This document shows positions 1-64,000 of a stretch of DNA of 64,000 nt, in pieces; position 1 is the stretch's first letter, and every line of letters begins with the position of its first letter. The stretch is from a virus. Location of the stretch: IMG/VR virus record IMGVR_UViG_3300027805_000010, positions 1-64,000 of that record; one strand, given 5' to 3'. The notes under the pieces were generated by a model, which was given only the letters and a program-made list of their open reading frames with translations, did not search any database and was not told the origin of the DNA. A program made the translations under genes and the position numbers.

Positions 1-51
1 AATTGGATAAATATAGTAGGTGAGAAAAACATCACCTAGTGAGAAAAACTC

Positions 52-82
52 TTTCAGAATCTGAAACAACTTGTTATAATTA
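52..82 (+). promoter_or_regulatory. Early promoter, Bacteroidota type
   Basis: TTTC at 52-55, exactly 19 nt, then TATAATTA at 75-82, 24 nt before the ATG of the first gene. The same TTTC-N19-TATnnTTn layout precedes four other genes in the window and resembles the -33/-7 promoters of the Bacteroidota primary sigma factor. Just upstream, GGTG and CACC flank a small hairpin, and GTGAGAAAAAC occurs twice. Confidence 0.6.
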
Positions 83-106
83 CAGTATAAAATAAAAATA
101 GAAAAA

Positions 107-1267
107 ATGGCAAAAAGTATTACAACCCTATCAACCAACATGTTTAACCAAGCAAAAGCTGAGGCAATCGGAAATCAATTGATCCGTAAAGAGATCAGCC
201 TATCAGAATTCAATGTGGTTGATAACAATCATATTCAAATCGACGGTGTAGCAATCGAGGTTACTGATAAAGCTTTCGGTAAATTACTCGGTCGTCTTCG
301 TATTCCAAAGGCATTCGCCAAAAGATTCTCCGATGGATTCGGAAATGACGGCCTTCGCCAATTGGTTCAAATGATGAAAACTGCGAAATCTACTGCAAAT
401 GATCAAACAGTGACCCTATTAGTTGACCCATCTACTCGTAAAATTACTGATATTCTCCCTGCAGGGTATGCATCTATTAGTAACGAATCATTCTTTGACT
501 TCGCAACCCGTTATATTGATCAATACGGTTTAGGAGTAACTCATGTAGGATCTTCCCCTTATGGCGGATCTCAAATTAACTGTGTATCTCCACACGGAGT
601 ATTCCATGTACCAGGAATGAAAGATGAGGTATTCCAAACAGGTGTTACCTTCCGTAATACACCTACTCGTGGATTGGAAGTATCTCCTTACCTAAATCGT
701 CTTATCTGTACCAATGGAATGACATCAACTGCATTCGCAGAAAACTACGGTTTACATAGTTTAAATGACAAAAGCATCAATGAATTCAATGAGCATATGA
801 TCCGTATGGCCTCTACTGGGTTCCAACCCGTTGGATTAGCGGATACTATCCGTAAAGCTCACAATACAGATGCATCACTAGCAGAAATGCAAAAAGCTGT
901 ATCTGCAATCCTTTCAACTGACCAACGAGTGGACTACGACTATATCCAACGATATATCCCAATCGACCGCGCAATGAAAGCCTACGATATGGCAGGTGCT
1001 GACCCAAATACCTTTACTCAGGTACAACTGAAAAATGCCAAGAGTGGAATGAGTGTATGGGATGTAGTAAATGGTATGACCAATTTTGCATCTAATGATA
1101 ATCGCTATCAAATAGACAACAGTAAAATGGGGAATCTAATGGTAACAGCCGGTAATATACTAACAAAGAAACAATTTGATACTGAAGGTCTTCTTAATGT
1201 GGATCCTTTCGCTAATCGTTCGCTCCTAACTGAGAGAGAAGCTCAATTAGTACGCGGCGATATCTAA
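107..1267 (+). CDS. Hypothetical protein, weakly DUF932-like
   Basis: A 386-residue soluble protein without signal peptide or membrane segment. The stretch around residues 180-215 (RNTPTRGLEVSPYLNRLICTN) has the flavour of the DUF932 phage/plasmid family, which has a conserved Cys-Asn patch after a predicted beta region, but the match is weak and the function of that family is unknown. The gene stands alone: its own promoter lies 24 nt upstream and a hairpin terminator follows 41 nt downstream. That arrangement and its GC content, higher than the virion genes, fit a strongly expressed early gene. Confidence 0.55.
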   Translation: MAKSITTLSTNMFNQAKAEAIGNQLIRKEISLSEFNVVDNNHIQIDGVAIEVTDKAFGKLLGRLRIPKAFAKRFSDGFGNDGLRQLVQMMKTAKSTANDQTVTLLVDPSTRKITDILPAGYASISNESFFDFATRYIDQYGLGVTHVGSSPYGGSQINCVSPHGVFHVPGMKDEVFQTGVTFRNTPTRGLEVSPYLNRLICTNGMTSTAFAENYGLHSLNDKSINEFNEHMIRMASTGFQPVGLADTIRKAHNTDASLAEMQKAVSAILSTDQRVDYDYIQRYIPIDRAMKAYDMAGADPNTFTQVQLKNAKSGMSVWDVVNGMTNFASNDNRYQIDNSKMGNLMVTAGNILTKKQFDTEGLLNVDPFANRSLLTEREAQLVRGDI

Positions 1268-1308
1268 TATTGAGGATCGGGTTTTTCCGTTTACCCCCGT
1301 ACCTCCTA

Positions 1309-1338
1309 GGACTGGTTTAATCGCCAGTCCTTTTTTTT
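1309..1338 (+). terminator. Rho-independent terminator
   Basis: GGACTGG at 1309-1315 pairs with CCAGTCC at 1324-1330 across an 8-nt loop and is followed by eight T (1331-1338). It closes the first transcription unit and isolates it from the odd non-coding region downstream. Confidence 0.85.
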
Positions 1339-2302
1339 GTCTCTACATTCGCCCTTGATAGGAAATCTGCTGTAGTGGCGAATCAAGTTTCCGCAAATAC
1401 ACCCAGTTTTAGGCTCATTTTAGGCCCATTCTAGACCTCATCTAGAGCAGCCCCACAACTACCTCATCTAGAGGGCCTAAAATAGCCCTAAAAACACACA
1501 AAATAGCACATTATTAGGGAATTGTTATAGATCTACCATAGAATCTCACCATAATCCCATCTAGAAGGCCCAATTACTCTTAATTAGGGTAATATAGGCG
1601 TACAGCCACTAACACCTTCTAGCCTCAGCTAGCCCACTACCACCCTACATTGCCCAAAAACAACCAAAAAGACCAAAAGGCCTCTACTACCTCTGCAACC
1701 GCTACTACCACTCTAGAGCCCGCTACAGGCCCTAATCAGCCTGCTACAAGCACTAGATGAGAAAACCCTATTATACGGTTATGGAGTGGATCAGGTCTGA
1801 GTGGAGCCGTACCAGTAGATGGGGTACTGTAGGGACCTGTACTGGTGGATCCTGTTTGTCAATGGTGGACAGGTACCTGTACCGGTGGTACCGGCTAGTT
1901 AAAGACCTAGGGTACCCAAAGAGAACAGATCTCTCCAAGTGTATATTTCTCTTGGCCCTTTGGATGTGGGCTAGGGCCCATGGGCCGGTCCAGTCTAGAA
2001 AAATTCCAGCCTGAAATTTCTGGATAGTCCAGAATCCTCTAGTAATACAATGTCCATCCGGCGCACTTTTAGCTCTGGAAAATTTCTAGCCTGAAAAAAC
2101 CGGGTCACGCCAGATCCTCTAGTGGACGCGCCGCATCTATGCCCACACGGTGACCCTTCACCGGGTAGCTCGCGTCCCTTTAGTCTACTAGTCCACCGGT
2201 TGACCACCTAGGTACATCCGGGTACTCTCGTGATCTGGCTAGTCGTGAAACTAATGGACTCGTGATCCATATAATAACTGTAAGGAAACTAAAGAGAGAG
2301 AT
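1339..2302. other. Long non-coding region rich in palindromes and CTAG
   Basis: About 960 bases without a convincing gene. It is GC-richer than its surroundings and dense in palindromic hexamers: TCTAGA, AGATCT, GGTACC, ACCGGT, CCTAGG, GGGCCC, GGATCC, ACTAGT, and the 12-mer GGCCCATGGGCC at 1975-1986. CTAG occurs about 18 times between 1430 and 2240. The + strand is C-rich before about 1750 (26 C and 8 G in 1681-1740) and G-rich after about 1790 (22 G and 11 C in 1801-1860). Possible roles are a replication origin, a packaging site or a structured RNA; an assembly artefact must also be excluded. Confidence 0.6.
1995..2123 (+). repeat. Two imperfect direct repeats
   Basis: Copy A (1995-2043) and copy B (2075-2123) share the order: CTAGAAAA or CTGGAAAA, a TTC/TTTC block, GCCTGAAA, a variable middle, then CCAGA(A)TCCTCTAGT. 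The copies start 80 nt apart. Such spaced repeats are typical of protein-binding iterons or duplicated RNA structures; which applies here is unknown. Confidence 0.5.
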
Positions 2303-2461
2303 ATGAAATGGATAAAGACTACAATCCACTGGTTTACCAGACCGCGAGATCCTCGGAGTCTTAGAGTATGGACCTGGGCCGTTCTATTTGCCACTGGTTG
2401 GGGACTGGGATGGTTCCTATACAGAGCACTCCGTGTAACCTGGGGCTGGATTTGGGAGTGA
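2303..2461 (+). CDS. Small Trp-rich membrane protein
   Basis: A 52-residue open frame. The ATG is preceded by the A/G-rich stretch AAGGAAACTAAAGAGAGAG. The product starts with a short basic amphipathic stretch, then has one predicted membrane segment (about residues 23-41, VWTWAVLFATGWGLGWFLY) and eight Trp residues. It sits at the edge of the palindrome-rich region and 55 nt before an HTH-like gene. No family is recognised; small toxin-like or superinfection-exclusion membrane peptides look like this, but that is only a resemblance. Confidence 0.45.
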   Translation: MKWIKTTIHWFTRPRDPRSLRVWTWAVLFATGWGLGWFLYRALRVTWGWIWE

Positions 2462-2516
2462 AACAAGTTGAGGGATCTGCAATATAATTAAGGTACCAAA
2501 AGGGGACAAACCATAT

Positions 2517-2753
2517 ATGAACAAAACAACTGAAAGACGTGGAAGTTACGCTAGGCTTAACTATCTACAAAAGCTGACCAACTACACTGGTCGTAAGAGA
2601 CGTGGCGACGTAGTATTAATTGCTGAAAGAACTGGCTACAGTGCAGTCCATGTCAGCGATGTACTAAATGGCAAGTACAACAACTTAACGATCTTAAATG
2701 CTGCTTATGATCAGGCACGCGGAAGAAAGACTAACCTGTCTTGGATCGCCTAA
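2517..2753 (+). CDS. Small helix-turn-helix-like protein
   Basis: 78 residues, strongly basic N-terminus (TTERRGSYARLNYLQKL). Residues 30-66 (GDVVLIAERTGYSAVHVSDV and following) read like a lambda-repressor/XRE type helix-turn-helix, with the recognition helix around SAVHVSDVLNGK. It follows the non-coding palindrome-rich region, so a DNA-binding role there is possible. The start has AAAAGGGGAC upstream, unusually G-rich for this genome. The length is short for a full repressor, so it would lack a separate oligomerisation domain. Confidence 0.5.
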   Translation: MNKTTERRGSYARLNYLQKLTNYTGRKRRGDVVLIAERTGYSAVHVSDVLNGKYNNLTILNAAYDQARGRKTNLSWIA

Positions 2754-2890
2754 TAGAAGAGTGGGGGTGGTCTCTGGCTACCCCGCTTTCCTATCCCTAC
2801 GAGATCTTGGGCAAGATGGCCAGAGAGGCTCTATGTGCTGCAATGTGCGACTGCCATTGAAAGACTAAAAGAAAGAAGAGAAGAAACGTG

Positions 2891-3307
2891 ATGGAATTAT
2901 TAAATACGCATCCAATTAAAAAATCAGACCTAGGGTTTCATGGTAACCTATTTGGTGGAAAGCTGCTTGCCTGGATTGACGCTGCGGCAGCTGGGTTTAG
3001 CATGCAGTTATGCGATACGCCACGAATGGTTACCGTAAGTATTGACAAGTGTAACTTTGAGAAACCTGCAAGGGAGAGCCAATTACTCAAGATCTATGGA
3101 GAGCCTCGAGAGTTAGGACATACCTCAGTTACAATGTACCTGGAGGCAAGAGCCCATAATGTTTATACAGGAAAACAAACACTAGTCCTTAAGACCCAGA
3201 TTAAATTCGTCCACATAGATGAAGAGGGTAACCCAATTCCTATTGGAGAACGTGGCCGTACCAGAATAACAAAAATAATTGGAGAACAACCAAAATCTGA
3301 AGCATGA
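2891..3307 (+). CDS. Acyl-CoA thioesterase, hotdog fold
   Basis: 138 residues from the ATG at 2891; a GTG at 2888 would add one residue. The N-terminal half carries the hotdog signature FHGNLFGGKLLAWIDAAAAG with the central helix of YciA/BFIT-type acyl-CoA hydrolases, followed by VSIDKCNFEKPA, which matches the beta strand after the helix. Family members hydrolyse fatty acyl-CoA thioesters in the cytoplasm. Length is normal for a single-domain enzyme. Its stop overlaps the start of the next gene (ATGA). A phage copy could shift host lipid or acyl pools during infection; that is inference. Confidence 0.8.
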   Translation: MELLNTHPIKKSDLGFHGNLFGGKLLAWIDAAAAGFSMQLCDTPRMVTVSIDKCNFEKPARESQLLKIYGEPRELGHTSVTMYLEARAHNVYTGKQTLVLKTQIKFVHIDEEGNPIPIGERGRTRITKIIGEQPKSEA

Positions 3308-3657
3308 GTATAAAGAGAAAATTTACTGTTGAACCATCTTTACTTGGACTCGGTGGTCAACCCGTTAGAGAAATAACATTAAACATTGGAAACAATCCAC
3401 CTGGATCCACAGGAGCAACTGGGCCGGCTGGGATCGGAGCAACCGGAGCTACTGGTGCTGCTGGGTTTGGGGCTACCGGATCAACTGGAGAAGGGAGCAT
3501 CGGCGCGACTGGACCAGCAGGTAATCCACAAATGGAAGTGACTGCATCTAATGGTTCTGTGTGGGGCATTACCGTTTCTATTAATGGTATACTAGGAACT
3601 ACACAAGTAAGCGGTCCGGTAACTGGATCATCTGGAGTAACTCCTCCAGCAGGATAA
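3304..3657 (+). CDS. Short collagen-like fibre protein
   Basis: 117 residues. Residues 34-75 are Gly-X-Y triplets dominated by GATG and GPAG, like the two large fibre proteins downstream in the virion module. The flanking parts are a 30-residue N-terminus that could be a virion attachment segment and a Ser/Gly/Val-rich C-terminus. Phage collagen-like triplets form trimeric fibres or decorate capsids. The start overlaps the stop of the thioesterase gene. Its location far from the other fibre genes is odd; it may be an accessory decoration. Confidence 0.6.
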   Translation: MSIKRKFTVEPSLLGLGGQPVREITLNIGNNPPGSTGATGPAGIGATGATGAAGFGATGSTGEGSIGATGPAGNPQMEVTASNGSVWGITVSINGILGTTQVSGPVTGSSGVTPPAG

Positions 3658-3687
3658 CAAGACGTGATTGATAAATAAAAGAAAACT

Positions 3688-3882
3688 ATGGAAAATACAA
3701 ATAATATCAAAAGTGGTTCTACTCCACCAAACAGCTTTATTTTTAAAGTAGGCGAAGCGTCTGAACCAGTTATTATAATTGACCAACAAGGATTCTGGTA
3801 TAAAGGAGAACTTGTTGAAGATGCTGGTGAAGTGTATCGCATGTTCAAAGAATTTATTGGAAGCGCCAATGAAGACCACTAA
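3688..3882 (+). CDS. Hypothetical protein, 64 residues
   Basis: Small acidic soluble protein with no recognised family. A conserved-looking core IIIDQQGFWYKGELVEDAGE resembles short phage virion-associated peptides that carry a Gly-Phe-Trp-Tyr turn, but nothing more can be said. Its last 14 bases overlap the start of the next gene, so the two are probably translationally coupled. Confidence 0.55.
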   Translation: MENTNNIKSGSTPPNSFIFKVGEASEPVIIIDQQGFWYKGELVEDAGEVYRMFKEFIGSANEDH

Positions 3883-4165
3883 AAAGAAAAATAGTAAGGC
3901 AGGTAAAATCACTAAGTGTTATCTTTGTGGTTCACCTGCTGCATATAGGATAACCGTTAAACCTGCAAGTAGTAGTCTACATGTATGTGATGATCCAAGT
4001 TGCTCAGAAGATGCATACTTTCAATTAGATCATGCAGGATTTGACTATCAAGGACGTCGTCGTTCTCAAGTAGAGTACACGGAAGCTACTATGGCGGCAA
4101 CTCTTATTCTTTTGATTGCCTTTACTATTGGCGTATTAGTCTATAAGATGTTAACCTCTCTTTAA
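3869..4165 (+). CDS. Small zinc-ribbon-like protein with one membrane segment
   Basis: 98 residues from the ATG at 3869; upstream in-frame ATGs lie inside the preceding gene and are less likely. CYLCG (around residue 17) and a later CDDPSC form a CxxC...CxxxxC pattern suitable for one zinc ion. A hydrophobic C-terminal segment (LILLIAFTIGVLVYKML) predicts a tail anchor in the inner membrane. The N-terminus is Lys-rich. Function unknown. The stop and next start overlap by one base. Confidence 0.6.
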   Translation: MKTTKKKNSKAGKITKCYLCGSPAAYRITVKPASSSLHVCDDPSCSEDAYFQLDHAGFDYQGRRRSQVEYTEATMAATLILLIAFTIGVLVYKMLTSL

Positions 4166-4485
4166 TGGAAAACGAAAAACATAAGGACCTAGGGGAGTTT
4201 AAAGTTGAACTCCAATGGGAAGGTAATGGTAACCAGGTTGTACTGGTTAAAGCTGCATGTCGTCAAAAGACCGACTGGTTTCAATATCGTCAAATGATCT
4301 ATAGAAGACTACCTTCTTGGAGTAAAGAATGTTACTATTGCTTATGGGGATCTGCATCTAAACCAATCACCCAGTTGGCTCCAATTGAATGTATTACTCC
4401 AACTGGAAGAATGCAAGGTTTAGGACCTTCACTTAAGTTCTTTAATCAGCTAGTTAATTCTGCACAGCAGATTCAAATGTCATAA
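4165..4485 (+). CDS. Hypothetical protein, 106 residues
   Basis: Soluble protein with many aromatic and Cys residues (KECYYCLWG). No family recognised. Translationally coupled on both sides: its A of ATG is the last base of the previous stop, and the next gene starts 3 nt after its own stop. It therefore belongs to the same early accessory operon as the zinc-ribbon and acyltransferase genes. Confidence 0.5.
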
Positions 4486-4487
4486 TT

Positions 4488-4973
4488 ATGAGTATCTTTA
4501 ACCACCCACAATTTGTACATGATTCACATGGCTATCTTATTAGCAATACCAGAATTGATGGACTTATTCCTAATGCAGTTGAAGTTGGGGAAAATTTAAT
4601 ATCTGCGGTTGGTTCATGGATTCTATGTCATGACTCCTCAATCATCAACCATGTTGGCAAAGTAGCCGTTAGAAAAACGGTCATAGGTAATAATGTGTTC
4701 ATTGGATTGAATGCAATTATTATGCCTGGTGTAAATATCGGTGACGGTGTAATAGTAGGCGCAGGATCTGTTGTAACTAAAGATGCTAAACCTTATACGG
4801 TAATCGCAGGAAATCCTGCAAAATTTATATGTACGGTTGAAGACTACGTAGAAAGGGTAACAGCTAAAGCAATTTTAGTTGATCCAATCAAAGGAGACGT
4901 CAACGGTGATTCATTAACTGACTTTAGACTAAGATGGATAAGCCTATCCAATGAAACAACCGAATCTAACTAA
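4488..4973 (+). CDS. Left-handed beta-helix (hexapeptide) acyltransferase
   Basis: 161 residues. The hexapeptide-repeat core is clear: [20 protein letters not shown], then [15 protein letters not shown] and the typical closing segment AGNPAKFI. The upstream Asn-His (IINH) is in the position of the catalytic His of maltose/galactoside O-acetyltransferases. Such enzymes transfer acetyl (or acyl) from CoA to a sugar or amino sugar. The C-terminal 40 residues are extra. With the nearby thioesterase and epimerase this suggests modification of a surface glycan, either of the host or of the phage itself. Confidence 0.8.
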
Positions 4974-5020
4974 TTTTCATTTTTTAATTTCACTTTAACA
5001 TTTAATTCAAAACTATTATC

Positions 5021-5251
5021 ATGGAACTGCAAAAGAATCCCTTTTTTGTAAGCGAGCCCGTTAGTGGCAAAAATTACAAGCTTTGGAGTTTGCCAAAAGG
5101 TTCAACCGTAATTCGCGATGGTCTTAAGATCGTCGGTAAAGAAGTTGGGCCATTTGAAATTGTAAGACAGTCTGGAGATACCACTATTGGTAAGACTAAC
5201 TGGGATTACGAATTTCATCTTGATGCATCTCTTGACGTAATTGCTGCATAA
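5021..5251 (+). CDS. Hypothetical protein, 76 residues
   Basis: Small soluble protein, predicted mainly beta (KNYKLWSLPKGSTVIRDG, GPFEIVRQSGDTTIG). No family recognised. It is preceded by an A/T-rich leader without Shine-Dalgarno, and the tRNA-Ile gene starts 10 nt after its stop, so transcript processing by the tRNA enzymes will define its 3' end. Confidence 0.55.
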   Translation: MELQKNPFFVSEPVSGKNYKLWSLPKGSTVIRDGLKIVGKEVGPFEIVRQSGDTTIGKTNWDYEFHLDASLDVIAA

Positions 5252-5260
5252 GCTTCGTTG

Positions 5261-5333
5261 ACCCTTATAGCTCAACGGTTAGAGCAGGATCCTTATACGA
5301 TCAAGGTTATGGGTTCAAATCCCGTTAAGGGTA
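5261..5333 (+). tRNA. tRNA-Ile (anticodon UAU)
   Basis: Full cloverleaf of 73 nt: acceptor ACCCTTA/TAAGGGT, D arm GCTC/GAGC, anticodon loop CTTATAC giving UAU, T loop TTCAAAT, discriminator A. CCA is not encoded. The first anticodon-stem pair is a G-A mismatch. UAU reads AUA, a codon that is frequent in this A/T-rich genome and poorly served in many hosts. Confidence 0.8.
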
Positions 5334-5377
5334 CTTAAACAATGTACATAATATTCATATAATAATAAACATAAACT

Positions 5378-5575
5378 ATGCGAAAGACTTTATCCTTTTT
5401 AAGAACAAATTTACTTAGCCTTCAGTCGGTTATAATGTGGCTAATGGCAATAGTAAATTTTGGCAATGACACTTTTTGGTTCTTTGCAATTCCAGCAATC
5501 ATTGTTGGTGGTATGCAAGATATCCTTGACGAAATTCGTGAAATAAGAAAAGATGGCAAACCAGAAATTTTTTGA
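5378..5575 (+). CDS. Small membrane protein
   Basis: 65 residues with a basic N-terminus and two predicted membrane segments (about residues 15-30 and 33-48), followed by a charged cytoplasmic tail (EIREIRKDGK). No family recognised. The last 23 bases overlap the next small gene. Confidence 0.5.
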   Translation: MRKTLSFLRTNLLSLQSVIMWLMAIVNFGNDTFWFFAIPAIIVGGMQDILDEIREIRKDGKPEIF

Positions 5576-5729
5576 TGCCGACTTTCATATTGATGAAATC
5601 TTAATGGAAGCCAAAGCATATGGGCTTAGTCGAGAAGTTGATGAATATGCAAAAAAATTCTTAAAAGAAAATCCAGCTTTGGATAAAGTTGAAGCATATC
5701 AATTGGCATATCAAGAATGGATCAAATAA
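5553..5729 (+). CDS. Small acidic helical protein
   Basis: 58-residue open frame that begins inside the previous gene (ATG at 5553) and overlaps the next by 13 bases. The product is mainly helical and charged (DEILMEAKAYGLSREVDEYA). No family recognised. Support comes from tight overlap on both sides and from normal codon use. Confidence 0.55.
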   Translation: MANQKFFDADFHIDEILMEAKAYGLSREVDEYAKKFLKENPALDKVEAYQLAYQEWIK

Positions 5730-5923
5730 ACAATAGAAAATTTCCATGTGACCCAGATCATAACGGAGAATGCTTAGTATGCGACTGTTGGCCGAGTGAT
5801 TGCGCGTTTGATCGTTGGCTTAACAAAGACTATAAGTGGGAGACCGAGGAAGAACTTGACAAAATGTTTAAAGACTACAACAAAAAAGATTATGAAGACT
5901 ATTTACATGGATCAAACAATTAG
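5717..5923 (+). CDS. Small Cys-rich protein
   Basis: 68 residues. The N-terminal half holds Cys residues in CDPDHNGECLVCDCWPSDC, spaced for one metal site; the C-terminal half is a charged helix. This Cys-plus-charged-helix layout is common in small phage zinc proteins that bind host enzymes, but no family was identified. Overlaps the genes on both sides. Confidence 0.55.
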   Translation: MDQINNRKFPCDPDHNGECLVCDCWPSDCAFDRWLNKDYKWETEEELDKMFKDYNKKDYEDYLHGSNN

Positions 5924-6026
5924 GTTAATTGCATCACAGGATCCTGCATATGCGCAAGAATTGATTAAGAGTGGAGTGGTTAAAGAAACCGAAGACAAAT
6001 TACCTTACCTGGTGATTGAAGAATAA
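5907..6026 (+). CDS. Very small hypothetical protein
   Basis: 39 residues from the ATG at 5907, which overlaps the end of the Cys-rich gene; a start at 5892 is also possible. Core text IRLIASQDPAYAQELIKSG is an amphipathic helix. Kept because it fills the gap between two real genes in the same operon and ends 19 nt before thioredoxin. Confidence 0.4.
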   Translation: MDQTIRLIASQDPAYAQELIKSGVVKETEDKLPYLVIEE

Positions 6027-6045
6027 TTAACAAAATTAAACAGTA

Positions 6046-6333
6046 ATGAAAATTGAAGATAAAGCCCTTCTTAAAGAAGGTAAAGTATTGATTGACTTTT
6101 GGGCTCCTTGGTGTGGCCCATGCAAGATGTTAAAACCTATGGTTGAAAAATTCGCGGATGAGAAAGACGACGTTAAGGTTTACTTTTGTAATATAGATGA
6201 AGACTATGAAATGGCTGGCGCATTTAGTGTTAGAAGTATTCCTACACTTGTCTATTTAGAAGACGGCGAAATAAAAGGTCGTAAGGTTGGTGTTGTACCA
6301 CAGAGTGAGATTGAGGAAATGGTAAATTCGTAA
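6046..6333 (+). CDS. Thioredoxin
   Basis: 95 residues, slightly short for the family. Active site WCGPC with Cys23 and Cys26 after the beta strand VLIDFWAP, and the cis-proline segment RSIPTLVY near residue 66. Reduces disulfides in the cytoplasm; phage thioredoxins or host thioredoxin often feed ribonucleotide reductase or serve as polymerase processivity factors. No ribonucleotide reductase lies in this window, so the partner is unknown. Confidence 0.92.
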   Translation: MKIEDKALLKEGKVLIDFWAPWCGPCKMLKPMVEKFADEKDDVKVYFCNIDEDYEMAGAFSVRSIPTLVYLEDGEIKGRKVGVVPQSEIEEMVNS

Positions 6334-6334
6334 T

Positions 6335-6514
6335 ATGAATATCTTTAATATTATAGTTGTCTATCTCTCTATAGGTATTTTATGTGGAATGAGCATAGAA
6401 TCATTGATGGCAGAAACCGATCTTAATGAAAACACTACAAACGTTGAAAGATTCCTTTGGGTTACGTTTTGGCCTATCTTTGTCATCATCTTTTTATTTG
6501 GAATGAAAAAATAA
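6335..6514 (+). CDS. Small two-helix membrane protein
   Basis: 59 residues, starting 2 nt after the thioredoxin stop. Two predicted membrane segments (about residues 3-20 and 40-57) joined by an acidic loop (MAETDLNENTTNVE). Short lysine tail. No family recognised; the topology would fit a small inner-membrane effector. Confidence 0.55.
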   Translation: MNIFNIIVVYLSIGILCGMSIESLMAETDLNENTTNVERFLWVTFWPIFVIIFLFGMKK

Positions 6515-6525
6515 TTTCAAATTAC

Positions 6526-6556
6526 TTTCAGAACCAACAACCACTTGTTATTATTA
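6526..6556 (+). promoter_or_regulatory. Early promoter
   Basis: TTTC at 6526-6529, 19 nt, TATTATTA at 6549-6556. The text TTTCAGAA and ACTTGT is shared with the promoter at 52-82. It lies within the upstream extension of the next open frame and therefore places the true start at 6581. Confidence 0.6.
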
Positions 6557-6580
6557 TTCTATAATCAAATAAAAACAAAT

Positions 6581-6808
6581 ATGAATAAATCTGCTGCTGC
6601 ATTTGCCCTAGGTCTATTATTACTGTTAGGTGCAATCGTTATTGGAATCTTTCTTGCATGGCCAATCCAATGGTTATGGAATAACGCCCTCGTTGGTTCT
6701 GTTAATGGAATCAATCCAATCGGATTTTGGCAGGCATACGGTATCTATATCTTAAGTACCATTATGTTTCGTAGTAATGTAAAAGCTTCATCCAATAACG
6801 ATAAATAA
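6581..6808 (+). CDS. Small membrane protein
   Basis: 75 residues from the ATG at 6581; the longer frame begins inside the promoter. A long hydrophobic segment (residues 5-31) and a second near residues 48-65. No family recognised. Eight bases downstream the tRNA-Leu gene begins, so this gene heads a transcript that continues into the tRNAs. Confidence 0.6.
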   Translation: MNKSAAAFALGLLLLLGAIVIGIFLAWPIQWLWNNALVGSVNGINPIGFWQAYGIYILSTIMFRSNVKASSNNDK

Positions 6809-6816
6809 CAACTGAT

Positions 6817-6905
6817 GGCCAGGTGGTGAAATAGGTAGACACAAGGGACTTAAAATCCCTCGGGCTGAAAAGCCCATGCGGGTTCGATTCCCGCCCTGGC
6901 TACCA
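6817..6905 (+). tRNA. tRNA-Leu (anticodon UAA)
   Basis: Class II tRNA: acceptor GGCCAGG/CCTGGCT, anticodon loop CTTAAAA giving UAA, long variable arm (CGGGCTGAAAAGCCC), T arm GCGGG-TTCGATT-CCCGC, and encoded CCA at 6903-6905. Reads UUA, the favoured Leu codon in A/T-rich phage genes. Confidence 0.92.
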
Positions 6906-6910
6906 CAAAT

Positions 6911-6984
6911 GCCCGTATAGCTCAATTGGATAGAGCAACGCACTTCTAATGCGTAGGTTTCTGGTTCGAATCCAGATATGGGTA
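6911..6984 (+). tRNA. tRNA-Arg (anticodon UCU)
   Basis: Acceptor GCCCGTA/TATGGGT, D arm GCTC/GAGC, anticodon arm ACGCA-CTTCTAA-TGCGT giving UCU, T arm TCTGG-TTCGAAT-CCAGA. CCA is not encoded. Reads AGA, the dominant Arg codon here. It lies 5 nt after the tRNA-Leu CCA. Confidence 0.92.
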
Positions 6985-7007
6985 CTAATTTTAAACAATT
7001 ATATAAC

Positions 7008-7268
7008 ATGGCAAATTTTAAAATCGGAGATCAAGTAAGTTGGGTAAAGAAAATGGCATGTGTGCCTCACCCTGAAGGTAGAACTGACCGCGAAGGTAAT
7101 ATCCTTCCTGTGTTTAGGGATACTGTTGTTAAAGGTAGAATTGTAGAATGGGGTGGAACCAATGCATGGTTCGTTAGACCTGAATTTGCAGAAGCTCATA
7201 AGAATAGAATCTGCGGAGAAAGGTATTATGATATTAAGATTGCTGAGCAAGATATCATTCTAGGATAA
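7008..7268 (+). CDS. Hypothetical protein, 86 residues
   Basis: Start taken at 7008 because the earlier in-frame ATG at 6978 lies inside tRNA-Arg. Predicted beta-rich (FKIGDQVSWVKKM, VVKGRIVEWGGTNAWFVRPE), which looks like an SH3-type barrel of the sort found in small phage regulators. No family recognised. Confidence 0.6.
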   Translation: MANFKIGDQVSWVKKMACVPHPEGRTDREGNILPVFRDTVVKGRIVEWGGTNAWFVRPEFAEAHKNRICGERYYDIKIAEQDIILG

Positions 7269-7277
7269 ATAAAAAGA

Positions 7278-7693
7278 CTGTCGTTCTTTGAAATAAAAAA
7301 AACAAAATTATGGAAACACTTTATTTTACTTTGGGTGTGCTTACGGTTCTGGTTGTACTTGGGGTTGTAGGTATGCTTATGGTTTGGAAAAAAGCTGCTA
7401 ATGCAGCAGAAGAAGCCCACTCCGTTTGGGATGGGATTGATTCATTGGCCGTTGATTTGGCTAAAGAAGCAGAAACTATTCATCGTCGTATAGATGAAGA
7501 ATTAACAAAAGTATCGTATAACTGCGATTCTATTGATAAAAACTTAGACGGTAAGGTTGAAGAAATTTACCGTACATTAGATTCACGTTTAGATAAACTT
7601 GAAAATAAATTAACGAAAATTTTTGAGGATGGGTGTAAACCTGTTCAAGAAAAGTAATATAATAAACAAATAAAAAATAAAGAACGACAGTTT
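7278..7693. repeat. 13-bp inverted repeat flanking one gene
   Basis: ACTGTCGTTCTTT at about 7278-7290 reappears as its reverse complement AAAGAACGACAGT at about 7679-7691. The arms sit just outside the gene at 7310-7657, directly before tRNA-Gly. Perfect arms enclosing a single gene could be a moron boundary, a recombination scar or a long-range RNA stem. Confidence 0.55.
7310..7657 (+). CDS. Membrane-anchored coiled-coil protein
   Basis: 115 residues. One N-terminal membrane segment (residues 4-27) with a short WKK stop-transfer, then a long helical region with heptads (IDSLAVDLAKEAETIHRRID, then LDSRLDKLENKLTKI). The topology resembles small phage inner-membrane spanin-like or DUF948-like proteins. 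It is bracketed by the perfect inverted repeat described separately. Confidence 0.55.
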   Translation: METLYFTLGVLTVLVVLGVVGMLMVWKKAANAAEEAHSVWDGIDSLAVDLAKEAETIHRRIDEELTKVSYNCDSIDKNLDGKVEEIYRTLDSRLDKLENKLTKIFEDGCKPVQEK

Positions 7694-7695
7694 TT

Positions 7696-7767
7696 GCGGA
7701 TATCGTATAAAGGCTATTACTTCAGCCTTCCAAGCTGAAGATGAGGGTTCGATTCCCTCTATCCGCT
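7696..7767 (+). tRNA. tRNA-Gly (anticodon UCC)
   Basis: Acceptor GCGGATA/TATCCGC, anticodon arm TCAGC-CTTCCAA-GCTGA giving UCC, T arm GAGGG-TTCGATT-CCCTC. CCA not encoded. Reads GGA and GGG; GGA is heavily used in the collagen-like Gly-X-Y genes of this phage. Confidence 0.88.
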
Positions 7768-7808
7768 CAATTTGGACACGGGGTCCAAAGGTTAAATTAA
7801 ATAATATC

Positions 7809-7970
7809 ATGAAGAAAATCTTCGCTCTTTTGGCTGTCGTAACAATGTTTGCGGCATGTAACATGGGAACTGGTACTTCAACCACAGACAGCACAGCGGC
7901 TGACTCTACAATGGTTGATAGTGTTGCGGTTGACAGTGTTGCAGTTGACTCTGCTGTAGTAGCTGAGTAA
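7809..7970 (+). CDS. Small secreted lipoprotein with VDS repeats
   Basis: 53 residues. Signal peptide with lipobox FAAC, Cys17 predicted to be lipidated, then a Thr/Ser/Asp-rich mature region ending in three VDS-type repeats (VDSVAVDSVAVDSAVV). Similar short lipoproteins with TDST/VDS repeats are common in Flavobacteriia genomes, so this may have been acquired from a host. Role unknown. Confidence 0.65.
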   Translation: MKKIFALLAVVTMFAACNMGTGTSTTDSTAADSTMVDSVAVDSVAVDSAVVAE

Positions 7971-7976
7971 TTACCT

Positions 7977-8060
7977 AGTGTCTCGGTACGCTCTGAAGAA
8001 ATTCAACGACGAGGTCTCGGTAGGCAGATCTGCCTAAGCAGAACAAGTCTGATCCTACCC
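7977..8060 (+). other. Structured intergenic segment
   Basis: Between the lipoprotein and the interrupted tRNA. It holds the perfect 14-nt palindrome AGGCAGATCTGCCT (about 8025-8038), an enclosing stem GGTAGG...CCTACC, and GTCTCGGTA repeated twice. It may be a small RNA or a processing element for the tRNA; no known RNA family was recognised. Confidence 0.35.
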
Positions 8061-8065
8061 ACATT

Positions 8066-8174
8066 GCCGAAGTAGCTCAGTGGTAGAGCAGTGGTACGTA
8101 TCTATTTTTAGGGACGCCTAGAAATACAAAAAGAGAAATACCTGTGACGCAGGGTTCGATCCCCACCTTCGGCA
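8066..8174 (+). tRNA. Interrupted or degenerate tRNA gene
   Basis: The ends are a good tRNA: acceptor GCCGAAG/CTTCGGC, D arm TAGCTCAGTGGTAGAGCA, T loop TTCGATC with CCCAC on the 3' side. The total is 109 nt, about 35 nt too long. An extra hairpin occupies 8098-8127: GTAT and ATAC close it, with TTTTAGG pairing CCTAGAA over a GACG loop. The anticodon cannot be assigned, and the 5' side of the T stem seems broken by about six bases. It may be an intron-containing tRNA, a pseudo-tRNA or a tRNA-like regulatory RNA. Confidence 0.5.
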
Positions 8175-8193
8175 CAATTTTTAAAATGTTCTT

Positions 8194-9060
8194 ATGATAA
8201 AAATACTTATTACCGGTGGAGCCGGTTTTATTGGTTCTAATTTGGTAAGGTCCTTAAAAGAACAATATGATAATATAGACATTACTGTCTTAGATAATTA
8301 TTTTACTGGTAAAGAAGAAAACCACATTCCAGGTGTTACTTATATTAAAGGACATACTTGGGATGCTGATACAATTTTTGCTGGTAAAGTTTTTCATGTG
8401 GTTTATCATTTTGGTGAATACTCAAGAATCGTAAAGTCATTTGATGATATTGATTATGTTCAAAGATCTATCCTATCAGGTACCCCAACTATTCTTAACT
8501 TATGTAAGCAGTGGAATGCTAAACTAATCTACTCGGCATCTTCATCTAAATTTGGCAATGATGGTAAGGACGAAAACCTTTCTCCTTATGCGTGGTCTAA
8601 ATCAAAGATGGTTGAATTAATTAAAAACTATGGCAAGTGGTTTGGATTAAGATACGAGATCTGCTATTTCTTTAATGTATATGGGCCTGGTCAAATTATG
8701 GAAGGTGATTATTCAACTGTAATAGGTATCTTTGAAAGACAATATAAAAATGGAGAATCTCTAACCGTTGTTGAACCGGGTACTCAAAGTAGAGACTTTA
8801 CTCATGTAAACGATATTGTAGCCGGACTTATAAAAGTATTCAGTAAAGAACTATGTCATGAATGGCATTTACGTTCAGGCAAGAATGTAACAATTCTTGA
8901 TGTAGCAAATATGTTTGGTGGAGAATATAAAATAGTACCTGCACGAAGAGGTGAAAGATTCACAAGTTATGAATTTTCATCTGACACTGAAATTCTTTTA
9001 GATTGGAAACCTACTCATACTTTAGAAGATTGGATAGAAAATATAAAGAATAAGAAATGA
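8194..9060 (+). CDS. NAD-dependent nucleotide-sugar epimerase/dehydratase
   Basis: 288 residues, extended short-chain dehydrogenase. The Rossmann motif GGAGFIGS is at residues 8-15, an acidic residue closes the second strand (VLDNY, residues 32-36), and the catalytic YAWSK (Tyr132, Lys136) follows the Ser cluster SASSSK. FFNVYGPGQ and RDFTHVNDI are typical of the UDP-glucose 4-epimerase/GDP-mannose dehydratase group. Substrate cannot be fixed from sequence. A role in glycan or capsule alteration is likely. Its stop overlaps the rpsU start. Confidence 0.88.
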   Translation: MIKILITGGAGFIGSNLVRSLKEQYDNIDITVLDNYFTGKEENHIPGVTYIKGHTWDADTIFAGKVFHVVYHFGEYSRIVKSFDDIDYVQRSILSGTPTILNLCKQWNAKLIYSASSSKFGNDGKDENLSPYAWSKSKMVELIKNYGKWFGLRYEICYFFNVYGPGQIMEGDYSTVIGIFERQYKNGESLTVVEPGTQSRDFTHVNDIVAGLIKVFSKELCHEWHLRSGKNVTILDVANMFGGEYKIVPARRGERFTSYEFSSDTEILLDWKPTHTLEDWIENIKNKK

Positions 9061-9257
9061 TCATAATTAAGAAAAAGGAAAAAGACACCGTCGACCGTAT
9101 GCTAAAAGAGTACAAAAGAAAATCAATTAGATACGGTGTAATTAATGAAGTTAAGAGCAGGAAAGAGTTTGTCAAACCTTCTGTTAAAAAGAGACAAACT
9201 AGATTAAAAGCTATTTTTTACCAGATGGTAAAAACGACAAAAGAGAACAACTTATAA
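9057..9257 (+). CDS. rpsU: Ribosomal protein bS21
   Basis: 66 very basic residues. The pattern of bS21 is clear: an N-terminal strand MIIIKKKEKDTVDRMLKEY, the KRKSIRYGVINEVKSRKEF helix pair, then VKPSVKKRQ and a C-terminal basic helix. In bacteria bS21 sits on the 30S platform beside the anti-Shine-Dalgarno. In Flavobacteriia bS21 helps hide the anti-Shine-Dalgarno, which fits the leaderless A/T-rich starts seen here. The gene overlaps the epimerase by four bases and has no Shine-Dalgarno of its own. A terminator follows. Confidence 0.85.
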   Translation: MIIIKKKEKDTVDRMLKEYKRKSIRYGVINEVKSRKEFVKPSVKKRQTRLKAIFYQMVKTTKENNL

Positions 9258-9289
9258 CATCCTAATTAGAATACCATCGTAGATCATTA

Positions 9290-9313
9290 CCTACTCTTAA
9301 AACAGTAGGTTTT
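9290..9313 (+). terminator. Rho-independent terminator
   Basis: CCTACT (9290-9295) pairs with AGTAGG (9304-9309) across an 8-nt loop, followed by TTTT and a second T run at 9320-9325. It ends the transcript carrying the epimerase and rpsU and separates it from the lysis genes. Confidence 0.75.
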
Positions 9314-9329
9314 CATTACTTTTTTATGC

Positions 9330-9359
9330 TTAACTTTTTATAAATAATAAAAAAGTTAA
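9330..9359 (+). promoter_or_regulatory. Palindrome enclosing a late promoter box
   Basis: TTAACTTTTT (9330-9339) and AAAAAGTTAA (9350-9359) are perfect inverted arms around ATAAATAATA. The loop together with the last T makes TATAAATA (9339-9346), identical to the T4 late promoter core, 26 nt before the endolysin ATG. The arms resemble the AACTTTTTTC/GAAAAAAGTT palindromes upstream of three other genes. Confidence 0.5.
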
Positions 9360-9364
9360 CAAGT

Positions 9365-10198
9365 ATGGTATTACGAAATGGATCAAAGGGTCCTGAGGTT
9401 AAAAAGATTCAGGAAAAACTAGGCGTAGAGCCAACGGGTAATTTTGGCCCGAAAACAGAAGCCGCTGTAAAAGCTTGGCAAAAAGCAAACGGTCTAACCG
9501 ACGATGGTATTGTTGGACCTAACACTTTAACTAAAATGGGAATCAGTGTTTCAGCTGCCCCTACCCCAACCGCTGCACCAGTTGCAATCCCACCTTCTGC
9601 ATTTAAACTTGAAAAATTAAAAGGACATATTCCTGATGCAGTTATTGCTCAAATTCCAGATACAGCTGCAAAGTTTGGTATTACTAATATTTTAAGATTA
9701 GCTCATTTCTTAGCACAGTGTGGTCATGAGAGTGGTGGATTCAAAGCAGTATCAGAAAATCTAAATTATTCAGCTGATGGATTAAAAAAGATTTTCCCTA
9801 AGTACTTCCCTGGTAATCTTAATGAATCATACGCTCGTAATCCTGAAAAGATTGCATCAAGAGTTTATGCATCTCGTATGGGTAACGGAGATGAAGCTTC
9901 TAAAGAAGGTTTCAAATTCCGCGGTCGTGGTTATATTCAATTAACTGGAAAATCAAACTACACAAACTTTGCTAAATTCATTGGCGAAGATACTATTGCT
10001 AATCCTGATTTGGTAGCAACTAAATATCCTTTAGCTTCTGCTGCATTCTTCTTTAACTCAAATAGCCTTTGGTCAATTTGTGATAGAGGTGCTGATGATG
10101 CTACAGTTACATCAGTAACTAAAAGAGTTAACGGTGGTACTATCGGTCTTGCTGATCGTATCAAACATTTCAAAGAATACTACAACTTACTTAAGTAA
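9365..10198 (+). CDS. Endolysin: peptidoglycan-binding plus GH19 domain
   Basis: 277 residues in two domains joined by an Ala/Pro/Thr linker (residues 62-77). Residues 3-58 are a PG_binding_1 domain (GSKGPEVKKIQEKLG, then DGIVGPNTLTKMG). Residues 80-277 are a glycoside hydrolase family 19 lysozyme/chitinase: catalytic Glu122 in CGHESGGF, and FRGRGYIQLTGKSNY. It cleaves the glycan backbone of peptidoglycan at lysis. No signal peptide is visible, so it needs a holin for release. A late-promoter box sits 26 nt upstream. Confidence 0.92.
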   Translation: MVLRNGSKGPEVKKIQEKLGVEPTGNFGPKTEAAVKAWQKANGLTDDGIVGPNTLTKMGISVSAAPTPTAAPVAIPPSAFKLEKLKGHIPDAVIAQIPDTAAKFGITNILRLAHFLAQCGHESGGFKAVSENLNYSADGLKKIFPKYFPGNLNESYARNPEKIASRVYASRMGNGDEASKEGFKFRGRGYIQLTGKSNYTNFAKFIGEDTIANPDLVATKYPLASAAFFFNSNSLWSICDRGADDATVTSVTKRVNGGTIGLADRIKHFKEYYNLLK

Positions 10199-10223
10199 AC
10201 CATAAAAAATAAAAGAAAATAAA

Positions 10224-10811
10224 ATGTACACAAGAGAACAAATTGAAGCTGCTGTTAAAGCAAAAGGATATGCTTGGTTCGAAGGAGCTAAGGATTTTGA
10301 TGTTAACATTGTTGGGGTAAGAAACTCGGCAACTGGGAATAAAGTTACAAATGTATTTGATGATACTATGACCGTTTCATATAAAGAAGGTGGAGTATGG
10401 AAATTTCATTCATGGACTTGTACTACCGATCCTGGTAAGAAAGGCGTAATGGAATATCATAATTCGGCAGGAGTTGCTAGACTTGTTGAAGGTCAGTATA
10501 GAGGTTCTCATACTTTAGGTTTACACCAAGGTAAATATGAAGCTCTTAAACAACAAAAACCTGTAAAAGTATATCGTGATGCTAACCGTGACATGACTTA
10601 TGATGAAACTAAAATTGCTGAAGGTGTCTTTGGTATTAACATTCATAAAGCAGGCGCAGATTCTACTTATGTTGAAAACTGGTCAGAAGGATGCCAAGTA
10701 TTTAAAAAAGCCGCAGACTTTGAATCATTTATGACTATCTGTAGAAAGGCTGCCGCTATTCATGGTAAGTCATTTACATATACATTAATTGAATCTTCTG
10801 ATATCAAGTAA
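10224..10811 (+). CDS. YkuD-like (L,D-transpeptidase-type) protein
   Basis: 195 residues, no signal peptide. The C-terminal part has a His (GINIHKAG, His141) and, 16 residues on, WSEGCQVF (Cys157), which matches the HxxG...SxGCxxV order of L,D-transpeptidase (YkuD) active sites. Such enzymes act on peptidoglycan stem peptides. It lies 25 nt after the endolysin gene. It could be a second peptidoglycan-modifying enzyme of the lysis module or a cytoplasmic relative. The identification rests mainly on this motif. Confidence 0.5.
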   Translation: MYTREQIEAAVKAKGYAWFEGAKDFDVNIVGVRNSATGNKVTNVFDDTMTVSYKEGGVWKFHSWTCTTDPGKKGVMEYHNSAGVARLVEGQYRGSHTLGLHQGKYEALKQQKPVKVYRDANRDMTYDETKIAEGVFGINIHKAGADSTYVENWSEGCQVFKKAADFESFMTICRKAAAIHGKSFTYTLIESSDIK

Positions 10812-10860
10812 TTTATACAACACTAATTTATTAACCCTTTAAAATAACTATTTATGAACA

Positions 10861-12780
10861 ATGAAAACCTTTCTAAAAAAATTGGCCATCTTAATGATGG
10901 TTATGGCGCCCTTTGTTGGGTTTTCCCAAACGGCGCCACCGGCACCAGGTAACGGAGTCTATGCAATTATAGATACCACATATCAGGTAGGTACACATAC
11001 ACAAGGATTCTCTAAAGCAAAAATTACTTTACAGAATACAACCGCTACTCTTATTACTGGTGTACAGTTTAGAGTATTCTATGACAAGAATGCATTCTCA
11101 TCTGCAACACCAACATTATTAGGATCTACATCAAACCTAAACTTACAATACGTAGATAATAATGCAGGTGGCTATTTAACAATCACTCTAGTTTATACAG
11201 GATCCTCTGCCACATATTCAATAGCAAACGGTGAAAAGTTTGAAGTAACATTTAACCACGTTGGTGCTTCTTCATTTTATGCATTATCAACAATCAGTGA
11301 TCTAACTTGGAGTGGTGTTAATACATTTAATCAATTGGCGGCAACTAATCCAGGTTTAGATACAACATTAGCATTACATAGTTATGGTGGTGTATGGGAA
11401 AAACCAGAACTTAATTATCACGGAACATTTACAAATACAACCGGAACTGGTGCTAAAAACTTAACATTAGCTCTAGAGAAAAAAGTTAAAACTGGTTCAA
11501 CTTGGTCTATTCATGATACTTATGTTACAGATATCAATGGTGATTTTGCTTTCACTGAAATTATTGATACTACATATTATGATGTACGTCTGGCAATTAA
11601 AGGTGATACGATGTCTGTGGGTAACGTTATTTCTTCGGCAGATGCTCAATTAATTAATCAATGGGTTTTAGGATCTGCAACCCCTTCAGGTTGGGACTTC
11701 TATACCGCAGATGTTAATGGATCTAACAATATATCAATTACCGATGCTTATGGTGTATTTGGTAGAATTGCTGGTAGATTCAGTGCTTGGCCTAACAGTG
11801 TAAAAGATGTTAAATTCTTTACTGTTGCTGAAAAGAATACAATCACAGGAACACCTACTACTAACTACACATCTACTATTTCAGGTGTAACTAACTTCTA
11901 TCATAATATTCTGCCAGGTCAACCTGATTCAGTTCAATTCTATGTACTAGTCCCTGGTGATGCTAATGGAACAGGATATAATATGGCCCGTGTAACTCCA
12001 ATTGAAGTTGCAATTGATCCGTTACCCGGTACACCTGCCCAACAGGAGAATGTAATTGATACTAAAGTTGAGTATGATTTTCCTACACAGTCAATAGAGG
12101 TTAATGTACCTAGCATTTCTGTTAATGAAGGAAACTTAGTAGAAATTCCAGTGAAGGTTAATACTAATGGAATTAACATTACATCGCTTCAAATGGGGTT
12201 CCTTTACGATGAAGATATCTTAGAATTTAGAGATGTATACAATTCACCAAAATCTATGTTTTGGTTATCATCCGTTAATCCTCTTGACGGAATAGTAGAA
12301 TGGGTTGGATTTGATCCATCTGCTAATAAAGCATATGCAATTGAAGATGGTTATAATATTTTTACATTACGCTTTTTAGCTAAGTCACCACAGAACGAAT
12401 GGGCACAATCTCCTCTTTATACTTCTAGAAAATTTTCAGGTGATTTTAATTCAAAGGACTTAAGTATAAATCCTGCAAACGGAATTCTAGTTGTAGCTAA
12501 AATGGCTGGTGGTTCTGGTTCAATGGAAGAAACTATTAAAGTTTATCCTAACCCAACAACTGGTGATTTTTCGGTTAGCTTTACTGTTAAAGAAGCCGGT
12601 AGAATTAAACTTTTAGTAACCGATATGAATGGCCGTATCATTAATTCAATTTTAGATAAAGATATGCCAATAGGAAAATACGTATACTATTCAAATATTG
12701 AAAATGTATCAACTGGCGTTTACTTTACAACTTTACAATCTCTTACTGAGATTGAATCTTTCAAATTAATAAAAAAATAA
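10861..12780 (+). CDS. Type IX secretion cargo with cohesin-like and dockerin-like modules
   Basis: 639 residues. A signal peptide ends at FVGFSQ, with Gln23 the likely first mature residue. A first cohesin-like beta domain spans about residues 30-150. A dockerin-like pair follows at 257-305 (ISSADAQLINQWVLG, then DVNGSNNISITDAYGVF, a Ca-loop plus helix). A second cohesin-like domain is at about 410-520 (NGINITSLQMGFLYDEDILE). Residues 558-639 form a type A T9SS sorting domain (VYPNPTTGDFSVSF through GVYF to a final KLIKK). This domain sends proteins through the host type IX system to the cell surface. A phage copy is unusual. Confidence 0.88.
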   Translation: MKTFLKKLAILMMVMAPFVGFSQTAPPAPGNGVYAIIDTTYQVGTHTQGFSKAKITLQNTTATLITGVQFRVFYDKNAFSSATPTLLGSTSNLNLQYVDNNAGGYLTITLVYTGSSATYSIANGEKFEVTFNHVGASSFYALSTISDLTWSGVNTFNQLAATNPGLDTTLALHSYGGVWEKPELNYHGTFTNTTGTGAKNLTLALEKKVKTGSTWSIHDTYVTDINGDFAFTEIIDTTYYDVRLAIKGDTMSVGNVISSADAQLINQWVLGSATPSGWDFYTADVNGSNNISITDAYGVFGRIAGRFSAWPNSVKDVKFFTVAEKNTITGTPTTNYTSTISGVTNFYHNILPGQPDSVQFYVLVPGDANGTGYNMARVTPIEVAIDPLPGTPAQQENVIDTKVEYDFPTQSIEVNVPSISVNEGNLVEIPVKVNTNGINITSLQMGFLYDEDILEFRDVYNSPKSMFWLSSVNPLDGIVEWVGFDPSANKAYAIEDGYNIFTLRFLAKSPQNEWAQSPLYTSRKFSGDFNSKDLSINPANGILVVAKMAGGSGSMEETIKVYPNPTTGDFSVSFTVKEAGRIKLLVTDMNGRIINSILDKDMPIGKYVYYSNIENVSTGVYFTTLQSLTEIESFKLIKK

Positions 12781-12786
12781 AAAACA

Positions 12787-13110
12787 ATGTCTGAAGAAAC
12801 AAACAACATGGAAAATGATGGGACATGGTCAGGTCTTAAGAAGACTTTAATTGGTACCATCTCAACTGCAATATTAGCAGGAGGCACCTATCTAACTACT
12901 ACACTATTCGGTGGGGGTGGTGAAGATAAAGAAGAAACTAAAACTGAGCAGGCTGCGCCCGCACCGGTTGTAGTTAATGTTCAACAAAATCAGGAAAATA
13001 CGCAACAGCAAAAATCAGGTGGTACCACTGTGATTAAAGAAAGAGTTGTAGAAAAACCTGTTGAAAAGAAAGAGGAGAAGAAATCAGAATCTGAAGACGC
13101 TCCTTGGTAA
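12787..13110 (+). CDS. Membrane protein with charged low-complexity tail
   Basis: 107 residues. One predicted membrane segment (about residues 20-42, LIGTISTAILAGGTYLTTTL), then a Pro/Glu/Lys/Gln-rich tail (APAPVVVNVQQNQENTQQQ). It begins 6 nt after the T9SS cargo and precedes a holin candidate. It may be a small spanin- or holin-related protein. No family recognised. Confidence 0.5.
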   Translation: MSEETNNMENDGTWSGLKKTLIGTISTAILAGGTYLTTTLFGGGGEDKEETKTEQAAPAPVVVNVQQNQENTQQQKSGGTTVIKERVVEKPVEKKEEKKSESEDAPW

Positions 13111-13130
13111 TAAAAAAAACACAAATAAAC

Positions 13131-13421
13131 ATGGGAACAAAAGTAACTAAAAAACCAAATTTCTTAAAAAGAATGTTCATGGATGATAATGACATCAATG
13201 AAAAATCAGTAGTAGGGTTTGGCGCATTCTTAATGATGGTAGTTTGCCTAGCTGTTGATATTTACACCGGATTCCAAGGCAAAGAAATGCCAATCAATGA
13301 ATTCGTATTTGATGGCTTTATGGTTATTACATTAGGCGCATTTGGAATTGCTTCGGTTGATAAATTCATTACCACTAAACATGGTAAAAAAGAAGAGTCA
13401 ACTGAGGAATACATTGACTAA
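13131..13421 (+). CDS. Holin candidate, two membrane segments
   Basis: 96 residues from the ATG at 13131; the frame extends 27 bases upstream without a better leader. A basic N-terminus (GTKVTKKPNFLKRMF), membrane segments at about residues 32-50 and 62-82, and a charged C-terminal tail fit class II holin topology. It lies 3 kb after the endolysin in the same direction. The function is inferred from size, topology and position. Confidence 0.5.
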   Translation: MGTKVTKKPNFLKRMFMDDNDINEKSVVGFGAFLMMVVCLAVDIYTGFQGKEMPINEFVFDGFMVITLGAFGIASVDKFITTKHGKKEESTEEYID

Positions 13422-13436
13422 AAATAGAAATTAGAA

Positions 13437-14156
13437 ATGAAGAATTTACTAACAACATTAGTATTAATTCTCACAACACAGATTGGTATTGCTCAGGTCG
13501 GAACTATTAAGACCGAGCAATATCAAGCTGAGTTTGAAAAGAAGCAATCTATAGATGCTTTACCTGAATATACTGATACTATTCAAATACCAATACAAAT
13601 TCTTAAGATAGGAATTAACGAGGATCTATATGAAATGTATCCTGAATTAAAAGACAAAAGAGTTGGTCTTGGTGTAACAAATATTGTTTTGGAATACCTA
13701 GAGTATACTAACCGCTTTGTGTTTACGGAGGATAAGCTTGAAATTAAAGAAAGAATGGTTCAACAGTTTAAGGCATCGGATAAAGGCTTCACTGAAAACA
13801 AAGTAGATGGTAGAGGTAAAATTAAACTCGCCAAGTATTTTGTTTATATTGAAGTTTATGACTTTTCGGTTTCCGAAGATGAGGTTATTAAAATAAACGG
13901 TGAATCAAAAACTACACAAGTTACAAGACTGGGTTTACAGGTTAGATTTGTTGATGCAGAGACAGGCGAAATTCTTATGGGATCTGGTTTAGGTGAAGCA
14001 ACAACAGTAAAGACGGTTTCTATTCTTGATGGTGTAGATGACACAGAAATCAAGTTTAATCAAAGTACGATAGGAATTACAACTAAGAAAGCCCTAGAAA
14101 CGGCTTCATCAAGAATTGTTTCTAGGATGATCAAAAAAGGAATTTTTAAATCATAA
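13437..14156 (+). CDS. CsgG-like curli-type secretion channel protein
   Basis: 239 residues. Signal peptide ending GIAQ, Gln20 likely first. The mature part has the CsgG order: a nucleotide-binding-like alpha/beta start (VGLGVTNIVLEYLEYTNRFV), the strand YFVYIEVYDFSVS, then TTQVTRLGLQVRFVDAETGE, and a C-terminal helix with ALETASSRIVSRM. CsgG forms an outer-membrane pore for curli subunits in proteobacteria, and Bacteroidota have relatives. Unlike E. coli CsgG it lacks a lipobox Cys. It abuts the next gene with no gap. A truncated relative is at 17326-17778. Confidence 0.65.
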   Translation: MKNLLTTLVLILTTQIGIAQVGTIKTEQYQAEFEKKQSIDALPEYTDTIQIPIQILKIGINEDLYEMYPELKDKRVGLGVTNIVLEYLEYTNRFVFTEDKLEIKERMVQQFKASDKGFTENKVDGRGKIKLAKYFVYIEVYDFSVSEDEVIKINGESKTTQVTRLGLQVRFVDAETGEILMGSGLGEATTVKTVSILDGVDDTEIKFNQSTIGITTKKALETASSRIVSRMIKKGIFKS

Positions 14157-15656
14157 ATGTATCGTAAACAGATCATACTTACACTAATATTTTGGATTCT
14201 TTCTATATCAGCATATTCTCAGATTAGCTATTCATATACAGATCCATGTACAGGAGCTATTAAAACATTACAAGTTCCATCAAGCGGTGTGACTGTTACT
14301 TACTATGGGCAGGTAAATACTTTTCAACCTGCCGATTTTTATAATGGTGGTTTTGAAAGTTGGGCACAAGGTGTATTTGGGTCATTTGGAAATAATAATC
14401 CATGTGCATCAATTGTCGGCCTTCCTGCCGCGATAAATGTTGCCCAAAATACTGCAATTAATTTCTTAGGAACAATAAACACAATTTCAAGTCTATCTAG
14501 CTTAAGCAGTATAGGTGGATCATCAAACCTAATTTCAGGAGCTGTTAATAGTACACAAAATTCAACTAGTAACAGTAAGAAAGATAAATCAACCCAAGGT
14601 GGTAATGGAGGGGCATCAAATGGAAACACTTCTACGAATAACCAGAATACTAATGCAAATGGGAACACCAATGGGGGAGGCACTGGCCAAGGCCAAACAA
14701 ATGCTGGCTCCAATGGAAGTACCGGAAGTACTGGAAGTACCGAAGGCGGCACAAGCGGATCAGGCACAAGCGGATCAGGCACAAGTGGATCAGGTACAAG
14801 TGGATCAGGTACAAGTGGATCAGGTACAAGTGGATCAGGCACAAGTGGATCAGGCACAAGTGGATCAGGTACAAGTGGATCAGGCACCGAAGGTGGAACA
14901 AACACAACAAGCGAACCACCAGGGACCGAGGAAGGTGGTAAAACAAATCTTGTAGGATCATCTGTAAATTCAGTACAAAATTCAACGTCGGGTGGGAATC
15001 CTAGTAACAAAAATGGAAACCGTCCTACTGTTTTGGCAAGTTCGGATTTTGTTGGTTTCCAATTTCAGAATTCAGATGTAGCAGTAGGTGGCAAATTTAC
15101 CGGTGGTTATGCATCAATGAGATGGGACGGTGCAAGATCCTGGGGTATTAACATGGATTATACTACTGCATTAAGAGGTCCTAATATTACCGGCTATTAT
15201 GCCTTTATGAAACCAAAACGAATAGATCTTATATCAGTAACAGGTACAATAGGATTTGAGGCTCAACCTACGTTATACAGTACATTATCAGTTGGGCAGA
15301 TGTGGAGTTTAAATAAACCAAAGAATATGAAATTGGTTTATATGTTAACTGGTTCATTTGGTCAGGTTTACGGAGCTGACTTTATTGGTACTGCAGCTAT
15401 TGCTGGTGGTATGTATGATTTTAAAATAACTAATAGATTTGACTTTAAGGTATTAATGCTTTATGTTTATGCACCTTATGTTAGCTATTATAATGATATA
15501 TTACTTAAATCCCCTCATGTAGTGTTACCTATTATTGGTACTAATATTAATTTGACAAAGAGGTTTAAACTTAATATAAACACAGGTGGTGCATGGGCAG
15601 TAAAAGATGCTGCGCTTAACTACACCATTATGTTAGGAACTAGAATGTTATTATGA
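14157..15656 (+). CDS. Repeat-linked outer-membrane beta-barrel protein
   Basis: 499 residues. Signal peptide ending SAYSQ (Gln22). An N-terminal domain with paired Cys (DPCTG, NNPCAS), then a long Asn/Gly/Ser linker including nine tandem SGSGT units (residues 200-244), then a C-terminal region from about residue 285 of alternating strands ending in LGTRMLL with the aromatic-rich pattern of an outer-membrane barrel. Two copies of SVNSVQNST-like text bracket the linker. It starts right after the CsgG-like gene and overlaps the lectin gene. A surface display role is likely. Confidence 0.6.
   Translation: MYRKQIILTLIFWILSISAYSQISYSYTDPCTGAIKTLQVPSSGVTVTYYGQVNTFQPADFYNGGFESWAQGVFGSFGNNNPCASIVGLPAAINVAQNTAINFLGTINTISSLSSLSSIGGSSNLISGAVNSTQNSTSNSKKDKSTQGGNGGASNGNTSTNNQNTNANGNTNGGGTGQGQTNAGSNGSTGSTGSTEGGTSGSGTSGSGTSGSGTSGSGTSGSGTSGSGTSGSGTSGSGTSGSGTEGGTNTTSEPPGTEEGGKTNLVGSSVNSVQNSTSGGNPSNKNGNRPTVLASSDFVGFQFQNSDVAVGGKFTGGYASMRWDGARSWGINMDYTTALRGPNITGYYAFMKPKRIDLISVTGTIGFEAQPTLYSTLSVGQMWSLNKPKNMKLVYMLTGSFGQVYGADFIGTAAIAGGMYDFKITNRFDFKVLMLYVYAPYVSYYNDILLKSPHVVLPIIGTNINLTKRFKLNINTGGAWAVKDAALNYTIMLGTRMLL
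14754..14888 (+). repeat. Nine tandem 15-bp repeats
   Basis: Nine copies of AGYGGATCAGGYACA, each encoding Ser-Gly-Ser-Gly-Thr, with only silent C/T differences between copies. Low divergence suggests recent expansion and a copy number that may vary between isolates. Confidence 0.85.
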
Positions 15657-17326
15657 TTAGAAGATTTCTTTTTATCCTATTGGTTTTTGTTTCAACGATA
15701 ACCAATGCTCAAACATTTACACACTCAGGTTATATTCGTAATGCTGATGGGAGTGGTGCGATTAATGTACCTGTTAAACTATATAAGAGAACAACACCTA
15801 CATTAACAGGATTCACTTCACAAACCAATTACAACGGTCACTCTTATTACCGCTCAACTGGGTCTATGACTTGGACATCAGCAAAAACTGCATGTGAGAA
15901 TATGGGAGGCCACCTTGCTACAGTATCAAATGTAGCTGAAAACAATTTTCTTTTTAATACATGGCCTTCGGGTTGGATTGGTTATTACCAAGATAGAGTT
16001 GCTGGTTACACTTATTCAGAACCACTTGGTGGATACCGCTGGACTGAAACTCAAGTAACCACAAATCTTCAAGCTGACTACGATGTTTCTTCTTATTCAG
16101 CTGGCTCAACTTTATCAGACATTAAAAGTTCTATTCATGCAACTTTATACAATTCACCTGCGTATTCAAGCACAGGTGGTAAATACTTAGCATTTAACGG
16201 TTCTAACCAATATGCAATAACTAGCAATCTAGCTTCAAGATTTTCTTCAACAGCAATATCAGTGGTTGCCTGGGTTTACCCAACAGGAAATGGCGTAATT
16301 GCATCTGAATTAAACATTCAAAGTCCATCATCCAGTTGGCATGAATCAATCATGGAAATCACAGGATCAAATACTTTAAGGGTTGGTTTTTGGAATGGCA
16401 TAGGTATTACTCAATTAAGTACTGCTATTACACTCAATACATGGAACATGGTTTGTATTACTTATGACGGTACCACAATGAGAGGATATTTGAATAATGT
16501 TAGTTTTGGAAGTATAAACTTTTCTCGCCAAGCAGCATTTATACATGGAGGAAACGGGCAACAACATTTTGCTTTTGGTTTACAAGATGCTACCAACATG
16601 GGTCATGGTGGGTATGGTGCTTTTAGATTAGGCGACATTCAATTCTTTGATAGAGCTATTACTTTAGACGAAATAGACAGAACGTTTAACCTTTATGCTT
16701 ATAGGTACAGAACAAATCAATATGCCAACTGGAATCCGGGCGAACCAAATAACTCAGGTAACGAAGACTACACACAATTTGTAGGTGGAGGTAAGTGGAA
16801 CGATTTGGCAAATTCATCGTTACCCTATGTAATTGAATTTGATTATGTGGTTACATTTACTCCTTGGGTTCTTCATCAGACTGTCTATACCAATTCATCC
16901 GGCTATTATTCATTTTCGCAATCAACAAATCCTGCCACAGAATGGTACATACAAATAGATGCAGTTGATCCTATTACAAATTTACAACTATCCGATATGA
17001 TTGGGGCAAGCGATGTTATACTTGGAAAGACTCCAAAAAAATCTATACATTGGGTTCAATATGATTTAAACGGCGACGGCGATATTACAATATCTGATGT
17101 TTACCATATTAATTATAGAAAGAATGGTTATGCAATAAATTGGGTAGGTACTTTTAAATCAAGAATATTTACAACATCACAATACACATCTTTAATAAAT
17201 GGTACAACGGACATTAGATCATCTATACCTGGTGTATCTTCAATAACCATAAATTCACCTGTTAGTGGTGGTACCTCAAATTACTATTTACTTTCACCAG
17301 GATATAAAACACAAGTTACATACTAA
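15653..17326 (+). CDS. Secreted C-type lectin split by a LamG domain, with dockerin-like end
   Basis: 557 residues. Signal peptide ending TITNAQ (Gln20). The first half of a C-type lectin fold is at about residues 58-120 (SAKTACENMGGHLATVSNVA). A LamG/concanavalin-like domain follows at about 170-345 (GKYLAFNGSNQYA through LGDIQFFDRAITLDEI). The lectin fold then resumes with YANWNPGEPNN and GKWNDLAN, giving the EPN and WND sugar/calcium motifs. A dockerin-like repeat YDLNGDGDITISDVY lies near 470. Its C-terminal 120 residues match a module in the T9SS cargo gene. It probably binds glycans at the cell surface. Confidence 0.75.
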   Translation: MIRRFLFILLVFVSTITNAQTFTHSGYIRNADGSGAINVPVKLYKRTTPTLTGFTSQTNYNGHSYYRSTGSMTWTSAKTACENMGGHLATVSNVAENNFLFNTWPSGWIGYYQDRVAGYTYSEPLGGYRWTETQVTTNLQADYDVSSYSAGSTLSDIKSSIHATLYNSPAYSSTGGKYLAFNGSNQYAITSNLASRFSSTAISVVAWVYPTGNGVIASELNIQSPSSSWHESIMEITGSNTLRVGFWNGIGITQLSTAITLNTWNMVCITYDGTTMRGYLNNVSFGSINFSRQAAFIHGGNGQQHFAFGLQDATNMGHGGYGAFRLGDIQFFDRAITLDEIDRTFNLYAYRYRTNQYANWNPGEPNNSGNEDYTQFVGGGKWNDLANSSLPYVIEFDYVVTFTPWVLHQTVYTNSSGYYSFSQSTNPATEWYIQIDAVDPITNLQLSDMIGASDVILGKTPKKSIHWVQYDLNGDGDITISDVYHINYRKNGYAINWVGTFKSRIFTTSQYTSLINGTTDIRSSIPGVSSITINSPVSGGTSNYYLLSPGYKTQVTY

Positions 17327-17778
17327 TGAAAAATTTAATACTTACTATTTTATTCTTAATTCCACTATTTGGGTTTTCACAGGAATGTATCACAGTTGAT
17401 TCAATATATTCAACTGCTAAGCTAAGAGAATTAGGAAACCGAGATATTCGCTTTGGAATTAAACAGATGGCAGAAGAACTTCTATCAGAGAAATATTGTT
17501 TATCAGAACAAGGTCAGGATCTTGACATTGAAGTTTTTTATTTTGGTATCCCTAAAACCACAATAAGAATTGTAGGTGTTGAAAAAACAAATCAAGTTAC
17601 TCAAGTAGGTGTAAGAATATATCACAACGGTAATAAATATGAAGGCTTTGGGGAATCAGAAACGGAGGTAAGGGCCGTTATGATTGAACTTGTAGATGGA
17701 AAGGTACCATTTTCTAAAATGACAGTTTCCAATGCATTAAAAAAAGCTATCATCGAATGTATTTCAAAAATGCCATAA
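17326..17778 (+). CDS. Short CsgG-related secreted protein
   Basis: 150 residues. Signal peptide ending FGFSQ (Gln19). Residues 64-150 align by eye with the C-terminal half of the CsgG-like protein at 13437: DIEVFYF against YIEVYDF, KTNQVTQVGVRIY against KTTQVTRLGLQVR, and a final ALKKAIIECI against ALETASSRIV. It therefore seems a shortened paralogue without the N-terminal nucleotide-binding-like half. It begins at the last base of the lectin stop and overlaps the zincin gene by 22 bases. Confidence 0.6.
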   Translation: MKNLILTILFLIPLFGFSQECITVDSIYSTAKLRELGNRDIRFGIKQMAEELLSEKYCLSEQGQDLDIEVFYFGIPKTTIRIVGVEKTNQVTQVGVRIYHNGNKYEGFGESETEVRAVMIELVDGKVPFSKMTVSNALKKAIIECISKMP

Positions 17779-18212
17779 CCTGTATTTTATTTGCAGTTCC
17801 TTCTTTAGTGTTTTCACAAATTAAAATTGATGATGTTGGTGATGGGTGGAAGTCTAAAGTTGACTCTGCAATTGTCCTTATTAAAAATACGGATCCTGAA
17901 AAGTATCAGGTTTTAATCAATAATTGTGAAAGAGTTGAATTCATAATAGGTGATCATTCCACAACACTACCACCTAAGACTATAGTTATAACGGTTAAAG
18001 ATGTTCAGCATCCATCCATTAATAACATTGCAGCAATTCTTGTACATGAATCTTTTCATTTAAAGATATGGAATGCTAATGTAAAGCTAACACCAAAGGA
18101 AGAAGAGAAGGCTGCTTATACATGGGAATATGACTTCTTATGTAAACTTCCACAAGTTGAAGATTGGCTATTCTTAAATGCAGTCAATAATATTATTAAG
18201 TATAGTAATTAA
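17757..18212 (+). CDS. Secreted zincin-like metalloprotease
   Basis: 151 residues. Signal peptide ending LVFSQ (Gln21). The zinc motif HESFH (His97, Glu98, His101) lies in a helix after IAAILV, and an acidic helix follows (EEEKAAYTWEYDF) that could provide the third Glu ligand. It is short for a full protease, so it is either a minimal zincin or needs a partner. Last gene of the exported-protein cassette. Possible roles are maturation of the cassette or cleavage of host surface proteins; neither is shown. Confidence 0.6.
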   Translation: MYFKNAITCILFAVPSLVFSQIKIDDVGDGWKSKVDSAIVLIKNTDPEKYQVLINNCERVEFIIGDHSTTLPPKTIVITVKDVQHPSINNIAAILVHESFHLKIWNANVKLTPKEEEKAAYTWEYDFLCKLPQVEDWLFLNAVNNIIKYSN

Positions 18213-18225
18213 TTTTCATTTACAC

Positions 18226-18256
18226 TTTCAGAACATAAAGGTATAGTTTATATTTG
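18226..18256 (+). promoter_or_regulatory. Early promoter
   Basis: TTTC at 18226-18229, 19 nt, TATATTTG at 18249-18256, 21 nt before the next ATG. The -7 box matches the canonical TAnnTTTG of Bacteroidota. TTTCAGAA is shared with promoters at 52 and 6526. It marks the switch from the surface cassette to nucleic-acid genes. Confidence 0.7.
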
Positions 18257-18276
18257 TTTTATACAATTTAAACAAT

Positions 18277-18732
18277 ATGAAGAAACTTACTGTTATTTTT
18301 GATCTTGATGGTACTTTGGCAATCATCGACAAACGTCGACTGTTAGCCGCCAAACCAGATGGAAAGATTCATTGGGGAAAATTCTTTGATCCACAAAACA
18401 TTCAATTAGACGAACCTAACACTCCTGTTATTACGGCGTTCAAGGCATTGAAAGACCAAGGATACCGTGTAGGTATTTTTTCAGGCAGGGATTCAATTTC
18501 TCGTACAGAAACCGAACAGTGGTTATCTGATAATGGAATCCATCCAGACTTCTTACGTATGAGACCTCAACGATCTTACACCAAAGATGATATCCTAAAG
18601 AAACAATGGTTGGATGAAGAATTGGAAATGGGTCACGAAATCTTATGTACATTTGATGATCGTGATAAAGTAGTAAAAATGTGGAGAGACAACGGAATCG
18701 TTTGTTTTCAAGTAGCACCTGGAGATTTTTAA
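18277..18732 (+). CDS. Pnk-type 3'-phosphatase (HAD domain)
   Basis: 151 residues. HAD motif FDLDGTLA with Asp9 and Asp11, the FSGR motif II, and motif TFDDRDKVVKMWRDNG followed by CFQVAPGDF, which is the closing signature of the T4 polynucleotide kinase phosphatase domain. It removes 3' phosphates from broken DNA or RNA ends. In T4 this domain is the C-terminal half of one protein; here it is a separate gene, followed 3 nt later by the kinase. The promoter lies 21 nt upstream. Confidence 0.88.
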   Translation: MKKLTVIFDLDGTLAIIDKRRLLAAKPDGKIHWGKFFDPQNIQLDEPNTPVITAFKALKDQGYRVGIFSGRDSISRTETEQWLSDNGIHPDFLRMRPQRSYTKDDILKKQWLDEELEMGHEILCTFDDRDKVVKMWRDNGIVCFQVAPGDF

Positions 18733-18735
18733 ATT

Positions 18736-19137
18736 ATGAAAGAGTTATTTTTATTAAGAGGTTTACCTGGTAGTGGTAAATCAACATTGGCAAAATCATT
18801 AGGTGGATTTCACGTTGAAGCTGATATGTATTTTATGAAAGACGGTAGTTATATCTTTGATGGATCTAAACTAAAGGATGCCCATCAATGGTGCCATGAC
18901 GAAGTTAATACTGCAATGATACTAAATCATACTACCGGCGAAAACAAAAGAATCATAGTATCAAATACATTTACACAGGAATGGGAAATGAAAGCATACT
19001 ACGATTTGGCTAAAGAATGGGACTATAAAGTATTTTCGCTGGTGGTTGAAAATCGTCATAACGGTGTAAATGAACATGGCGTACCTGATGAAGCCTTAAC
19101 TAGAATGAAAGATCGTTTTGAATTTAAACTTATTTAA
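18736..19137 (+). CDS. P-loop kinase, Pnk-type 5'-kinase
   Basis: 133 residues. Walker A GLPGSGKST (Lys15), an acidic residue in VEADMYF after the next strand, and ALTRMKDRFE near the end, the Arg-bearing lid region of Pnk-like kinases. It should phosphorylate 5'-OH ends. It is adjacent to the phosphatase, so the two halves of Pnk are encoded separately and in reverse order to the T4 fusion. Some other small nucleotide kinases share this fold. Confidence 0.75.
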   Translation: MKELFLLRGLPGSGKSTLAKSLGGFHVEADMYFMKDGSYIFDGSKLKDAHQWCHDEVNTAMILNHTTGENKRIIVSNTFTQEWEMKAYYDLAKEWDYKVFSLVVENRHNGVNEHGVPDEALTRMKDRFEFKLI

Positions 19138-19138
19138 T

Positions 19139-19375
19139 ATGAAGAAGATTTTAAGTATAACTTTATTAGTATTTCTTTTAACAAGTTGTTATAAAGATCC
19201 GCAATCTGTGACTAGCGAAGGTAAGGGATTTGAGGTTGAATTTTTGTTTGAGAAGGATGGTGTTAAAGTTTACCGTTTTTATGACGGCGGCCGCCACCAT
19301 TACTTTACATCTCGAGGAGAAACAATGTCAACACAGAAATCAGGAAAGAGTAATTACCAAGAAACTATTCAATAA
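19139..19375 (+). CDS. Lipoprotein, DUF4884-like
   Basis: 78 residues from the ATG at 19139; a longer frame begins in the kinase gene. Lipobox LTSC (Cys16) is followed by YKD, a partial match to the K-(D/E) surface-export signal of Bacteroidota lipoproteins. The mature part, GKGFEVEFLFEKDGVKVYRF and then GGRHHYFTSRGETM, matches the DUF4884 family of Bacteroidota as I recall it. Function unknown. Confidence 0.65.
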   Translation: MKKILSITLLVFLLTSCYKDPQSVTSEGKGFEVEFLFEKDGVKVYRFYDGGRHHYFTSRGETMSTQKSGKSNYQETIQ

Positions 19376-19377
19376 CT

Positions 19378-19620
19378 ATGAAAGTACTTATCGCATTAAT
19401 GATCTTTGGTTTAATAGGGTGTGTAAGACCTACCATTAAAAATGCATCATACAAAAAATGTATTGTTACTAATGTTGTATATTATGGCATAGGTCAGAAG
19501 CATACATTACAAACAGATCCTGAATGGAAGATTACAACCAACTGCAATGTTAGGTACACCGCCCACCATGAAGTGAATGTAGGTGACACTATTTTAGTGA
19601 AAACGATTCGCTACAAATAA
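19378..19620 (+). CDS. Small lipoprotein
   Basis: 80 residues. Signal peptide with lipobox LIGC (Cys15), then a basic beta-rich mature region (KKCIVTNVVYYGIGQKHTLQ). It starts 2 nt after the previous lipoprotein. Followed by a regulatory region with the palindrome and promoter of the next gene. Confidence 0.6.
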   Translation: MKVLIALMIFGLIGCVRPTIKNASYKKCIVTNVVYYGIGQKHTLQTDPEWKITTNCNVRYTAHHEVNVGDTILVKTIRYK

Positions 19621-19660
19621 GTTACATTACTTAGATAATACCTAGTTTCAGATTGTTAAT

Positions 19661-19690
19661 AACTTTTTTCATACTAGAGAGAAAAAAGTC
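19661..19690 (+). promoter_or_regulatory. Operator-like palindrome, copy 1
   Basis: AACTTTTTTC (19661-19670), 10-nt spacer, GAAAAAAGTC (19681-19690). It ends exactly 10 nt before the TTTC box of the next promoter. The same unit is found at 25519-25548 and 26039-26067 with the same distance. TTGTTAATAACTTTTTTCAT is shared with copy 3. Likely a binding site for a dimeric phage or host regulator. Confidence 0.65.
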
Positions 19691-19700
19691 ATAGAAAAAT

Positions 19701-19731
19701 TTTCAAATCCCAATTTTTTGTTTTATATTTA
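19701..19731 (+). promoter_or_regulatory. Promoter with upstream palindrome
   Basis: TTTC (19701-19704), 19 nt, TATATTTA (19724-19731). The spacer begins AAATCCCAATT, also found in the promoter at 26078-26108. It drives the AEP-like gene starting at 19748. Confidence 0.65.
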
Positions 19732-19747
19732 CATAAATTAAACGGAA

Positions 19748-20359
19748 ATGATTAATAACATCGAACTTATCAAACCGCTACTTAACTTTGAAAAGCCTGG
19801 GGATTTCTATATGCTCTATGTTTTCAAACGTAAGAAAGACCAACCTGAAGGAGAACGGGATAATCATCAATCGGTTCGTACCATTAAAACATACTGCATT
19901 GATAACATTGAACATCTAGAAAAACGATACGAAGAAATTCAACAGTTATGTGAGATGTTTAAGGCCCGTGCATACATTCATATCCAAAAACAAAATCACC
20001 ATGATGTTGCAATGAATATGATTACTGAAATCGTACATCGTATCCAAAGCGGACAAATTAACCAACAACATGTATTTGACTCTGTGGTTGGACAAATCAA
20101 AACATCAGAAAAACGTTGGATTGTAGACATTGATACTAAAGACGAAATCGTTGTTCATCGAATTGCTCATATCATTGACCAAGTAAAACCTGAAGGGTCA
20201 AAACTTATTACTTGCATCCCAACTAAAAACGGTTATCATCTAATCACATCTAGATTTGATGTTATGGAATTTAAAAAGTATATGAATTTAGGTGGTGATA
20301 TTCCTGACATCCAAAAGAAAAATCCTACCTTATTGTATTACCCAAATTCACTATCATAA
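19748..20359 (+). CDS. Primase-fold (AEP-like) protein
   Basis: 203 residues. RWIVDIDTKDE has the hhhDhD catalytic pattern (Asp127, Asp129), and 37 residues later TKNGYHLIT has the GxH pattern (His164) of archaeo-eukaryotic primases, with a later Asp (RFD) as a possible third metal ligand. The first 110 residues are a helical region of unknown fold. This would make it a minimal primase or nucleotidyl transferase. The family call rests on motif order only. It is one of three genes under the palindrome-promoter unit. Confidence 0.45.
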   Translation: MINNIELIKPLLNFEKPGDFYMLYVFKRKKDQPEGERDNHQSVRTIKTYCIDNIEHLEKRYEEIQQLCEMFKARAYIHIQKQNHHDVAMNMITEIVHRIQSGQINQQHVFDSVVGQIKTSEKRWIVDIDTKDEIVVHRIAHIIDQVKPEGSKLITCIPTKNGYHLITSRFDVMEFKKYMNLGGDIPDIQKKNPTLLYYPNSLS

Positions 20360-20360
20360 T

Positions 20361-20564
20361 ATGAAAAAGTTATTTGTACTTCTTGTATTTGTATCATTAC
20401 TATCATGTTCGGTTGAACAAAGAATTAAAGATTATTCATATACTGATGAGTGGCACTATCTTAATGGTGAAAGATATCAGGTTTATCAAACAAGGGGTGG
20501 AAAAAAGTACATCATTGTTATAAACAAAAGAGAAACGAAATTAAAGAGAAAATACATAAAATAA
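20361..20564 (+). CDS. Small lipoprotein
   Basis: 67 residues from the ATG at 20361. Signal peptide with lipobox LLSC (Cys16), then a short basic mature part (RYQVYQTRGGKKYIIVINK) that resembles a two-strand hairpin. It starts one base after the stop of the primase-like gene. The longer frame upstream overlaps that gene and is rejected. Confidence 0.6.
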   Translation: MKKLFVLLVFVSLLSCSVEQRIKDYSYTDEWHYLNGERYQVYQTRGGKKYIIVINKRETKLKRKYIK

Positions 20565-20588
20565 TGTCAAACTTAAATTTGAAAAATT

Positions 20589-20771
20589 ATGATAATGAAT
20601 AAACGTCTGTATAGAGGAAACGGCTACATAGGTGGTGTATGCGAAGGGTTAGGTGAGTGGAGTGGTATACCCCCTATCCTATGGCGCATTCTGGCAATAT
20701 TCTTGGCATCGCTACCTACTACAATTGTGATTTACATTTTACTTTGGATTTTTGTTGAACCTAAAAAATAA
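20589..20771 (+). CDS. PspC-domain membrane protein
   Basis: 60 residues. The PspC signature is plain: RLYRGNGYIGGVCEGLGEW, then PPILWRILAIFL and a closing membrane helix ending FVEPKK. Host PspC proteins sense envelope stress in the inner membrane. A phage copy could dampen the host response to membrane damage or to phage lipoproteins. A second ATG two codons in is also a possible start. Confidence 0.85.
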   Translation: MIMNKRLYRGNGYIGGVCEGLGEWSGIPPILWRILAIFLASLPTTIVIYILLWIFVEPKK

Positions 20772-20776
20772 TAATT

Positions 20777-21346
20777 ATGTTATACACTTACGATGAAAAA
20801 AAGCTTAATTTTTACTTATTAAGTACTAAGAAGATTATGGTCTTCTTATTTATTATTGCTTCATTAATTTCATTTACTTCTATTACTGTAGGTAAGTACC
20901 TTGGAAAGAAAGAATCTTATTCCCAAATCACCGAGATGGAAAGAATGGTGTTGGTTAAAGAATCTGATGCATTCTCTCGAGATAAACTAGTGGAAATGTT
21001 AAAAGAACTTAATGTAAAATATCCACATATTGTAATGGCGCAATCAATGATTGAAACCGGTCAATGGAAAAGTAAAATCTTTTTAGAGAATAACAACCTC
21101 TTTGGAATGAAGGAAGCTAAAATGAGGGTTACTACTGCAGGAGGTACTCAATACAACCATGCATTTTATAATCATTGGAGGGAGAGTGTTTATGACTACG
21201 CATTTTACCAATGTAGGTATCTTGGTAATGTTAATTCGGAAGGGGAGTATTTCCAATATCTTTCTGCTAATTATGCAGAGAGTCCTAATTACCTAAATGC
21301 GATAAAAACTTTAATTGAAAAAGAGGGTCTTAAATCCCTCTTTTAA
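20777..21346 (+). CDS. Membrane-anchored GH73-like glucosaminidase
   Basis: 189 residues. One N-terminal membrane segment (residues 20-38), a short linker, then a glucosaminidase domain: AQSMIETGQWKSKIF with catalytic Glu93 and NNLFGMK, which are hallmarks of family 73. The C-terminal part (YFQYLSANYAESPNYLNAI) fits the family. It cuts peptidoglycan glycan strands from the periplasmic side. The last four bases overlap the convergent minus-strand gene. Confidence 0.82.
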   Translation: MLYTYDEKKLNFYLLSTKKIMVFLFIIASLISFTSITVGKYLGKKESYSQITEMERMVLVKESDAFSRDKLVEMLKELNVKYPHIVMAQSMIETGQWKSKIFLENNNLFGMKEAKMRVTTAGGTQYNHAFYNHWRESVYDYAFYQCRYLGNVNSEGEYFQYLSANYAESPNYLNAIKTLIEKEGLKSLF

Positions 21347-21723
21347 TCTAATTCGTGGTAACCATCATTGGCCTGTTTCAAATAGTTATAGGCCTGTGAT
21401 ATATGATCTTGGATCCAACCTGGAATATCTTTTTCCAGGTTTCCAAGTTTTTCTTGCAAGTCTAATGCATCATCAATTAATGCAGCTAGTAATTTTTGTG
21501 CCATGTTAACTTCATGGTCTTGTTCAGTAAGATTAGATGTTTTCCAATGTGGACTTTGTTTAGATCCTCTAGTTGGATGAACATCATCAAATCCTTGATA
21601 CTCTGGTGTATCATATGCATTCGTATTCTTACCGGCCATTTCATCCCAATAAGATTTGAAATCTGCAACGGTTCCTTTATAGTGGCGGATCTTACTTAGA
21701 TCTTCTCTTTCTTGATTGTCCAT
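21343..21723 (-). CDS. Hypothetical protein, minus-strand block
   Basis: 126 residues, acidic and helical in the C-terminal half (DDALDLQEKLGNLEKDIPGW). No family recognised. Last gene of a three-gene minus-strand operon starting at 22656; it starts 1 nt after its neighbour stops. The block interrupts a window that otherwise reads only on the plus strand. Its neighbours suggest a head or internal protein. Confidence 0.6.
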   Translation of the reverse strand: MDNQEREDLSKIRHYKGTVADFKSYWDEMAGKNTNAYDTPEYQGFDDVHPTRGSKQSPHWKTSNLTEQDHEVNMAQKLLAALIDDALDLQEKLGNLEKDIPGWIQDHISQAYNYLKQANDGYHELD

Positions 21724-21724
21724 C

Positions 21725-22207
21725 TTACGTTAGTTTATCAAATTTTTTCTTAAGATCATGAATTGCGGTTAGTACCTTTAATTTCTCAAGATCAATTTTG
21801 TCCATTTTGATTTTTAATTCATATAGAGCAATTGCATAGTTATCTTGACGATCTTGCGCAGCGCGGAATCTTTCAAGGTTTTGTTGCTCTCTACGTTTAA
21901 GTCTTTCGGCATGAGCGGCAGGATCGTAATCATGATCATTTGCTTCCATAATGGATTCTTCCATTTTTGCTAACTTCTCATAGTACTTAGGATCTTCAAA
22001 GATGTGATCTTTTGCAATTTCATATGCAGCATCAGGGTCGTCAAGATGTTCCATTTCAACCTTTTGTCCTCTTTTAAGGGCAGCTTCAATTTCTGCTACA
22101 GGTAACTTATGTTTATCTGCTAGATCTTGTGCATCCATACCATCAGCCATCCCACCTTTGATAATTTCCTTTTCTACAACGTAGTCTTTAAATTTTAAAA
22201 TGTCCAT
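21725..22207 (-). CDS. DUF5661-like protein with possible capsid-targeting N-terminus
   Basis: 160 residues. Residues 18-80 (GMADGMDAQDLADKHKLP, KRGQKVEMEHLDDPDAAYEI, AKDHIFEDPKYYEKL) match the DUF5661 pattern found in phage and bacterial proteins. The rest is a long charged coiled coil. The N-terminus MDILKFKDYVVEKE resembles the hydrophobic-acidic-aromatic capsid-targeting peptides of T4 internal proteins. That resemblance is shared with the two neighbouring minus-strand genes. Confidence 0.6.
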   Translation of the reverse strand: MDILKFKDYVVEKEIIKGGMADGMDAQDLADKHKLPVAEIEAALKRGQKVEMEHLDDPDAAYEIAKDHIFEDPKYYEKLAKMEESIMEANDHDYDPAAHAERLKRREQQNLERFRAAQDRQDNYAIALYELKIKMDKIDLEKLKVLTAIHDLKKKFDKLT

Positions 22208-22209
22208 AA

Positions 22210-22656
22210 TTAAAATGTATTGTCCATAATCATTTTCTGTACAGCTAATTTAAGTGTATCAGTATTTACTCCAGGTTTAAGCATTTTAGAACTTTCAAGA
22301 TTATCAACAATAACCATTGCTAAAACCTTTGCGCCTGATGGTTTCTTATCACCAGCAACTTGTACCATTGCTTCATTAGTAACAGAATAGCTTTCGTAAA
22401 CCTCATCAATTTTATCGTTGAGATGTTTTTTGGCTTCTTTGATATATTCCTTGCCTTTATGTTTAGGATTATCATTCATTTCATATGCAAGAGCTTCTTT
22501 TGCAATGTGGTTTCCTAATTGAGTGGCTGGCCCAACAATTGCATCCATATTATATCCAGTGTCAGCATGAGTATTTGCTCCTAACGCATACATTGATGCG
22601 CTAGGCATACTAAATCCAATTGGTATGAAATCTTCAAATAGTGGTAATTTAGTCAT
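22210..22656 (-). CDS. Hypothetical protein with possible capsid-targeting N-terminus
   Basis: 148 residues. N-terminus MTKLPLFEDFIPIG, with an LFEDFI core like T4 capsid-targeting peptides. The remainder is helical (IKEAKKHLNDKIDEVYESYS). No family recognised. First gene of the minus-strand operon; a late-type box lies 28 nt upstream on the minus strand. Confidence 0.6.
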   Translation of the reverse strand: MTKLPLFEDFIPIGFSMPSASMYALGANTHADTGYNMDAIVGPATQLGNHIAKEALAYEMNDNPKHKGKEYIKEAKKHLNDKIDEVYESYSVTNEAMVQVAGDKKPSGAKVLAMVIVDNLESSKMLKPGVNTDTLKLAVQKMIMDNTF

Positions 22657-22667
22657 GTTTATTGATT

Positions 22668-22685
22668 TTGATTTTTTTATATATT
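22668..22685 (-). promoter_or_regulatory. Late-type promoter on minus strand
   Basis: Minus-strand text AATATATAAAAAAATCAA, 12 nt before the start of the gene at 22656. The same 18 bases occur at 23124-23141 before the other minus-strand gene. TATATA plus A-tract matches the late promoter pattern of the plus-strand virion genes. Confidence 0.6.
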
Positions 22686-22731
22686 TAAGTAGTTACGTAA
22701 CCGCTCTAGTAGAAAGTCTGTACTATTAGCA

Positions 22732-23115
22732 TCATAAACCTAAATCATCTTTAACAAAATAATGAGCTATATTCCAAGCTTCTTCAGGAGACATACCATG
22801 TTGGAGTTTTAAAACTTTCATTATAGCTCTCTCTACATACTCGTGCATTATTACTCTTTTAATATCACTTGAAGGTGTTTTGTCTGATATAAATATCTCA
22901 TCTTCAGGTATATGAAAGCTTTTTTTACCATAATGATGACTACCTAAATAATCATTCCACACTGGGTATTGTCTACTTAAAATGGATGAATCAATTAAAT
23001 ATACTTTGATTCCATCTATAGTAGTTAGTAGTTGTTTTTTGTATAAAATAGAGCTTAAATTCTGCTCGTTTAAGTTATTCTCAACTAAGAATTCGTCATA
23101 AGACAGCAATTGCAT
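22732..23115 (-). CDS. Hypothetical protein with T4-like capsid-targeting N-terminus
   Basis: 127 residues. N-terminus MQLLSYDEFLVENN closely follows the T4 internal-protein targeting pattern (Tyr-x-Glu-Phe-Ile/Leu-x-Glu), which is cleaved by the prohead protease. The middle holds a helix VIMHEYVERAIMK, which is HExxE rather than HExxH, so a metalloprotease call is not supported. If packaged, it would be injected with the DNA. It has its own late-type box on the minus strand. Confidence 0.6.
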   Translation of the reverse strand: MQLLSYDEFLVENNLNEQNLSSILYKKQLLTTIDGIKVYLIDSSILSRQYPVWNDYLGSHHYGKKSFHIPEDEIFISDKTPSSDIKRVIMHEYVERAIMKVLKLQHGMSPEEAWNIAHYFVKDDLGL

Positions 23116-23123
23116 ACTATAAC

Positions 23124-23141
23124 TTGATTTTTTTATATATT
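23124..23141 (-). promoter_or_regulatory. Late-type promoter on minus strand
   Basis: Minus-strand AATATATAAAAAAATCAA, identical over 18 bases to the box at 22668-22685, ending 9 nt before the start at 23115. Confidence 0.6.
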
Positions 23142-23143
23142 CA

Positions 23144-23174
23144 TTTCATAAACTAAGTACCATGAATACATATA
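23144..23174 (+). promoter_or_regulatory. Possible early promoter
   Basis: TTTC (23144-23147), 19 nt, TACATATA (23167-23174), 17 nt before the ATG at 23191. The -7 box is a poorer match than the others. Its position between divergent genes makes a promoter likely even if the exact box is uncertain. Confidence 0.35.
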
Positions 23175-23190
23175 ATAATAAACATAGAAT

Positions 23191-23400
23191 ATGAACGATT
23201 TTCATAAGACCGTAATGGGTCAAAAATTTTACACAGCTGACTTACCGAGGTTGATCACTGTATTGGAAAAGATTGCAACTAAAATGGAAGAGTCAAATAA
23301 GCTTGACGAAAAGCGCTTTAAGTTGGAAGAAAAGTTAATGAGGCGACAATTACGCGAACTTAATGAAGATTTAGACGCAACAAATACTGGCGCTAGGTAA
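23191..23400 (+). CDS. Small coiled-coil protein
   Basis: 69 residues. Residues 18-62 form a charged helix with heptads (LITVLEKIATKMEESNKLDE, KLMRRQLRELNEDLDA). No family recognised. First gene of a plus-strand operon running to about 25519; its stop overlaps the next start by one base. Confidence 0.55.
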   Translation: MNDFHKTVMGQKFYTADLPRLITVLEKIATKMEESNKLDEKRFKLEEKLMRRQLRELNEDLDATNTGAR

Positions 23401-23666
23401 TGAAGGTTAAGAATGTAACTAGGGAAGAATACATGAAAGCACTGTCCAAGTGGCAGCGTTGTTACATGAAGAAACCCAAGTCTTGGCAAAAGGTATGGAT
23501 GTGGTGGGAAAAGGATAAAAATGATCCAAAGGAACAATGGTTTATGAACATTGCTAGATCAACTAGAACCGGAATAGAAGAGTCGGTTTGGATAACCGCA
23601 AAGGATGTTGAACATTGGATCGGTTACATGGATAGAGAAGGCTACAAATATCATATTGATGAATAA
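23400..23666 (+). CDS. Hypothetical Trp-rich protein
   Basis: 88 basic residues with seven Trp residues (SKWQRCYMKKPKSWQKVWMW). No family recognised. It overlaps both neighbours, so translation is coupled along this operon. Confidence 0.55.
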   Translation: MKVKNVTREEYMKALSKWQRCYMKKPKSWQKVWMWWEKDKNDPKEQWFMNIARSTRTGIEESVWITAKDVEHWIGYMDREGYKYHIDE

Positions 23667-24003
23667 TCTAGTTTATGCATTTATTCTCTTTTCGGTTGGA
23701 CAAGCTATTATATGGATTCAATCAAATGGACAGTTCCTTTGGCCTTGGTGGAAAAACAATCCTCTTTTAGTATCATTTACATTAGGCGGTATTGCAAGTT
23801 ATATTTTTATAAAAGCAACATATTATACATATACATATTTTGATAATACACTTTGGCCAGGTAGGTTTATTGGTTTTGCAAGTGGTATACTTGTATTTGC
23901 ATTGCTAACATGGTTACTAATGAATGAAGGTATTAATACCAAGACTGTTGTTTCTTTATGTTTAGCAACAGCTTTATTAGCAGTACAAATATTTTGGAAA
24001 TGA
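23659..24003 (+). CDS. Inner-membrane protein, four segments
   Basis: 114 residues from the ATG at 23659; earlier in-frame ATGs fall in the previous gene. Four predicted membrane segments cover most of the length (LVYAFILFSVGQAIIWI; LLVSFTLGGIASYIFI; FIGFASGILVFALLTWLL; VVSLCLATALLAVQIF). No transport motif is visible. It overlaps the DnaJ-like gene (ATGA). Confidence 0.6.
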   Translation: MNNLVYAFILFSVGQAIIWIQSNGQFLWPWWKNNPLLVSFTLGGIASYIFIKATYYTYTYFDNTLWPGRFIGFASGILVFALLTWLLMNEGINTKTVVSLCLATALLAVQIFWK

Positions 24004-24827
24004 AAGACCCATATAAAGTATTAGGATTAGAAAGATCAGCATCTGACGATGAGATTAAAAAGACTTATCGTAAATTGGCAATGGAACATCACCCGGACCG
24101 GACGGGTGGCGACGATTCAAGATTTAAGGAAATAGCCGAGGCATATGATATCTTAGGAGATCCAAAAAAGAAAGCCCAGTGGCATACACAGTCAAAATTT
24201 GCAGGTGGCGGATCTTTCCAATTTGATGATCAACTGTTTGAAGACTTTTTAAAGAATCATGGATTCTCTGAGGCGTTTAATGCTAGGTATGGCTATTCTC
24301 AAAACGGGAAGGGTACTAATGTTAATGCACAGATACAGATAACTTTAGAAGAAGCATATTTCGGTACTCGTAGAGAATTACGAATAGGTATGAGAACTGT
24401 TGCCGTATCAATAGAACCTGGTATTATGAATGGTCAAAGACTTAAGTTAAAAGGTCTTGGGCAAAAAGGAATGACCGAAGAACTAAACGGAGATCTAATT
24501 CTTACAGTCAATATATTGGACCACCTTGACTATATGATAGACAATAGAGGCTTACATAAGATACACCGTGTTGGTGTTTTTGATGCAATGCTAGGTGGCA
24601 AATCATCAATAGATATTTTTGATAAGAAAATTAATTTCACTATTCCACAGGGTACCCAGAATGGAATGGTGTTAAGAATACAAGGAAAAGGATTTCCTAT
24701 TTATAATCAGCCTGAAAAATATGGAGATCTCTATGTAAATGTTCTGGTTGAATTACCAAAGGAACTTAATGAAGATGAAATTAATCTTATTAGACAAGTT
24801 AAAGATATGATAGATGGAAGAAAATAA
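24000..24827 (+). CDS. DnaJ/CbpA-type J-domain chaperone
   Basis: 275 residues. The J domain covers residues 1-65 with the HPD triad at 31-33 (MEHHPDRTGG). A short glycine/phenylalanine region follows, then two substrate-binding beta domains (RRELRIGMRTVAVSIEPG, GDLILTVNI; then GGKSSIDIF, IPQGTQNGMVLRIQGKGFP). No zinc-finger Cys repeats are present, so it is type B (CbpA-like). It stimulates DnaK ATPase. No phage DnaK is visible, so it must work with the host DnaK, for instance in folding virion or replication proteins. Confidence 0.9.
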   Translation: MKDPYKVLGLERSASDDEIKKTYRKLAMEHHPDRTGGDDSRFKEIAEAYDILGDPKKKAQWHTQSKFAGGGSFQFDDQLFEDFLKNHGFSEAFNARYGYSQNGKGTNVNAQIQITLEEAYFGTRRELRIGMRTVAVSIEPGIMNGQRLKLKGLGQKGMTEELNGDLILTVNILDHLDYMIDNRGLHKIHRVGVFDAMLGGKSSIDIFDKKINFTIPQGTQNGMVLRIQGKGFPIYNQPEKYGDLYVNVLVELPKELNEDEINLIRQVKDMIDGRK

Positions 24828-25065
24828 AAGACCTAAAATAATTATACTTGGATTAGGAGAACTTGCCCATGAAGAGTTTATGGAAGTATTCTACAACCTG
24901 ATAATTTCTTCGCCCGAAGATATATTAGGCTATGATGAAACACCTGAACATAAGATAGCAAAACTAAATCATTTGCTTGAATTTTTTGAGGAACGTGAAC
25001 AGTACGAAAAATGCGCAAAGATTAAAGATATACAAGAACTCATAAAAGACAATACCAATGAATAA
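24814..25065 (+). CDS. Small protein with UVR-like helical motif
   Basis: 83 residues. The C-terminal half KLNHLLEFFEEREQYEKCAK followed by IKDIQELIKD fits the UVR motif (two helices, E-x-E-x-Y-E-x-A), which mediates protein contacts in UvrB/UvrC and in McsA/Clp adaptors. It overlaps the DnaJ-like gene. A role as an adaptor between chaperone or protease systems is possible. Confidence 0.5.
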   Translation: MEENKRPKIIILGLGELAHEEFMEVFYNLIISSPEDILGYDETPEHKIAKLNHLLEFFEEREQYEKCAKIKDIQELIKDNTNE

Positions 25066-25519
25066 GGAAGATGAATTAAAGAAAACATTGTTAGGCATAC
25101 TTGGCGAAAAGATTGTTGCAAAGTACCTTAGAGATTGTGGTCATAGTGTTAATGAATCTCTCTATATGTTTGATTCCACAAAAGACCTTGATGTTGATGG
25201 CGAAATGGTAGAAGTAAAAACGCAAGTACCTTTTCTTATTTATGATTCATTTGCAGTAAGTATCAATCAGATGAATAAAATTCAAAACTCACATAGGGTG
25301 TATTGGGTGAGTGTGCCACCAAGCAAGGTAAATGATGTTATGAGTGGATTTGTATTTGAAATGGATCCTAAGGTTGCAACAAGTTTTATGCATAGGTTAA
25401 AAACTGGTAGAGAAGTAATGTGCTTTAAAAGAAACCAGGAAGGTATGAAAATTGTATATCAGATAAAAGATCAAAAACTCCTAAAACACTTACAGGAATT
25501 ATCCACAAGTTACCTATAA
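25058..25519 (+). CDS. PD-(D/E)XK nuclease-like protein
   Basis: 153 residues. An N-terminal helix with GEKIVAKYLRDCGHSVNE (Glu17), then KDLDVDGEMVEVKTQ, which gives the Asp...Glu-x-Lys core (Asp45, Glu52, Lys54) of restriction-endonuclease-like folds. Helicase and metal-binding extras are absent. Candidate roles are Holliday-junction or repair nuclease, or host-DNA degradation. The stop is immediately followed by the palindrome of the next promoter. Confidence 0.6.
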   Translation: MNKEDELKKTLLGILGEKIVAKYLRDCGHSVNESLYMFDSTKDLDVDGEMVEVKTQVPFLIYDSFAVSINQMNKIQNSHRVYWVSVPPSKVNDVMSGFVFEMDPKVATSFMHRLKTGREVMCFKRNQEGMKIVYQIKDQKLLKHLQELSTSYL

Positions 25520-25548
25520 ACTTTTTTCTCTCTAGAGTGAAAAAAGTT
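25519..25548 (+). promoter_or_regulatory. Operator-like palindrome, copy 2
   Basis: AACTTTTTTC (25519-25528), spacer TCTCTAGAGT (10 nt, itself almost palindromic), GAAAAAAGTT (25539-25548). The arms are perfect. Ten bases separate it from the -33 position of the next promoter, as in the other two copies. Confidence 0.65.
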
Positions 25549-25558
25549 GGTGAAATAT

Positions 25559-25589
25559 TTTTTTATCCCAAAAAATTGTATTAAATTTA
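25559..25589 (+). promoter_or_regulatory. Promoter with upstream palindrome
   Basis: TTTT (25559-25562), 19 nt, TAAATTTA (25582-25589), 29 nt before the ATG at 25618. The boxes are weaker than in the two sister units, but their spacing to each other and to the palindrome is the same. Confidence 0.5.
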
Positions 25590-25617
25590 TACTATAAATT
25601 AATTAATACAATATACT

Positions 25618-26037
25618 ATGATTAACAACGTACAATACCTAATTCAGAAATACGCTGAAGCCCGTGAGAACATGAACCAACCAGGATCTGCTACCGAATA
25701 TTGGAAAGGATCAATGGACACTTACCATTCATTACTTATTTTAGGATTCAATGACTGGGCATTACCAGGGTCGGTAGGATACTATGTATTTTACGAAGGT
25801 ATGAATTATGATTCTGCTTTAGGTAAAGTAGAGAGAGAAAGAGAATCCATTAATGATCAATCCGAAGACATGGAACAGTTCAATACAAAGGAAGAGATTG
25901 TGGAACTCTTAGTTAAAAGATGCGGTATGAAAAGATCCACTTTTTACAACACCGATACTAATAAGCAACGTGAAAAACACTGGACCTTTAATAGAACCCT
26001 TAATTTTTACATGGGGTTAAAGAACCAGAATTGTTAA
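25618..26037 (+). CDS. Hypothetical protein, 139 residues
   Basis: Soluble protein with aromatic-rich helices (YWKGSMDTYHSLLILGF) and a C-terminal stretch EEIVELLVKRCGMKRSTFYN that could be a small helix-turn-helix. No family recognised. It stands alone between two palindrome-promoter units, which hints at a regulatory or replication role. Confidence 0.55.
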   Translation: MINNVQYLIQKYAEARENMNQPGSATEYWKGSMDTYHSLLILGFNDWALPGSVGYYVFYEGMNYDSALGKVERERESINDQSEDMEQFNTKEEIVELLVKRCGMKRSTFYNTDTNKQREKHWTFNRTLNFYMGLKNQNC

Positions 26038-26038
26038 T

Positions 26039-26067
26039 AACTTTTTTCATATTGGGAGAAAAAAGTT
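26039..26067 (+). promoter_or_regulatory. Operator-like palindrome, copy 3
   Basis: AACTTTTTTC (26039-26048), 9-nt spacer, GAAAAAAGTT (26058-26067), then exactly 10 nt to TTTC. It begins one base after the stop of the preceding gene, so it cannot be shifted by coding constraint. Confidence 0.65.
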
Positions 26068-26077
26068 AGAGAAAAAT

Positions 26078-26108
26078 TTTCAAATCCCAATTATTTGTAT
26101 TATATTTA
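26078..26108 (+). promoter_or_regulatory. Promoter of the DNA ligase gene
   Basis: TTTC (26078-26081), 19 nt, TATATTTA (26101-26108), 18 nt before the ligase ATG. The spacer begins AAATCCCAATT, as in the promoter at 19701. Confidence 0.7.
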
Positions 26109-26126
26109 TATAAAATTAAACGGTAT

Positions 26127-27431
26127 ATGGAAAACCTTACAAAAGATCTAAACTACTTACAATCATTCCTGGATGAAATGAACGCATCATCTTCAGGGAA
26201 TCATAAGATTGCAACAATTCGTAAACATGCTGATAATGAATTCCTTAAGAAGGTTTTCTATTATACATACAATCCTTTCAAAAAGTACGGTGTGCATACC
26301 AAGGTTCTACTAAAGAACTCGCATCTAACTGCACCTGAAAATATCTATTCCGATTTATTCCAATTGTTGGATAACCTGGCTGATAACAATTTAACCGGGC
26401 ATGCTGCTATCCAAGCAGTAAATACATTCGTAAATGAATTGCCATCTGACTTACAAAAATTGGTACACTTTATCTTAGACCGCGATCTTCGTATGGGTGC
26501 ATCAATTACATCGGTACTTAAGGTACATCCTAATATCATACCTACATTTAAGGTTGCACTCGCACACCCATACTCGCCAACCCGTGTAAACTTCGGAACT
26601 GAGGAATGGTACGGTTCTCGTAAACTCGATGGCGTCCGTTGTATCTGTCGCAAGGAAGGTAATTCTGTAACTTTTTATTCAAGAAACGGTAAAGAATTTG
26701 AAACACTAGGTCGTATTGCCGAAGACATTAAACAGATCCCTGGTAATTTTATCCTAGATGGAGAAGTCTGTATGGTTGACCAAAATGGTAAAGAAGACTT
26801 CCAAGGTATTATGAAGGAGATTCGCCGTAAGGATCATACAATTCAAAATCCTAAGTTCTTGGTATTTGACTGTCTTACCATTGAGGAATTTGATAATCAT
26901 AAAGGTACTGATAAATTGGCTGACCGTTTACAACGTCCTACTATGAACAGTATTCTAAACGGAGAATTTAACACTCTTACTATTGTTGAACAGATCCGTA
27001 TCAATACCGAAGAGGAATTTACCGAAATGGCTAAGGATGCCGAAATTAACGGTTATGAAGGTATCATGGTTCGTAAGAACATTGGTTATGAAGGTACCCG
27101 TTCACATAGCCTCTTAAAGGTGAAAAAATTCCATGATGCAGAATACACGGTTTTAGAATGTGTAAACGGTACAATTCGTTGGACTGAAAATGGCCAACAA
27201 GTTGAAAAGGAATGTTTAAGCAGTATCATTATTGAACATAAAGGTTACCGTGTATCGGTAGGATCTGGATTTTCCAAGGAACAACGAGAATATTACTTAA
27301 ACCGCCACAATGAATTGGTAGGTAAAACTGTAACGGTTCAATACTTTGAGGAATCTCAAAATCAAATGGGTGGTTACTCATTAAGATTCCCTGTTGTGAA
27401 ACATATATATACAAATGGTAGAGATTGTTAA
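26127..27431 (+). CDS. ATP-dependent DNA ligase
   Basis: 434 residues. Nucleotidyltransferase motif I is SRKLDGVR with the adenylated Lys166. Other motifs are SRNGKEFETL (III), LDGEVCM, VFDCL, NGYEGIMVRKN (IV) and LLKVKKF (V). Residues 1-150 form the helical DNA-binding domain of T4-like ligases (RDLRMGASITSVLKV), and the C-terminus is an OB fold. It seals nicks during replication and repair. It is the clearest member of the palindrome-controlled gene set. Confidence 0.93.
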   Translation: MENLTKDLNYLQSFLDEMNASSSGNHKIATIRKHADNEFLKKVFYYTYNPFKKYGVHTKVLLKNSHLTAPENIYSDLFQLLDNLADNNLTGHAAIQAVNTFVNELPSDLQKLVHFILDRDLRMGASITSVLKVHPNIIPTFKVALAHPYSPTRVNFGTEEWYGSRKLDGVRCICRKEGNSVTFYSRNGKEFETLGRIAEDIKQIPGNFILDGEVCMVDQNGKEDFQGIMKEIRRKDHTIQNPKFLVFDCLTIEEFDNHKGTDKLADRLQRPTMNSILNGEFNTLTIVEQIRINTEEEFTEMAKDAEINGYEGIMVRKNIGYEGTRSHSLLKVKKFHDAEYTVLECVNGTIRWTENGQQVEKECLSSIIIEHKGYRVSVGSGFSKEQREYYLNRHNELVGKTVTVQYFEESQNQMGGYSLRFPVVKHIYTNGRDC

Positions 27432-27493
27432 TCCAGTCTCTATCAAAACTCACCTCTAGTGCGGAGAAAATAGATTAACGATAATTACCATAT

Positions 27494-28081
27494 ATGATGT
27501 TATATGAAAGCTTTAGGAATAACAAACACATCACAGTATTTGATGTAGATGATACTCTTGTTGTTACACAGAGTAAAATCAAAGTAAGCAATCCACAGAC
27601 CGGCTTCTATAAAGAATTAACACCGCAAGATTTTAATGAATTTGAAAGAAGAGAAAACGATGAAATGGATTTTTCTGATTTTAAAGATTTAGATATTCTT
27701 AAAGCTGGTCGTATCATTGAATGGGTGTTTGATATTCTAAAGAGAACAATATCAAAAGGAGACCCGGTTGGAATTATTACTGCACGCGACGATTCAAAAC
27801 TTATATACGATTTTCTCTACCACCACGGTGTGAGAATTGACCCAGCCTATATCTTTGCAATTAATGATCCTAAGTCAGAGTTTAGTGGATCTATTGCAGA
27901 AAGAAAAAAGCAAGCCTTTGTTAAACTTATCGAACAAGGATTTAGAAACTTTACATTTTTTGATGATGATAAAGAAAACATTAAAATCGCAAAAAGTTTA
28001 ACTAAAGAATTCCCTGACATCAAAATGGATGCCACTTTAATTAAGAAGAAATGGATACCAAAATTCAACGACTGGAGTTAA
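27494..28081 (+). CDS. HAD-superfamily phosphatase
   Basis: 195 residues. HAD motif I VFDVDDTLVV, motif II IITARDD, and motif IV FTFFDDDKENIKIA. Similar proteins recur in T4-like phages; substrate unknown. The second residue may be the true start (ATG ATG). The N-terminus MLYESFRNN recalls the capsid-targeting pattern of the minus-strand genes but lacks the final acidic residue. It overlaps the deaminase gene by 31 bases. Confidence 0.8.
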   Translation: MMLYESFRNNKHITVFDVDDTLVVTQSKIKVSNPQTGFYKELTPQDFNEFERRENDEMDFSDFKDLDILKAGRIIEWVFDILKRTISKGDPVGIITARDDSKLIYDFLYHHGVRIDPAYIFAINDPKSEFSGSIAERKKQAFVKLIEQGFRNFTFFDDDKENIKIAKSLTKEFPDIKMDATLIKKKWIPKFNDWS

Positions 28082-28524
28082 AGATCAATACTTTTATTGA
28101 TATTTTGCTTAGCATAAAAAATCTATCAAACTCATCCACTACAAAAGTAGGGTGTATGACTCTTAAAAGGGACTTTAGTAAAATAGCCAGTTTTGGTTAT
28201 AACGGTTCTTACAGCGGAGCACAAATGAATCCAGAAACAGGCACCGAAGAAGAATCATTAATACCAGGAGAAAGTGGATTTATACATGCCGAGGTTAATA
28301 TGATTGCAAAATTTAAAGAATATGATCCTGAAAACTACATCGTACTCTTAACTCTTTCACCGTGTAAAATGTGCACTAAGATTCTGGTCAATGCAGGGTT
28401 TAAACACGTGTATTGGATAGATGAATACCGAGATACTTCTCATCTTACAATCCTGAATGATTGCGGTATTACAAATGGTAACATCAAAGATCTTATAAAT
28501 AACTACCAGCAGATTAAAGGGTGA
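28051..28524 (+). CDS. dCMP deaminase-like enzyme
   Basis: 157 residues. Zinc motif HAEVN (His79, Glu81) and SPCKMC (Cys105, Cys108), the pattern of deoxycytidylate and related deaminases. It converts dCMP to dUMP for thymidylate synthesis. Its N-terminal helix (IQRLELKINTFIDILLS) is an extension. A thymidylate synthase is not in the window, so the pathway is incomplete here. Confidence 0.88.
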   Translation: MDTKIQRLELKINTFIDILLSIKNLSNSSTTKVGCMTLKRDFSKIASFGYNGSYSGAQMNPETGTEEESLIPGESGFIHAEVNMIAKFKEYDPENYIVLLTLSPCKMCTKILVNAGFKHVYWIDEYRDTSHLTILNDCGITNGNIKDLINNYQQIKG

Positions 28525-28525
28525 A

Positions 28526-28537
28526 TATATACAAAAA
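28526..28537 (+). promoter_or_regulatory. Late-type promoter box
   Basis: TATATA (28526-28531) and an A-tract, 24 nt before the TTG at 28550. The spacing equals that of other late boxes and supports the TTG start of the next gene. Confidence 0.45.
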
Positions 28538-28549
28538 AGTATAGTCACC

Positions 28550-29125
28550 TTGATAGTTGAAGCCTTATCATTTAAATTAGCATTAGATTTTTTACAATAT
28601 CTTAAAAAGAACAGAATTAATACTACAGGTATTAAGATTATGTTCTGGGATAGAATCAATAATGAATTTATTACATATGAAGATGTTAATACAATGTCTT
28701 TATACTTTGACACACAATACAAGCTTATTGATAATTGTGTGTTAGGATCTTTATGTTCGCTTGAACTTTTTAGCGGTGTAAGTGACCTGTATGATTTTAC
28801 TACTGAATACACTGCAAGTAATATCACAGGTTCATACAAACTCACATCAGGCTCACAATATGATCGTCAACGAAATAGTCAAAGAAGTATATTTACAGAT
28901 AGACAGATTTCTTTTATCAATCAATCGGTAGGAGAGTACTTAAAATTCTATAATGAAATTCGTCGTATTTATGTAACTGGGATTTATTCTCCATGTTATG
29001 CAGAACCGGGTTGGAGTCAAAATACATGGTACCTAAGTTCATTAAGAAAAGGGCTACTTGAGATTAGAGGAAATAAGCAATTTCCATACAAGGGTGTTAA
29101 GATAGAGAAAGATCCTCCTGCTTAA
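28550..29125 (+). CDS. Hypothetical virion-module protein
   Basis: 191 residues if translation starts at TTG 28550; the first in-frame ATG is at residue 31 and would remove a well-ordered helix. The product is mixed alpha/beta with TGIYSPCYAEPGW near residue 148. No family recognised. It precedes the fibre genes and is probably a baseplate or fibre-assembly protein. Direction and promoter type match the late module. Confidence 0.55.
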   Translation: MIVEALSFKLALDFLQYLKKNRINTTGIKIMFWDRINNEFITYEDVNTMSLYFDTQYKLIDNCVLGSLCSLELFSGVSDLYDFTTEYTASNITGSYKLTSGSQYDRQRNSQRSIFTDRQISFINQSVGEYLKFYNEIRRIYVTGIYSPCYAEPGWSQNTWYLSSLRKGLLEIRGNKQFPYKGVKIEKDPPA

Positions 29126-29130
29126 GAAAA

Positions 29131-29141
29131 TAAATAAAAAA
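29131..29141 (+). promoter_or_regulatory. Late-type promoter box
   Basis: TAAATA (29131-29136) with a following A-tract, 23 nt before the fibre ATG at 29154. Confidence 0.45.
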
Positions 29142-29153
29142 AGATACTAGATA

Positions 29154-31103
29154 ATGGCATTTAATTTACAAGAATATATTCTCTTTAGAACCGAAATAGG
29201 TAGAGAACTGTTCAATGCTGAAGTTGATACGAACTTCAGAATGGTTGCTAATCCTTGGGTTAATGACAGGGTGTATGACGAAGGAAATATTGTATATCAT
29301 CCAGTTGAGGTTGATAGCCCAACAGGAAACAGTGGTACAACCAGCGGACCTGAGCAGGTTCTGGCGTGGTGGAGAGCCAATCAAAGAACAACATTAGGTA
29401 CATTTGATACAAATGAATGGGACTTAATTGGTGGAATTGGTACAGGAGACATTACAGTTGGTGCTCAACCAGGATTTGGTAAAATTAGAGTAAATTACAC
29501 CGGAACAATTGGATCATGGCAAGCTGGTAACAATGCCTTATTAAATGCGCCTACGCCTGATGCAACAGTAAACCTTGTTGCAGGTAGTGGTATGAGTTTA
29601 CAATATGATGTTACTACAAATTCAATTAGACTTATTAATACAGGATCACAAGGCGAAGTAAACCAAGGGATAAACATAGGTACTGGTTTGGCAGTTTTTG
29701 CTGGTATGAGTGGTACCGATTTAACTTTTAAAGGACTAGGCGTTTCAGTATCAAGTAGTCCAGCATTATCTATTTCTACCGATGCATTTAATAATGTGGT
29801 ATATCGATTAGACGAAGGTCAAATTAATTTATCAAATCTAAATAATGGTCAACCTACAGCAGATTTGTTATATGATGTAACATATGTAGGTGGCGGACCA
29901 ACTAATAATGATATTCTTCAGTGGAATGCTTCGAGCAATAGTTGGAGAAACGTTTCATTAACAACGGCAGGTGCACAAGGTCCTACTGGAGCAATTGGTG
30001 CAACTGGAGCGCAAGGCTTTACCGGAGCAACCGGTTCTGGTGCAACTGGCAGTATAGGTTTTACTGGTGCAACTGGAAATCAAGGATTTACTGGTTCAAC
30101 TGGTTCAGGTTTTACCGGAGCCACTGGAATCGGAGCAACTGGTGCAACTGGAAATCAAGGATTTACTGGTTCAACTGGATTAGGTTTTACTGGAGCAACT
30201 GGGATTGGAGCAACTGGTGCAACTGGAAATCAAGGATTTACTGGTTCAACTGGATTAGGCTCTACTGGAGCAACCGGACCACAAGGAGATATTGGTGCGA
30301 CTGGTTCAGGCTCTATTGGAGCAACTGGGCTTGGGGCAACCGGAGCAACCGGAGCAACTGGATCACAAGGAAATATCGGTTCAACTGGACTTGGTTCAAC
30401 TGGCGCAACTGGACCAGGTTCTACTGGAGCAACTGGACCACAAGGAAATATTGGTGCAACTGGCGCCGGTAGCGGTGGTACCTCTACTATATACAATACA
30501 GTTTCTCGCTACCAGGCATTTGTAAGTGGTGACATTGAATGTTGGTTACTTTCAAGTGCCACAGTTAACACTGGTTTATCTTGGACAAGAACAAGTACCA
30601 CTCTAACAATTACGCGTAACAGTCATGGTCATGCAAATGGTGATACTGTCATAATAAGAAATGCAAACCAGGATAATTTCTATGGAGTCGTTTCTAATGC
30701 GGCTACAAACACATTTGATGTAACCACTGCCGACACGGGAGCAACATCAGGTTCTGCTGCAGGTTATTCTTTAGGATTTAAGGTTACTTCTGCAACAGCA
30801 ACGGTATTAACCATAGCAGCACCGACCGGAGGTGATGTACAACTATTAGGAGTTTTGTATGCCACTGGGTCAAGAGGTGGTGCCACAACTTTAGCCGTTA
30901 CGGTACCCGCATCGGCGACTAATGGAGCAGGAGCTGATAGTGTAGCACAAAATACATTCTTTCCTATAATCAGAGGTCATTTAGTAGGAGGAGCTATTAT
31001 ATCCGCTTTGTCCATGACATTAACGGCTGGCCCAAACCATAATATATTTAATTTAGCTTCATTAAATTCAACCGCTAGCTGTTTGATAAGACTAGACTTT
31101 TAA
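29154..31103 (+). CDS. Collagen-like tail fibre protein
   Basis: 649 residues. The N-terminal 270 residues begin with the segment [20 protein letters not shown], a probable virion attachment domain. About residues 275-440 are Gly-X-Y triplets ([10 protein letters not shown]-type), expected to form a trimeric collagen-like rod. The C-terminal 205 residues form a beta-rich head ([20 protein letters not shown]), probably the receptor-binding tip. The opposite strand carries long open frames only because Gly/Thr/Ala codons lack stops in reverse. Confidence 0.8.
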
Positions 31104-31120
31104 AAAATTAATATACCCAA

Positions 31121-35890
<4,770 letters not shown>

Positions 35891-35939
35891 ACTAGTCATT
35901 CTTAAACTATTTTTCTAATTGTCATATAAAAATAAAACT

Positions 35940-36464
35940 ATGGATAATAGTACCGGTACACAAGAGCTAACTTTACAATGGGTAAAGGGAGACAAAATAG
36001 GCAACATTGAAAAGGTATCATCACAGGATAACGAATGGACTATCTTTCAAAGTGGGTCAAGAATTTCAACTGGTCTTATTCATGAATTTATGATTCCTAT
36101 TGAAGGAGAACCTCTTAGTTTTGATCCAACACTGCCTGTATTAGAAGGTCCTACTGGTTCAGTTGGACCAGGACCTCATCCTGCAGGAATTTCAGAATCT
36201 GCTAAATCGGCAAAAGAAAATCCAATTAAGACTCTTTTTAATAAACAAAAGAAAACTGATAAGGTTGATCTTAAACTTTCATTTTCAATTAATGTACCAG
36301 CTAAAGATATCTTTGATATTATAAGTATGACATTTGATGAAGAAGAAGTAATTACAGAACTTGATTCATTTATATCAAATCAAATTGATCCAAGTATTTT
36401 AAAGGATACATTAAGAACCTCAATTGAGGAACTTATTATCAATAGGTACAAACTTAACTCTTAA
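35940..36464 (+). CDS. Hypothetical virion-module protein
   Basis: 174 residues from ATG 35940; the longer frame starts at TTG in the leader. Mixed beta N-terminus and a helical C-terminal third (KDIFDIISMTFDEEEVITEL). A short GPTGSVGPGP linker. No family recognised. It follows the giant fibre gene and may be a fibre attachment or assembly factor. Confidence 0.55.
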   Translation: MDNSTGTQELTLQWVKGDKIGNIEKVSSQDNEWTIFQSGSRISTGLIHEFMIPIEGEPLSFDPTLPVLEGPTGSVGPGPHPAGISESAKSAKENPIKTLFNKQKKTDKVDLKLSFSINVPAKDIFDIISMTFDEEEVITELDSFISNQIDPSILKDTLRTSIEELIINRYKLNS

Positions 36465-36476
36465 TTTTTAAGATAA

Positions 36477-36488
36477 TATATATTAAAA
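36477..36488 (+). promoter_or_regulatory. Late-type promoter box
   Basis: TATATA (36477-36482) then TTAAAA, 21 nt before the ATG at 36498. Confidence 0.45.
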
Positions 36489-36497
36489 TAACAAACT

Positions 36498-36857
36498 ATG
36501 ACTAAAATTCCAACACGTAGAGAAAGAAGAGCGGCTATGAAATATCAAGGCGTTTTAAAAATGAAAAGTAAATTACCATTTTCTAAATGGTTAGAATTTA
36601 CTAGGGAATCTATTAAAAATGGCAATCAAATTTTTACAGCCAATCAAGAAGCAGTTGATAGATCTATCTCTGAACAACTTGAGGCCAAAGAATTAGTAAT
36701 GATTGAAGGATGGAAAGAAGCAGGACATACAGCCGAAGAAATTGAAAAACTTAGAGAAGCTTATGCAGCTCTTACCATAAGAGATCTTTCTACATGGCAT
36801 ACTGATAAAAAAGTAGCAAGAAATCTAATTAAAGAAGTTAATAAATCTAGAGCATAA
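36498..36857 (+). CDS. Hypothetical helical protein
   Basis: 119 residues, almost wholly helical and basic at the N-terminus (TKIPTRRERRAAMKYQG). Repeated EAKELVMIEGWKEAGHTAEE suggests a coiled coil. No family recognised. It opens a run of small genes between the fibre and baseplate genes, where assembly chaperones are common. Confidence 0.55.
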   Translation: MTKIPTRRERRAAMKYQGVLKMKSKLPFSKWLEFTRESIKNGNQIFTANQEAVDRSISEQLEAKELVMIEGWKEAGHTAEEIEKLREAYAALTIRDLSTWHTDKKVARNLIKEVNKSRA

Positions 36858-36864
36858 AAGATAC

Positions 36865-37188
36865 ATGGTTAAAATTGCGCTTGAACCAGCTAAGAATGGA
36901 ATAATTAAGAGAACCGTTGATGACAATCATGGGGGCGCTCGAGAACAATGGACTTCAACTGACGTATACGAAGAATCTGAAAAAGATAAACTTGGATATG
37001 TAATGAAGTTCTTTTTTGATTTATGCGAAGATCTTGGCGTTAACTTAGGTAGCAAATTTGATAAAGATGTTATTACAATACGAAAAGAATGGGGTACTCA
37101 CTACGAACCAGGTAGTAAAGAACTCGAATCAAAAATAAAAGAACTTGAAGCCCAGCTTCAACTGCTTAAAGAATGTCGGAAATCTTAG
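36865..37188 (+). CDS. Hypothetical protein with coiled-coil tail
   Basis: 107 residues. Core LGYVMKFFFDLCEDLGVNLG and a C-terminal heptad helix (ELESKIKELEAQLQLLKE). No family recognised. It overlaps the next gene by 16 bases. Confidence 0.55.
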   Translation: MVKIALEPAKNGIIKRTVDDNHGGAREQWTSTDVYEESEKDKLGYVMKFFFDLCEDLGVNLGSKFDKDVITIRKEWGTHYEPGSKELESKIKELEAQLQLLKECRKS

Positions 37189-37571
37189 AATTTTCTTTTA
37201 TATACTCCAAAGATGCAGTAAAGATAAAAGCATTTCTGGGTTCAGTACCTAGAAGTATTGAGTGTATTAATTACATGGACATCTATAATAAGTTGTCTAA
37301 AAACGACTATCTCCAGTCTGAACCATCTGACGCGGTTGTATCTTCTTATCTAATGAGACAGTTACAATCCACGGTTGATAGAAGTACCACAAGATCTTTA
37401 TTCTATGTACTAGGTGAATTGGATAAAGATGTTATTTGTGGGATTAAGGAATACGTGGAAACTTTAACCGAAAGAGAAATACATTATAAGATATATCATA
37501 CACCTGAAGTAAATATAAATGGATCTTCTTTTCTATTCAATGAATCGGTTGAATTTGAAATTGATTTATAA
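37173..37571 (+). CDS. Hypothetical virion-module protein
   Basis: 132 residues, mixed helical with a beta C-terminus (YHTPEVNINGSSFLFNESVE). No family recognised. Overlaps its neighbours by 16 bases and 1 base, so it belongs to the same translation unit. Position just before the baseplate genes suggests an assembly factor. Confidence 0.5.
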   Translation: MSEILEFSFIYSKDAVKIKAFLGSVPRSIECINYMDIYNKLSKNDYLQSEPSDAVVSSYLMRQLQSTVDRSTTRSLFYVLGELDKDVICGIKEYVETLTEREIHYKIYHTPEVNINGSSFLFNESVEFEIDL

Positions 37572-38134
37572 TGAAAGCACACAGGATTTTTACAAAAGGG
37601 CAACATGTCTATTGTTTACTATCATCATTCAGTAGACCTAATGTTCTTATACCAATAAAGGGTGTTGTAATTGATACCGCATGGGATCCTGTTAATCCTC
37701 TCTACAAAATAAAGATTATCAAAATGTATGATAATATGAAGTTCCTCAAAACTTATTTTTTTGATATGAACTTCCGTTATGAGTTTGATAATCGTGCTAG
37801 AAAAATGCCTCTTAAGAAAGATGATTATAATACTACAAAATCATTAGAGGACAGGCTTAATGAAAATGACTACGAAAGATTCTATGTAATCGTTGAATCT
37901 GTTATGTGCACTAAAACAAAGGTTGATCTACAGAAACTTTTTGAGCGTGTACAATTCTATATTATTTCAAAAAATTTAAAGGAGATCAGAGAAATATCAA
38001 CCAGACCATTTTTCAAAGGATCATTATCATTAGATAGTGTTAACGAATTTGATATTAGGTTTAAAAAAGGATGGTCTGATAAGTTCCAACAATCAGGAAT
38101 AGACATCAATAAATATCTAACCAGTTTAGGTTAA
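37571..38134 (+). CDS. Hypothetical virion-module protein
   Basis: 187 residues. The N-terminal 75 residues look like a small beta barrel (RIFTKGQHVYCLLSSF, then IPIKGVVIDTAWD). The C-terminal half is helical. No family recognised. The late box of the next gene overlaps its stop codon. Confidence 0.5.
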   Translation: MKAHRIFTKGQHVYCLLSSFSRPNVLIPIKGVVIDTAWDPVNPLYKIKIIKMYDNMKFLKTYFFDMNFRYEFDNRARKMPLKKDDYNTTKSLEDRLNENDYERFYVIVESVMCTKTKVDLQKLFERVQFYIISKNLKEIREISTRPFFKGSLSLDSVNEFDIRFKKGWSDKFQQSGIDINKYLTSLG

Positions 38135-38135
38135 A

Positions 38136-38148
38136 TATATACTAAAAA
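38136..38148 (+). promoter_or_regulatory. Late-type promoter box
   Basis: TATATA (38136-38141) then CTAAAAA, 26 nt before the ATG at 38162. Confidence 0.45.
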
Positions 38149-38161
38149 TAGATCATAGTCT

Positions 38162-39970
38162 ATGAGAGATGGTGTTAGTACTACAGGTAGCGCGTTACCT
38201 CCTAATCCTGCAAGTATCAATGGTGGTGTTTTAGGAACATTTGGTGGAGAGTCTGCTGGTTTTGCTCAGGAAGTTTTACATGAAGTTACCAAAAACTTTT
38301 ATACTAAAAGAGCAGTAGGTGATGCATTTACTGTTGCAAAAGGTATGGGTACGCCGATTCCTAGATCTATATTTAATGAATATGCTCTATTTAACTTTAG
38401 AGGTATGTATGGTGGTTTAACTGGGGGCGAACCGTTTAGATATTTTACAGATAAAGCTAATAACCCTCTTATGGGAGGATACGATGCGCATAATGTAACT
38501 ATACCTAGACTAATAGAATTCTTTGATAGTTTTTATCCTAAGATTAGTTATAAAGCGCAAGACTTCTTATATCTCAAATACTATAAGAAAATTCCAGTAA
38601 ACCATTTAGTAACTTTAAGAAGGTTTCCGGTACCAGTAAATGATAACATATTTGATTTATCTTTAAAATATCCAGAAACACCAGAAGGTGGTAAACCTGA
38701 AGATGCTGTAATGAAAGTTGCAGATGTTACTCAGGTTGCTGGTGTAACCGCCGTTACATACTTAGGTGAAACGGCAGGTAATAAGATTGATGATATTCTT
38801 AAATTTTCATACGGATTAAATTGGAAAGAAATTGAATCCAAAATGGAAGCTGTACAAAGTAGTGCAGGAAGTTATACACAACAACCATTCTATAGTAAGA
38901 TAGGTGGTATTGGACGTGCAACTGCAGATGCATTTAAAGGCATTAGCCCAGGTACTAAATTTAGAAGACAAAATGATCCGAATTCAGGCGAAGACCGTTT
39001 CGGAACTACATATGCCAACTTTGTAATTGGTCCAGTAAACGTAGTAAATAAAACTAACGTTAGAGACATGGGACTTAAGTTTGAAAATGACATTAAGTTA
39101 AACTTTGAATATGAACTTAAATCTCTAAACTATGTTAACCCAAAAATTGCAATGATTGATATCATTAGTAATATGTTAACCATGACAACTAATAATGCAC
39201 AGTTCTTTGGTGGTGGACATAGATATTACGGAAGTGCAGGTTATGTTGCTAGTACATTTGGTGATATGGGTAAACTAAGACAAGGTGATTTTGCAGGATA
39301 TATTGGATCCGTTGTTAGAGATGTTGAAACTGGATTTAAGAGTGTATTTGGTGGTGGCACTGGGGAAATTAATCTAGAAAATGGTATAGACGGTTTACTA
39401 AAAGTAGGTAAGACTTTATTAGGAAATATGCTAGGTGGATTTCTCGGCGAGAATATGGGGGCAATTAATGGTAGTACGGCAACAGCTGCATTTATTAGCG
39501 CTGAACCTACAGGTAACTGGCATATCACAGTAGGTAACCCTCTTAATCCAATCGTTATGATGGGAAATATGTACTGTGACAATTCAACAATGACATTAGG
39601 TCATGGATTAGGTTATGATGATTTTCCAATGGAGGTTAAATTTGAAGTTGATCTAAAACATGGTAAGCCTAGAGATAAGGGAGACATTGAAAATATGTTT
39701 AACGGTGGCCGTGGTAGAATTTATGCATCTGTTGCAGATGAAAAAGATATCCTAAATCTTAAAGGTGCTGATGTTGCTACATATGGGTCTGTTAAAGCAG
39801 GTAAAGCTAATTTACAGAAAACACAATCAGGTGCACAAGCTGGAAGTGTTAATTCAAATTCAATAAGTAACACTAAGTCTAGCCCCGGTACTAAACCTAA
39901 GTCTAGTATATTCACAAGCAATGATTCACAATATGTACATAATGTGGTTTCCATGATAATTGATTCATAA
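38162..39970 (+). CDS. Baseplate or tail-tube cap protein
   Basis: 602 residues. A C-terminal domain with TGNWHITVGNPLNPIVMMGN and DDFPMEVKFEVDLKHGKPRD and a final GGRGRIY resembles the tube-like fold of T4-type tail-tube cap and tube-junction proteins (gp48/gp54 group) in marine and jumbo phages. The N-terminal half is unique. A Ser/Gly/Lys-rich tail follows. Family placement is by pattern only. It heads the baseplate gene run. Confidence 0.5.
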   Translation: MRDGVSTTGSALPPNPASINGGVLGTFGGESAGFAQEVLHEVTKNFYTKRAVGDAFTVAKGMGTPIPRSIFNEYALFNFRGMYGGLTGGEPFRYFTDKANNPLMGGYDAHNVTIPRLIEFFDSFYPKISYKAQDFLYLKYYKKIPVNHLVTLRRFPVPVNDNIFDLSLKYPETPEGGKPEDAVMKVADVTQVAGVTAVTYLGETAGNKIDDILKFSYGLNWKEIESKMEAVQSSAGSYTQQPFYSKIGGIGRATADAFKGISPGTKFRRQNDPNSGEDRFGTTYANFVIGPVNVVNKTNVRDMGLKFENDIKLNFEYELKSLNYVNPKIAMIDIISNMLTMTTNNAQFFGGGHRYYGSAGYVASTFGDMGKLRQGDFAGYIGSVVRDVETGFKSVFGGGTGEINLENGIDGLLKVGKTLLGNMLGGFLGENMGAINGSTATAAFISAEPTGNWHITVGNPLNPIVMMGNMYCDNSTMTLGHGLGYDDFPMEVKFEVDLKHGKPRDKGDIENMFNGGRGRIYASVADEKDILNLKGADVATYGSVKAGKANLQKTQSGAQAGSVNSNSISNTKSSPGTKPKSSIFTSNDSQYVHNVVSMIIDS

Positions 39971-39983
39971 AAAATAAAGTGTA

Positions 39984-40544
39984 ATGAACGTTAAATCCTT
40001 AACATTAAAAAATAAACTGGTTGACGAAAAGACTGGTGAGTTTTATTTTGACTTAACTGCGCCTTCATTTGTATATGAAGCAGATCTTGGTGTTAAAGCA
40101 TTGCACTATGTAATGCCTGATCAAATTGGACGAATTGATAAAATATCAGAAATCTATTTTGGTAGCTCTGAATACATTGATGCGATATGTGTAATCAATA
40201 ACATATTTAATCCATTCATAATACAAGAAGGTGATGTTCTTGTTATTCCTGATTTATCAAGACCTGATCTTGTTTATCAACGACCTAACCCAGCATCTAG
40301 GCCAACTCCTACACAGGAACCTTATGTTGATACTGGACGTCAATCACAAAAGGATCAATCTAGAGTTCAGAGACTTATACAAAAAGCAAAAGAAAAACCA
40401 GCAGGAGTAAAAACCCCTCTCCCTCCTAATATGCTACAGCCCGGTCAGGATGTTAAAGTATATGAAGGCGGTAATATTAAATTAGGAGCAAACTTACCTT
40501 CTAGAAGCACTTTTATTAACGCAAACGATAGTAGTAATAGATAA
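39984..40544 (+). CDS. Baseplate wedge protein with LysM, gp53-like
   Basis: 186 residues. Residues 45-95 are LysM-like (RIDKISEIYFGSSEYIDAIC, then NPFIIQEGDVLVIPD), the arrangement of T4 gp53, which joins the wedges around the hub. A Pro/Gln/Arg-rich linker and a basic tail follow. The last base is shared with the start of the next gene. Confidence 0.65.
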   Translation: MNVKSLTLKNKLVDEKTGEFYFDLTAPSFVYEADLGVKALHYVMPDQIGRIDKISEIYFGSSEYIDAICVINNIFNPFIIQEGDVLVIPDLSRPDLVYQRPNPASRPTPTQEPYVDTGRQSQKDQSRVQRLIQKAKEKPAGVKTPLPPNMLQPGQDVKVYEGGNIKLGANLPSRSTFINANDSSNR

Positions 40545-42025
40545 TGTCAGCAATTGAAAGAAACATATTAACAATAATTGAACCAACAATTGTATTAGAT
40601 GAATTAAAGATTCCTGATATTGAAAGCGGCACAGCAAATTCAAATGGCAGTGCAGCAAAAGAAAAGCCCAGTAAATTTGCTAACGTTATACCTATTGTCA
40701 AAATAAATCAATATGATGTTCAGGGTGATAGATTAGAAATGTTTGAAATTGACTGCACTGGGTTTTACCCAACATGTAGATTTTCATTCTCTGATAGGGA
40801 CGGTATGTTTACTGCAAGACACTTCCCAAAGGACGGTGATATTATTCAAGTCTATATAAGATCAGCTGGTGAAGAAACTACATTTAAGCCAATACGAATT
40901 GATTTTACTATTGAAGATATTAAACCAATAGGTGGTGGAGGATCAACTAATGAAGCAAGTCAAATTTTAGTTGAAGGTAGAATGAATGTACCTAATCTGT
41001 TTACAGAGAAGGTTGAGTTCCAAGAAGGTAATAGCTGGGATGCTTTATTAAATATTGCAGAAGGTTTAAAGTTAGGATATGCATCCAATGTTGATTTAAC
41101 AGATGATGCTCAGGTGTGGACAAATTCATATGATACTTCAATGAAATTTATACAGGACATTACGGCAAATGTATATCTTAATGATGAATCATTTTTTACA
41201 TCATACATTGATCCTTATTATTACTTAACCCTAGTTGATGTAAACAAACTATTTGGGCAAGAAACAGATTTAGAATCATCATTAATGTTTACACAAAATG
41301 CAGGAGATACTATGGGAGCAGGTGATCCTAAAGATTCTGAATATCAAATGCCTAATATGCTAAGTAATATGATACAGATGCAAGGCACCGCTAGATACAT
41401 TTCTAGGTATCAACAAATAAACAGAAGTGGTCAAATCAGTAAGGATAATGGTTATAAAAGATACACTCAATTTTGGGATCTTAACTCTAAAGAATTTATC
41501 AGTGAATTCGTTGATCCTATTATGGGTGATACCCCAGGTATGGTACCTGTGACAAAAGGAAGACTGATTAATGGGGAAGTTGAAGGCCCACGTAATGATC
41601 AAGTTAAATACAAGTATCTAGGTACACAAGGCGACAATGTTCATCCTAATTACATGTATAGTGCAATTCTAAATTATCAAAACTTAGTAGAGATTAATAA
41701 ATTTGGAATGATTGTTGAATTAGACATGATTAATCCTGCAATCTGGAGATACAGTAGAATTTATTGCCAAATATTAGAATTTGGTCAAAATGTTAAAGAT
41801 GTTCTTACTGCGCCTAGTAATGATCCAAATGTACCAAGCGGTACTAAGAGAAGACAGGAAACTCCAAATAACGTAGGAAGCGATAGTAGTTCTGATAATG
41901 GAGTTATCAATGAATATCTTACCGGGTTTTATGTTATCACTGGTATTGATTATATTTTAACAAAGCCAGGTGGCTTACGTCAAAGACTACATTTACGTAG
42001 AAGAGAAGTGGTTCCAACTACATAA
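40544..42025 (+). CDS. Baseplate hub protein, gp27/gpD-like
   Basis: 493 residues. The N-terminal part (DRLEMFEIDCTGFYPTCRFS, PKDGDIIQVYIR) and the long middle domain (SWDALLNIAEGLKLGYASNV) have the order of hub proteins of the gp27/late-control D group. It sits between gp53-like and spike-like genes, as expected for the hub, and should bind the spike trimer and the tube. The C-terminus ends in a conserved GLRQRLHLRRREV. Confidence 0.65.
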   Translation: MSAIERNILTIIEPTIVLDELKIPDIESGTANSNGSAAKEKPSKFANVIPIVKINQYDVQGDRLEMFEIDCTGFYPTCRFSFSDRDGMFTARHFPKDGDIIQVYIRSAGEETTFKPIRIDFTIEDIKPIGGGGSTNEASQILVEGRMNVPNLFTEKVEFQEGNSWDALLNIAEGLKLGYASNVDLTDDAQVWTNSYDTSMKFIQDITANVYLNDESFFTSYIDPYYYLTLVDVNKLFGQETDLESSLMFTQNAGDTMGAGDPKDSEYQMPNMLSNMIQMQGTARYISRYQQINRSGQISKDNGYKRYTQFWDLNSKEFISEFVDPIMGDTPGMVPVTKGRLINGEVEGPRNDQVKYKYLGTQGDNVHPNYMYSAILNYQNLVEINKFGMIVELDMINPAIWRYSRIYCQILEFGQNVKDVLTAPSNDPNVPSGTKRRQETPNNVGSDSSSDNGVINEYLTGFYVITGIDYILTKPGGLRQRLHLRRREVVPTT

Positions 42026-42027
42026 AA

Positions 42028-42040
42028 TAAATAAAAAAAC
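42028..42040 (+). promoter_or_regulatory. Late-type promoter box
   Basis: TAAATA (42028-42033) then an A-tract, 22 nt before the ATG at 42050. Confidence 0.4.
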
Positions 42041-42049
42041 AAATAAGTA

Positions 42050-43417
42050 ATGCCAATTAATGAACCATATAATCCTGTAAATGATCCTACTATAAATCCG
42101 TTTGCTAGGAGACGTGGAAATTTTATTAAGACATTTGTAACACCAGCTAGTTCAGTTTCTGGTGGAGGCAATGGTGTTACCAGTTTAGATGATCCAACCT
42201 ATTTAGGATTTTCGCTAAGATTCGATATATCAAGTCCACTATTTAATGGAGCTGCGAATGGAACACCTGCAAAACCACCGAGTGAAACTCCATTGGTTGA
42301 TGCGATTGGAGATAGTTTATTAGGACCAGCCCCAGAGCCACCATTAAGTGGCGAAGAAGGACAATTTATACCAGGCGGTGAATCAGCAATAGGTTACTTA
42401 AAAAAAGTTGGAGAAAAAACTAGAGCATCATATCTAGCTTCATTTATACAAGGTCTTCGTGAAGTTAATGAATACCGACCTTATTATTGGCAAACTATTG
42501 AAGGTTTAAATGATGCATGGACTAAATCTTTAAATATGCTTGATCCGTTTCAGGGATCAGGTGATGGTGAAGGTATTACAATCGGTTGTCTTGAGGCGGT
42601 TGATTTAAAGATAAGCGCGCTATTTAATTTATATAAATCTGCTGTTTATGATGTTGGATATAAAAGAACAGTTCTACCAAAGAACTTAATGTATTTTAGA
42701 GTTTATGTTGATGTTTATGAAATAAGAAGATTCAAATCAACACAAGGCTGGTTAACAAAGCTTAATCCTAATGCTCCACAAAACGATGTAGATAGATTTC
42801 TAAATGATAACACTTCAAGAATAACTTTTGTTTTTGACGAATGTCAATGGATGCCTGAAGCAAGCGGTAAAGTATTTGATAATGTTACTAATGCAGGAGG
42901 AAATGAAATGTCTGCAACTAGCATGAAATGGTCATATAGTACAATTTCAATGATATCTGATTTTGCAGGAATAGATCAGGAGTTAAGCGATAAAGCTAAA
43001 TTACAAACCCAAGGTGGATTAGGAGCCGCTGTTAAAAATGCCGCTAAGAATCAGGCACTTAAGGCAGCTAACGCCGCATTAAATAGAGGAGTAGGCGCAG
43101 TTAAAGCTTTGGCACAAGGCGCAATATTAGGTAATGCATTTGGTCTGAGAAATCAAATCATTGGAGTATTACAAAATCCAGGAGCTGTATCAAGTGCTAT
43201 AGCAGGTGCTATGGTACAATCAGGTGGATCTTCTTCCAATATTAAACTAGGTGATAATCCTTTAGGCGCTGGTATACAACCAGGTGGATCTTTACCAACT
43301 GATAATATCTATTTAGGATTAGTCCCTGGCAGTGGATCTCAATTAGGATCTTCTAATGTATTTGGTCCTGGTCCTTCTGGCCCTGGTCCTTTAGAATCTA
43401 ATAACGTATTTGGTTAA
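42050..43417 (+). CDS. Tail-tube junction-type protein
   Basis: 455 residues. The middle region RITFVFDECQWMPEASGKVF, then GGNEMSATSMKWSYSTISMI, has the strand pattern of tube-fold proteins such as T4 gp54/gp48 (a Cys/Trp/Pro strand, an EM-x-x-SMK strand). A long Gly/Pro/Ser tail follows. It probably lies at the baseplate-tube junction. It shares its last base with the spike gene. Confidence 0.5.
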   Translation: MPINEPYNPVNDPTINPFARRRGNFIKTFVTPASSVSGGGNGVTSLDDPTYLGFSLRFDISSPLFNGAANGTPAKPPSETPLVDAIGDSLLGPAPEPPLSGEEGQFIPGGESAIGYLKKVGEKTRASYLASFIQGLREVNEYRPYYWQTIEGLNDAWTKSLNMLDPFQGSGDGEGITIGCLEAVDLKISALFNLYKSAVYDVGYKRTVLPKNLMYFRVYVDVYEIRRFKSTQGWLTKLNPNAPQNDVDRFLNDNTSRITFVFDECQWMPEASGKVFDNVTNAGGNEMSATSMKWSYSTISMISDFAGIDQELSDKAKLQTQGGLGAAVKNAAKNQALKAANAALNRGVGAVKALAQGAILGNAFGLRNQIIGVLQNPGAVSSAIAGAMVQSGGSSSNIKLGDNPLGAGIQPGGSLPTDNIYLGLVPGSGSQLGSSNVFGPGPSGPGPLESNNVFG

Positions 43418-44313
43418 TGAAGTTATCAGCAAAAGATTTAAAAACAGATGATTTAAAAGGATCACAGTGGATTGGTATCGTTGAAGATACTAATGATGAT
43501 CTATTTGAAGGTCGATGCAAAATTAGAGTACTCGGCAAAATGGATCAGCGAGTTGATCCAGCCGATCCTGCTAGCGATTTTGTTTTACCTACACAAGCTC
43601 TACCTTGGGCTAGGCCTTCTGTTGCTTCATCGGGTGGTAGTCAAACCGGAAGTGGAACATTCTCTGTACCTAAATTAGGAACCGTTCTTAGAATTACATT
43701 TGACAATGGAAATTACTATTCTCCAGTTTATCATGAATCTATTTATCCTTCAGATGAATTAAAGACAGAAATTCAAAACTCATATCCTAACTCTCATATA
43801 CTTATTTATGATACCGCGTTTGGTTTAACTGGTGGTGGTAATGAAGAAGTAACAAACGAAAGGGAAGGGGAAAGTATAAAAGTTTTCTTCACAGAAGAAA
43901 AAGGATTAGTAATGGATTATACAACTGCGACTGGTCCAACCGTGATTAACATTAAACCAGATAACAGTGTTGAAATAACCAATGCAAATGGTGATACAAT
44001 CGTTATGTTAAATGATGGTAATATTACATTTACACATTCAGCTAAGTTCATTATTAATAGTACTGATAACACAGAGATCAATTGTAAAGACGCAATCATA
44101 AAATGTCAAACGGCAGATGTAACTGCATCTACTAAAGCAATTATTGATTCTCCTAAAATTGAGTTAGGTAGAGGAGCAACGGAATCTGTTATTAAAGGTG
44201 ATGCATTTGCACAAATCTTTGATAATCATATTCACCCAACTCCATCAGGACCTAGTTCAAAACCAATTGTATCAATGAAATCAACTTTAAGTAAAGTTTC
44301 TGCAACTAAATAA
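43417..44313 (+). CDS. Baseplate spike protein, gp5/gpV-like
   Basis: 298 residues. An N-terminal OB fold (GSQWIGIVEDTNDDLFEGRC, IRVLGKMD, ALPWARP, GTVLRITFDNGNYYSPVY) is followed from about residue 160 by repeated short strands (SVEITNANGDTIVMLNDG) that form the beta-helical spike, with a C-terminal HIHPTPSG metal-site motif. No lysozyme domain is present, unlike T4 gp5. It pierces the outer membrane at injection. Confidence 0.82.
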   Translation: MKLSAKDLKTDDLKGSQWIGIVEDTNDDLFEGRCKIRVLGKMDQRVDPADPASDFVLPTQALPWARPSVASSGGSQTGSGTFSVPKLGTVLRITFDNGNYYSPVYHESIYPSDELKTEIQNSYPNSHILIYDTAFGLTGGGNEEVTNEREGESIKVFFTEEKGLVMDYTTATGPTVINIKPDNSVEITNANGDTIVMLNDGNITFTHSAKFIINSTDNTEINCKDAIIKCQTADVTASTKAIIDSPKIELGRGATESVIKGDAFAQIFDNHIHPTPSGPSSKPIVSMKSTLSKVSATK

Positions 44314-44315
44314 TT

Positions 44316-44951
44316 ATGCCGGCAAATTGGTCAACCTTTAGAAGTAATATGAAAGCTAAGTTAGGTACTCCTAACCAGCGAACAATATCTGAGATTGCAG
44401 ATATCCATGCAACTGAATATGTTAATGCAGTTAAATCTGCGCAATTAGTTATAACATCAAGTAAGGTAACTATTGGAGTAAACAAAGGCGTGGTTAAGTC
44501 TGCATATGAAGCTGCGTTTAACAAACTCTTTAAAGAAACAACTGAAATGTCACCTAATTACAAAGGAGATAATCCTAACCCAAATCAAGAAGATTCCAGA
44601 AATAAGATAGAAGCAATCTTTGCGCCAGTTGCAACAGCAATTACGGTGGAATGGGCAAAAGAAATATTTACTCCAGTTACGGTACCGGTTGGATATGTTT
44701 TACCAACTACAGGTTACCAGGTATTAGTACCAGGAGATCCTAACGCTCTCAAGAAAGATTTAGCTAAAGCCTTTTTTATTGCACAATCAGAGACTAATCA
44801 AGAAACTGCATTTAATGTTTTTATTACTGCTCTTATCGCAGCATATGCCGAACATCTCCTTAAAATAGCAGGAGTCTTTAACGGATTAATTCCGGTACCA
44901 TCGGCACCACCGGTTCCAGGTCCACCCTTTCCATGGGTTGGTGTTGTGTAA
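44316..44951 (+). CDS. Hypothetical baseplate-region protein
   Basis: 211 residues. N-terminal helical part (ISEIADIHATEYVNAVKSAQ) and a Pro-rich C-terminal end (VPSAPPVPGPPFPWVGVV). It starts 2 nt after the spike gene. No family recognised; PAAR-like tips have a different sequence. Confidence 0.5.
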   Translation: MPANWSTFRSNMKAKLGTPNQRTISEIADIHATEYVNAVKSAQLVITSSKVTIGVNKGVVKSAYEAAFNKLFKETTEMSPNYKGDNPNPNQEDSRNKIEAIFAPVATAITVEWAKEIFTPVTVPVGYVLPTTGYQVLVPGDPNALKKDLAKAFFIAQSETNQETAFNVFITALIAAYAEHLLKIAGVFNGLIPVPSAPPVPGPPFPWVGVV

Positions 44952-45001
44952 ATGAAACAATTCTAGTATTCATACATAAAATATCTAAAGTAGACGACTA
45001 A

Positions 45002-45014
45002 TATATAATCTATA
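45002..45014 (+). promoter_or_regulatory. Late-type promoter box
   Basis: TATATA (45002-45007), 39 nt before the ATG at 45041. The longer distance makes this the weakest of the set. Confidence 0.3.
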
Positions 45015-45040
45015 GTTAACATCCTAATGTAAAAAAAATA

Positions 45041-46195
45041 ATGATCGAACAAGAAATTACAATCCAAATTGGAGAAAGTCCATTTGACACAAAAAAAGTT
45101 AAAGTTCAAGTACCACACGGCACGAAAATATTATGTACTGAAAGCTATGTACTAGAATCCTTAGCATTATATGGCTTAGGGGAAGACATAGAAGGTAATA
45201 TACAAAAATGTGAAAACAAAGAAAAGTATATTACACAAGGTGAAATCGTAGTGATATCTAGAGATAAAGCCGGAAATAAAGAAAGCGCATTAATTGATAT
45301 AGGATCTAAATTTACTGCCTTCTGTTCCTTATTAAAAGAACCTAAAGAAATTATTGATCAACTTGAAGTAGGCATGACGGTTGATGTTAAAGTAAAAACA
45401 GCGCCAAATGGTACTGTAATGGCTTCAATATCAGATGCAATAGATGAAGTTAAATTTAATGAAATCTATAATGCGGTTGGAAATAAATCAATTGGATTTA
45501 ATGGACAAATCGTTGAACTTATTAATGGAGGTTACTGGGTAGATCTTGCTGGAATTAAATGCTTTATGCCAGGTTCTCTTGCTGGTCTAAATAAATTATG
45601 GAACTTTGAATCTATTGTTGGCGAAACTCTAATCGTTATGCCAGTATCATATTCTATAGAAAAGAATACAATAATTGTTTCTCATAGAGAATATCTTAAT
45701 ACACTTATTCCAAATGCAATTGATGATCTTAATGAAAATATTAAGGATCACTTAACTGGAGTTGTTACAGGTACTACCAAGTTTGGAGTATTTGCTGAAT
45801 TTAATAAGTGCTTAACTGGATTGATTCCTAACACTGAATTGGACGAAGAAACACTAGATAAATTCAATAGATATGAAATTAAACCTGGTGATGAAATATC
45901 TTTCTGGACTAAAGAGATAATTAATGATAAGAAAATTATTTTAACTCAAACTGGACCAAAGGAAGATCTTTGGGATAAGATTGATGAAAAGTATAAACCT
46001 ATGATGATTGCCCCAGGTGTTGTAACAAAGGTTACAAAGTATGGTGCTTTCGTTGAATTAGAGAAAGGTATTAGTGGTCTTATTCATAAAACTAAACTTA
46101 AAGAAACTTCGTTAGATCGAGGCGATAAGGTTAGTATTAGAATTCAAGCTGTTAATTCATCTGAGAGAAAGATAACGATGACCCTTGCTGATTAA
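45041..46195 (+). CDS. Ribosomal protein S1-like RNA-binding protein
   Basis: 384 residues with four consecutive S1-type OB domains (about 60-130, 145-215, 230-305, 313-384). The third and fourth are clear (LTGVVTGTTKFGVFAEFNKC; APGVVTKVTKYGAFVELEKG; SGLIHKTKL). The second has the pattern of S1 domain 2 (IKCFMPGSLAGLN, VSHREY). Host S1 has six domains, so this is a shortened form. It binds mRNA and may recruit phage messages to ribosomes; with bS21 this gives two phage translation proteins. It stands within the late virion genes. Confidence 0.8.
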   Translation: MIEQEITIQIGESPFDTKKVKVQVPHGTKILCTESYVLESLALYGLGEDIEGNIQKCENKEKYITQGEIVVISRDKAGNKESALIDIGSKFTAFCSLLKEPKEIIDQLEVGMTVDVKVKTAPNGTVMASISDAIDEVKFNEIYNAVGNKSIGFNGQIVELINGGYWVDLAGIKCFMPGSLAGLNKLWNFESIVGETLIVMPVSYSIEKNTIIVSHREYLNTLIPNAIDDLNENIKDHLTGVVTGTTKFGVFAEFNKCLTGLIPNTELDEETLDKFNRYEIKPGDEISFWTKEIINDKKIILTQTGPKEDLWDKIDEKYKPMMIAPGVVTKVTKYGAFVELEKGISGLIHKTKLKETSLDRGDKVSIRIQAVNSSERKITMTLAD

Positions 46196-46201
46196 CTTAG
46201 A

Positions 46202-46214
46202 TATATAAAAAAAA
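46202..46214 (+). promoter_or_regulatory. Late-type promoter box
   Basis: TATATA (46202-46207) in a long A-tract, 23 nt before the ATG at 46225. Confidence 0.5.
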
Positions 46215-46224
46215 ATAAAACAAG

Positions 46225-47223
46225 ATGAATAGACAGGATATCCTTAAACAAATTCAGGAACAAAGCCGATTCACCTATGCACAGGCTAGAAAAAATGCTT
46301 TGCATGAAGCTGTAATTAATAATCCATTAGCTAATGCTGCTGCGGCGGGTGCTGCGGCAAGTGGTGGTGGAAGACCTACTGTATTTGAATTTGTAGTAAA
46401 TACAACACAAGAACTTGACTTTAGATTTGAATTTGTTTCTACAGGTGAACCAATTGAATTTACTATTGATTGGGGTGATGGTAATATTCATGTAGATTCA
46501 GGTGGTGGAGGATTCTATTCAGAAGAACATACATATGACGAAGGCGGAGAGTACACAGTTAAAGTTACATTTGATGATCCTCTTAAAGTATTACAGTTGG
46601 ATTTTCCAGGTTGGGATGATAATTATTCATCTTTAGTATCAATAACTGGTTTACAAACCCTTGCCAATTTACAACAGTTTAGAGCGGACTATAATTCATT
46701 AGTAAGCGTAGATTTTTCAGGAATGACTAATCTTACATATATTGATATAAGTGATTGTGATGATCTTGATACAGGCGCGCCATCATTAACAAGTGTTAAT
46801 GTTTCAGGTTGTACTTCATTAGTATCTCTTTATCTTGATGACAGTGATTTTTCTGCTGGAACTCCAGATTTAACTGGTTTAAATAACCTTGAATTTATAG
46901 ATATTGATGATTGTAATATTACTAGTATTGACTTATCAATGTTGCCTTCTTTAAAAGGTTTTGATCTAAGTAATAACGACGGTATCACAAATGTAATTAT
47001 ATCAAATACCCAGCCTCTTGGTGATGGCTATGATGTGGATGTGGATGACGGAGCTCTAACGGAAGAAGCTGTAGATAACATCTTAGTTGCTTTAAGTACT
47101 AATGGGATAGAAAATGGTTATGTTGATTTGGCCGGAGGTACCAATGCAATTCCTAGTGCAACTGGTCTTTCTGCTAAAACAGTCCTAGAGGGTAACGGCT
47201 GGAGTGTGAATGTTAATTCATAA
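46225..47223 (+). CDS. Virion protein with PKD-like and leucine-rich-repeat domains
   Basis: 332 residues. After a charged N-terminus and an Ala/Gly linker, residues 52-120 form a PKD-like beta sandwich (PIEFTIDWGDGNIHVDS, EHTYDEGGEYTVKVTF). Residues 130-300 carry irregular leucine-rich repeats (LTYIDISDCDD; LTSVNVSGCTS; LEFIDIDDCN). Both domain types mediate adhesion. It has no signal peptide, so it is probably a virion decoration rather than a secreted protein. Confidence 0.65.
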   Translation: MNRQDILKQIQEQSRFTYAQARKNALHEAVINNPLANAAAAGAAASGGGRPTVFEFVVNTTQELDFRFEFVSTGEPIEFTIDWGDGNIHVDSGGGGFYSEEHTYDEGGEYTVKVTFDDPLKVLQLDFPGWDDNYSSLVSITGLQTLANLQQFRADYNSLVSVDFSGMTNLTYIDISDCDDLDTGAPSLTSVNVSGCTSLVSLYLDDSDFSAGTPDLTGLNNLEFIDIDDCNITSIDLSMLPSLKGFDLSNNDGITNVIISNTQPLGDGYDVDVDDGALTEEAVDNILVALSTNGIENGYVDLAGGTNAIPSATGLSAKTVLEGNGWSVNVNS

Positions 47224-47243
47224 AAGAAAATCATAGACCATAC

Positions 47244-48545
47244 ATGTATTCTAATGAGCAACTTAATGCTATACATTTTTCAAAGATAGGATTTGGATTT
47301 GAGTTTATTGCTAAAGATAGTGTTAACACTGTAAAGGATAATCTTTCAAATGCATTAAACAAAAGAATTCGTGTAGATGAAAATAGGAATAGTGATTTTT
47401 TACCAACATCTGATACATTTAAACTAGTACCTAACTTTAATGCTAGTAAAGGAATGACCAGTCTTTCAACCGGTCTTCTTCCTTTTGTTGAAGCAAAGTT
47501 AATTTTATCAAAAACTTTAAAGTGGATAAGAGAAAATGCCACGACTACCGATAGATGTTCTATTCATGTTCAAATTTCATTTGATAGTGAAAAGCTAGGT
47601 CCATCTATAAATATACCAAGATTGGATATTGGTAAATTTGTTCTTAACTTTGATGAAGATAAAGTTTATGATGCCTTTCCTGAAAGAAGAGATACAGTTC
47701 ACGCTAAATCTATTAAGTTTATTCTACCCTTTAGTGGAATGACTCATTCTTCACCGGGTAAGAGTATGTGGAAAAACTATATGTTTATTGATGATAAGTA
47801 TTACGGTGTAGATTTTACCGGCATTGGAAAGGGACATATTGATTTTAAATATTTAGGTGGTACCGATTATGAAAAAAAGTATACCACGGTACTTTCAATG
47901 ATAGAGCATTTTATTGTTTCGCTATATGATGTACTTAGTAATCCAATCTATACAAAGGATGATCTAAAAAAATTAGACGATGTTTTAGCTAAGCATAAGG
48001 ATGTTATGCAGGCATATAAGAACTTTGATTCATTTAAAAAACAGTTTCCTAAAATATCAGTATTAGTTGATCTTAAAACTCCAAGTCAAATTGTTAGTAT
48101 GTATTATCCAAAAATTAGAGAAAAGATTTTTGATTTACTAACTAAAGGTGGTATGGATACTGGAGTAATTAATTATGATAGCGATTCTGGACGTATACAA
48201 ATTAAAGATGCTACGTTAACACAATGTTTTGAAATTACAGGCGTTGATATTTTCCAATGTAAAGTAAAAGGTAATATTAAGCAATGTGATATATTCCATT
48301 CTGAAATTGTGGATTCTAATATTTTTGAATCCAATGTATTTGGAATGTCTGAATGTAAAGATTCAAAAATTGAAGATTCATATATTAGTCGAAACGTAGA
48401 AGTTAATAATTGCTATGTATTTGGACCTAAAGGTGTTTTTAGTGGTGATATGAAAGGCGGTATTTTTAGACAAGGCCGAGCTACTAAATTTGCAACATTT
48501 TCAGATGATACTGAAATTGTAGAAATACAAAAAATTAATATGTAA
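47244..48545 (+). CDS. Amidoligase-like enzyme with beta-helix tail
   Basis: 433 residues. The first 130 residues (GFGFEFIAK, FKLVPNFNASKGMTSLSTGL, LKWIRENATTTDRCSIHVQI) have the Glu-rich start, the substrate strand and the H-V-x-I strand of the amidoligase group of the COOH-NH2 ligase superfamily. The C-terminal 110 residues are pentapeptide-like (IFQCKVKGNIKQCDIFHSEI) and should coil into a beta-helix. The order N-ligase plus C-helix is unusual. The enzyme would form amide bonds, for example between virion or host-surface peptides. Confidence 0.45.
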   Translation: MYSNEQLNAIHFSKIGFGFEFIAKDSVNTVKDNLSNALNKRIRVDENRNSDFLPTSDTFKLVPNFNASKGMTSLSTGLLPFVEAKLILSKTLKWIRENATTTDRCSIHVQISFDSEKLGPSINIPRLDIGKFVLNFDEDKVYDAFPERRDTVHAKSIKFILPFSGMTHSSPGKSMWKNYMFIDDKYYGVDFTGIGKGHIDFKYLGGTDYEKKYTTVLSMIEHFIVSLYDVLSNPIYTKDDLKKLDDVLAKHKDVMQAYKNFDSFKKQFPKISVLVDLKTPSQIVSMYYPKIREKIFDLLTKGGMDTGVINYDSDSGRIQIKDATLTQCFEITGVDIFQCKVKGNIKQCDIFHSEIVDSNIFESNVFGMSECKDSKIEDSYISRNVEVNNCYVFGPKGVFSGDMKGGIFRQGRATKFATFSDDTEIVEIQKINM

Positions 48546-48549
48546 GTAT

Positions 48550-49392
48550 ATGGGTTACGTAGATTGTAATAGTCCTGAATCGCAAGCATGCTTAGATGAA
48601 TTAATCAAACAGATTAATGATGATCTAACCATTGGTTGTCAATTACCCTTTACAGTTCCTAAACGAGAATTGGCTAGGATTATTGATAGAGCAAAAGATT
48701 ACTTTTATAAAGTATATGAAGATAGTGTAGAGGAAATGTATATTGCATTACCTGCATCTGCATGGTCAAAACCAACTTTTAGAAAAGGTATAGAGGATGA
48801 CAGTGATACTCTTTCAAAGACTAACACTGAAGATACTCGCGGTATAGTACCAATGCCATCGACTGTTTATTCAGTTAATAATGTTTTTGAATGGCAAGGT
48901 TTTTCTGGTGAAGATGGCGGATGGCAAACAAATTACTTTTCTGCTGGCGACGTTGACTTCTCTATTCAAAAGTTTATATACTCAGATACTTATGGACCAG
49001 GTTTAGGTTCAGAGAACTTAATGGCATATGTAATTAATTCAAGTTTCCTTGATACTACTCGTCAAGTTTTATTACCACAAATATCATATTCATATAATCG
49101 TTTAACCAAGAAATTTAGATTCCAAGGTCAGTTACCAAAACAGGCGTGTATTTTTCAGGTGTATAACACAATTCCTGACTGTGCATTGTTCCAGGATGAA
49201 ATTTTTGTTAGATATTGTATTGCAAAAGCAAAAATACAATTGGCAAGGATTTTAGGAACATTCTCATTTAATCTTCCAGGTAACATTACGATTAATTTTG
49301 ACCTTATCTCATCAGAAGGAAAAGACGACTTAGCTGCTATTATAGAAGAGATTAAAGGTGATGAAGGTGTAGATTGGTTTTACACTGGATAA
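48550..49392 (+). CDS. Hypothetical tail or neck structural protein
   Basis: 280 residues, mixed fold. The N-terminus (SPESQACLDELIKQINDDLT) is helical and the middle is beta-rich. No family recognised. It lies between the amidoligase-like gene and gp25, starts 4 nt after the former, and is probably a virion component. Confidence 0.55.
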   Translation: MGYVDCNSPESQACLDELIKQINDDLTIGCQLPFTVPKRELARIIDRAKDYFYKVYEDSVEEMYIALPASAWSKPTFRKGIEDDSDTLSKTNTEDTRGIVPMPSTVYSVNNVFEWQGFSGEDGGWQTNYFSAGDVDFSIQKFIYSDTYGPGLGSENLMAYVINSSFLDTTRQVLLPQISYSYNRLTKKFRFQGQLPKQACIFQVYNTIPDCALFQDEIFVRYCIAKAKIQLARILGTFSFNLPGNITINFDLISSEGKDDLAAIIEEIKGDEGVDWFYTG

Positions 49393-49430
49393 TACCTTTG
49401 AATCTATAATCTAATTTACTATTTTTTAGC

Positions 49431-49459
49431 AGAGAATATATATTAAAAGAATATTCTCT
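49431..49459 (+). promoter_or_regulatory. Late-type box inside a perfect hairpin
   Basis: AGAGAATAT (49431-49439) and ATATTCTCT (49451-49459) are perfect 9-base arms; TATATA (49437-49442) lies inside. The right arm ends at the base before the gp25 ATG. If transcription starts downstream of the box, the mRNA is nearly leaderless; if it starts upstream, the hairpin abuts the start codon. Confidence 0.5.
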
Positions 49460-49825
49460 ATGTTAAACGATATCTATAGCAGGGGTCAAGCCGAAAACAA
49501 ATTTAACTCTACAGTTGTAGAGGTTACGGACGATATATCACAGCTTATATTGAAAATTGAGAACGCTCTTTTTACAAGAAAGGGAGAAGTATTAGGTGTA
49601 CCTGATTTTGGCTGTAATTTAGATGACCTTATTTTTTCATTAGTACTTAACGAGTCAGTAATTCAAGAAAGAATTAATAGTCAAATACAGGCATATTGTT
49701 TACTTGATTATGATACGAGATTTAATATTGATACTCAGGTATCATTTTTTCAAACAGAAGGAAGAAATGGTGCGTTGGTCGATATTTATATAAATGAGAC
49801 CAGGGTAATTGGGGCCCTATTTTAA
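49460..49825 (+). CDS. Baseplate wedge protein, gp25-like
   Basis: 121 residues, normal length. KIENALFTRKGEVLGVPDFG and CNLDDLIFSLV are typical of the gp25/GPW family, which resembles a small lysozyme fold and forms part of the baseplate wedge. The Glu-rich core and the C-terminal strand (GALVDIYINETRVIG) fit. It is followed by the gp6-like gene as in T4. Confidence 0.85.
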   Translation: MLNDIYSRGQAENKFNSTVVEVTDDISQLILKIENALFTRKGEVLGVPDFGCNLDDLIFSLVLNESVIQERINSQIQAYCLLDYDTRFNIDTQVSFFQTEGRNGALVDIYINETRVIGALF

Positions 49826-49845
49826 AAATAAAAACATAAAGATAA

Positions 49846-51702
49846 ATGTCATTCTTTAGTAAAACGCGATTACGAGCAAGCCAATTATTCTTTGATGCAT
49901 TTGAATATTTGCAAAGAACATATGACCAGGCAGCTGAGGTGTTTACACCAGCCTCGCCATTCGGGCAATTGTTAACGGTTGTTGCAAATTTAGGTGAAAT
50001 GATTTTCTATTATATTGAAGCAGTAGCAACAGAGCTTAATATTTTTAGAGCCAGAAACATTGAATCAATTTACGGATTATCAAGATTAACAGGTCATGAT
50101 CCAACTAGAGGGATCTCAGCCAAAGGAATTATTGGGTTAAGACTTAACACTAGCGCAGGCGGAGCATTTAGTGGAGACTATGTTCAAATACTTAACGGCG
50201 CTGCTTTAGAGGTTGGTAATAATAGTTTATCATACTTTTTAAGATTTGATAGTGATTTTATAAGACTTGAAAAAACCAATAGAGAATGGATAAATGTTGA
50301 ACTAATACAAGGTGAAATTGATAGCCAAACATTTACTGGTAGCGGTCAAGCATTACAAAGTTATAATTTAACTACAAAGGAACCTACCGACCAATACATG
50401 GTAACGGTTGATATAGATGGACAACTGTGGAAAAAGGTTGACTCTCTTTATGATATGGCTCCAAGCGAAAGGTCTTATATGTGTAAGACTAGTGTTAATG
50501 GTGGTTTAAGTATTTTCTTTGGTAATAATCAATTTGGCTATCCACCGCCATTAGGCTCAATCATTACGGTTACTTATGTTAAGACTAGAGGTAATGCAGG
50601 TAACATTGGTGGTAAAAATTTAAACATTAAGTTTAAAGATCCTGGTACTGATTTTTTAGGCAATGAAGTAGATCTTAATGAAATCTTATCGTTAAACATT
50701 GTTAGAAATCCTAACTTTGGTTCTGATAGCGAAGATCCTCAATTTACTAGACTTATTGCTCCATACCAAAGTAATTCATTTGTTTTAGCAAATCCAAATA
50801 ATTACATATACTATTTGAGTAAGTATGATTTCTTTTCTTTTATAAATGCATATAATACAAAAGATGACCAGTACATAAATGATGATAATATTATCTACCT
50901 GTTTTTAGTACCTGATATTAAGAAAAAGATAACAAGTGATACTGATTATTTCACAGTACCTTTAGAAGAATTTACATTAACCCTTGATGAAAAAGCTCAG
51001 GTTATTGAAACATTAAATAAAAGCGGTAGACAAGTAGTTACTGCCGAGGTTAGAATAGATGATCCTAACGTTAAGAAATACGTAATTAATATTGTGGTTC
51101 GTTGGATTGAAGGATATGATAAAAATGCAATAACAGTTGCAATTAGAAATACCCTTAATGAATATTTCCTAACAATTAATAGAAGAGATAGAGTTCCTAG
51201 ATCTGACTTAATTTCATTAATTGAAAGTATTGAAGGTATTGACTCAATTAATTTGTTTTTCTTATCACAAGAAAACGAAGAAGCTATCAGAAACGGATTC
51301 TATTTTGTACCAGTTTACGGTATTGATCCAGCAACTGATCAAAAGGTTTTAATTGAAAATAAGAAAATTATGTTAGCACCTGAAGAAGATCCTCAAATGG
51401 GATTAGATGAATTTGGTGATATCATAATAGGTTCAAACGATATTGTTGTAATTAGAGGAGGATGGGAAGATCGTAATGGTACATACTATGAAGAAACACC
51501 GGTACCTAATGGTATAGGTTCTCTTAATGTGTTCTATAAGAATATGATTAGTTCTAATCTTTATAACAAAACACAACAAGAAAAATTTGATGAGCTTAAG
51601 CGTAACCGTGGTACAACCATAGCTACCGGAAATAATTCAAGATCTACTAATGCAGGTAGACTTATTGGCGAATCAACACAGAGCGCTATTAAAAAAGTAT
51701 AA
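49846..51702 (+). CDS. Baseplate wedge protein, gp6/gpJ-like
   Basis: 618 residues. The N-terminal helices (VFTPASPFGQLLTVVANLGE, IEAVATELNIFRARNIESIY) and the later segment AITVAIRNTLNEYFLTINRR with the closing IESIEGIDSINLFFL correspond to the J/gp6 family, which forms the inner ring of the wedge. Length near T4 gp6 (660). The C-terminal 100 residues are unique. The gene follows gp25, giving the conserved gp25-gp6 order. Confidence 0.8.
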   Translation: MSFFSKTRLRASQLFFDAFEYLQRTYDQAAEVFTPASPFGQLLTVVANLGEMIFYYIEAVATELNIFRARNIESIYGLSRLTGHDPTRGISAKGIIGLRLNTSAGGAFSGDYVQILNGAALEVGNNSLSYFLRFDSDFIRLEKTNREWINVELIQGEIDSQTFTGSGQALQSYNLTTKEPTDQYMVTVDIDGQLWKKVDSLYDMAPSERSYMCKTSVNGGLSIFFGNNQFGYPPPLGSIITVTYVKTRGNAGNIGGKNLNIKFKDPGTDFLGNEVDLNEILSLNIVRNPNFGSDSEDPQFTRLIAPYQSNSFVLANPNNYIYYLSKYDFFSFINAYNTKDDQYINDDNIIYLFLVPDIKKKITSDTDYFTVPLEEFTLTLDEKAQVIETLNKSGRQVVTAEVRIDDPNVKKYVINIVVRWIEGYDKNAITVAIRNTLNEYFLTINRRDRVPRSDLISLIESIEGIDSINLFFLSQENEEAIRNGFYFVPVYGIDPATDQKVLIENKKIMLAPEEDPQMGLDEFGDIIIGSNDIVVIRGGWEDRNGTYYEETPVPNGIGSLNVFYKNMISSNLYNKTQQEKFDELKRNRGTTIATGNNSRSTNAGRLIGESTQSAIKKV

Positions 51703-51713
51703 TAAAATTGGCA

Positions 51714-51983
51714 ATGAATTACTTAACAGAAAAAAGAAAAGGATATCCTAGTTTGTATAAAGCTACTTACGAGAGTGACTGGGAATTAAAAAATCTTGGG
51801 TATGACTATGGAAGTAATTTAATGTCTAAGATGTTATCTTCTTACATGTTTAGGAATGAAAGACTACGTCAATTTATTGATGAACATCTTAGTCCTATTA
51901 TGGTATACTTTATTAACAAGGTAAAGTATCTAAGAATTTATTATAACTTTGCTGTTCCTAAAGATTACGAAAAAATAAATTAA
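51714..51983 (+). CDS. Small baseplate-region protein
   Basis: 89 residues from ATG 51714; a TTG two codons upstream is possible. Basic, Tyr-rich, mainly helical (MLSSYMFRNERLRQFIDEHL). No family recognised. It starts 11 nt after gp6 and ends 1 nt before the large gp7-like gene, so it is a fixed part of the wedge operon. Confidence 0.6.
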   Translation: MNYLTEKRKGYPSLYKATYESDWELKNLGYDYGSNLMSKMLSSYMFRNERLRQFIDEHLSPIMVYFINKVKYLRIYYNFAVPKDYEKIN

Positions 51984-51984
51984 T

Positions 51985-54900
51985 ATGAATCGCTGGAAAC
52001 ATATATACTTTTTTGATAAGAACGGTAAATATTATAACTTTGACTACGACGAAGTAAATGATATTTGGTCCGGCAACATTTACCTGCCTGAAGTATCCAC
52101 TGGGTTATTCGAGGTTGGGCAAATGTTTATTCTTCAGGAATTTATTCAGCAATCAAATAATACTAAAAAGTTTGGTTATCCTCATTCATATGATGCTCCT
52201 CCTACAGGAGTTACAGGATACACTGGGTATACAGGTAACACTGGATCAACTGGCGGTAACACTGGTACTTGTGATTGGATTGTAGAATGGGAGACAACGG
52301 ATCCTGAAGATATTTTCTTATTCCAGTTTAATACTGATTTTAGTACAGCTACACAGTCTGCACTTGAAGTTGAAATCCCTGGTCCACCTTTAATTAAATA
52401 TGATCAAATTAGTGTACCTTTGGATTATGATCCATTACAAACGGTTGACTCTAATGGTTATGTTATTACAAATGATATACGATCTGAGACAATTCAAATC
52501 AACTTTACTATAAACTCAAATGAAGAGAATACATTTAAGAGGACTCTTATTGTTAAAGATGAATGTACAGGTACTATAGTAGGTAAGTTTACAGTATATG
52601 CAGAGACTATAGGCGAAGATGAACGTCTTAAGGTTATGACCGAGAATTTAGGTTATACCATATCTATGGATGACAGTTTAATATTTAGAGATACTAATGT
52701 ATATGAACAGTTTCCTGATTTTATTGAAATAAACCGAAAGAGAAAAGAGCTGATGATGGAAGGGCATAACATTTACCCTTACATTGGTTCTTATAAAGGT
52801 CTTATTAATGCCATTAAGTTTTTTGGTTATAATAATCTTCAAGTAAAGGAGTTTTGGAAAAACATAAATAAGTCTTCACCTAGATACGGTAAATACATTC
52901 AATCAAATCCTATCAGTATATTTGACCCACAGGTTAATTATAATGATATGTCAATTACTTTACCTAATAAAAATTTTAGAAAGACTAATATGTTTAGTCT
53001 GATTTATAAAATCAATCAGATTAAAGAAGGGTTTTATGATTCATTAGATCTTCCTATAACCGAGGAATCATTTGATTTTTCAATTGAAGAAGTGTTAATT
53101 AAATTATTTGGTTTAAAGAAAAAACTTGAAAAAGAATTCTTACCACTTAATGCTCATATTAAAGATATCGTAGGGGAGGCTGACTTCTTTGGATTGAACA
53201 GTATCACAAACACTGTGAGTAGAAATGATAAGAGAAACATTACTGCGGGTATTGCCGCAGATTTTAAAGTTTTTCCAGAAAAATGTACTTACCTAGAAGA
53301 TCTTAGAAATATTACTGGATTTTGTTTTAATTCAGGTGGTGTTGTTGGACAGGCTGTAGTTGGTTTATGTAATGCATATATTAATCCATACCAGATTGCT
53401 TCCGGAAGTGGCAGTATTACGCGTAATCTTTTATTAGGTCCATATACTCCAGGAGATCCTTTGCCACTTCCACCAATAGGCCCAGACCTTAATAGTGTAT
53501 TAGGTAGTCCTAGTGGAGGTCAAAACATTACTATTGGTGATGTCTCTAATGTATTCTTATCTTATTTTAGTAATTATGCACCTAACTTAAATAAAGTTGG
53601 AAATCCTCCGGCTGGGTATTCATCACTGTACCTACCAGACAAACCTAACATTCCTGTTGGTGCTGCTGTTGTTTTAGAAAATACCAGCTTTGAAACTTTA
53701 TCTTGGAATGATATTCGCATGACATACAATCAAGTATCTAATGCAAATAAATTTTATACATTTGACTTAGATCCACAAGGTGCATATCCTGGGGATATTT
53801 TTATTGTTAACGATCCTATAACTAATACTGGAGCAACATACACGGTACAGGCTGGTGATGATGATACTGACGTAAGAAATGCTCTTTATAATCAATTACA
53901 ATCATTAAAGGCTACTTTTATTACGCCTTGGTTACATTGGGATTTAAGCCAGGTTACTTTACCAACCACTGGATCTGCGATAAGAGTTTTTGGTAGTGAT
54001 ACACAGAGAATAGAAGTTAGAGTTATAAGAGGACCATTAAGTGGAGCTATTTTTAATAGAATTGAAAATCCTGGTGAAATCTTATATACCTGGAATAGCA
54101 TACAACGAGGTAACTTTAGTGAAATTGAGTGGATCATATATAAAGAAGAAACTGATGTATCTCCTGAATACTTTTCTAGTATAAGAGGGCCAATTAATCA
54201 GTATGATAAACTACCGTTAGTTTTACCTTATGTAGGTTCATATAGTGTAGAAATGAGAATGTATGATTTATTCAATAACATATCTTCAATTGTAAAAACA
54301 CATACTATTTGTGTTGATCCTAAAGAGGTTGAATACTCAGGGTGGTATCAAGCAAGAAAGGAAAATTATACATGGTCAGAAGAAGGTAAATGGAAATGGA
54401 AAGATTATGGTTCAACATGGAATCTTCCTATTGAGCCTAGCGTAACCTGGGATGAAGAAACTCCAAGTCTATATGAATCTCTAGATCGTGTTAATGCAAT
54501 TTTAAATAACTTTGGGTTAGGCGCATCTCCTAATTTTACACTTCTTAATTTTCAAAATAATGGAAATGTTAGTTTTTCAGGTCCTTACTTCTGGAATAAT
54601 CTAAGCGGAGGTAATTGGAATGATTCATATCATTTATGGTGGGACTTAACTTCTGTTACTGGAGATACTCCTGCATTTTTTCAATTTAAAGAAATTGTAC
54701 CAAACACGTATCTTAGGATAGATGATCTTAAAGGTAATATCGGATCTTTTTATTTTGATCAAACAATAACGACATTGGCACAAGCAGCAGCCGGATTAAA
54801 TTTAAGTAATGATCCTATCATTAATAAGTATATCTATAATGTAGTATATGACGCGACAAACAATGAAAAATTCATACAAGCAGTATCAAGATATTTTGGA

Positions 54901-55371
54901 TCTTACGGTGATTGGACTAATGTTGATATTGTTGACGTTAATGATAATAGAATTTGCGCTCCAACCGGATCAACAGGGACAACTGGTAATACTGGGGTCA
55001 CTGGCAATACTGGAATAACCGGTTTAACTGGCAATACTGGTACAGGATGTGCTAGTCTTATCTATAGAAAAGGTCTTCATACAGCAAGTAACCCATCTTG
55101 GGTAACCGCAAGGTTTATTAATGAGGGTGTTACTTTACCAAAATTAACATGGATCATGTTTGTATATGATAAATGTAAGATAAATGGAAAAGATAAACCT
55201 AGATGGATCATAAAAAATACCTCAGATTCTTCGATGCCTGATATATATTTTGAAAGTAAGTACTTAACATACCTATTTCAAAAACCAGGTAGATATGAAA
55301 TAGGTTTAGAACTTACAGATTCTAATGGGAATAAATATAAAAAGGAAAGAAATATCCTAATAATAAAATAA
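51985..55371 (+). CDS. Large baseplate wedge protein, gp7-like
   Basis: 1128 residues, close to T4 gp7 (about 1030). N-terminal segment (RWKHIYFFDKNGKYYNFDYD) and a long middle region with helices (FFGYNNLQVKEFWKNINKSS) are preserved in phages of this type at this position. Two short collagen-like runs (GYTGYTGNTGSTGG near residue 80; TGSTGTTGNTGVTGNTG near 1000) are inserted. The C-terminus is PKD-like (GRYEIGLELTDSNGNKYKKE). The gp7 call rests on size and gene order. Confidence 0.6.
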   Translation: MNRWKHIYFFDKNGKYYNFDYDEVNDIWSGNIYLPEVSTGLFEVGQMFILQEFIQQSNNTKKFGYPHSYDAPPTGVTGYTGYTGNTGSTGGNTGTCDWIVEWETTDPEDIFLFQFNTDFSTATQSALEVEIPGPPLIKYDQISVPLDYDPLQTVDSNGYVITNDIRSETIQINFTINSNEENTFKRTLIVKDECTGTIVGKFTVYAETIGEDERLKVMTENLGYTISMDDSLIFRDTNVYEQFPDFIEINRKRKELMMEGHNIYPYIGSYKGLINAIKFFGYNNLQVKEFWKNINKSSPRYGKYIQSNPISIFDPQVNYNDMSITLPNKNFRKTNMFSLIYKINQIKEGFYDSLDLPITEESFDFSIEEVLIKLFGLKKKLEKEFLPLNAHIKDIVGEADFFGLNSITNTVSRNDKRNITAGIAADFKVFPEKCTYLEDLRNITGFCFNSGGVVGQAVVGLCNAYINPYQIASGSGSITRNLLLGPYTPGDPLPLPPIGPDLNSVLGSPSGGQNITIGDVSNVFLSYFSNYAPNLNKVGNPPAGYSSLYLPDKPNIPVGAAVVLENTSFETLSWNDIRMTYNQVSNANKFYTFDLDPQGAYPGDIFIVNDPITNTGATYTVQAGDDDTDVRNALYNQLQSLKATFITPWLHWDLSQVTLPTTGSAIRVFGSDTQRIEVRVIRGPLSGAIFNRIENPGEILYTWNSIQRGNFSEIEWIIYKEETDVSPEYFSSIRGPINQYDKLPLVLPYVGSYSVEMRMYDLFNNISSIVKTHTICVDPKEVEYSGWYQARKENYTWSEEGKWKWKDYGSTWNLPIEPSVTWDEETPSLYESLDRVNAILNNFGLGASPNFTLLNFQNNGNVSFSGPYFWNNLSGGNWNDSYHLWWDLTSVTGDTPAFFQFKEIVPNTYLRIDDLKGNIGSFYFDQTITTLAQAAAGLNLSNDPIINKYIYNVVYDATNNEKFIQAVSRYFGSYGDWTNVDIVDVNDNRICAPTGSTGTTGNTGVTGNTGITGLTGNTGTGCASLIYRKGLHTASNPSWVTARFINEGVTLPKLTWIMFVYDKCKINGKDKPRWIIKNTSDSSMPDIYFESKYLTYLFQKPGRYEIGLELTDSNGNKYKKERNILIIK

Positions 55372-55378
55372 AAAAACA

Positions 55379-56020
55379 ATGGCAATAAGCGTAACAGAAA
55401 TTCTTGGAACAGATTCATTATCAGGATCTAGATTGGTTATCAATGATAACTTTAATATTCTTGCTAGTGAGATTAATGCAATGGAGGTTTACTTTAATCC
55501 AACTGCAGGTACTATAACTAATCTTAATGATCTTAAAACGGAAGCTTTAAGAGTAGGTTTAAGTACGGTCTTACTTGACATTAATGCAAATAACTTTAAC
55601 ATATTAACCCGTGTTAATTTAAGTGGTAATCTTAACCTAAATGGCGGCGGTCTATTTAGAAATGATATTGATCCACAAACTTTAAATGATACCTACGCTG
55701 GTCCTTCCATGACAATTGCGGTTGGTACAAGTACTGCAATTCCGCCTTACACAGTAGAAAGAGTAGGTAATACTTCAACAAGTGTACTTAACATTGAATT
55801 AAATGATGGAAGTATCGGTCAGGAAATATTCTTTGTTTACTCTGATGCTACTACTGGTGTTGTTGAAATCGCAGGAGCAATTGATCCTATTATTTTAGAT
55901 GGTGGTACCGCTATCCAATTAAATGCCAAAGGTCAGTCCGTTCATTTATTATGTGTTGATGATGGTACAGGAAATGGTGATTGGTATATTACTGGCGGTA
56001 GTGGATATACTATCGTGTAA
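55379..56020 (+). CDS. Virion structural protein
   Basis: 213 residues. N-terminal helix (SGSRLVINDNFNILASEINA), then a beta region with short repeats, and a C-terminal beta domain (QLNAKGQSVHLLCVDDGTGN) resembling small fibre-knob proteins. No family recognised with confidence. Confidence 0.55.
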   Translation: MAISVTEILGTDSLSGSRLVINDNFNILASEINAMEVYFNPTAGTITNLNDLKTEALRVGLSTVLLDINANNFNILTRVNLSGNLNLNGGGLFRNDIDPQTLNDTYAGPSMTIAVGTSTAIPPYTVERVGNTSTSVLNIELNDGSIGQEIFFVYSDATTGVVEIAGAIDPIILDGGTAIQLNAKGQSVHLLCVDDGTGNGDWYITGGSGYTIV

Positions 56021-56042
56021 AAAGATTAAATTAGACTAAAAT

Positions 56043-58157
56043 ATGGCCACAACGCCTTTAATTAAAACACCTCAGGCAGACGGAGGAACTTTTTATACTT
56101 TCTCTTCAGCTACAAGAGACCTTTCTAAGACTTTGAATAATGAGAATCTTAGACTGGTCTTTTCTAAGTTTGTGCTTCTTAATATTCCAGATTTTGATAG
56201 GTTAGACCCTAACACATTTGGTAACTTTCAAAACTACATGCAGTTTGATACCATTGATGGTATGATTGCAAACGGTGGATTGAAAGGAGACCCTAATGTT
56301 AACTGGACTGAAAGTCTACAAAACTATGCTTTTAATTTAGAGGAGTTAATCTTAACTAATTCAGGTTATGATAACAACGAAAGACGTTCAGTTTCAGAAC
56401 GTGTATTTTTTAAATGGCTAAAAGAAACTGGTGCTATTCGTTTTAGACAAGCTACAAATCTAGAAAAGAGTGGTTTAGTTACCGGTAGTGCATATGTAGA
56501 AGAAGATGAAAAACTTACAGGTTTAACACAATACCGAAGAGTAGTTAAGTATGTAGGCGATATTGATATTGTAAATAATGTAGACAGAGCTGGAGAAGCA
56601 TATACCGAGTTATATATTAACGTACCTACAGAAGTGGGTAATACTCCGACTATCCTCTTTGATACTATATCAGATAATAACTATCAACCTAATCTTAAGA
56701 TCATTGGATCAGATGAATATATCCAAGGTAGAAATGTAAATACAATCCACCCACAAGGTTTAGATATCTTTGCATTTTATGATTATGATCAACCTTTGTT
56801 AGGAGCAGGACCTGCTGGGTATACCGATCCTAATGCGAACTGGATGGATGAAACGACTCCACCTAGTACAATTGATGCATACTTTACGGAACCTATTACA
56901 TTTGATGATTCTCTTAATGATGACATTAGAAAATATCCTGCTGATTATAATAGCCCAGCTGGATTTAGCGGAGTTGCATATAGAAGAAGTAGATTAGATG
57001 GTATCACTGTAGATTTTAATCCTAATCATTATCAACAAATTGTACAGGACCCTTCAGTTTCTACTATACAACAGTTCAATGGAACAGATCTTTCGTCTAC
57101 CTTTGAATTCAACTCAGTATTAGTTTATTATGATTTAGTTGATCTAAGTAACTCTGCAAATACTACAACCAATTTATATGGTATTCTTATGTTGGATAAC
57201 ATCACACCTACAGTTGATGGTGGATTTATTCAAAGATATCCAAAATATAAGCCAAACAAAGTTACTGGTCAAAACGGTAACAGTTATGGATTTAAGATAA
57301 ACTTACGCTTTGATGCTTCACCTGGAACATCAGGAGTTGATACAATTATTAATGACTACAATACATTCTCAATGGGTCTGTTTGTTGATGCAACAACCCA
57401 GTTACAAGAATCTGCAAAAATCTTCCAAAGACAACAGATTCAGATTAGAGAATTAGATGTTAGGGTACAAGGATTAGAAAATAGTATTACTGCTGCGAAT
57501 GCAGTAACTTCTCTTCAAGACCAGATTAATAATTTACAAAAGCAACTTGATAACGCATCGCTTTCAATGGCCAATGGAACTACTCTATTGGATTTGATTG
57601 CAAAAAATGCAGAAGAAATACAGTCGTTAGCAAATGGAAATATTTCAACGACTCTTCAATATAACACAGATGTATTAAGAGCTGGTCCAGGTATTGCACT
57701 TAATCGTAATACGCCTAACCAAGTTAGAGTTGATGTAATTACTCAACAGTATACATTTATGATTCCGTTTGATGAAAATGGAAACGAGATCAATTTTAAT
57801 AACCCAGTTGATCTTAACGTGGCTTCTCCTAAAGCATTTACTTCTTTAGAGACATTTACAAACATGTTAAGAATTAATACAATTAACACCGCGGCTGGCG
57901 ATTTATTAATTTACATCGATGATAGTGCAATTCAATGGAAGAAAGGTCAAACTATAAGATTGACTTTTAATAATAATTTAGCAATAGGTTCATACAATAT
58001 GAGAATCTTTACCGATTCTATTAATCGACTTAATCAAGGTGTATACGGTGTAACTGTAGCTATCATACCTAATGATGAATTAAGTACAAAACCTATCATT
58101 GAATTAATTTGTACCGAGCAAGGTATATTAAATTTTGTCTATGACATTATCAAATAA
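56043..58157 (+). CDS. Large virion structural protein with coiled coil
   Basis: 704 residues. Residues 455-515 hold a clear coiled coil (RELDVRVQGLENSITAANAV, LQDQINNLQKQLDNASLSM). The flanks are beta-rich. A T4 gp8-gp10 role would fit its position after gp7, but no homology is seen directly. Confidence 0.55.
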   Translation: MATTPLIKTPQADGGTFYTFSSATRDLSKTLNNENLRLVFSKFVLLNIPDFDRLDPNTFGNFQNYMQFDTIDGMIANGGLKGDPNVNWTESLQNYAFNLEELILTNSGYDNNERRSVSERVFFKWLKETGAIRFRQATNLEKSGLVTGSAYVEEDEKLTGLTQYRRVVKYVGDIDIVNNVDRAGEAYTELYINVPTEVGNTPTILFDTISDNNYQPNLKIIGSDEYIQGRNVNTIHPQGLDIFAFYDYDQPLLGAGPAGYTDPNANWMDETTPPSTIDAYFTEPITFDDSLNDDIRKYPADYNSPAGFSGVAYRRSRLDGITVDFNPNHYQQIVQDPSVSTIQQFNGTDLSSTFEFNSVLVYYDLVDLSNSANTTTNLYGILMLDNITPTVDGGFIQRYPKYKPNKVTGQNGNSYGFKINLRFDASPGTSGVDTIINDYNTFSMGLFVDATTQLQESAKIFQRQQIQIRELDVRVQGLENSITAANAVTSLQDQINNLQKQLDNASLSMANGTTLLDLIAKNAEEIQSLANGNISTTLQYNTDVLRAGPGIALNRNTPNQVRVDVITQQYTFMIPFDENGNEINFNNPVDLNVASPKAFTSLETFTNMLRINTINTAAGDLLIYIDDSAIQWKKGQTIRLTFNNNLAIGSYNMRIFTDSINRLNQGVYGVTVAIIPNDELSTKPIIELICTEQGILNFVYDIIK

Positions 58158-58165
58158 ATAATAAA
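58155..58165 (+). promoter_or_regulatory. Late-type promoter box
   Basis: TAAATA (58155-58160) overlapping the previous stop, then ATAAAA, 24 nt before the ATG at 58179. Confidence 0.4.
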
Positions 58166-58178
58166 AGTATCTAAATAA

Positions 58179-61100
58179 ATGGCCGAAAATAATTCAATAT
58201 CAACACTTTTACCTGAGCTGTTAAGACTTTTTAATAACTCACTTGAAAGTTTTGAAAAGGTTAATCAAGCAATAACTTCAAACAGGGATTCAGTTACCGT
58301 CAACATTCAGAATGAAGATGGTACAAATTCTCGTGTAACTATTCCATCATTTGGGTTTCTTAAAAACTCCGTTGATCGTTTACAATCAAATATTAATACT
58401 ATTACAAACGTTGGTGGTGGGTCAAGTTCAGTTAGATTAGCCGACGGTACATTTAGAAAATTAGTATTAGCGAAACTTCCTACTGAAGCACCAGACTTAA
58501 CCTCTATTAACTCAGTTAATCAGTTTAGGATAAAACCTAATTGGTTCTTTGAAGAGCTCATTAATCCGCTTCTATACATTTCGTTTGACTTAACTAACCA
58601 GGTACCAATTGATACCGAGAAGGCAATCATACAGAGATACATTTTAGATACTAATACGCAGGCAAAGATCCAATTCTTTGACAATAATTATAATGGTAAA
58701 TCAGGCTTAGATTATTTTACATTCTTACAGGAAATCGTAGAAAGAAATATCTCATATGTACTGGATGAAGCGGTTGTTGATTTGCCACCTAGAACAAAAA
58801 GATATACCGGTAAATTTAGTGTTACTAGAATTACTGAGGTTGATTTTACAGAGGAAATCAATGGAGTTTCAGTAACTTCACCAAAGAAACAGTATAAACT
58901 TAACAAGATATTTTATACTGATTCCGAAGCAGACTTTAATGACACCGTACAGTTAAAGGTTGGTGATAGCGTTGAAGTGGTATCAAATCCAATAGATACT
59001 CGCTACATAGTTAAAAGTGTAGACTCTAGTACAAGTACGGTTATACTTGATTTAGTTGAAGGAACTCGCCCAATTCAAATTGGAGCAGATATTTTAAAGA
59101 TTGGATCAAGCATAAATAACAATGTACAGGTAGACGTTACGGTAGGCTTTAATGAAAGATGTGTAACCTTCGTTAAACCGATTGATCCGGATTCAAAGAT
59201 TCCTGCTGTCAATTGGTCTCCAGGTGCTGGGTTTTATACGAACGCTTTAACAACTATTGCTGAGGATGGTACTCAACAAACACTAGCTGACTATTATCAA
59301 AGATATGCAGTTGATTTTGGTAAGTTCTTATTATCATTTGCTGAAGATAAGATACCTACAAGTAGAGAAGGTCTTATACCTAATGCTCCTGCACCTACAT
59401 CGGCTGACTTTAAAGTTAAACTAGTTAATGGCCAAGTTACTAATGCAGATGCAGTAGTTCAATTACAAGATCTTAATAATCAAAAGAATACATTGGATTC
59501 AACTCTTAAGGAGTTGGATACTGCAATATCACAATATAGAACTAAGATCCAAACTACCAATTATGCAACTAATGTTGAGCGTGACGCTGATAAGAATGCA
59601 TTACAAGGGTTAATAACTGAAAGAAGTTCTCAGGCTGAATTATATGCATCTATAGTAAAAGAAATTGATGCAAAGAGTAAAGATAATTCAGTTGCAAGTA
59701 TTACACCTAAATATAGAGCTCGTGGTTTTTGGCCAATGCCACAGGAAAAATCTTCTCCTGCAACTGGACCACAAGCTGTTGTTAAATTTAAGATAAGATA
59801 TCGTTATCTTTCTCAGGATGGTGCGGCTAACCCAGTTGATCAATTTACATTTGTTGATGGTGGTTCACAGAGCCAAGGCGCATTTTCAAATTATGAAATT
59901 ATTGAAAGTGTTTTAAGACCTAGAGGTAAGAACCCAATTACTGGACTTTACCAATGGGCACCAATTAATAATGACAATGCAGATGCGGTTAATATTAACC
60001 AACTTGATATTGCAATTAGAAAAGGTGAAATTTTAGAAGTACAAGTTAAATCTATATCTGAAGCAGGTTGGCCATCAAATCCACTTGAGAGTGAATGGTC
60101 AGAACCAGTTAGAATTGAATTTCCAGCTGACTTAAGTTCTGATAGTGCAGTAGAAGCAATTCTTGCACAAAACAAACAGGATATAGCAAAAGTTAGTCTA
60201 CAGGAAACTCTAAATGCCAAAGGTATTGATGAACATTTAAGTAGTTCATTTGTTGCCAATGAAAAATATTATGCTCACAGCGCACAGGTGATTGCCTCAG
60301 GTTTCTTATCAGAGAACCAAACGCCAGTTGACTTATTTAGTAAACTTGCAGAAATGCAAGCACGACTAGATGAATTCAGTGAAATACTAAGAAATGCTTC
60401 AGGTGAGTTAGCGGTTACCTTAGTTGATGATCAAGGTAATGTAATTAATCTTAATCGTAATTCAACTACAAAGGTATTTGCTGGATTTTATTTTAATGAA
60501 GTTAAGGCACTTGATGATCCACGCGGTGCGATCATTAGTAAAACATTCTTTATTAATATTGCAAATGCTGAGCAGACTGGTTTAAGATTAATATCAAGAG
60601 TTGCTGGTTCAAGAAACAGAATGACTAAGCAATCAGAGAATCCTGGTTATACAAATGCGGAAGCTGCAAATGGAACTGTTATTTTACCTGCAACATATTC
60701 ATGGTTAGATAACAGTGCAACAAATCAAAGTGATGGTAGACCTACATATGTAGGAAATGATACTGATTATAACACAATTCGTAAATATGACTTAACGCCT
60801 ATTTTGTTGACTAACCCATCGGTTACTTCTACAAGCAAGTATGGTCAAACTATATCTCTGTCACCTTATCAATCTACACAGAATAAGAATCAATTTATAT
60901 ATGCAAGATATAAAGACGTTTCATCCGAGGAGAGTTTTTATAATTATCTAAATCCTGATAATGATTACACGTTTAACTTAGACACATGCGAAAACTTTTT
61001 CCTAAAAGATAACTTTTCTTCAGTGGCTACAGCCGGTGAGTTTATTTGGGGTGGAGGTTTTGATGCAGCTGGGTTACCAACAACGTCGCCTAGCTACGAT

Positions 61101-62030
61101 TTACCACAAGGTGATCAGTCAATAGAGATACATATTACACATCCATGGGTAACGTCATATACTGCATATCGTGCAGCTTACATTGCTTTAACTGGTGATA
61201 CTTCAACATTGCCGACTACATTAGTAGCCCCAATCGATTGTACTGCGCCGTCAGGTAATGGTACTGCTAGATTAATGTTTAGACAATCTAAGTTTATTCC
61301 ACTATTCTCAGATCAACCAAAAGGTAAACAGCAATCTATTTACTTAAATGAAAACCCGGCATTACTAACTGTTTTATCAAGTACACCGATAAACTTTAAT
61401 AGTGGTCAAACATTACAGGCAAGTCCATCATTAATGTTTATCCCAGTATTGAGTAATCCAATAACACCAGGATTTGTAAATTATTCAAGAAATGTTAAAA
61501 CTTCTTTTGAAACATTTGATCAATATCAATTAGGAAAAAATAGTTGTGGTTCATATCTATTTATGTCAGCCGATGATCATAGAGTTATTCAAACGGACGG
61601 TGATTCAATTCAGTCTAGTAAGATCGTACAATTTGGTAGCGCTAATGCTATAAACATTCCAATTGTTTTCCAATATAGAATGACAGATTATTACGGTGTA
61701 GGTAGCGGTTCATCCGGTGGTATTGGTAATGTTGCAGGTAATTCAACAGGGGCTGTTACCAATTTAACTTATGCTAAGAAAATCGGTTTTGATATTTGGC
61801 CAAGCGGTGGTACAGTAGCCCAATATGATGTTGAATTTTTTGCTAAGTACAAATCAGACAATCTTAATATTGATGTATTCCCTGCGGCTACGGTAACTAA
61901 AGGGCTGGGCGATCTTGAAAAGGTTGTAAGTAATCTAAGACCAAGTATTACAGAGACTAAGGTTAATAAGGTACAAAATACTGGAAGAAACTTTATTTCA
62001 AACGACAGTGGTGATTTCATTATTCAATAA
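58179..62030 (+). CDS. Very large virion structural protein
   Basis: 1283 residues. Starts with an acidic helical region (LLPELLRLFNNSLESFEKVN). A coiled coil lies around residues 430-500 (NQKNTLDSTLKELDTAISQY). Otherwise it is beta-rich with fibronectin-like stretches (VKFKIRYRYLSQDG, EILEVQVKSISEAGWPSNPL). No family recognised. Its size and place suggest a peripheral baseplate or tail-fibre network protein. Confidence 0.6.
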   Translation: MAENNSISTLLPELLRLFNNSLESFEKVNQAITSNRDSVTVNIQNEDGTNSRVTIPSFGFLKNSVDRLQSNINTITNVGGGSSSVRLADGTFRKLVLAKLPTEAPDLTSINSVNQFRIKPNWFFEELINPLLYISFDLTNQVPIDTEKAIIQRYILDTNTQAKIQFFDNNYNGKSGLDYFTFLQEIVERNISYVLDEAVVDLPPRTKRYTGKFSVTRITEVDFTEEINGVSVTSPKKQYKLNKIFYTDSEADFNDTVQLKVGDSVEVVSNPIDTRYIVKSVDSSTSTVILDLVEGTRPIQIGADILKIGSSINNNVQVDVTVGFNERCVTFVKPIDPDSKIPAVNWSPGAGFYTNALTTIAEDGTQQTLADYYQRYAVDFGKFLLSFAEDKIPTSREGLIPNAPAPTSADFKVKLVNGQVTNADAVVQLQDLNNQKNTLDSTLKELDTAISQYRTKIQTTNYATNVERDADKNALQGLITERSSQAELYASIVKEIDAKSKDNSVASITPKYRARGFWPMPQEKSSPATGPQAVVKFKIRYRYLSQDGAANPVDQFTFVDGGSQSQGAFSNYEIIESVLRPRGKNPITGLYQWAPINNDNADAVNINQLDIAIRKGEILEVQVKSISEAGWPSNPLESEWSEPVRIEFPADLSSDSAVEAILAQNKQDIAKVSLQETLNAKGIDEHLSSSFVANEKYYAHSAQVIASGFLSENQTPVDLFSKLAEMQARLDEFSEILRNASGELAVTLVDDQGNVINLNRNSTTKVFAGFYFNEVKALDDPRGAIISKTFFINIANAEQTGLRLISRVAGSRNRMTKQSENPGYTNAEAANGTVILPATYSWLDNSATNQSDGRPTYVGNDTDYNTIRKYDLTPILLTNPSVTSTSKYGQTISLSPYQSTQNKNQFIYARYKDVSSEESFYNYLNPDNDYTFNLDTCENFFLKDNFSSVATAGEFIWGGGFDAAGLPTTSPSYDLPQGDQSIEIHITHPWVTSYTAYRAAYIALTGDTSTLPTTLVAPIDCTAPSGNGTARLMFRQSKFIPLFSDQPKGKQQSIYLNENPALLTVLSSTPINFNSGQTLQASPSLMFIPVLSNPITPGFVNYSRNVKTSFETFDQYQLGKNSCGSYLFMSADDHRVIQTDGDSIQSSKIVQFGSANAINIPIVFQYRMTDYYGVGSGSSGGIGNVAGNSTGAVTNLTYAKKIGFDIWPSGGTVAQYDVEFFAKYKSDNLNIDVFPAATVTKGLGDLEKVVSNLRPSITETKVNKVQNTGRNFISNDSGDFIIQ

Positions 62031-62083
62031 CTATTGACTATCATTTCCTATAGGCCTTTGATTTATTAGCCAGGAATGGTGAA

Positions 62084-62096
62084 TAAATAAAAAAAG
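62084..62096 (+). promoter_or_regulatory. Late-type promoter box
   Basis: TAAATA (62084-62089) followed by an A-tract, 23 nt before the ATG at 62107. Confidence 0.45.
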
Positions 62097-62106
62097 TGAA
62101 ACTTAA

Positions 62107-64000
62107 ATGGCCGAGCCAATACTTGATAAAGCATCATACAGTCTTGTACGTACTAACCCTAAGCTAACAGCGAATGTAAAGCTTATCTATAATGGTAACG
62201 ATCTTTACCTTGAGTCGTTTAGTGCAAATAATATTCTGTCATCTTCATCATTTAAGGCATTTAAAATTGATGGCACTTCAACATATGATCAGGATGTATA
62301 TAAGTTTTTTAAAAACGGAACTGTACCTACTGACATAGCATACGAAGCTTTTCAAGAATTCCAAGATACTTCTGTCCTATCATCATACGGTAATCAGTAT
62401 GAAATGTTTTATGCGGCTGGTGCAAGATCTCTTTCATCTGAAGTATATACGGAAGACTTAGGTATTCTTGCTCCTCTTTGGTTAAATAGCCAAATACCAA
62501 AATACTTTGTGGTATATAGATTAAACGATCCTTCTTCTGTAAATAATGTCAATGCGTTTTCACAAAACGATGGAGAGACTGCTGCGCAAACTGCAGAAAA
62601 GTTTTCACAGTTTGTTTTACAAAATTGTACGGCCGTTAAAACCTTTGATTTAAGAGAAACATCTAAACTAGGTGGCTATATTAGAAGATATTTTAATCAG
62701 GATGCATTTCCTAAAGCGCCACTTACAATGACATGGCGATCAGACGATCCTGTTTTATGGAATGGTATTTCTTACACTAAAGGCGGGTTTACTTCAGGTG
62801 GCAGTTATTCTTATACAGATTTAGTTACAAAGGATTCAACTATTTTACAAGATGAATATTTCTTTACACAGGGGTTTCAAAGAAACGGTATTATTTTAGC
62901 AAACCTAATTAATCTTGAATTTTTGTTTTCTGATGTTAATGCAGATGAATACTCAATTAACCGTTACTTTGGTTTATATGTAGATGAGGTAACTGAAGGT
63001 ACATTTAAAATATCAGGAGAAGGTTTTTATGGTAATGTTGAAAAAACACAATTGCCTAAAATTAAAACAATAACTGAGGTATCACAGTTTTTAAACAAAC
63101 CGCTTGAAATTAAGAATACTAATGGTGTAATAGTTTATCTGGATAGTTCATCAATTAATACGGTTACTGGTATACCAACGCCGGCTAGAGTTAATGAAGT
63201 TGAATCTATCTTTTACATAAAGGATAAAAATGACCAGTTTCATACAATTAAGAAAGGTTCTTTTTGGGGCGAAAACCAAATAAGAATATTTGATACTAAG
63301 ATTGATATATCTCAATTAACCGGATTTGATGAACCTGATACATTTGCAAATGCTCAGATTTTAAATAGGAAGGGTAAGGCCACTGCGTACATTAATGTCA
63401 TTGGTGAATTTCCAAATGGTTCAAAGATTACATTTTATGATGGTTTAAATCAGATAGGTCAGGTTAGTGCAAATGAATCATTGACAGCTGGTCCTGGTAC
63501 TTCTTTTGAAAGCTTTTTTAATCCTAAGGGTACTACAAAGGAAATTGCCTCTGCTATATGTAAAGCAATTCAATTTGGAATTAGCGAAGAAACTCGTTTC
63601 TTTAATCCTACTATAAATGAATCTACAGTTTACTTACAATCAAGATTTACTGGTACTAGATTTAATCGTTTAAGACTTGGTTTAAATTGGGATGAATATC
63701 CAGAACTAGACGAATCTTTAGTAACCTATCCAGTTACTAACACGTTAACTACAACTGCATACTTTGTTGGCGGTACCGATTTAGAAAATTCATTACTCTT
63801 AGTTGAGCCCGGAGATCAAGATAGATTTATAAAAGGAGACTATGTTAATACAAAGGGCGGGTTTGTAACTATATCTGATTGGGTACCTTATCTTGATGAG
63901 CCTGTAATAAGTGGGAATGGGACACAAACTGGATATCGTAATATAGATAAATATGTTGTCATAGCAGTAAATGGAAATCAGCTTGATGTAACACGATCTG
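62107..64000 (+). CDS. Very large virion structural protein, 3' end outside window
   Basis: Open for at least 631 residues to the last base of the window. The first residues are MAEPILDKASYSLVRTNPK. The product is beta-rich with repeated strands (LTMTWRSDDPVLWNGISYTK, ATAYINVIGEFPNGSKITF). It follows the other giant virion genes and has its own late-type box. No family recognised; a large baseplate or tail-fibre-like protein is likely. Confidence 0.7.
   Translation, partial: MAEPILDKASYSLVRTNPKLTANVKLIYNGNDLYLESFSANNILSSSSFKAFKIDGTSTYDQDVYKFFKNGTVPTDIAYEAFQEFQDTSVLSSYGNQYEMFYAAGARSLSSEVYTEDLGILAPLWLNSQIPKYFVVYRLNDPSSVNNVNAFSQNDGETAAQTAEKFSQFVLQNCTAVKTFDLRETSKLGGYIRRYFNQDAFPKAPLTMTWRSDDPVLWNGISYTKGGFTSGGSYSYTDLVTKDSTILQDEYFFTQGFQRNGIILANLINLEFLFSDVNADEYSINRYFGLYVDEVTEGTFKISGEGFYGNVEKTQLPKIKTITEVSQFLNKPLEIKNTNGVIVYLDSSSINTVTGIPTPARVNEVESIFYIKDKNDQFHTIKKGSFWGENQIRIFDTKIDISQLTGFDEPDTFANAQILNRKGKATAYINVIGEFPNGSKITFYDGLNQIGQVSANESLTAGPGTSFESFFNPKGTTKEIASAICKAIQFGISEETRFFNPTINESTVYLQSRFTGTRFNRLRLGLNWDEYPELDESLVTYPVTNTLTTTAYFVGGTDLENSLLLVEPGDQDRFIKGDYVNTKGGFVTISDWVPYLDEPVISGNGTQTGYRNIDKYVVIAVNGNQLDVTRS

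Follow-up and report, generated by a model that had tools for sequence, protein, structure and literature searches.

The closest described precedent for the locus examined here is Cryophage, a 76-kb Bacteroidota phage that encodes three type A T9SS cargo proteins and for which hijacking of the host system has been proposed (Bellas 2020; PMC7468147). The suggestions made by its authors include superinfection exclusion, and the paper contains no mention of cohesin, lectin or curli (PMC7468147). We identified a gene that likewise encodes a type A T9SS sorting domain in a 64,000-nucleotide stretch of viral DNA, referred to here as the window, which belongs to a 78,609-base IMG/VR virus record (positions 1 to 64,000 of IMGVR_UViG_3300027805_000010). 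However, the cargo of Cryophage, by its published description, consists of variable endoglucanase, GH39 and PA14 genes, whereas the gene in the window encodes one conserved, putative cohesin scaffold and belongs to an operon that is nearly invariant among large T4-like phages.

The only cultured relative that we found is Flavobacterium phage immuto (vB_FspM_immuto, Immutovirus). Genes 13-19 of immuto similarly encode a lectin, cohesin and sorting-domain parts, a small protein, a CsgG-like protein (61.5% identical), a barrel and a short CsgG-like protein, and are annotated just as hypothetical, cohesin or lectin proteins. Unlike in the window, the scaffold of immuto is divided between two exported proteins and the lectin gene lies upstream.

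Two cellular systems also bear a resemblance to the locus. The cellulosome (CipA, ScaB) carries cohesins on a surface-bound scaffold and an X-module with a dockerin on the partner protein. In contrast, the phage set is virus-encoded, is without catalytic enzymes and has a predicted T9SS anchor instead of SLH or sortase, with binding predicted from sequence. The CsgG curli channel (type VIII) resembles the predicted fold of one operon protein, and a lipobox-like cysteine occurs in many relatives of that protein; however, the copy in the window lacks this cysteine and has no significant sequence match to CsgG. None of CsgA, CsgB, CsgE or CsgF was recognised among the scanned operon proteins, and a literature search found no link to curli or jumbo phages. 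Phage-encoded T9SS cargo has been known since 2020, and what appears provisionally to be new is the context: the type of cargo, its conservation and the accompanying cohesin, dockerin and CsgG-like set. We found no published description of such a set in a search that was thin on subscription journals and preprints.

A conserved T9SS sorting domain

The gene at 10861..12780 (plus strand, as are all features described below) starts with ATG and encodes a protein of 639 amino acids with above cut-off matches to TIGR04183, PF18962 and PF00963. The original prediction had read this open reading frame as encoding a signal peptide and a type A T9SS sorting domain. Both are seen, the signal peptide by eye, and the sequence excerpts given with that prediction are correct. 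The protein begins with a hydrophobic helix (residues 2-19 in the AF2 model) followed by FSQ-T, and its N-terminus looks like a Bacteroidota-type signal peptide of approximately residues 1-23 (MKTFLKKLAILMMVMAPFVGFSQ, 10861..10929). Residue Q23 is invariant in the alignment of homologues.

The sorting domain occupies residues 561-639 (12541..12777), so that its end agrees with the earlier assignment and its start does not, having been placed at residue 558. TIGR04183 matches the complete protein significantly (E 1.6e-7), scoring 31.2 bits where the curated cut-off is 23, and the isolated C-terminal piece scores 37 bits with this model. PF18962 matches with 37 bits against a cut-off of 27. It is the one such domain in the whole virus record (genome-level E 2.4e-10), and the profile also fits PDB chain 8glj_D, a Por sorting domain. 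Among related records the domain exceeds the TIGR04183 cut-off in 15 of 15 and 17 of 17, that is, in all 32 scanned, and PF18962 matches 24/24 homologues. A PNP pattern is found in every distinct complete C-terminus examined, with the exception of the N-terminal half of the immuto protein, which is split. The sorting domain is under purifying selection, with a median dN/dS of approximately 0.12 over 151 pairs (0.06-0.08 for the cohesin and dockerin parts over the same number of pairs). Given its retention in 32 records and in 24/24 homologues, together with this selection, the domain is real and beyond what chance would produce. The T9SS address, as read from these profile matches, is strongly supported and is the best-supported part of the case.

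SprA and PorV were sought in eight phage records and were absent, so export must rely on the T9SS of the host. Both proteins are present in the two MAGs into which phage copies of the cassette had been binned. We consider it likely that the protein reaches the outside of the infected cell by this route. Second, unrelated proteins with T9SS sorting domains and signal peptides (190 and 284 amino acids) occur in some related contigs (L054, G009:C1:73612-73791; L180, G014:C291:133094-133330), which indicates that T9SS cargo there is not confined to the scaffold.

Cohesin-like and dockerin-like domains

Between the signal peptide and the sorting domain, the T9SS protein consists of two cohesin-like domains flanking a middle module. 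PF00963 (cohesin) matches the protein with 41.6 bits against a cut-off of 24.1 and is found in 23/24 homologues. The second domain (12094..12441; match at residues 412-513) exceeds the cut-off, and the first (11017..11301) is weaker, with an E of 6.5e-5 that falls below the cut-off on its own and a pLDDT of about 70 for the corresponding block of the AF2 model. The middle module (residues 185-394, 11413..12042) combines Ig-like, dockerin-like and beta parts. It matches the dockerin chain PDB 4uyp_B with an E of 0.001, while PF00404 (dockerin) reaches 18.9 bits, under its cut-off of 22.9. Of the two Ca-binding F-hand repeats that define a dockerin, the first has a degenerate loop, and one canonical loop is present. 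A Foldseek search with the AF2 model, a low-confidence one (mean pLDDT 51, dockerin region mostly below 35), pointed to cellulosome cohesins and scaffoldins.

The equivalent protein of immuto is split (L002:11598-13422). Gene 14 encodes a signal peptide followed by cohesin, Ig, dockerin and beta parts, and gene 15 encodes a signal peptide followed by a cohesin and the sorting domain. The split falls at the junction of dockerin and cohesin, and the second half has a signal peptide of its own, an arrangement that fits the expectation for separable scaffold pieces. Cohesin-like and dockerin-like domains are frequent in Bacteroidota proteins, often without a demonstrated partner, and this counts against reading the protein as a scaffold. 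The original prediction did not see the cohesins, the dockerin or the CsgG-like proteins, which are more surprising than the T9SS tag.

A lectin with a shared C-terminal module

The operon protein encoded at 15653..17326 is a modular lectin with a signal peptide, C-type lectin (PF00059, 34 bits) and laminin-G-like (PF13385, 47.9 bits) domains, and a C-terminal Ig-dockerin-beta module. The last 175 amino acids, an X-dockerin-like module with the loop DLNGDGDITISD (16799..17323), are homologous to the middle module of the T9SS protein (hhalign E 2.4e-27). This region matches the X-dockerin of CipA (PDB 2b59_B, E 0.0014) as well as 3kcp and 5g5d, and an F-hand-like motif is present in 29/29 lectin homologues.

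The C-terminus is conserved among the relatives and the N-terminus is variable. C-type lectin domains are found in 19/29 homologues and laminin-G-like domains in 10/29, with GEVED, Ig_7 and pentaxin domains in others. The lectin is arranged like a plug-in system, with a predicted docking end that is fixed and a binding end that can be swapped. We considered a diversity-generating retroelement as the source of the variability and rejected it, as no reverse transcriptase was present in the 15 records searched; ordinary recombination is the likely cause. No T9SS tag was found in the lectin proteins, which we count against the model of a scaffold and its lectin.

CsgG-like, barrel and small proteins

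The gene at 13437..14156 encodes an exported protein of 239 amino acids with a predicted CsgG-like fold. When its AF2 model, which is only moderately confident (pLDDT 59), was compared with the PDB by Foldseek, the first 23 hits were all CsgG, the best with an E of 1.1e-7. By sequence there was no Pfam CsgG hit and no PDB hmmsearch hit, and hhalign of the family against the E. coli CsgG sequence, verified against PDB entries, was weak. Because the fold match is unaccompanied by a significant sequence match, we call the protein CsgG-like and not a member of the CsgG family. A short paralogue of 150 amino acids with a signal peptide is encoded at 17326..17778 (hhalign to the 13437 family, E 4.7e-9).

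The product of 14157..15656 has a signal peptide, an N-terminal domain, a linker rich in Gly, Ser, Thr and Asn, and a strand-rich C-terminal domain. From this sequence pattern, namely the strand-rich C-terminus and the low-complexity linker, it is probably an outer-membrane beta-barrel. The linker contains a regular GSGTS repeat at 14650-14985, and its length and composition (G/S, N/T or S-rich) differ strongly among relatives. The remaining proteins are one of 107 amino acids with one hydrophobic segment and a charged tail (12787..13110), one of 105 amino acids with two hydrophobic segments (13104..13421), holin-like by eye and without a family match or a match in PHROG, and one of 151 amino acids with a signal peptide (17757..18212). 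A search of PHROGs with the operon proteins gave no convincing family. One related contig (L176:11513-12334) has an additional exported, strand-rich, barrel-like protein of 273 amino acids between the lectin and the short CsgG-like gene.

Conservation and distribution of the operon

The genes from 10861 to 18212 are nearly gapless in the window, with gaps of 0-15 bases or overlaps. Their order is the T9SS protein, the small protein or proteins, the CsgG-like protein, the outer-membrane barrel, the lectin and the second CsgG-like protein. Counting loci with sufficient flank, a homologue of the 107-aa protein lies downstream of the T9SS gene in 79/79, the CsgG-like gene in 61/61, the barrel gene in 56/57, the lectin gene in 53/54, the short CsgG-like gene in 51/51 and the gene for the 151-aa protein in 47/49. 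A homologue of the 105-aa protein is found in 30/72. In the reciprocal count, anchored on the CsgG-like gene, all 69 of 69 loci have the T9SS gene upstream. No enrichment was seen for the Bacteroidota promoter motif TTTG-N-TANNTTTG, of which no instance was close to the operon, and a scan for sigma-70 promoters did no better than shuffles.

Homologues of the T9SS protein were found on 36 virus contigs by sequence and on at least 127 by profile, on contigs of up to 291 kb. We also looked for chromosomal homologues of the scaffold with the profile and found none in 84,980 bacterial and archaeal genomes. The gene is a core viral gene, in agreement with the earlier view that it does not lie in a host-like island. 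For the CsgG-like gene, at least 503 relatives were found in viruses, on contigs of up to 343 kb. In the genome collection it has only two matches, both on MAG contigs (254 kb and 12.6 kb; L176, L177), from uncultured Bacteroidetes and Flavobacterium sp., that also carry related cassette genes and an endolysin. These two contigs are probably phage DNA binned with bacterial genomes. The operon is a virus-specific set in large T4-like phages of aquatic Bacteroidota.

The phage represented by the window encodes a T4-like baseplate and an ATP-dependent ligase, and its tail fibres are collagen-like. The region 5261-7768 holds four tRNA genes (Ile-TAT, Leu-TAA, Arg-TCT and Gly-TCC), and at 18277-19137 a HAD-like phosphatase stands beside a P-loop kinase ORF, resembling by eye a split polynucleotide kinase/phosphatase. 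The 25-70 kb region of immuto (L190) contains the queuosine/7-deazaguanine DNA modification genes QueD, QueE, FolE, QueF and DpdA (QueC is in L002), as well as GroEL/ES and a run of glycosyltransferases.

Proposed function and alternatives

We propose that the operon encodes a cohesin scaffold that is exported by the host T9SS and displays dockerin-borne lectins on the infected cell, a reading that we hold with moderate confidence. The scaffold would be exported by Sec during infection, and its type A sorting domain would be recognised by the host T9SS (SprA/PorV), which would bring it across the outer membrane and anchor it on the outside. Its cohesins would then offer docking sites, and the X-dockerin-like module of the lectin would most likely dock on them, in cis or between molecules. 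The binding domains of the lectin (C-type lectin, laminin-G/pentraxin, GEVED or Ig) would be exchangeable, and the CsgG-like and barrel proteins may help the lectin or other parts to cross the outer membrane. The outcome would be an infected cell coated in a lectin layer of the phage's choosing, most likely for superinfection exclusion, or for adhesion to neighbouring cells or surfaces. The parts of this model read directly from sequence are the signal peptides, the sorting domain, the cohesin, the shared dockerin-like module, the conservation of the operon and the lack of T9SS machinery in the phage; the CsgG-like fold is a prediction.

The individual steps differ in strength. Co-occurrence and homology make docking of the lectin on the scaffold plausible, with roughly even chances, while participation of the CsgG-like and barrel proteins in the outward passage of the lectin is doubtful. 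Taken singly, superinfection exclusion is a possible but tentative purpose and adhesion a rather unlikely one. In F. columnare, mutations in gld and spr (T9SS/gliding) genes accompany phage resistance (PMC9233685), and in Cellulophaga T9SS adhesins are suspected as phage receptors (PMC13288928). Altered T9SS-exported surface proteins could therefore plausibly block later phages. A fuller version, in which the virus encodes a cellulosome-like apparatus (T9SS-exported cohesin scaffold, dockerin-borne lectins and a phage CsgG-like export route) that controls attachment to the infected cell, is speculative, although we take it seriously.

In the simplest alternative, the T9SS protein is exported and anchored by the host T9SS and works by itself, coating the surface or masking receptors; its cohesin-like and dockerin-like domains are structural beta-sandwich or spacer modules, and its operon partners have separate envelope roles. 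In favour of this, the T9SS address is the firmest part of the case, cohesin-like domains occur widely in the surface proteins of Bacteroidota, and the dockerin scores are weak. However, the Ig-dockerin-beta module recurs in the lectin of the same operon, the operon is strictly conserved, and in immuto the cohesin and sorting-domain part is a protein distinct from the dockerin part, with a signal peptide to itself. We consider this explanation unlikely, if far from negligible. Decoration of the virus particle, with the exported proteins binding released virions outside the cell, draws on the lectin and Ig-like folds found on phage particles and on the collagen-like tail fibres of the window phage. 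It is quite improbable, since the signal peptides and the T9SS anchor place the main operon proteins in the cell envelope and not in the cytoplasm where virions assemble.

The original prediction placed the gene among lysis genes, and in the window an endolysin (PG-binding and GH19; 9365..10198; PHROG 181, E 9e-67) does lie two genes upstream, outside the conserved operon. The linkage is not kept across relatives. Only 34 of 68 loci have an endolysin in the 3 kb upstream of the T9SS gene. In most relatives the endolysin is either divergently transcribed, as in most loci read individually, or located elsewhere. Immuto has its endolysin orthologue (62.6% identical) and a holin at 43.7-44.7 kb, approximately 30 kb from the cassette at 10.5-16.4 kb, which adjoins ribonucleotide reductase genes. 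The lysis context is thus incidental, and the genes conserved beside the T9SS gene code for signal-peptide-bearing envelope proteins and not for lysis functions. These observations make it improbable that the operon is an accessory cassette for lysis or outer-membrane disruption, a spanin substitute in which the CsgG-like proteins and the barrel make holes in the outer membrane at the time of lysis, assisted by the T9SS protein and the lectin. The small hydrophobic proteins of 107 and 105 amino acids would suit such a cassette, but a surface sorting tag and lectin domains are of no use in lysis. Least credible, and very improbable, is a moron recently taken from a Flavobacterium chromosome to the benefit of the host and not the phage. 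All of the domains are typical of Bacteroidota secreted proteins, and Cryophage has variable host-like T9SS enzymes (PMC7468147). Against such an origin, profile patterns of the T9SS protein have no relative in the 84,980 bacterial and archaeal genomes, both genome hits of the neighbouring gene are on contigs that carry the same cassette with the endolysin, and the cassette is conserved in contigs of up to 343 kb.

With the exported cohesin scaffold and its lectins as the preferred reading, a one-off remark on phage T9SS cargo becomes a conserved viral operon in hundreds of virus contigs, and functions can be proposed for proteins so far annotated mostly as hypothetical. The cultured pair of immuto and Flavobacterium sp. 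LMO8 makes the operon testable. The host secretion system that would be used is itself tied to phage resistance. If this reading is true, large phages of aquatic Bacteroidota would use the secretion system of their host to give the infected cell a new outer surface built on a modular lectin scaffold.

Follow-up and report, generated by a model that had tools for sequence, protein, structure and literature searches.

In Escherichia coli, the class I sites of CRP lie at -61.5, -71.5, -82.5 and -92.5, and the nrd and lambda pR promoters are controlled by DnaA. In the middle promoters of phage T4, the MotA box takes the place of the -35 element. The proximal subsite of the UP element reads AAAAAARNR and spans -46 to -38, and the DnaA box has the consensus TTWTNCACA. 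Housekeeping promoters of Bacteroidetes follow the consensus TTTG at -33 and TAnnTTTG at -7, of which the -33 motif is reportedly non-essential. Finally, the Pm promoter of phage Mu combines a partial UP element with the activator Mor, which is phage-encoded and centred at -43.5 (PMC4390567).

The window considered here is a stretch of 64,000 nucleotides, positions 1 to 64,000 of the IMG/VR virus record IMGVR_UViG_3300027805_000010. It carries three predicted promoter units of a kind that resembles the CRP class I promoters of E. coli, in that an upstream site is directional and stands at whole-turn steps from the promoter, and that differs from them in the site itself, in the Bacteroidetes core promoter and in being shared by phage and host.

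Three palindrome-promoter units in the window

An earlier note on this DNA had described a palindrome at a fixed distance from a promoter at three positions, and every element that it named was recovered there by a sequence check (Table 1); its arm sequences also stand, apart from the first right arm, which ends in GTC, with C and not T as the last base. The arms are 10, 10 and 9 nt apart in units 1, 2 and 3, and in all three exactly 10 nt, the gap that had been given, separate the right arm from TTTC, TTTT and TTTC, respectively, beyond which come N19 and the -7 element. No match to the exact palindrome is expected in shuffled sequence, and within the complete 78,609-base record it is confined to these three places, so the scattering through the genome that the note had named as evidence against its reading was not seen. 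Units 1 and 3 closely match each other (89% across a 64-nt part). Both are preceded by ATTGTTAATAAC, which had been overlooked, is missing from unit 2 and is the part that other phages keep. Both also contain GTTAATAAC, whereas unit 2 consists of the arms alone and reads CCTATAAAC. A canonical DnaA box, TTATCCACA, is found at 25499-25507, at the end of the preceding open reading frame and 12 nt upstream of the unit 2 arms; its neighbour is thus the unit that lacks GTTAATAAC.

Table 1. Features of the three units (window positions; core promoters are predicted).
Feature	Position	Strand	Sequence or product; basis
Unit 1 operator	19652..19666	+	ATTGTTAATAACTTT, with GTTAATAAC starting 69 bp before the -7; sequence, consensus, comb
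Unit 1 left arm	19661..19670	+	AACTTTTTTC; sequence
Unit 1 right arm	19681..19690	+	GAAAAAAGTC, including A-tract AAAAAAGT; sequence
Unit 1 core promoter	19701..19731	+	TTTC-N19-TATATTTA, -7 at 19724; Bacteroidetes -7/-33 consensus
Unit 1 first gene	19748..20359	+	203-aa AEP-primase-like protein
Unit 2 left arm	25519..25528	+	AACTTTTTTC; GTTAATAAC lacking, reads CCTATAAAC
Unit 2 right arm	25539..25548	+	GAAAAAAGTT; sequence
Unit 2 core promoter	25559..25589	+	TTTT-N19-TAAATTTA, -7 at 25582; sequence
Unit 2 first gene	25618..26037	+	139-aa protein, no assigned function
Unit 3 operator	26030..26044	+	ATTGTTAATAACTTT, with GTTAATAAC starting 68 bp before the -7
Unit 3 left arm	26039..26048	+	AACTTTTTTC; sequence
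Unit 3 right arm	26058..26067	+	GAAAAAAGTT, including A-tract; sequence
Unit 3 core promoter	26078..26108	+	TTTC-N19-TATATTTA, -7 at 26101; sequence
Unit 3 first gene	26127..27431	+	ATP-dependent DNA ligase; PF01068, 35 relatives in viral contigs

The -7 elements TATATTTA and TAAATTTA agree with the Bacteroidetes consensus at seven of eight positions, the final base being A instead of G, and TATATTTG takes this place in some relatives and in the host genes; at -33 the N19-spaced tetramers stand against the consensus TTTG. A Bacteroidetes host is indicated by the type of the -7 element together with a Por_Secre_tail domain in a protein encoded by the phage and the occurrence of relatives of the 203-aa protein in phages of Cellulophaga, Tenacibaculum and Prevotella. 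The three units are accordingly described here as predicted regulated promoters of a Bacteroidetes phage.

The inverted repeat might be thought to form an RNA hairpin or a terminator of the upstream gene, since the three arm pairs, 29-30 nt long, fold at -6.4 to -8.4 kcal/mol. Against this, the repeat is not followed by a T run, as the GC-rich stem of an intrinsic terminator would be, no terminator-like site was called there, and relatives whose arms abut retain the operator but almost none of the fold (-1.8 kcal/mol). This explanation is very improbable.

Of the two targets to which the earlier note had given a function, the DNA ligase is borne out by its Pfam domain and the AEP-like protein by motifs and modest fold matches. 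In the alignment of the 203-aa protein, DxD and GxH are invariant and a third D is near-invariant, and the motifs VDxD, TKxGxH and FD resemble those of AEP primases. The best full-length fold matches of its model were the RepB' primase (Z 7.9) and human Pri1 (Z 6-7), each over most of the length; Foldseek returned no significant match, and the primases were listed by a second aligner only, with modest Z-scores. The protein is called AEP-primase-like, the fold match lying below the level that proves identity by fold alone. For the 139-aa protein, no relatives were confirmed in IMG/VR.

Several further features of the window were observed. Two neighbouring polynucleotide-kinase/ATPase-like genes lie directly upstream of unit 1 (18277-19137), and a third kinase-like gene and a dCMP deaminase gene lie downstream of the ligase. 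A related inverted repeat, TTAACTTTTTATAAATAATAAAAAAGTTAACAAG, separates two open reading frames at 9330-9365; read on the minus strand it starts with CTTGTTAACTTTTTT and resembles the unit minus ATA. AATATATATTAAAA-like stretches, possibly late promoters, stand ahead of structural-region genes at 36462-36490 and 49420-49455, where the unit is absent. Moreover, long coding regions with many tandem copies of a collagen-like G-x-y repeat, likely fibre genes, occupy 29970-35370 and also occur at 3403-3521.

Conservation and helical phasing in related phages

Judged from aligned relatives, what is conserved is the order 15-bp operator ATTGTTAATAACTTT, spacer, A-tract AAAAAAGT and, at a fixed distance from this tract, Bacteroidetes-type promoter with the -7 element TATATTTA, and not mirror symmetry. 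Upstream of the DNA ligase gene, the unit is conserved in most of 33 aligned relatives; most ligase relatives, in 35 viral contigs, show ATTGTTAATAACTTTTT, a spacer, AAAAAAGT, about 34 nt containing AAAATTTTCAAWTCCCAA, and then TATATTTA, and in many of them the palindrome arms abut. Of 50 whole phage records, the majority picked for having a matching locus and several of them fragments, 42 contained the unit and none the reversed pattern. When the arm spacer was left free between 0 and 28 in whole-record searches, only spacers of 1-3, 12-13 and 23 were observed, apart from one extra match in G016, readable as a site whose arms abut and whose right arm is degenerate. The palindrome, taken by the earlier note as the recognised unit, is not supported in that role, as the arms vary in this way among relatives and are missing from most host copies. 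Promoters anchored on AAAAAAGT and the -7 element also carry GTTAATAAC in most records, and one relative (G009) keeps the arms and the core promoter and nothing more.

The full unit occurs in at least 118 stretches of viral contigs; such counts are not a census, because many loci had been retrieved with the operator-arm pattern at arm spacers of 0-14, a limit that does not bind the 0-28 search and the measured -7 distances in the same way. The unit is absent from the Cellulophaga and Flavobacterium phages tested. Chryseobacterium phage loci found by blastn share the look of the core promoter and lack the operator, and MA9V-2 carries a single operator at another place, at a distance of 47 bp.

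The distance from the start of GTTAATAAC to the -7 element is 46-48, 56-58, 67-69 or 79 bp in phages, that is, it changes in steps of one helical turn. With GTTAATAACTT alone as anchor and the distance measured to the first -7 element, the 61 non-redundant sites fell at 46-48 (20 sites), 56-58 (24), 67-69 (10) and 79 bp (1), with six scattered, giving R=0.906 at 10.8 bp, a value reached by none of 20,000 random sets. No phasing was seen for the reverse complement of the operator (R=0.24, p=0.69); the operator is thus directional and, seen from the promoter, lies on a single side of the helix. Conservation extends beyond the anchored bases, which are invariant by construction: in the flanks of the 53 on-comb sites, 41 have A at -3, 49 have T at -2, all 53 have T at -1 and 50 have T at +11.

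The single constant spacing proposed in the earlier note hence gives way to a distance quantised in helical turns, as expected of a class I arrangement, in which the upstream site keeps helical register with the core promoter. Its suggestion of a regulator that contacts RNA polymerase gains from the same register, which makes such contact probable. The MotA-like geometry that it had drawn upon does not apply: both systems serve phage replication genes and hold a site in fixed register with the promoter, but here 46 bp or more separate the start of the operator from the -7 element, which places the operator clear of the -33 region and not in the stead of a -35 element; it takes several whole-turn positions and is also found at host genes. 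Repression through polymerase contact would fit the phasing too, and the tandem copies described below for host hup and dnaB could be negative; the phage site, however, does not reach into the core promoter, and we consider a repressor acting on polymerase from upstream quite unlikely.

Among distinct units, the first gene encodes a DNA ligase in 20 cases, a sigma70-like factor in nine and an ECF-like sigma factor in three, the others being small proteins without assigned function. The phage sigma factors are of two kinds, sigma70-like proteins of 191 aa (PF04542, 3e-14) and ECF-like proteins of about 206 aa (PF04542, 1e-10), and examples of sigma genes behind the unit are seen in L100 (at 4065) and L251 (at 11984). 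No structural genes were recognised among the targets searched, which included a minority of the small ones. By its composition the target set looks like the early or middle genes at the head of a cascade, a timing that we infer.

The operator in bacterial chromosomes

The phage-specific site implied by the earlier note is not supported, as the operator is also found at bacterial replication genes. Exact full units are rare: 257 Gb of bacterial genome sequence yielded 15 matches to the strict pattern, among others at rsmH in five Muribaculaceae/Prevotellaceae, at dnaA in two Lentisphaeria, at nrdDG and, in Capnocytophaga, in the region ahead of tuf. A looser search identified TTGTTAATAACTT 57 bp before TATATTTGC at gyrB in four Flavobacteriaceae. 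In Bacteroidia, 15 de-duplicated operator-promoter pairs, whose distances were taken from the matches by hand, are phased as in phages (R=0.73, p=0.0006). Furthermore, of 149 Flavobacteriaceae genomes 35 contain tandem copies, which occur 48 times and are mostly 20 bp apart, against one occurrence of the reversed pattern; about 29 precede hup and 10 precede dnaB, oriented opposite to the gene, and others are near dnaN or dnaA. Since the operator stands at gyrB, hup, dnaB, nrdD and dnaA, the phage operator is also a host operator for replication genes, although the inverted tandem copies at hup and dnaB may act in another way. These tandem TTGTTAATAAC sites (for example L363-L402, L437 and L438) apparently represent a host operator not previously described; no description was found in the literature searched, which is not proof of novelty.

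An activator encoded by the phages themselves, as the earlier note had envisaged, would make the host copies a coincidental or captured resemblance. The full unit is indeed far commoner in viral contigs, with at least 118 stretches, than in bacterial genomes, with 15, and the phages do encode sigma factors and other regulators. The conservation of the operator at host replication genes argues against such an activator, as does the finding that no protein is common to all 13 unit-bearing records compared, several of them fragments. A universal phage gene was accordingly dropped as a candidate: the ECF-like sigma factor has homologues in five records (G019, G025, G031, G037 and G040) and was not detected in G000. 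A phage-encoded activator therefore appears unlikely.

The whole unit could also be a UP element: no separate regulator would be needed if the host RNA polymerase used the C-terminal domain of its alpha subunit to bind A/T tracts along a single helical face. AAAAAAGTY matches the proximal UP subsite AAAAAARNR at eight of nine positions, deviating at the last base, and, like the subsite in E. coli, AAAAAAGT lies upstream of the -33 region; the helical steps and the presence in both phage and host also fit. In the group of G026 and G019, AAAAAAGT is about one turn closer to the promoter, near the canonical place as judged from the -7 element, whereas in the window's group it lies about one turn further upstream. 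Unlike a UP element, however, the phage units add the sequence-specific GTTAATAAC, of which G and C, together with the flanks, are conserved beyond A/T content, and the A6 arm is missing from the host copies at gyrB, hup and dnaB. We regard the UP element as improbable as an account of the entire unit.

A proposed host regulator and the DnaA question

The reading that we favour, with moderate confidence and from sequence comparisons, is that the phages have copied a host operator whose protein would touch RNA polymerase from upstream in a class I-like manner. A host-encoded regulator of replication genes would bind the operator, the A-tract AAAAAAGT would probably serve as a UP subsite for the alpha C-terminal domain, and the phages would in this way couple their ligase, primase-like and sigma genes to the replication programme of the host. 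A sigma factor made from a unit promoter would then serve later promoters, and unit 2, which has no operator, may be a copy with weaker activity or other regulation. The proposed pairing of an activator site with an alpha-CTD subsite on a phage promoter recalls Mu Pm; compared with Mor at -43.5 (PMC4390567), the present operator is further upstream and also belongs to the host.

DnaA with a changed box specificity is, tentatively, the leading candidate for this regulator, in view of the set of target genes and of TTATTAACA, which agrees with TTWTNCACA except for A instead of C at position 6. Replication genes as targets and a near-consensus box are shared with DnaA-controlled promoters; nevertheless, TTATTAACA is not a consensus box. 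At base-contacting residues of DnaA, P423A and T435A occur together in one Flavobacteriaceae genome, and T435A in two Lentisphaeria, according to an alignment made by eye. The case for DnaA is weakened by its own promoters, nearly all of which lack the box in 20 Flavobacteriaceae, and by canonical boxes beside the operator, TTATCCACA-like motifs being no more frequent there than in the control. A plain DnaA box was rejected on these two counts, and a Rex-type site, TTGTTAANNNNTTAACAA, was rejected as only one half is present in the sequence. The fuller proposal, that a Bacteroidetes DnaA with T435A and P423A binds TTATTAACA as a class I activator of host replication genes and that many phages copied this box in helical register for ligase, primase-like and sigma genes, is possible but doubtful.

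The units represent a predicted promoter class common to many uncultured Bacteroidetes phages, in a phylum in which phage gene regulation is hardly known, and tie this class to an operator at replication genes of the host that seems not to have been described. They thereby open the questions of which protein governs the replication genes of Bacteroidetes and how their phages time the expression of replication and sigma-factor genes.
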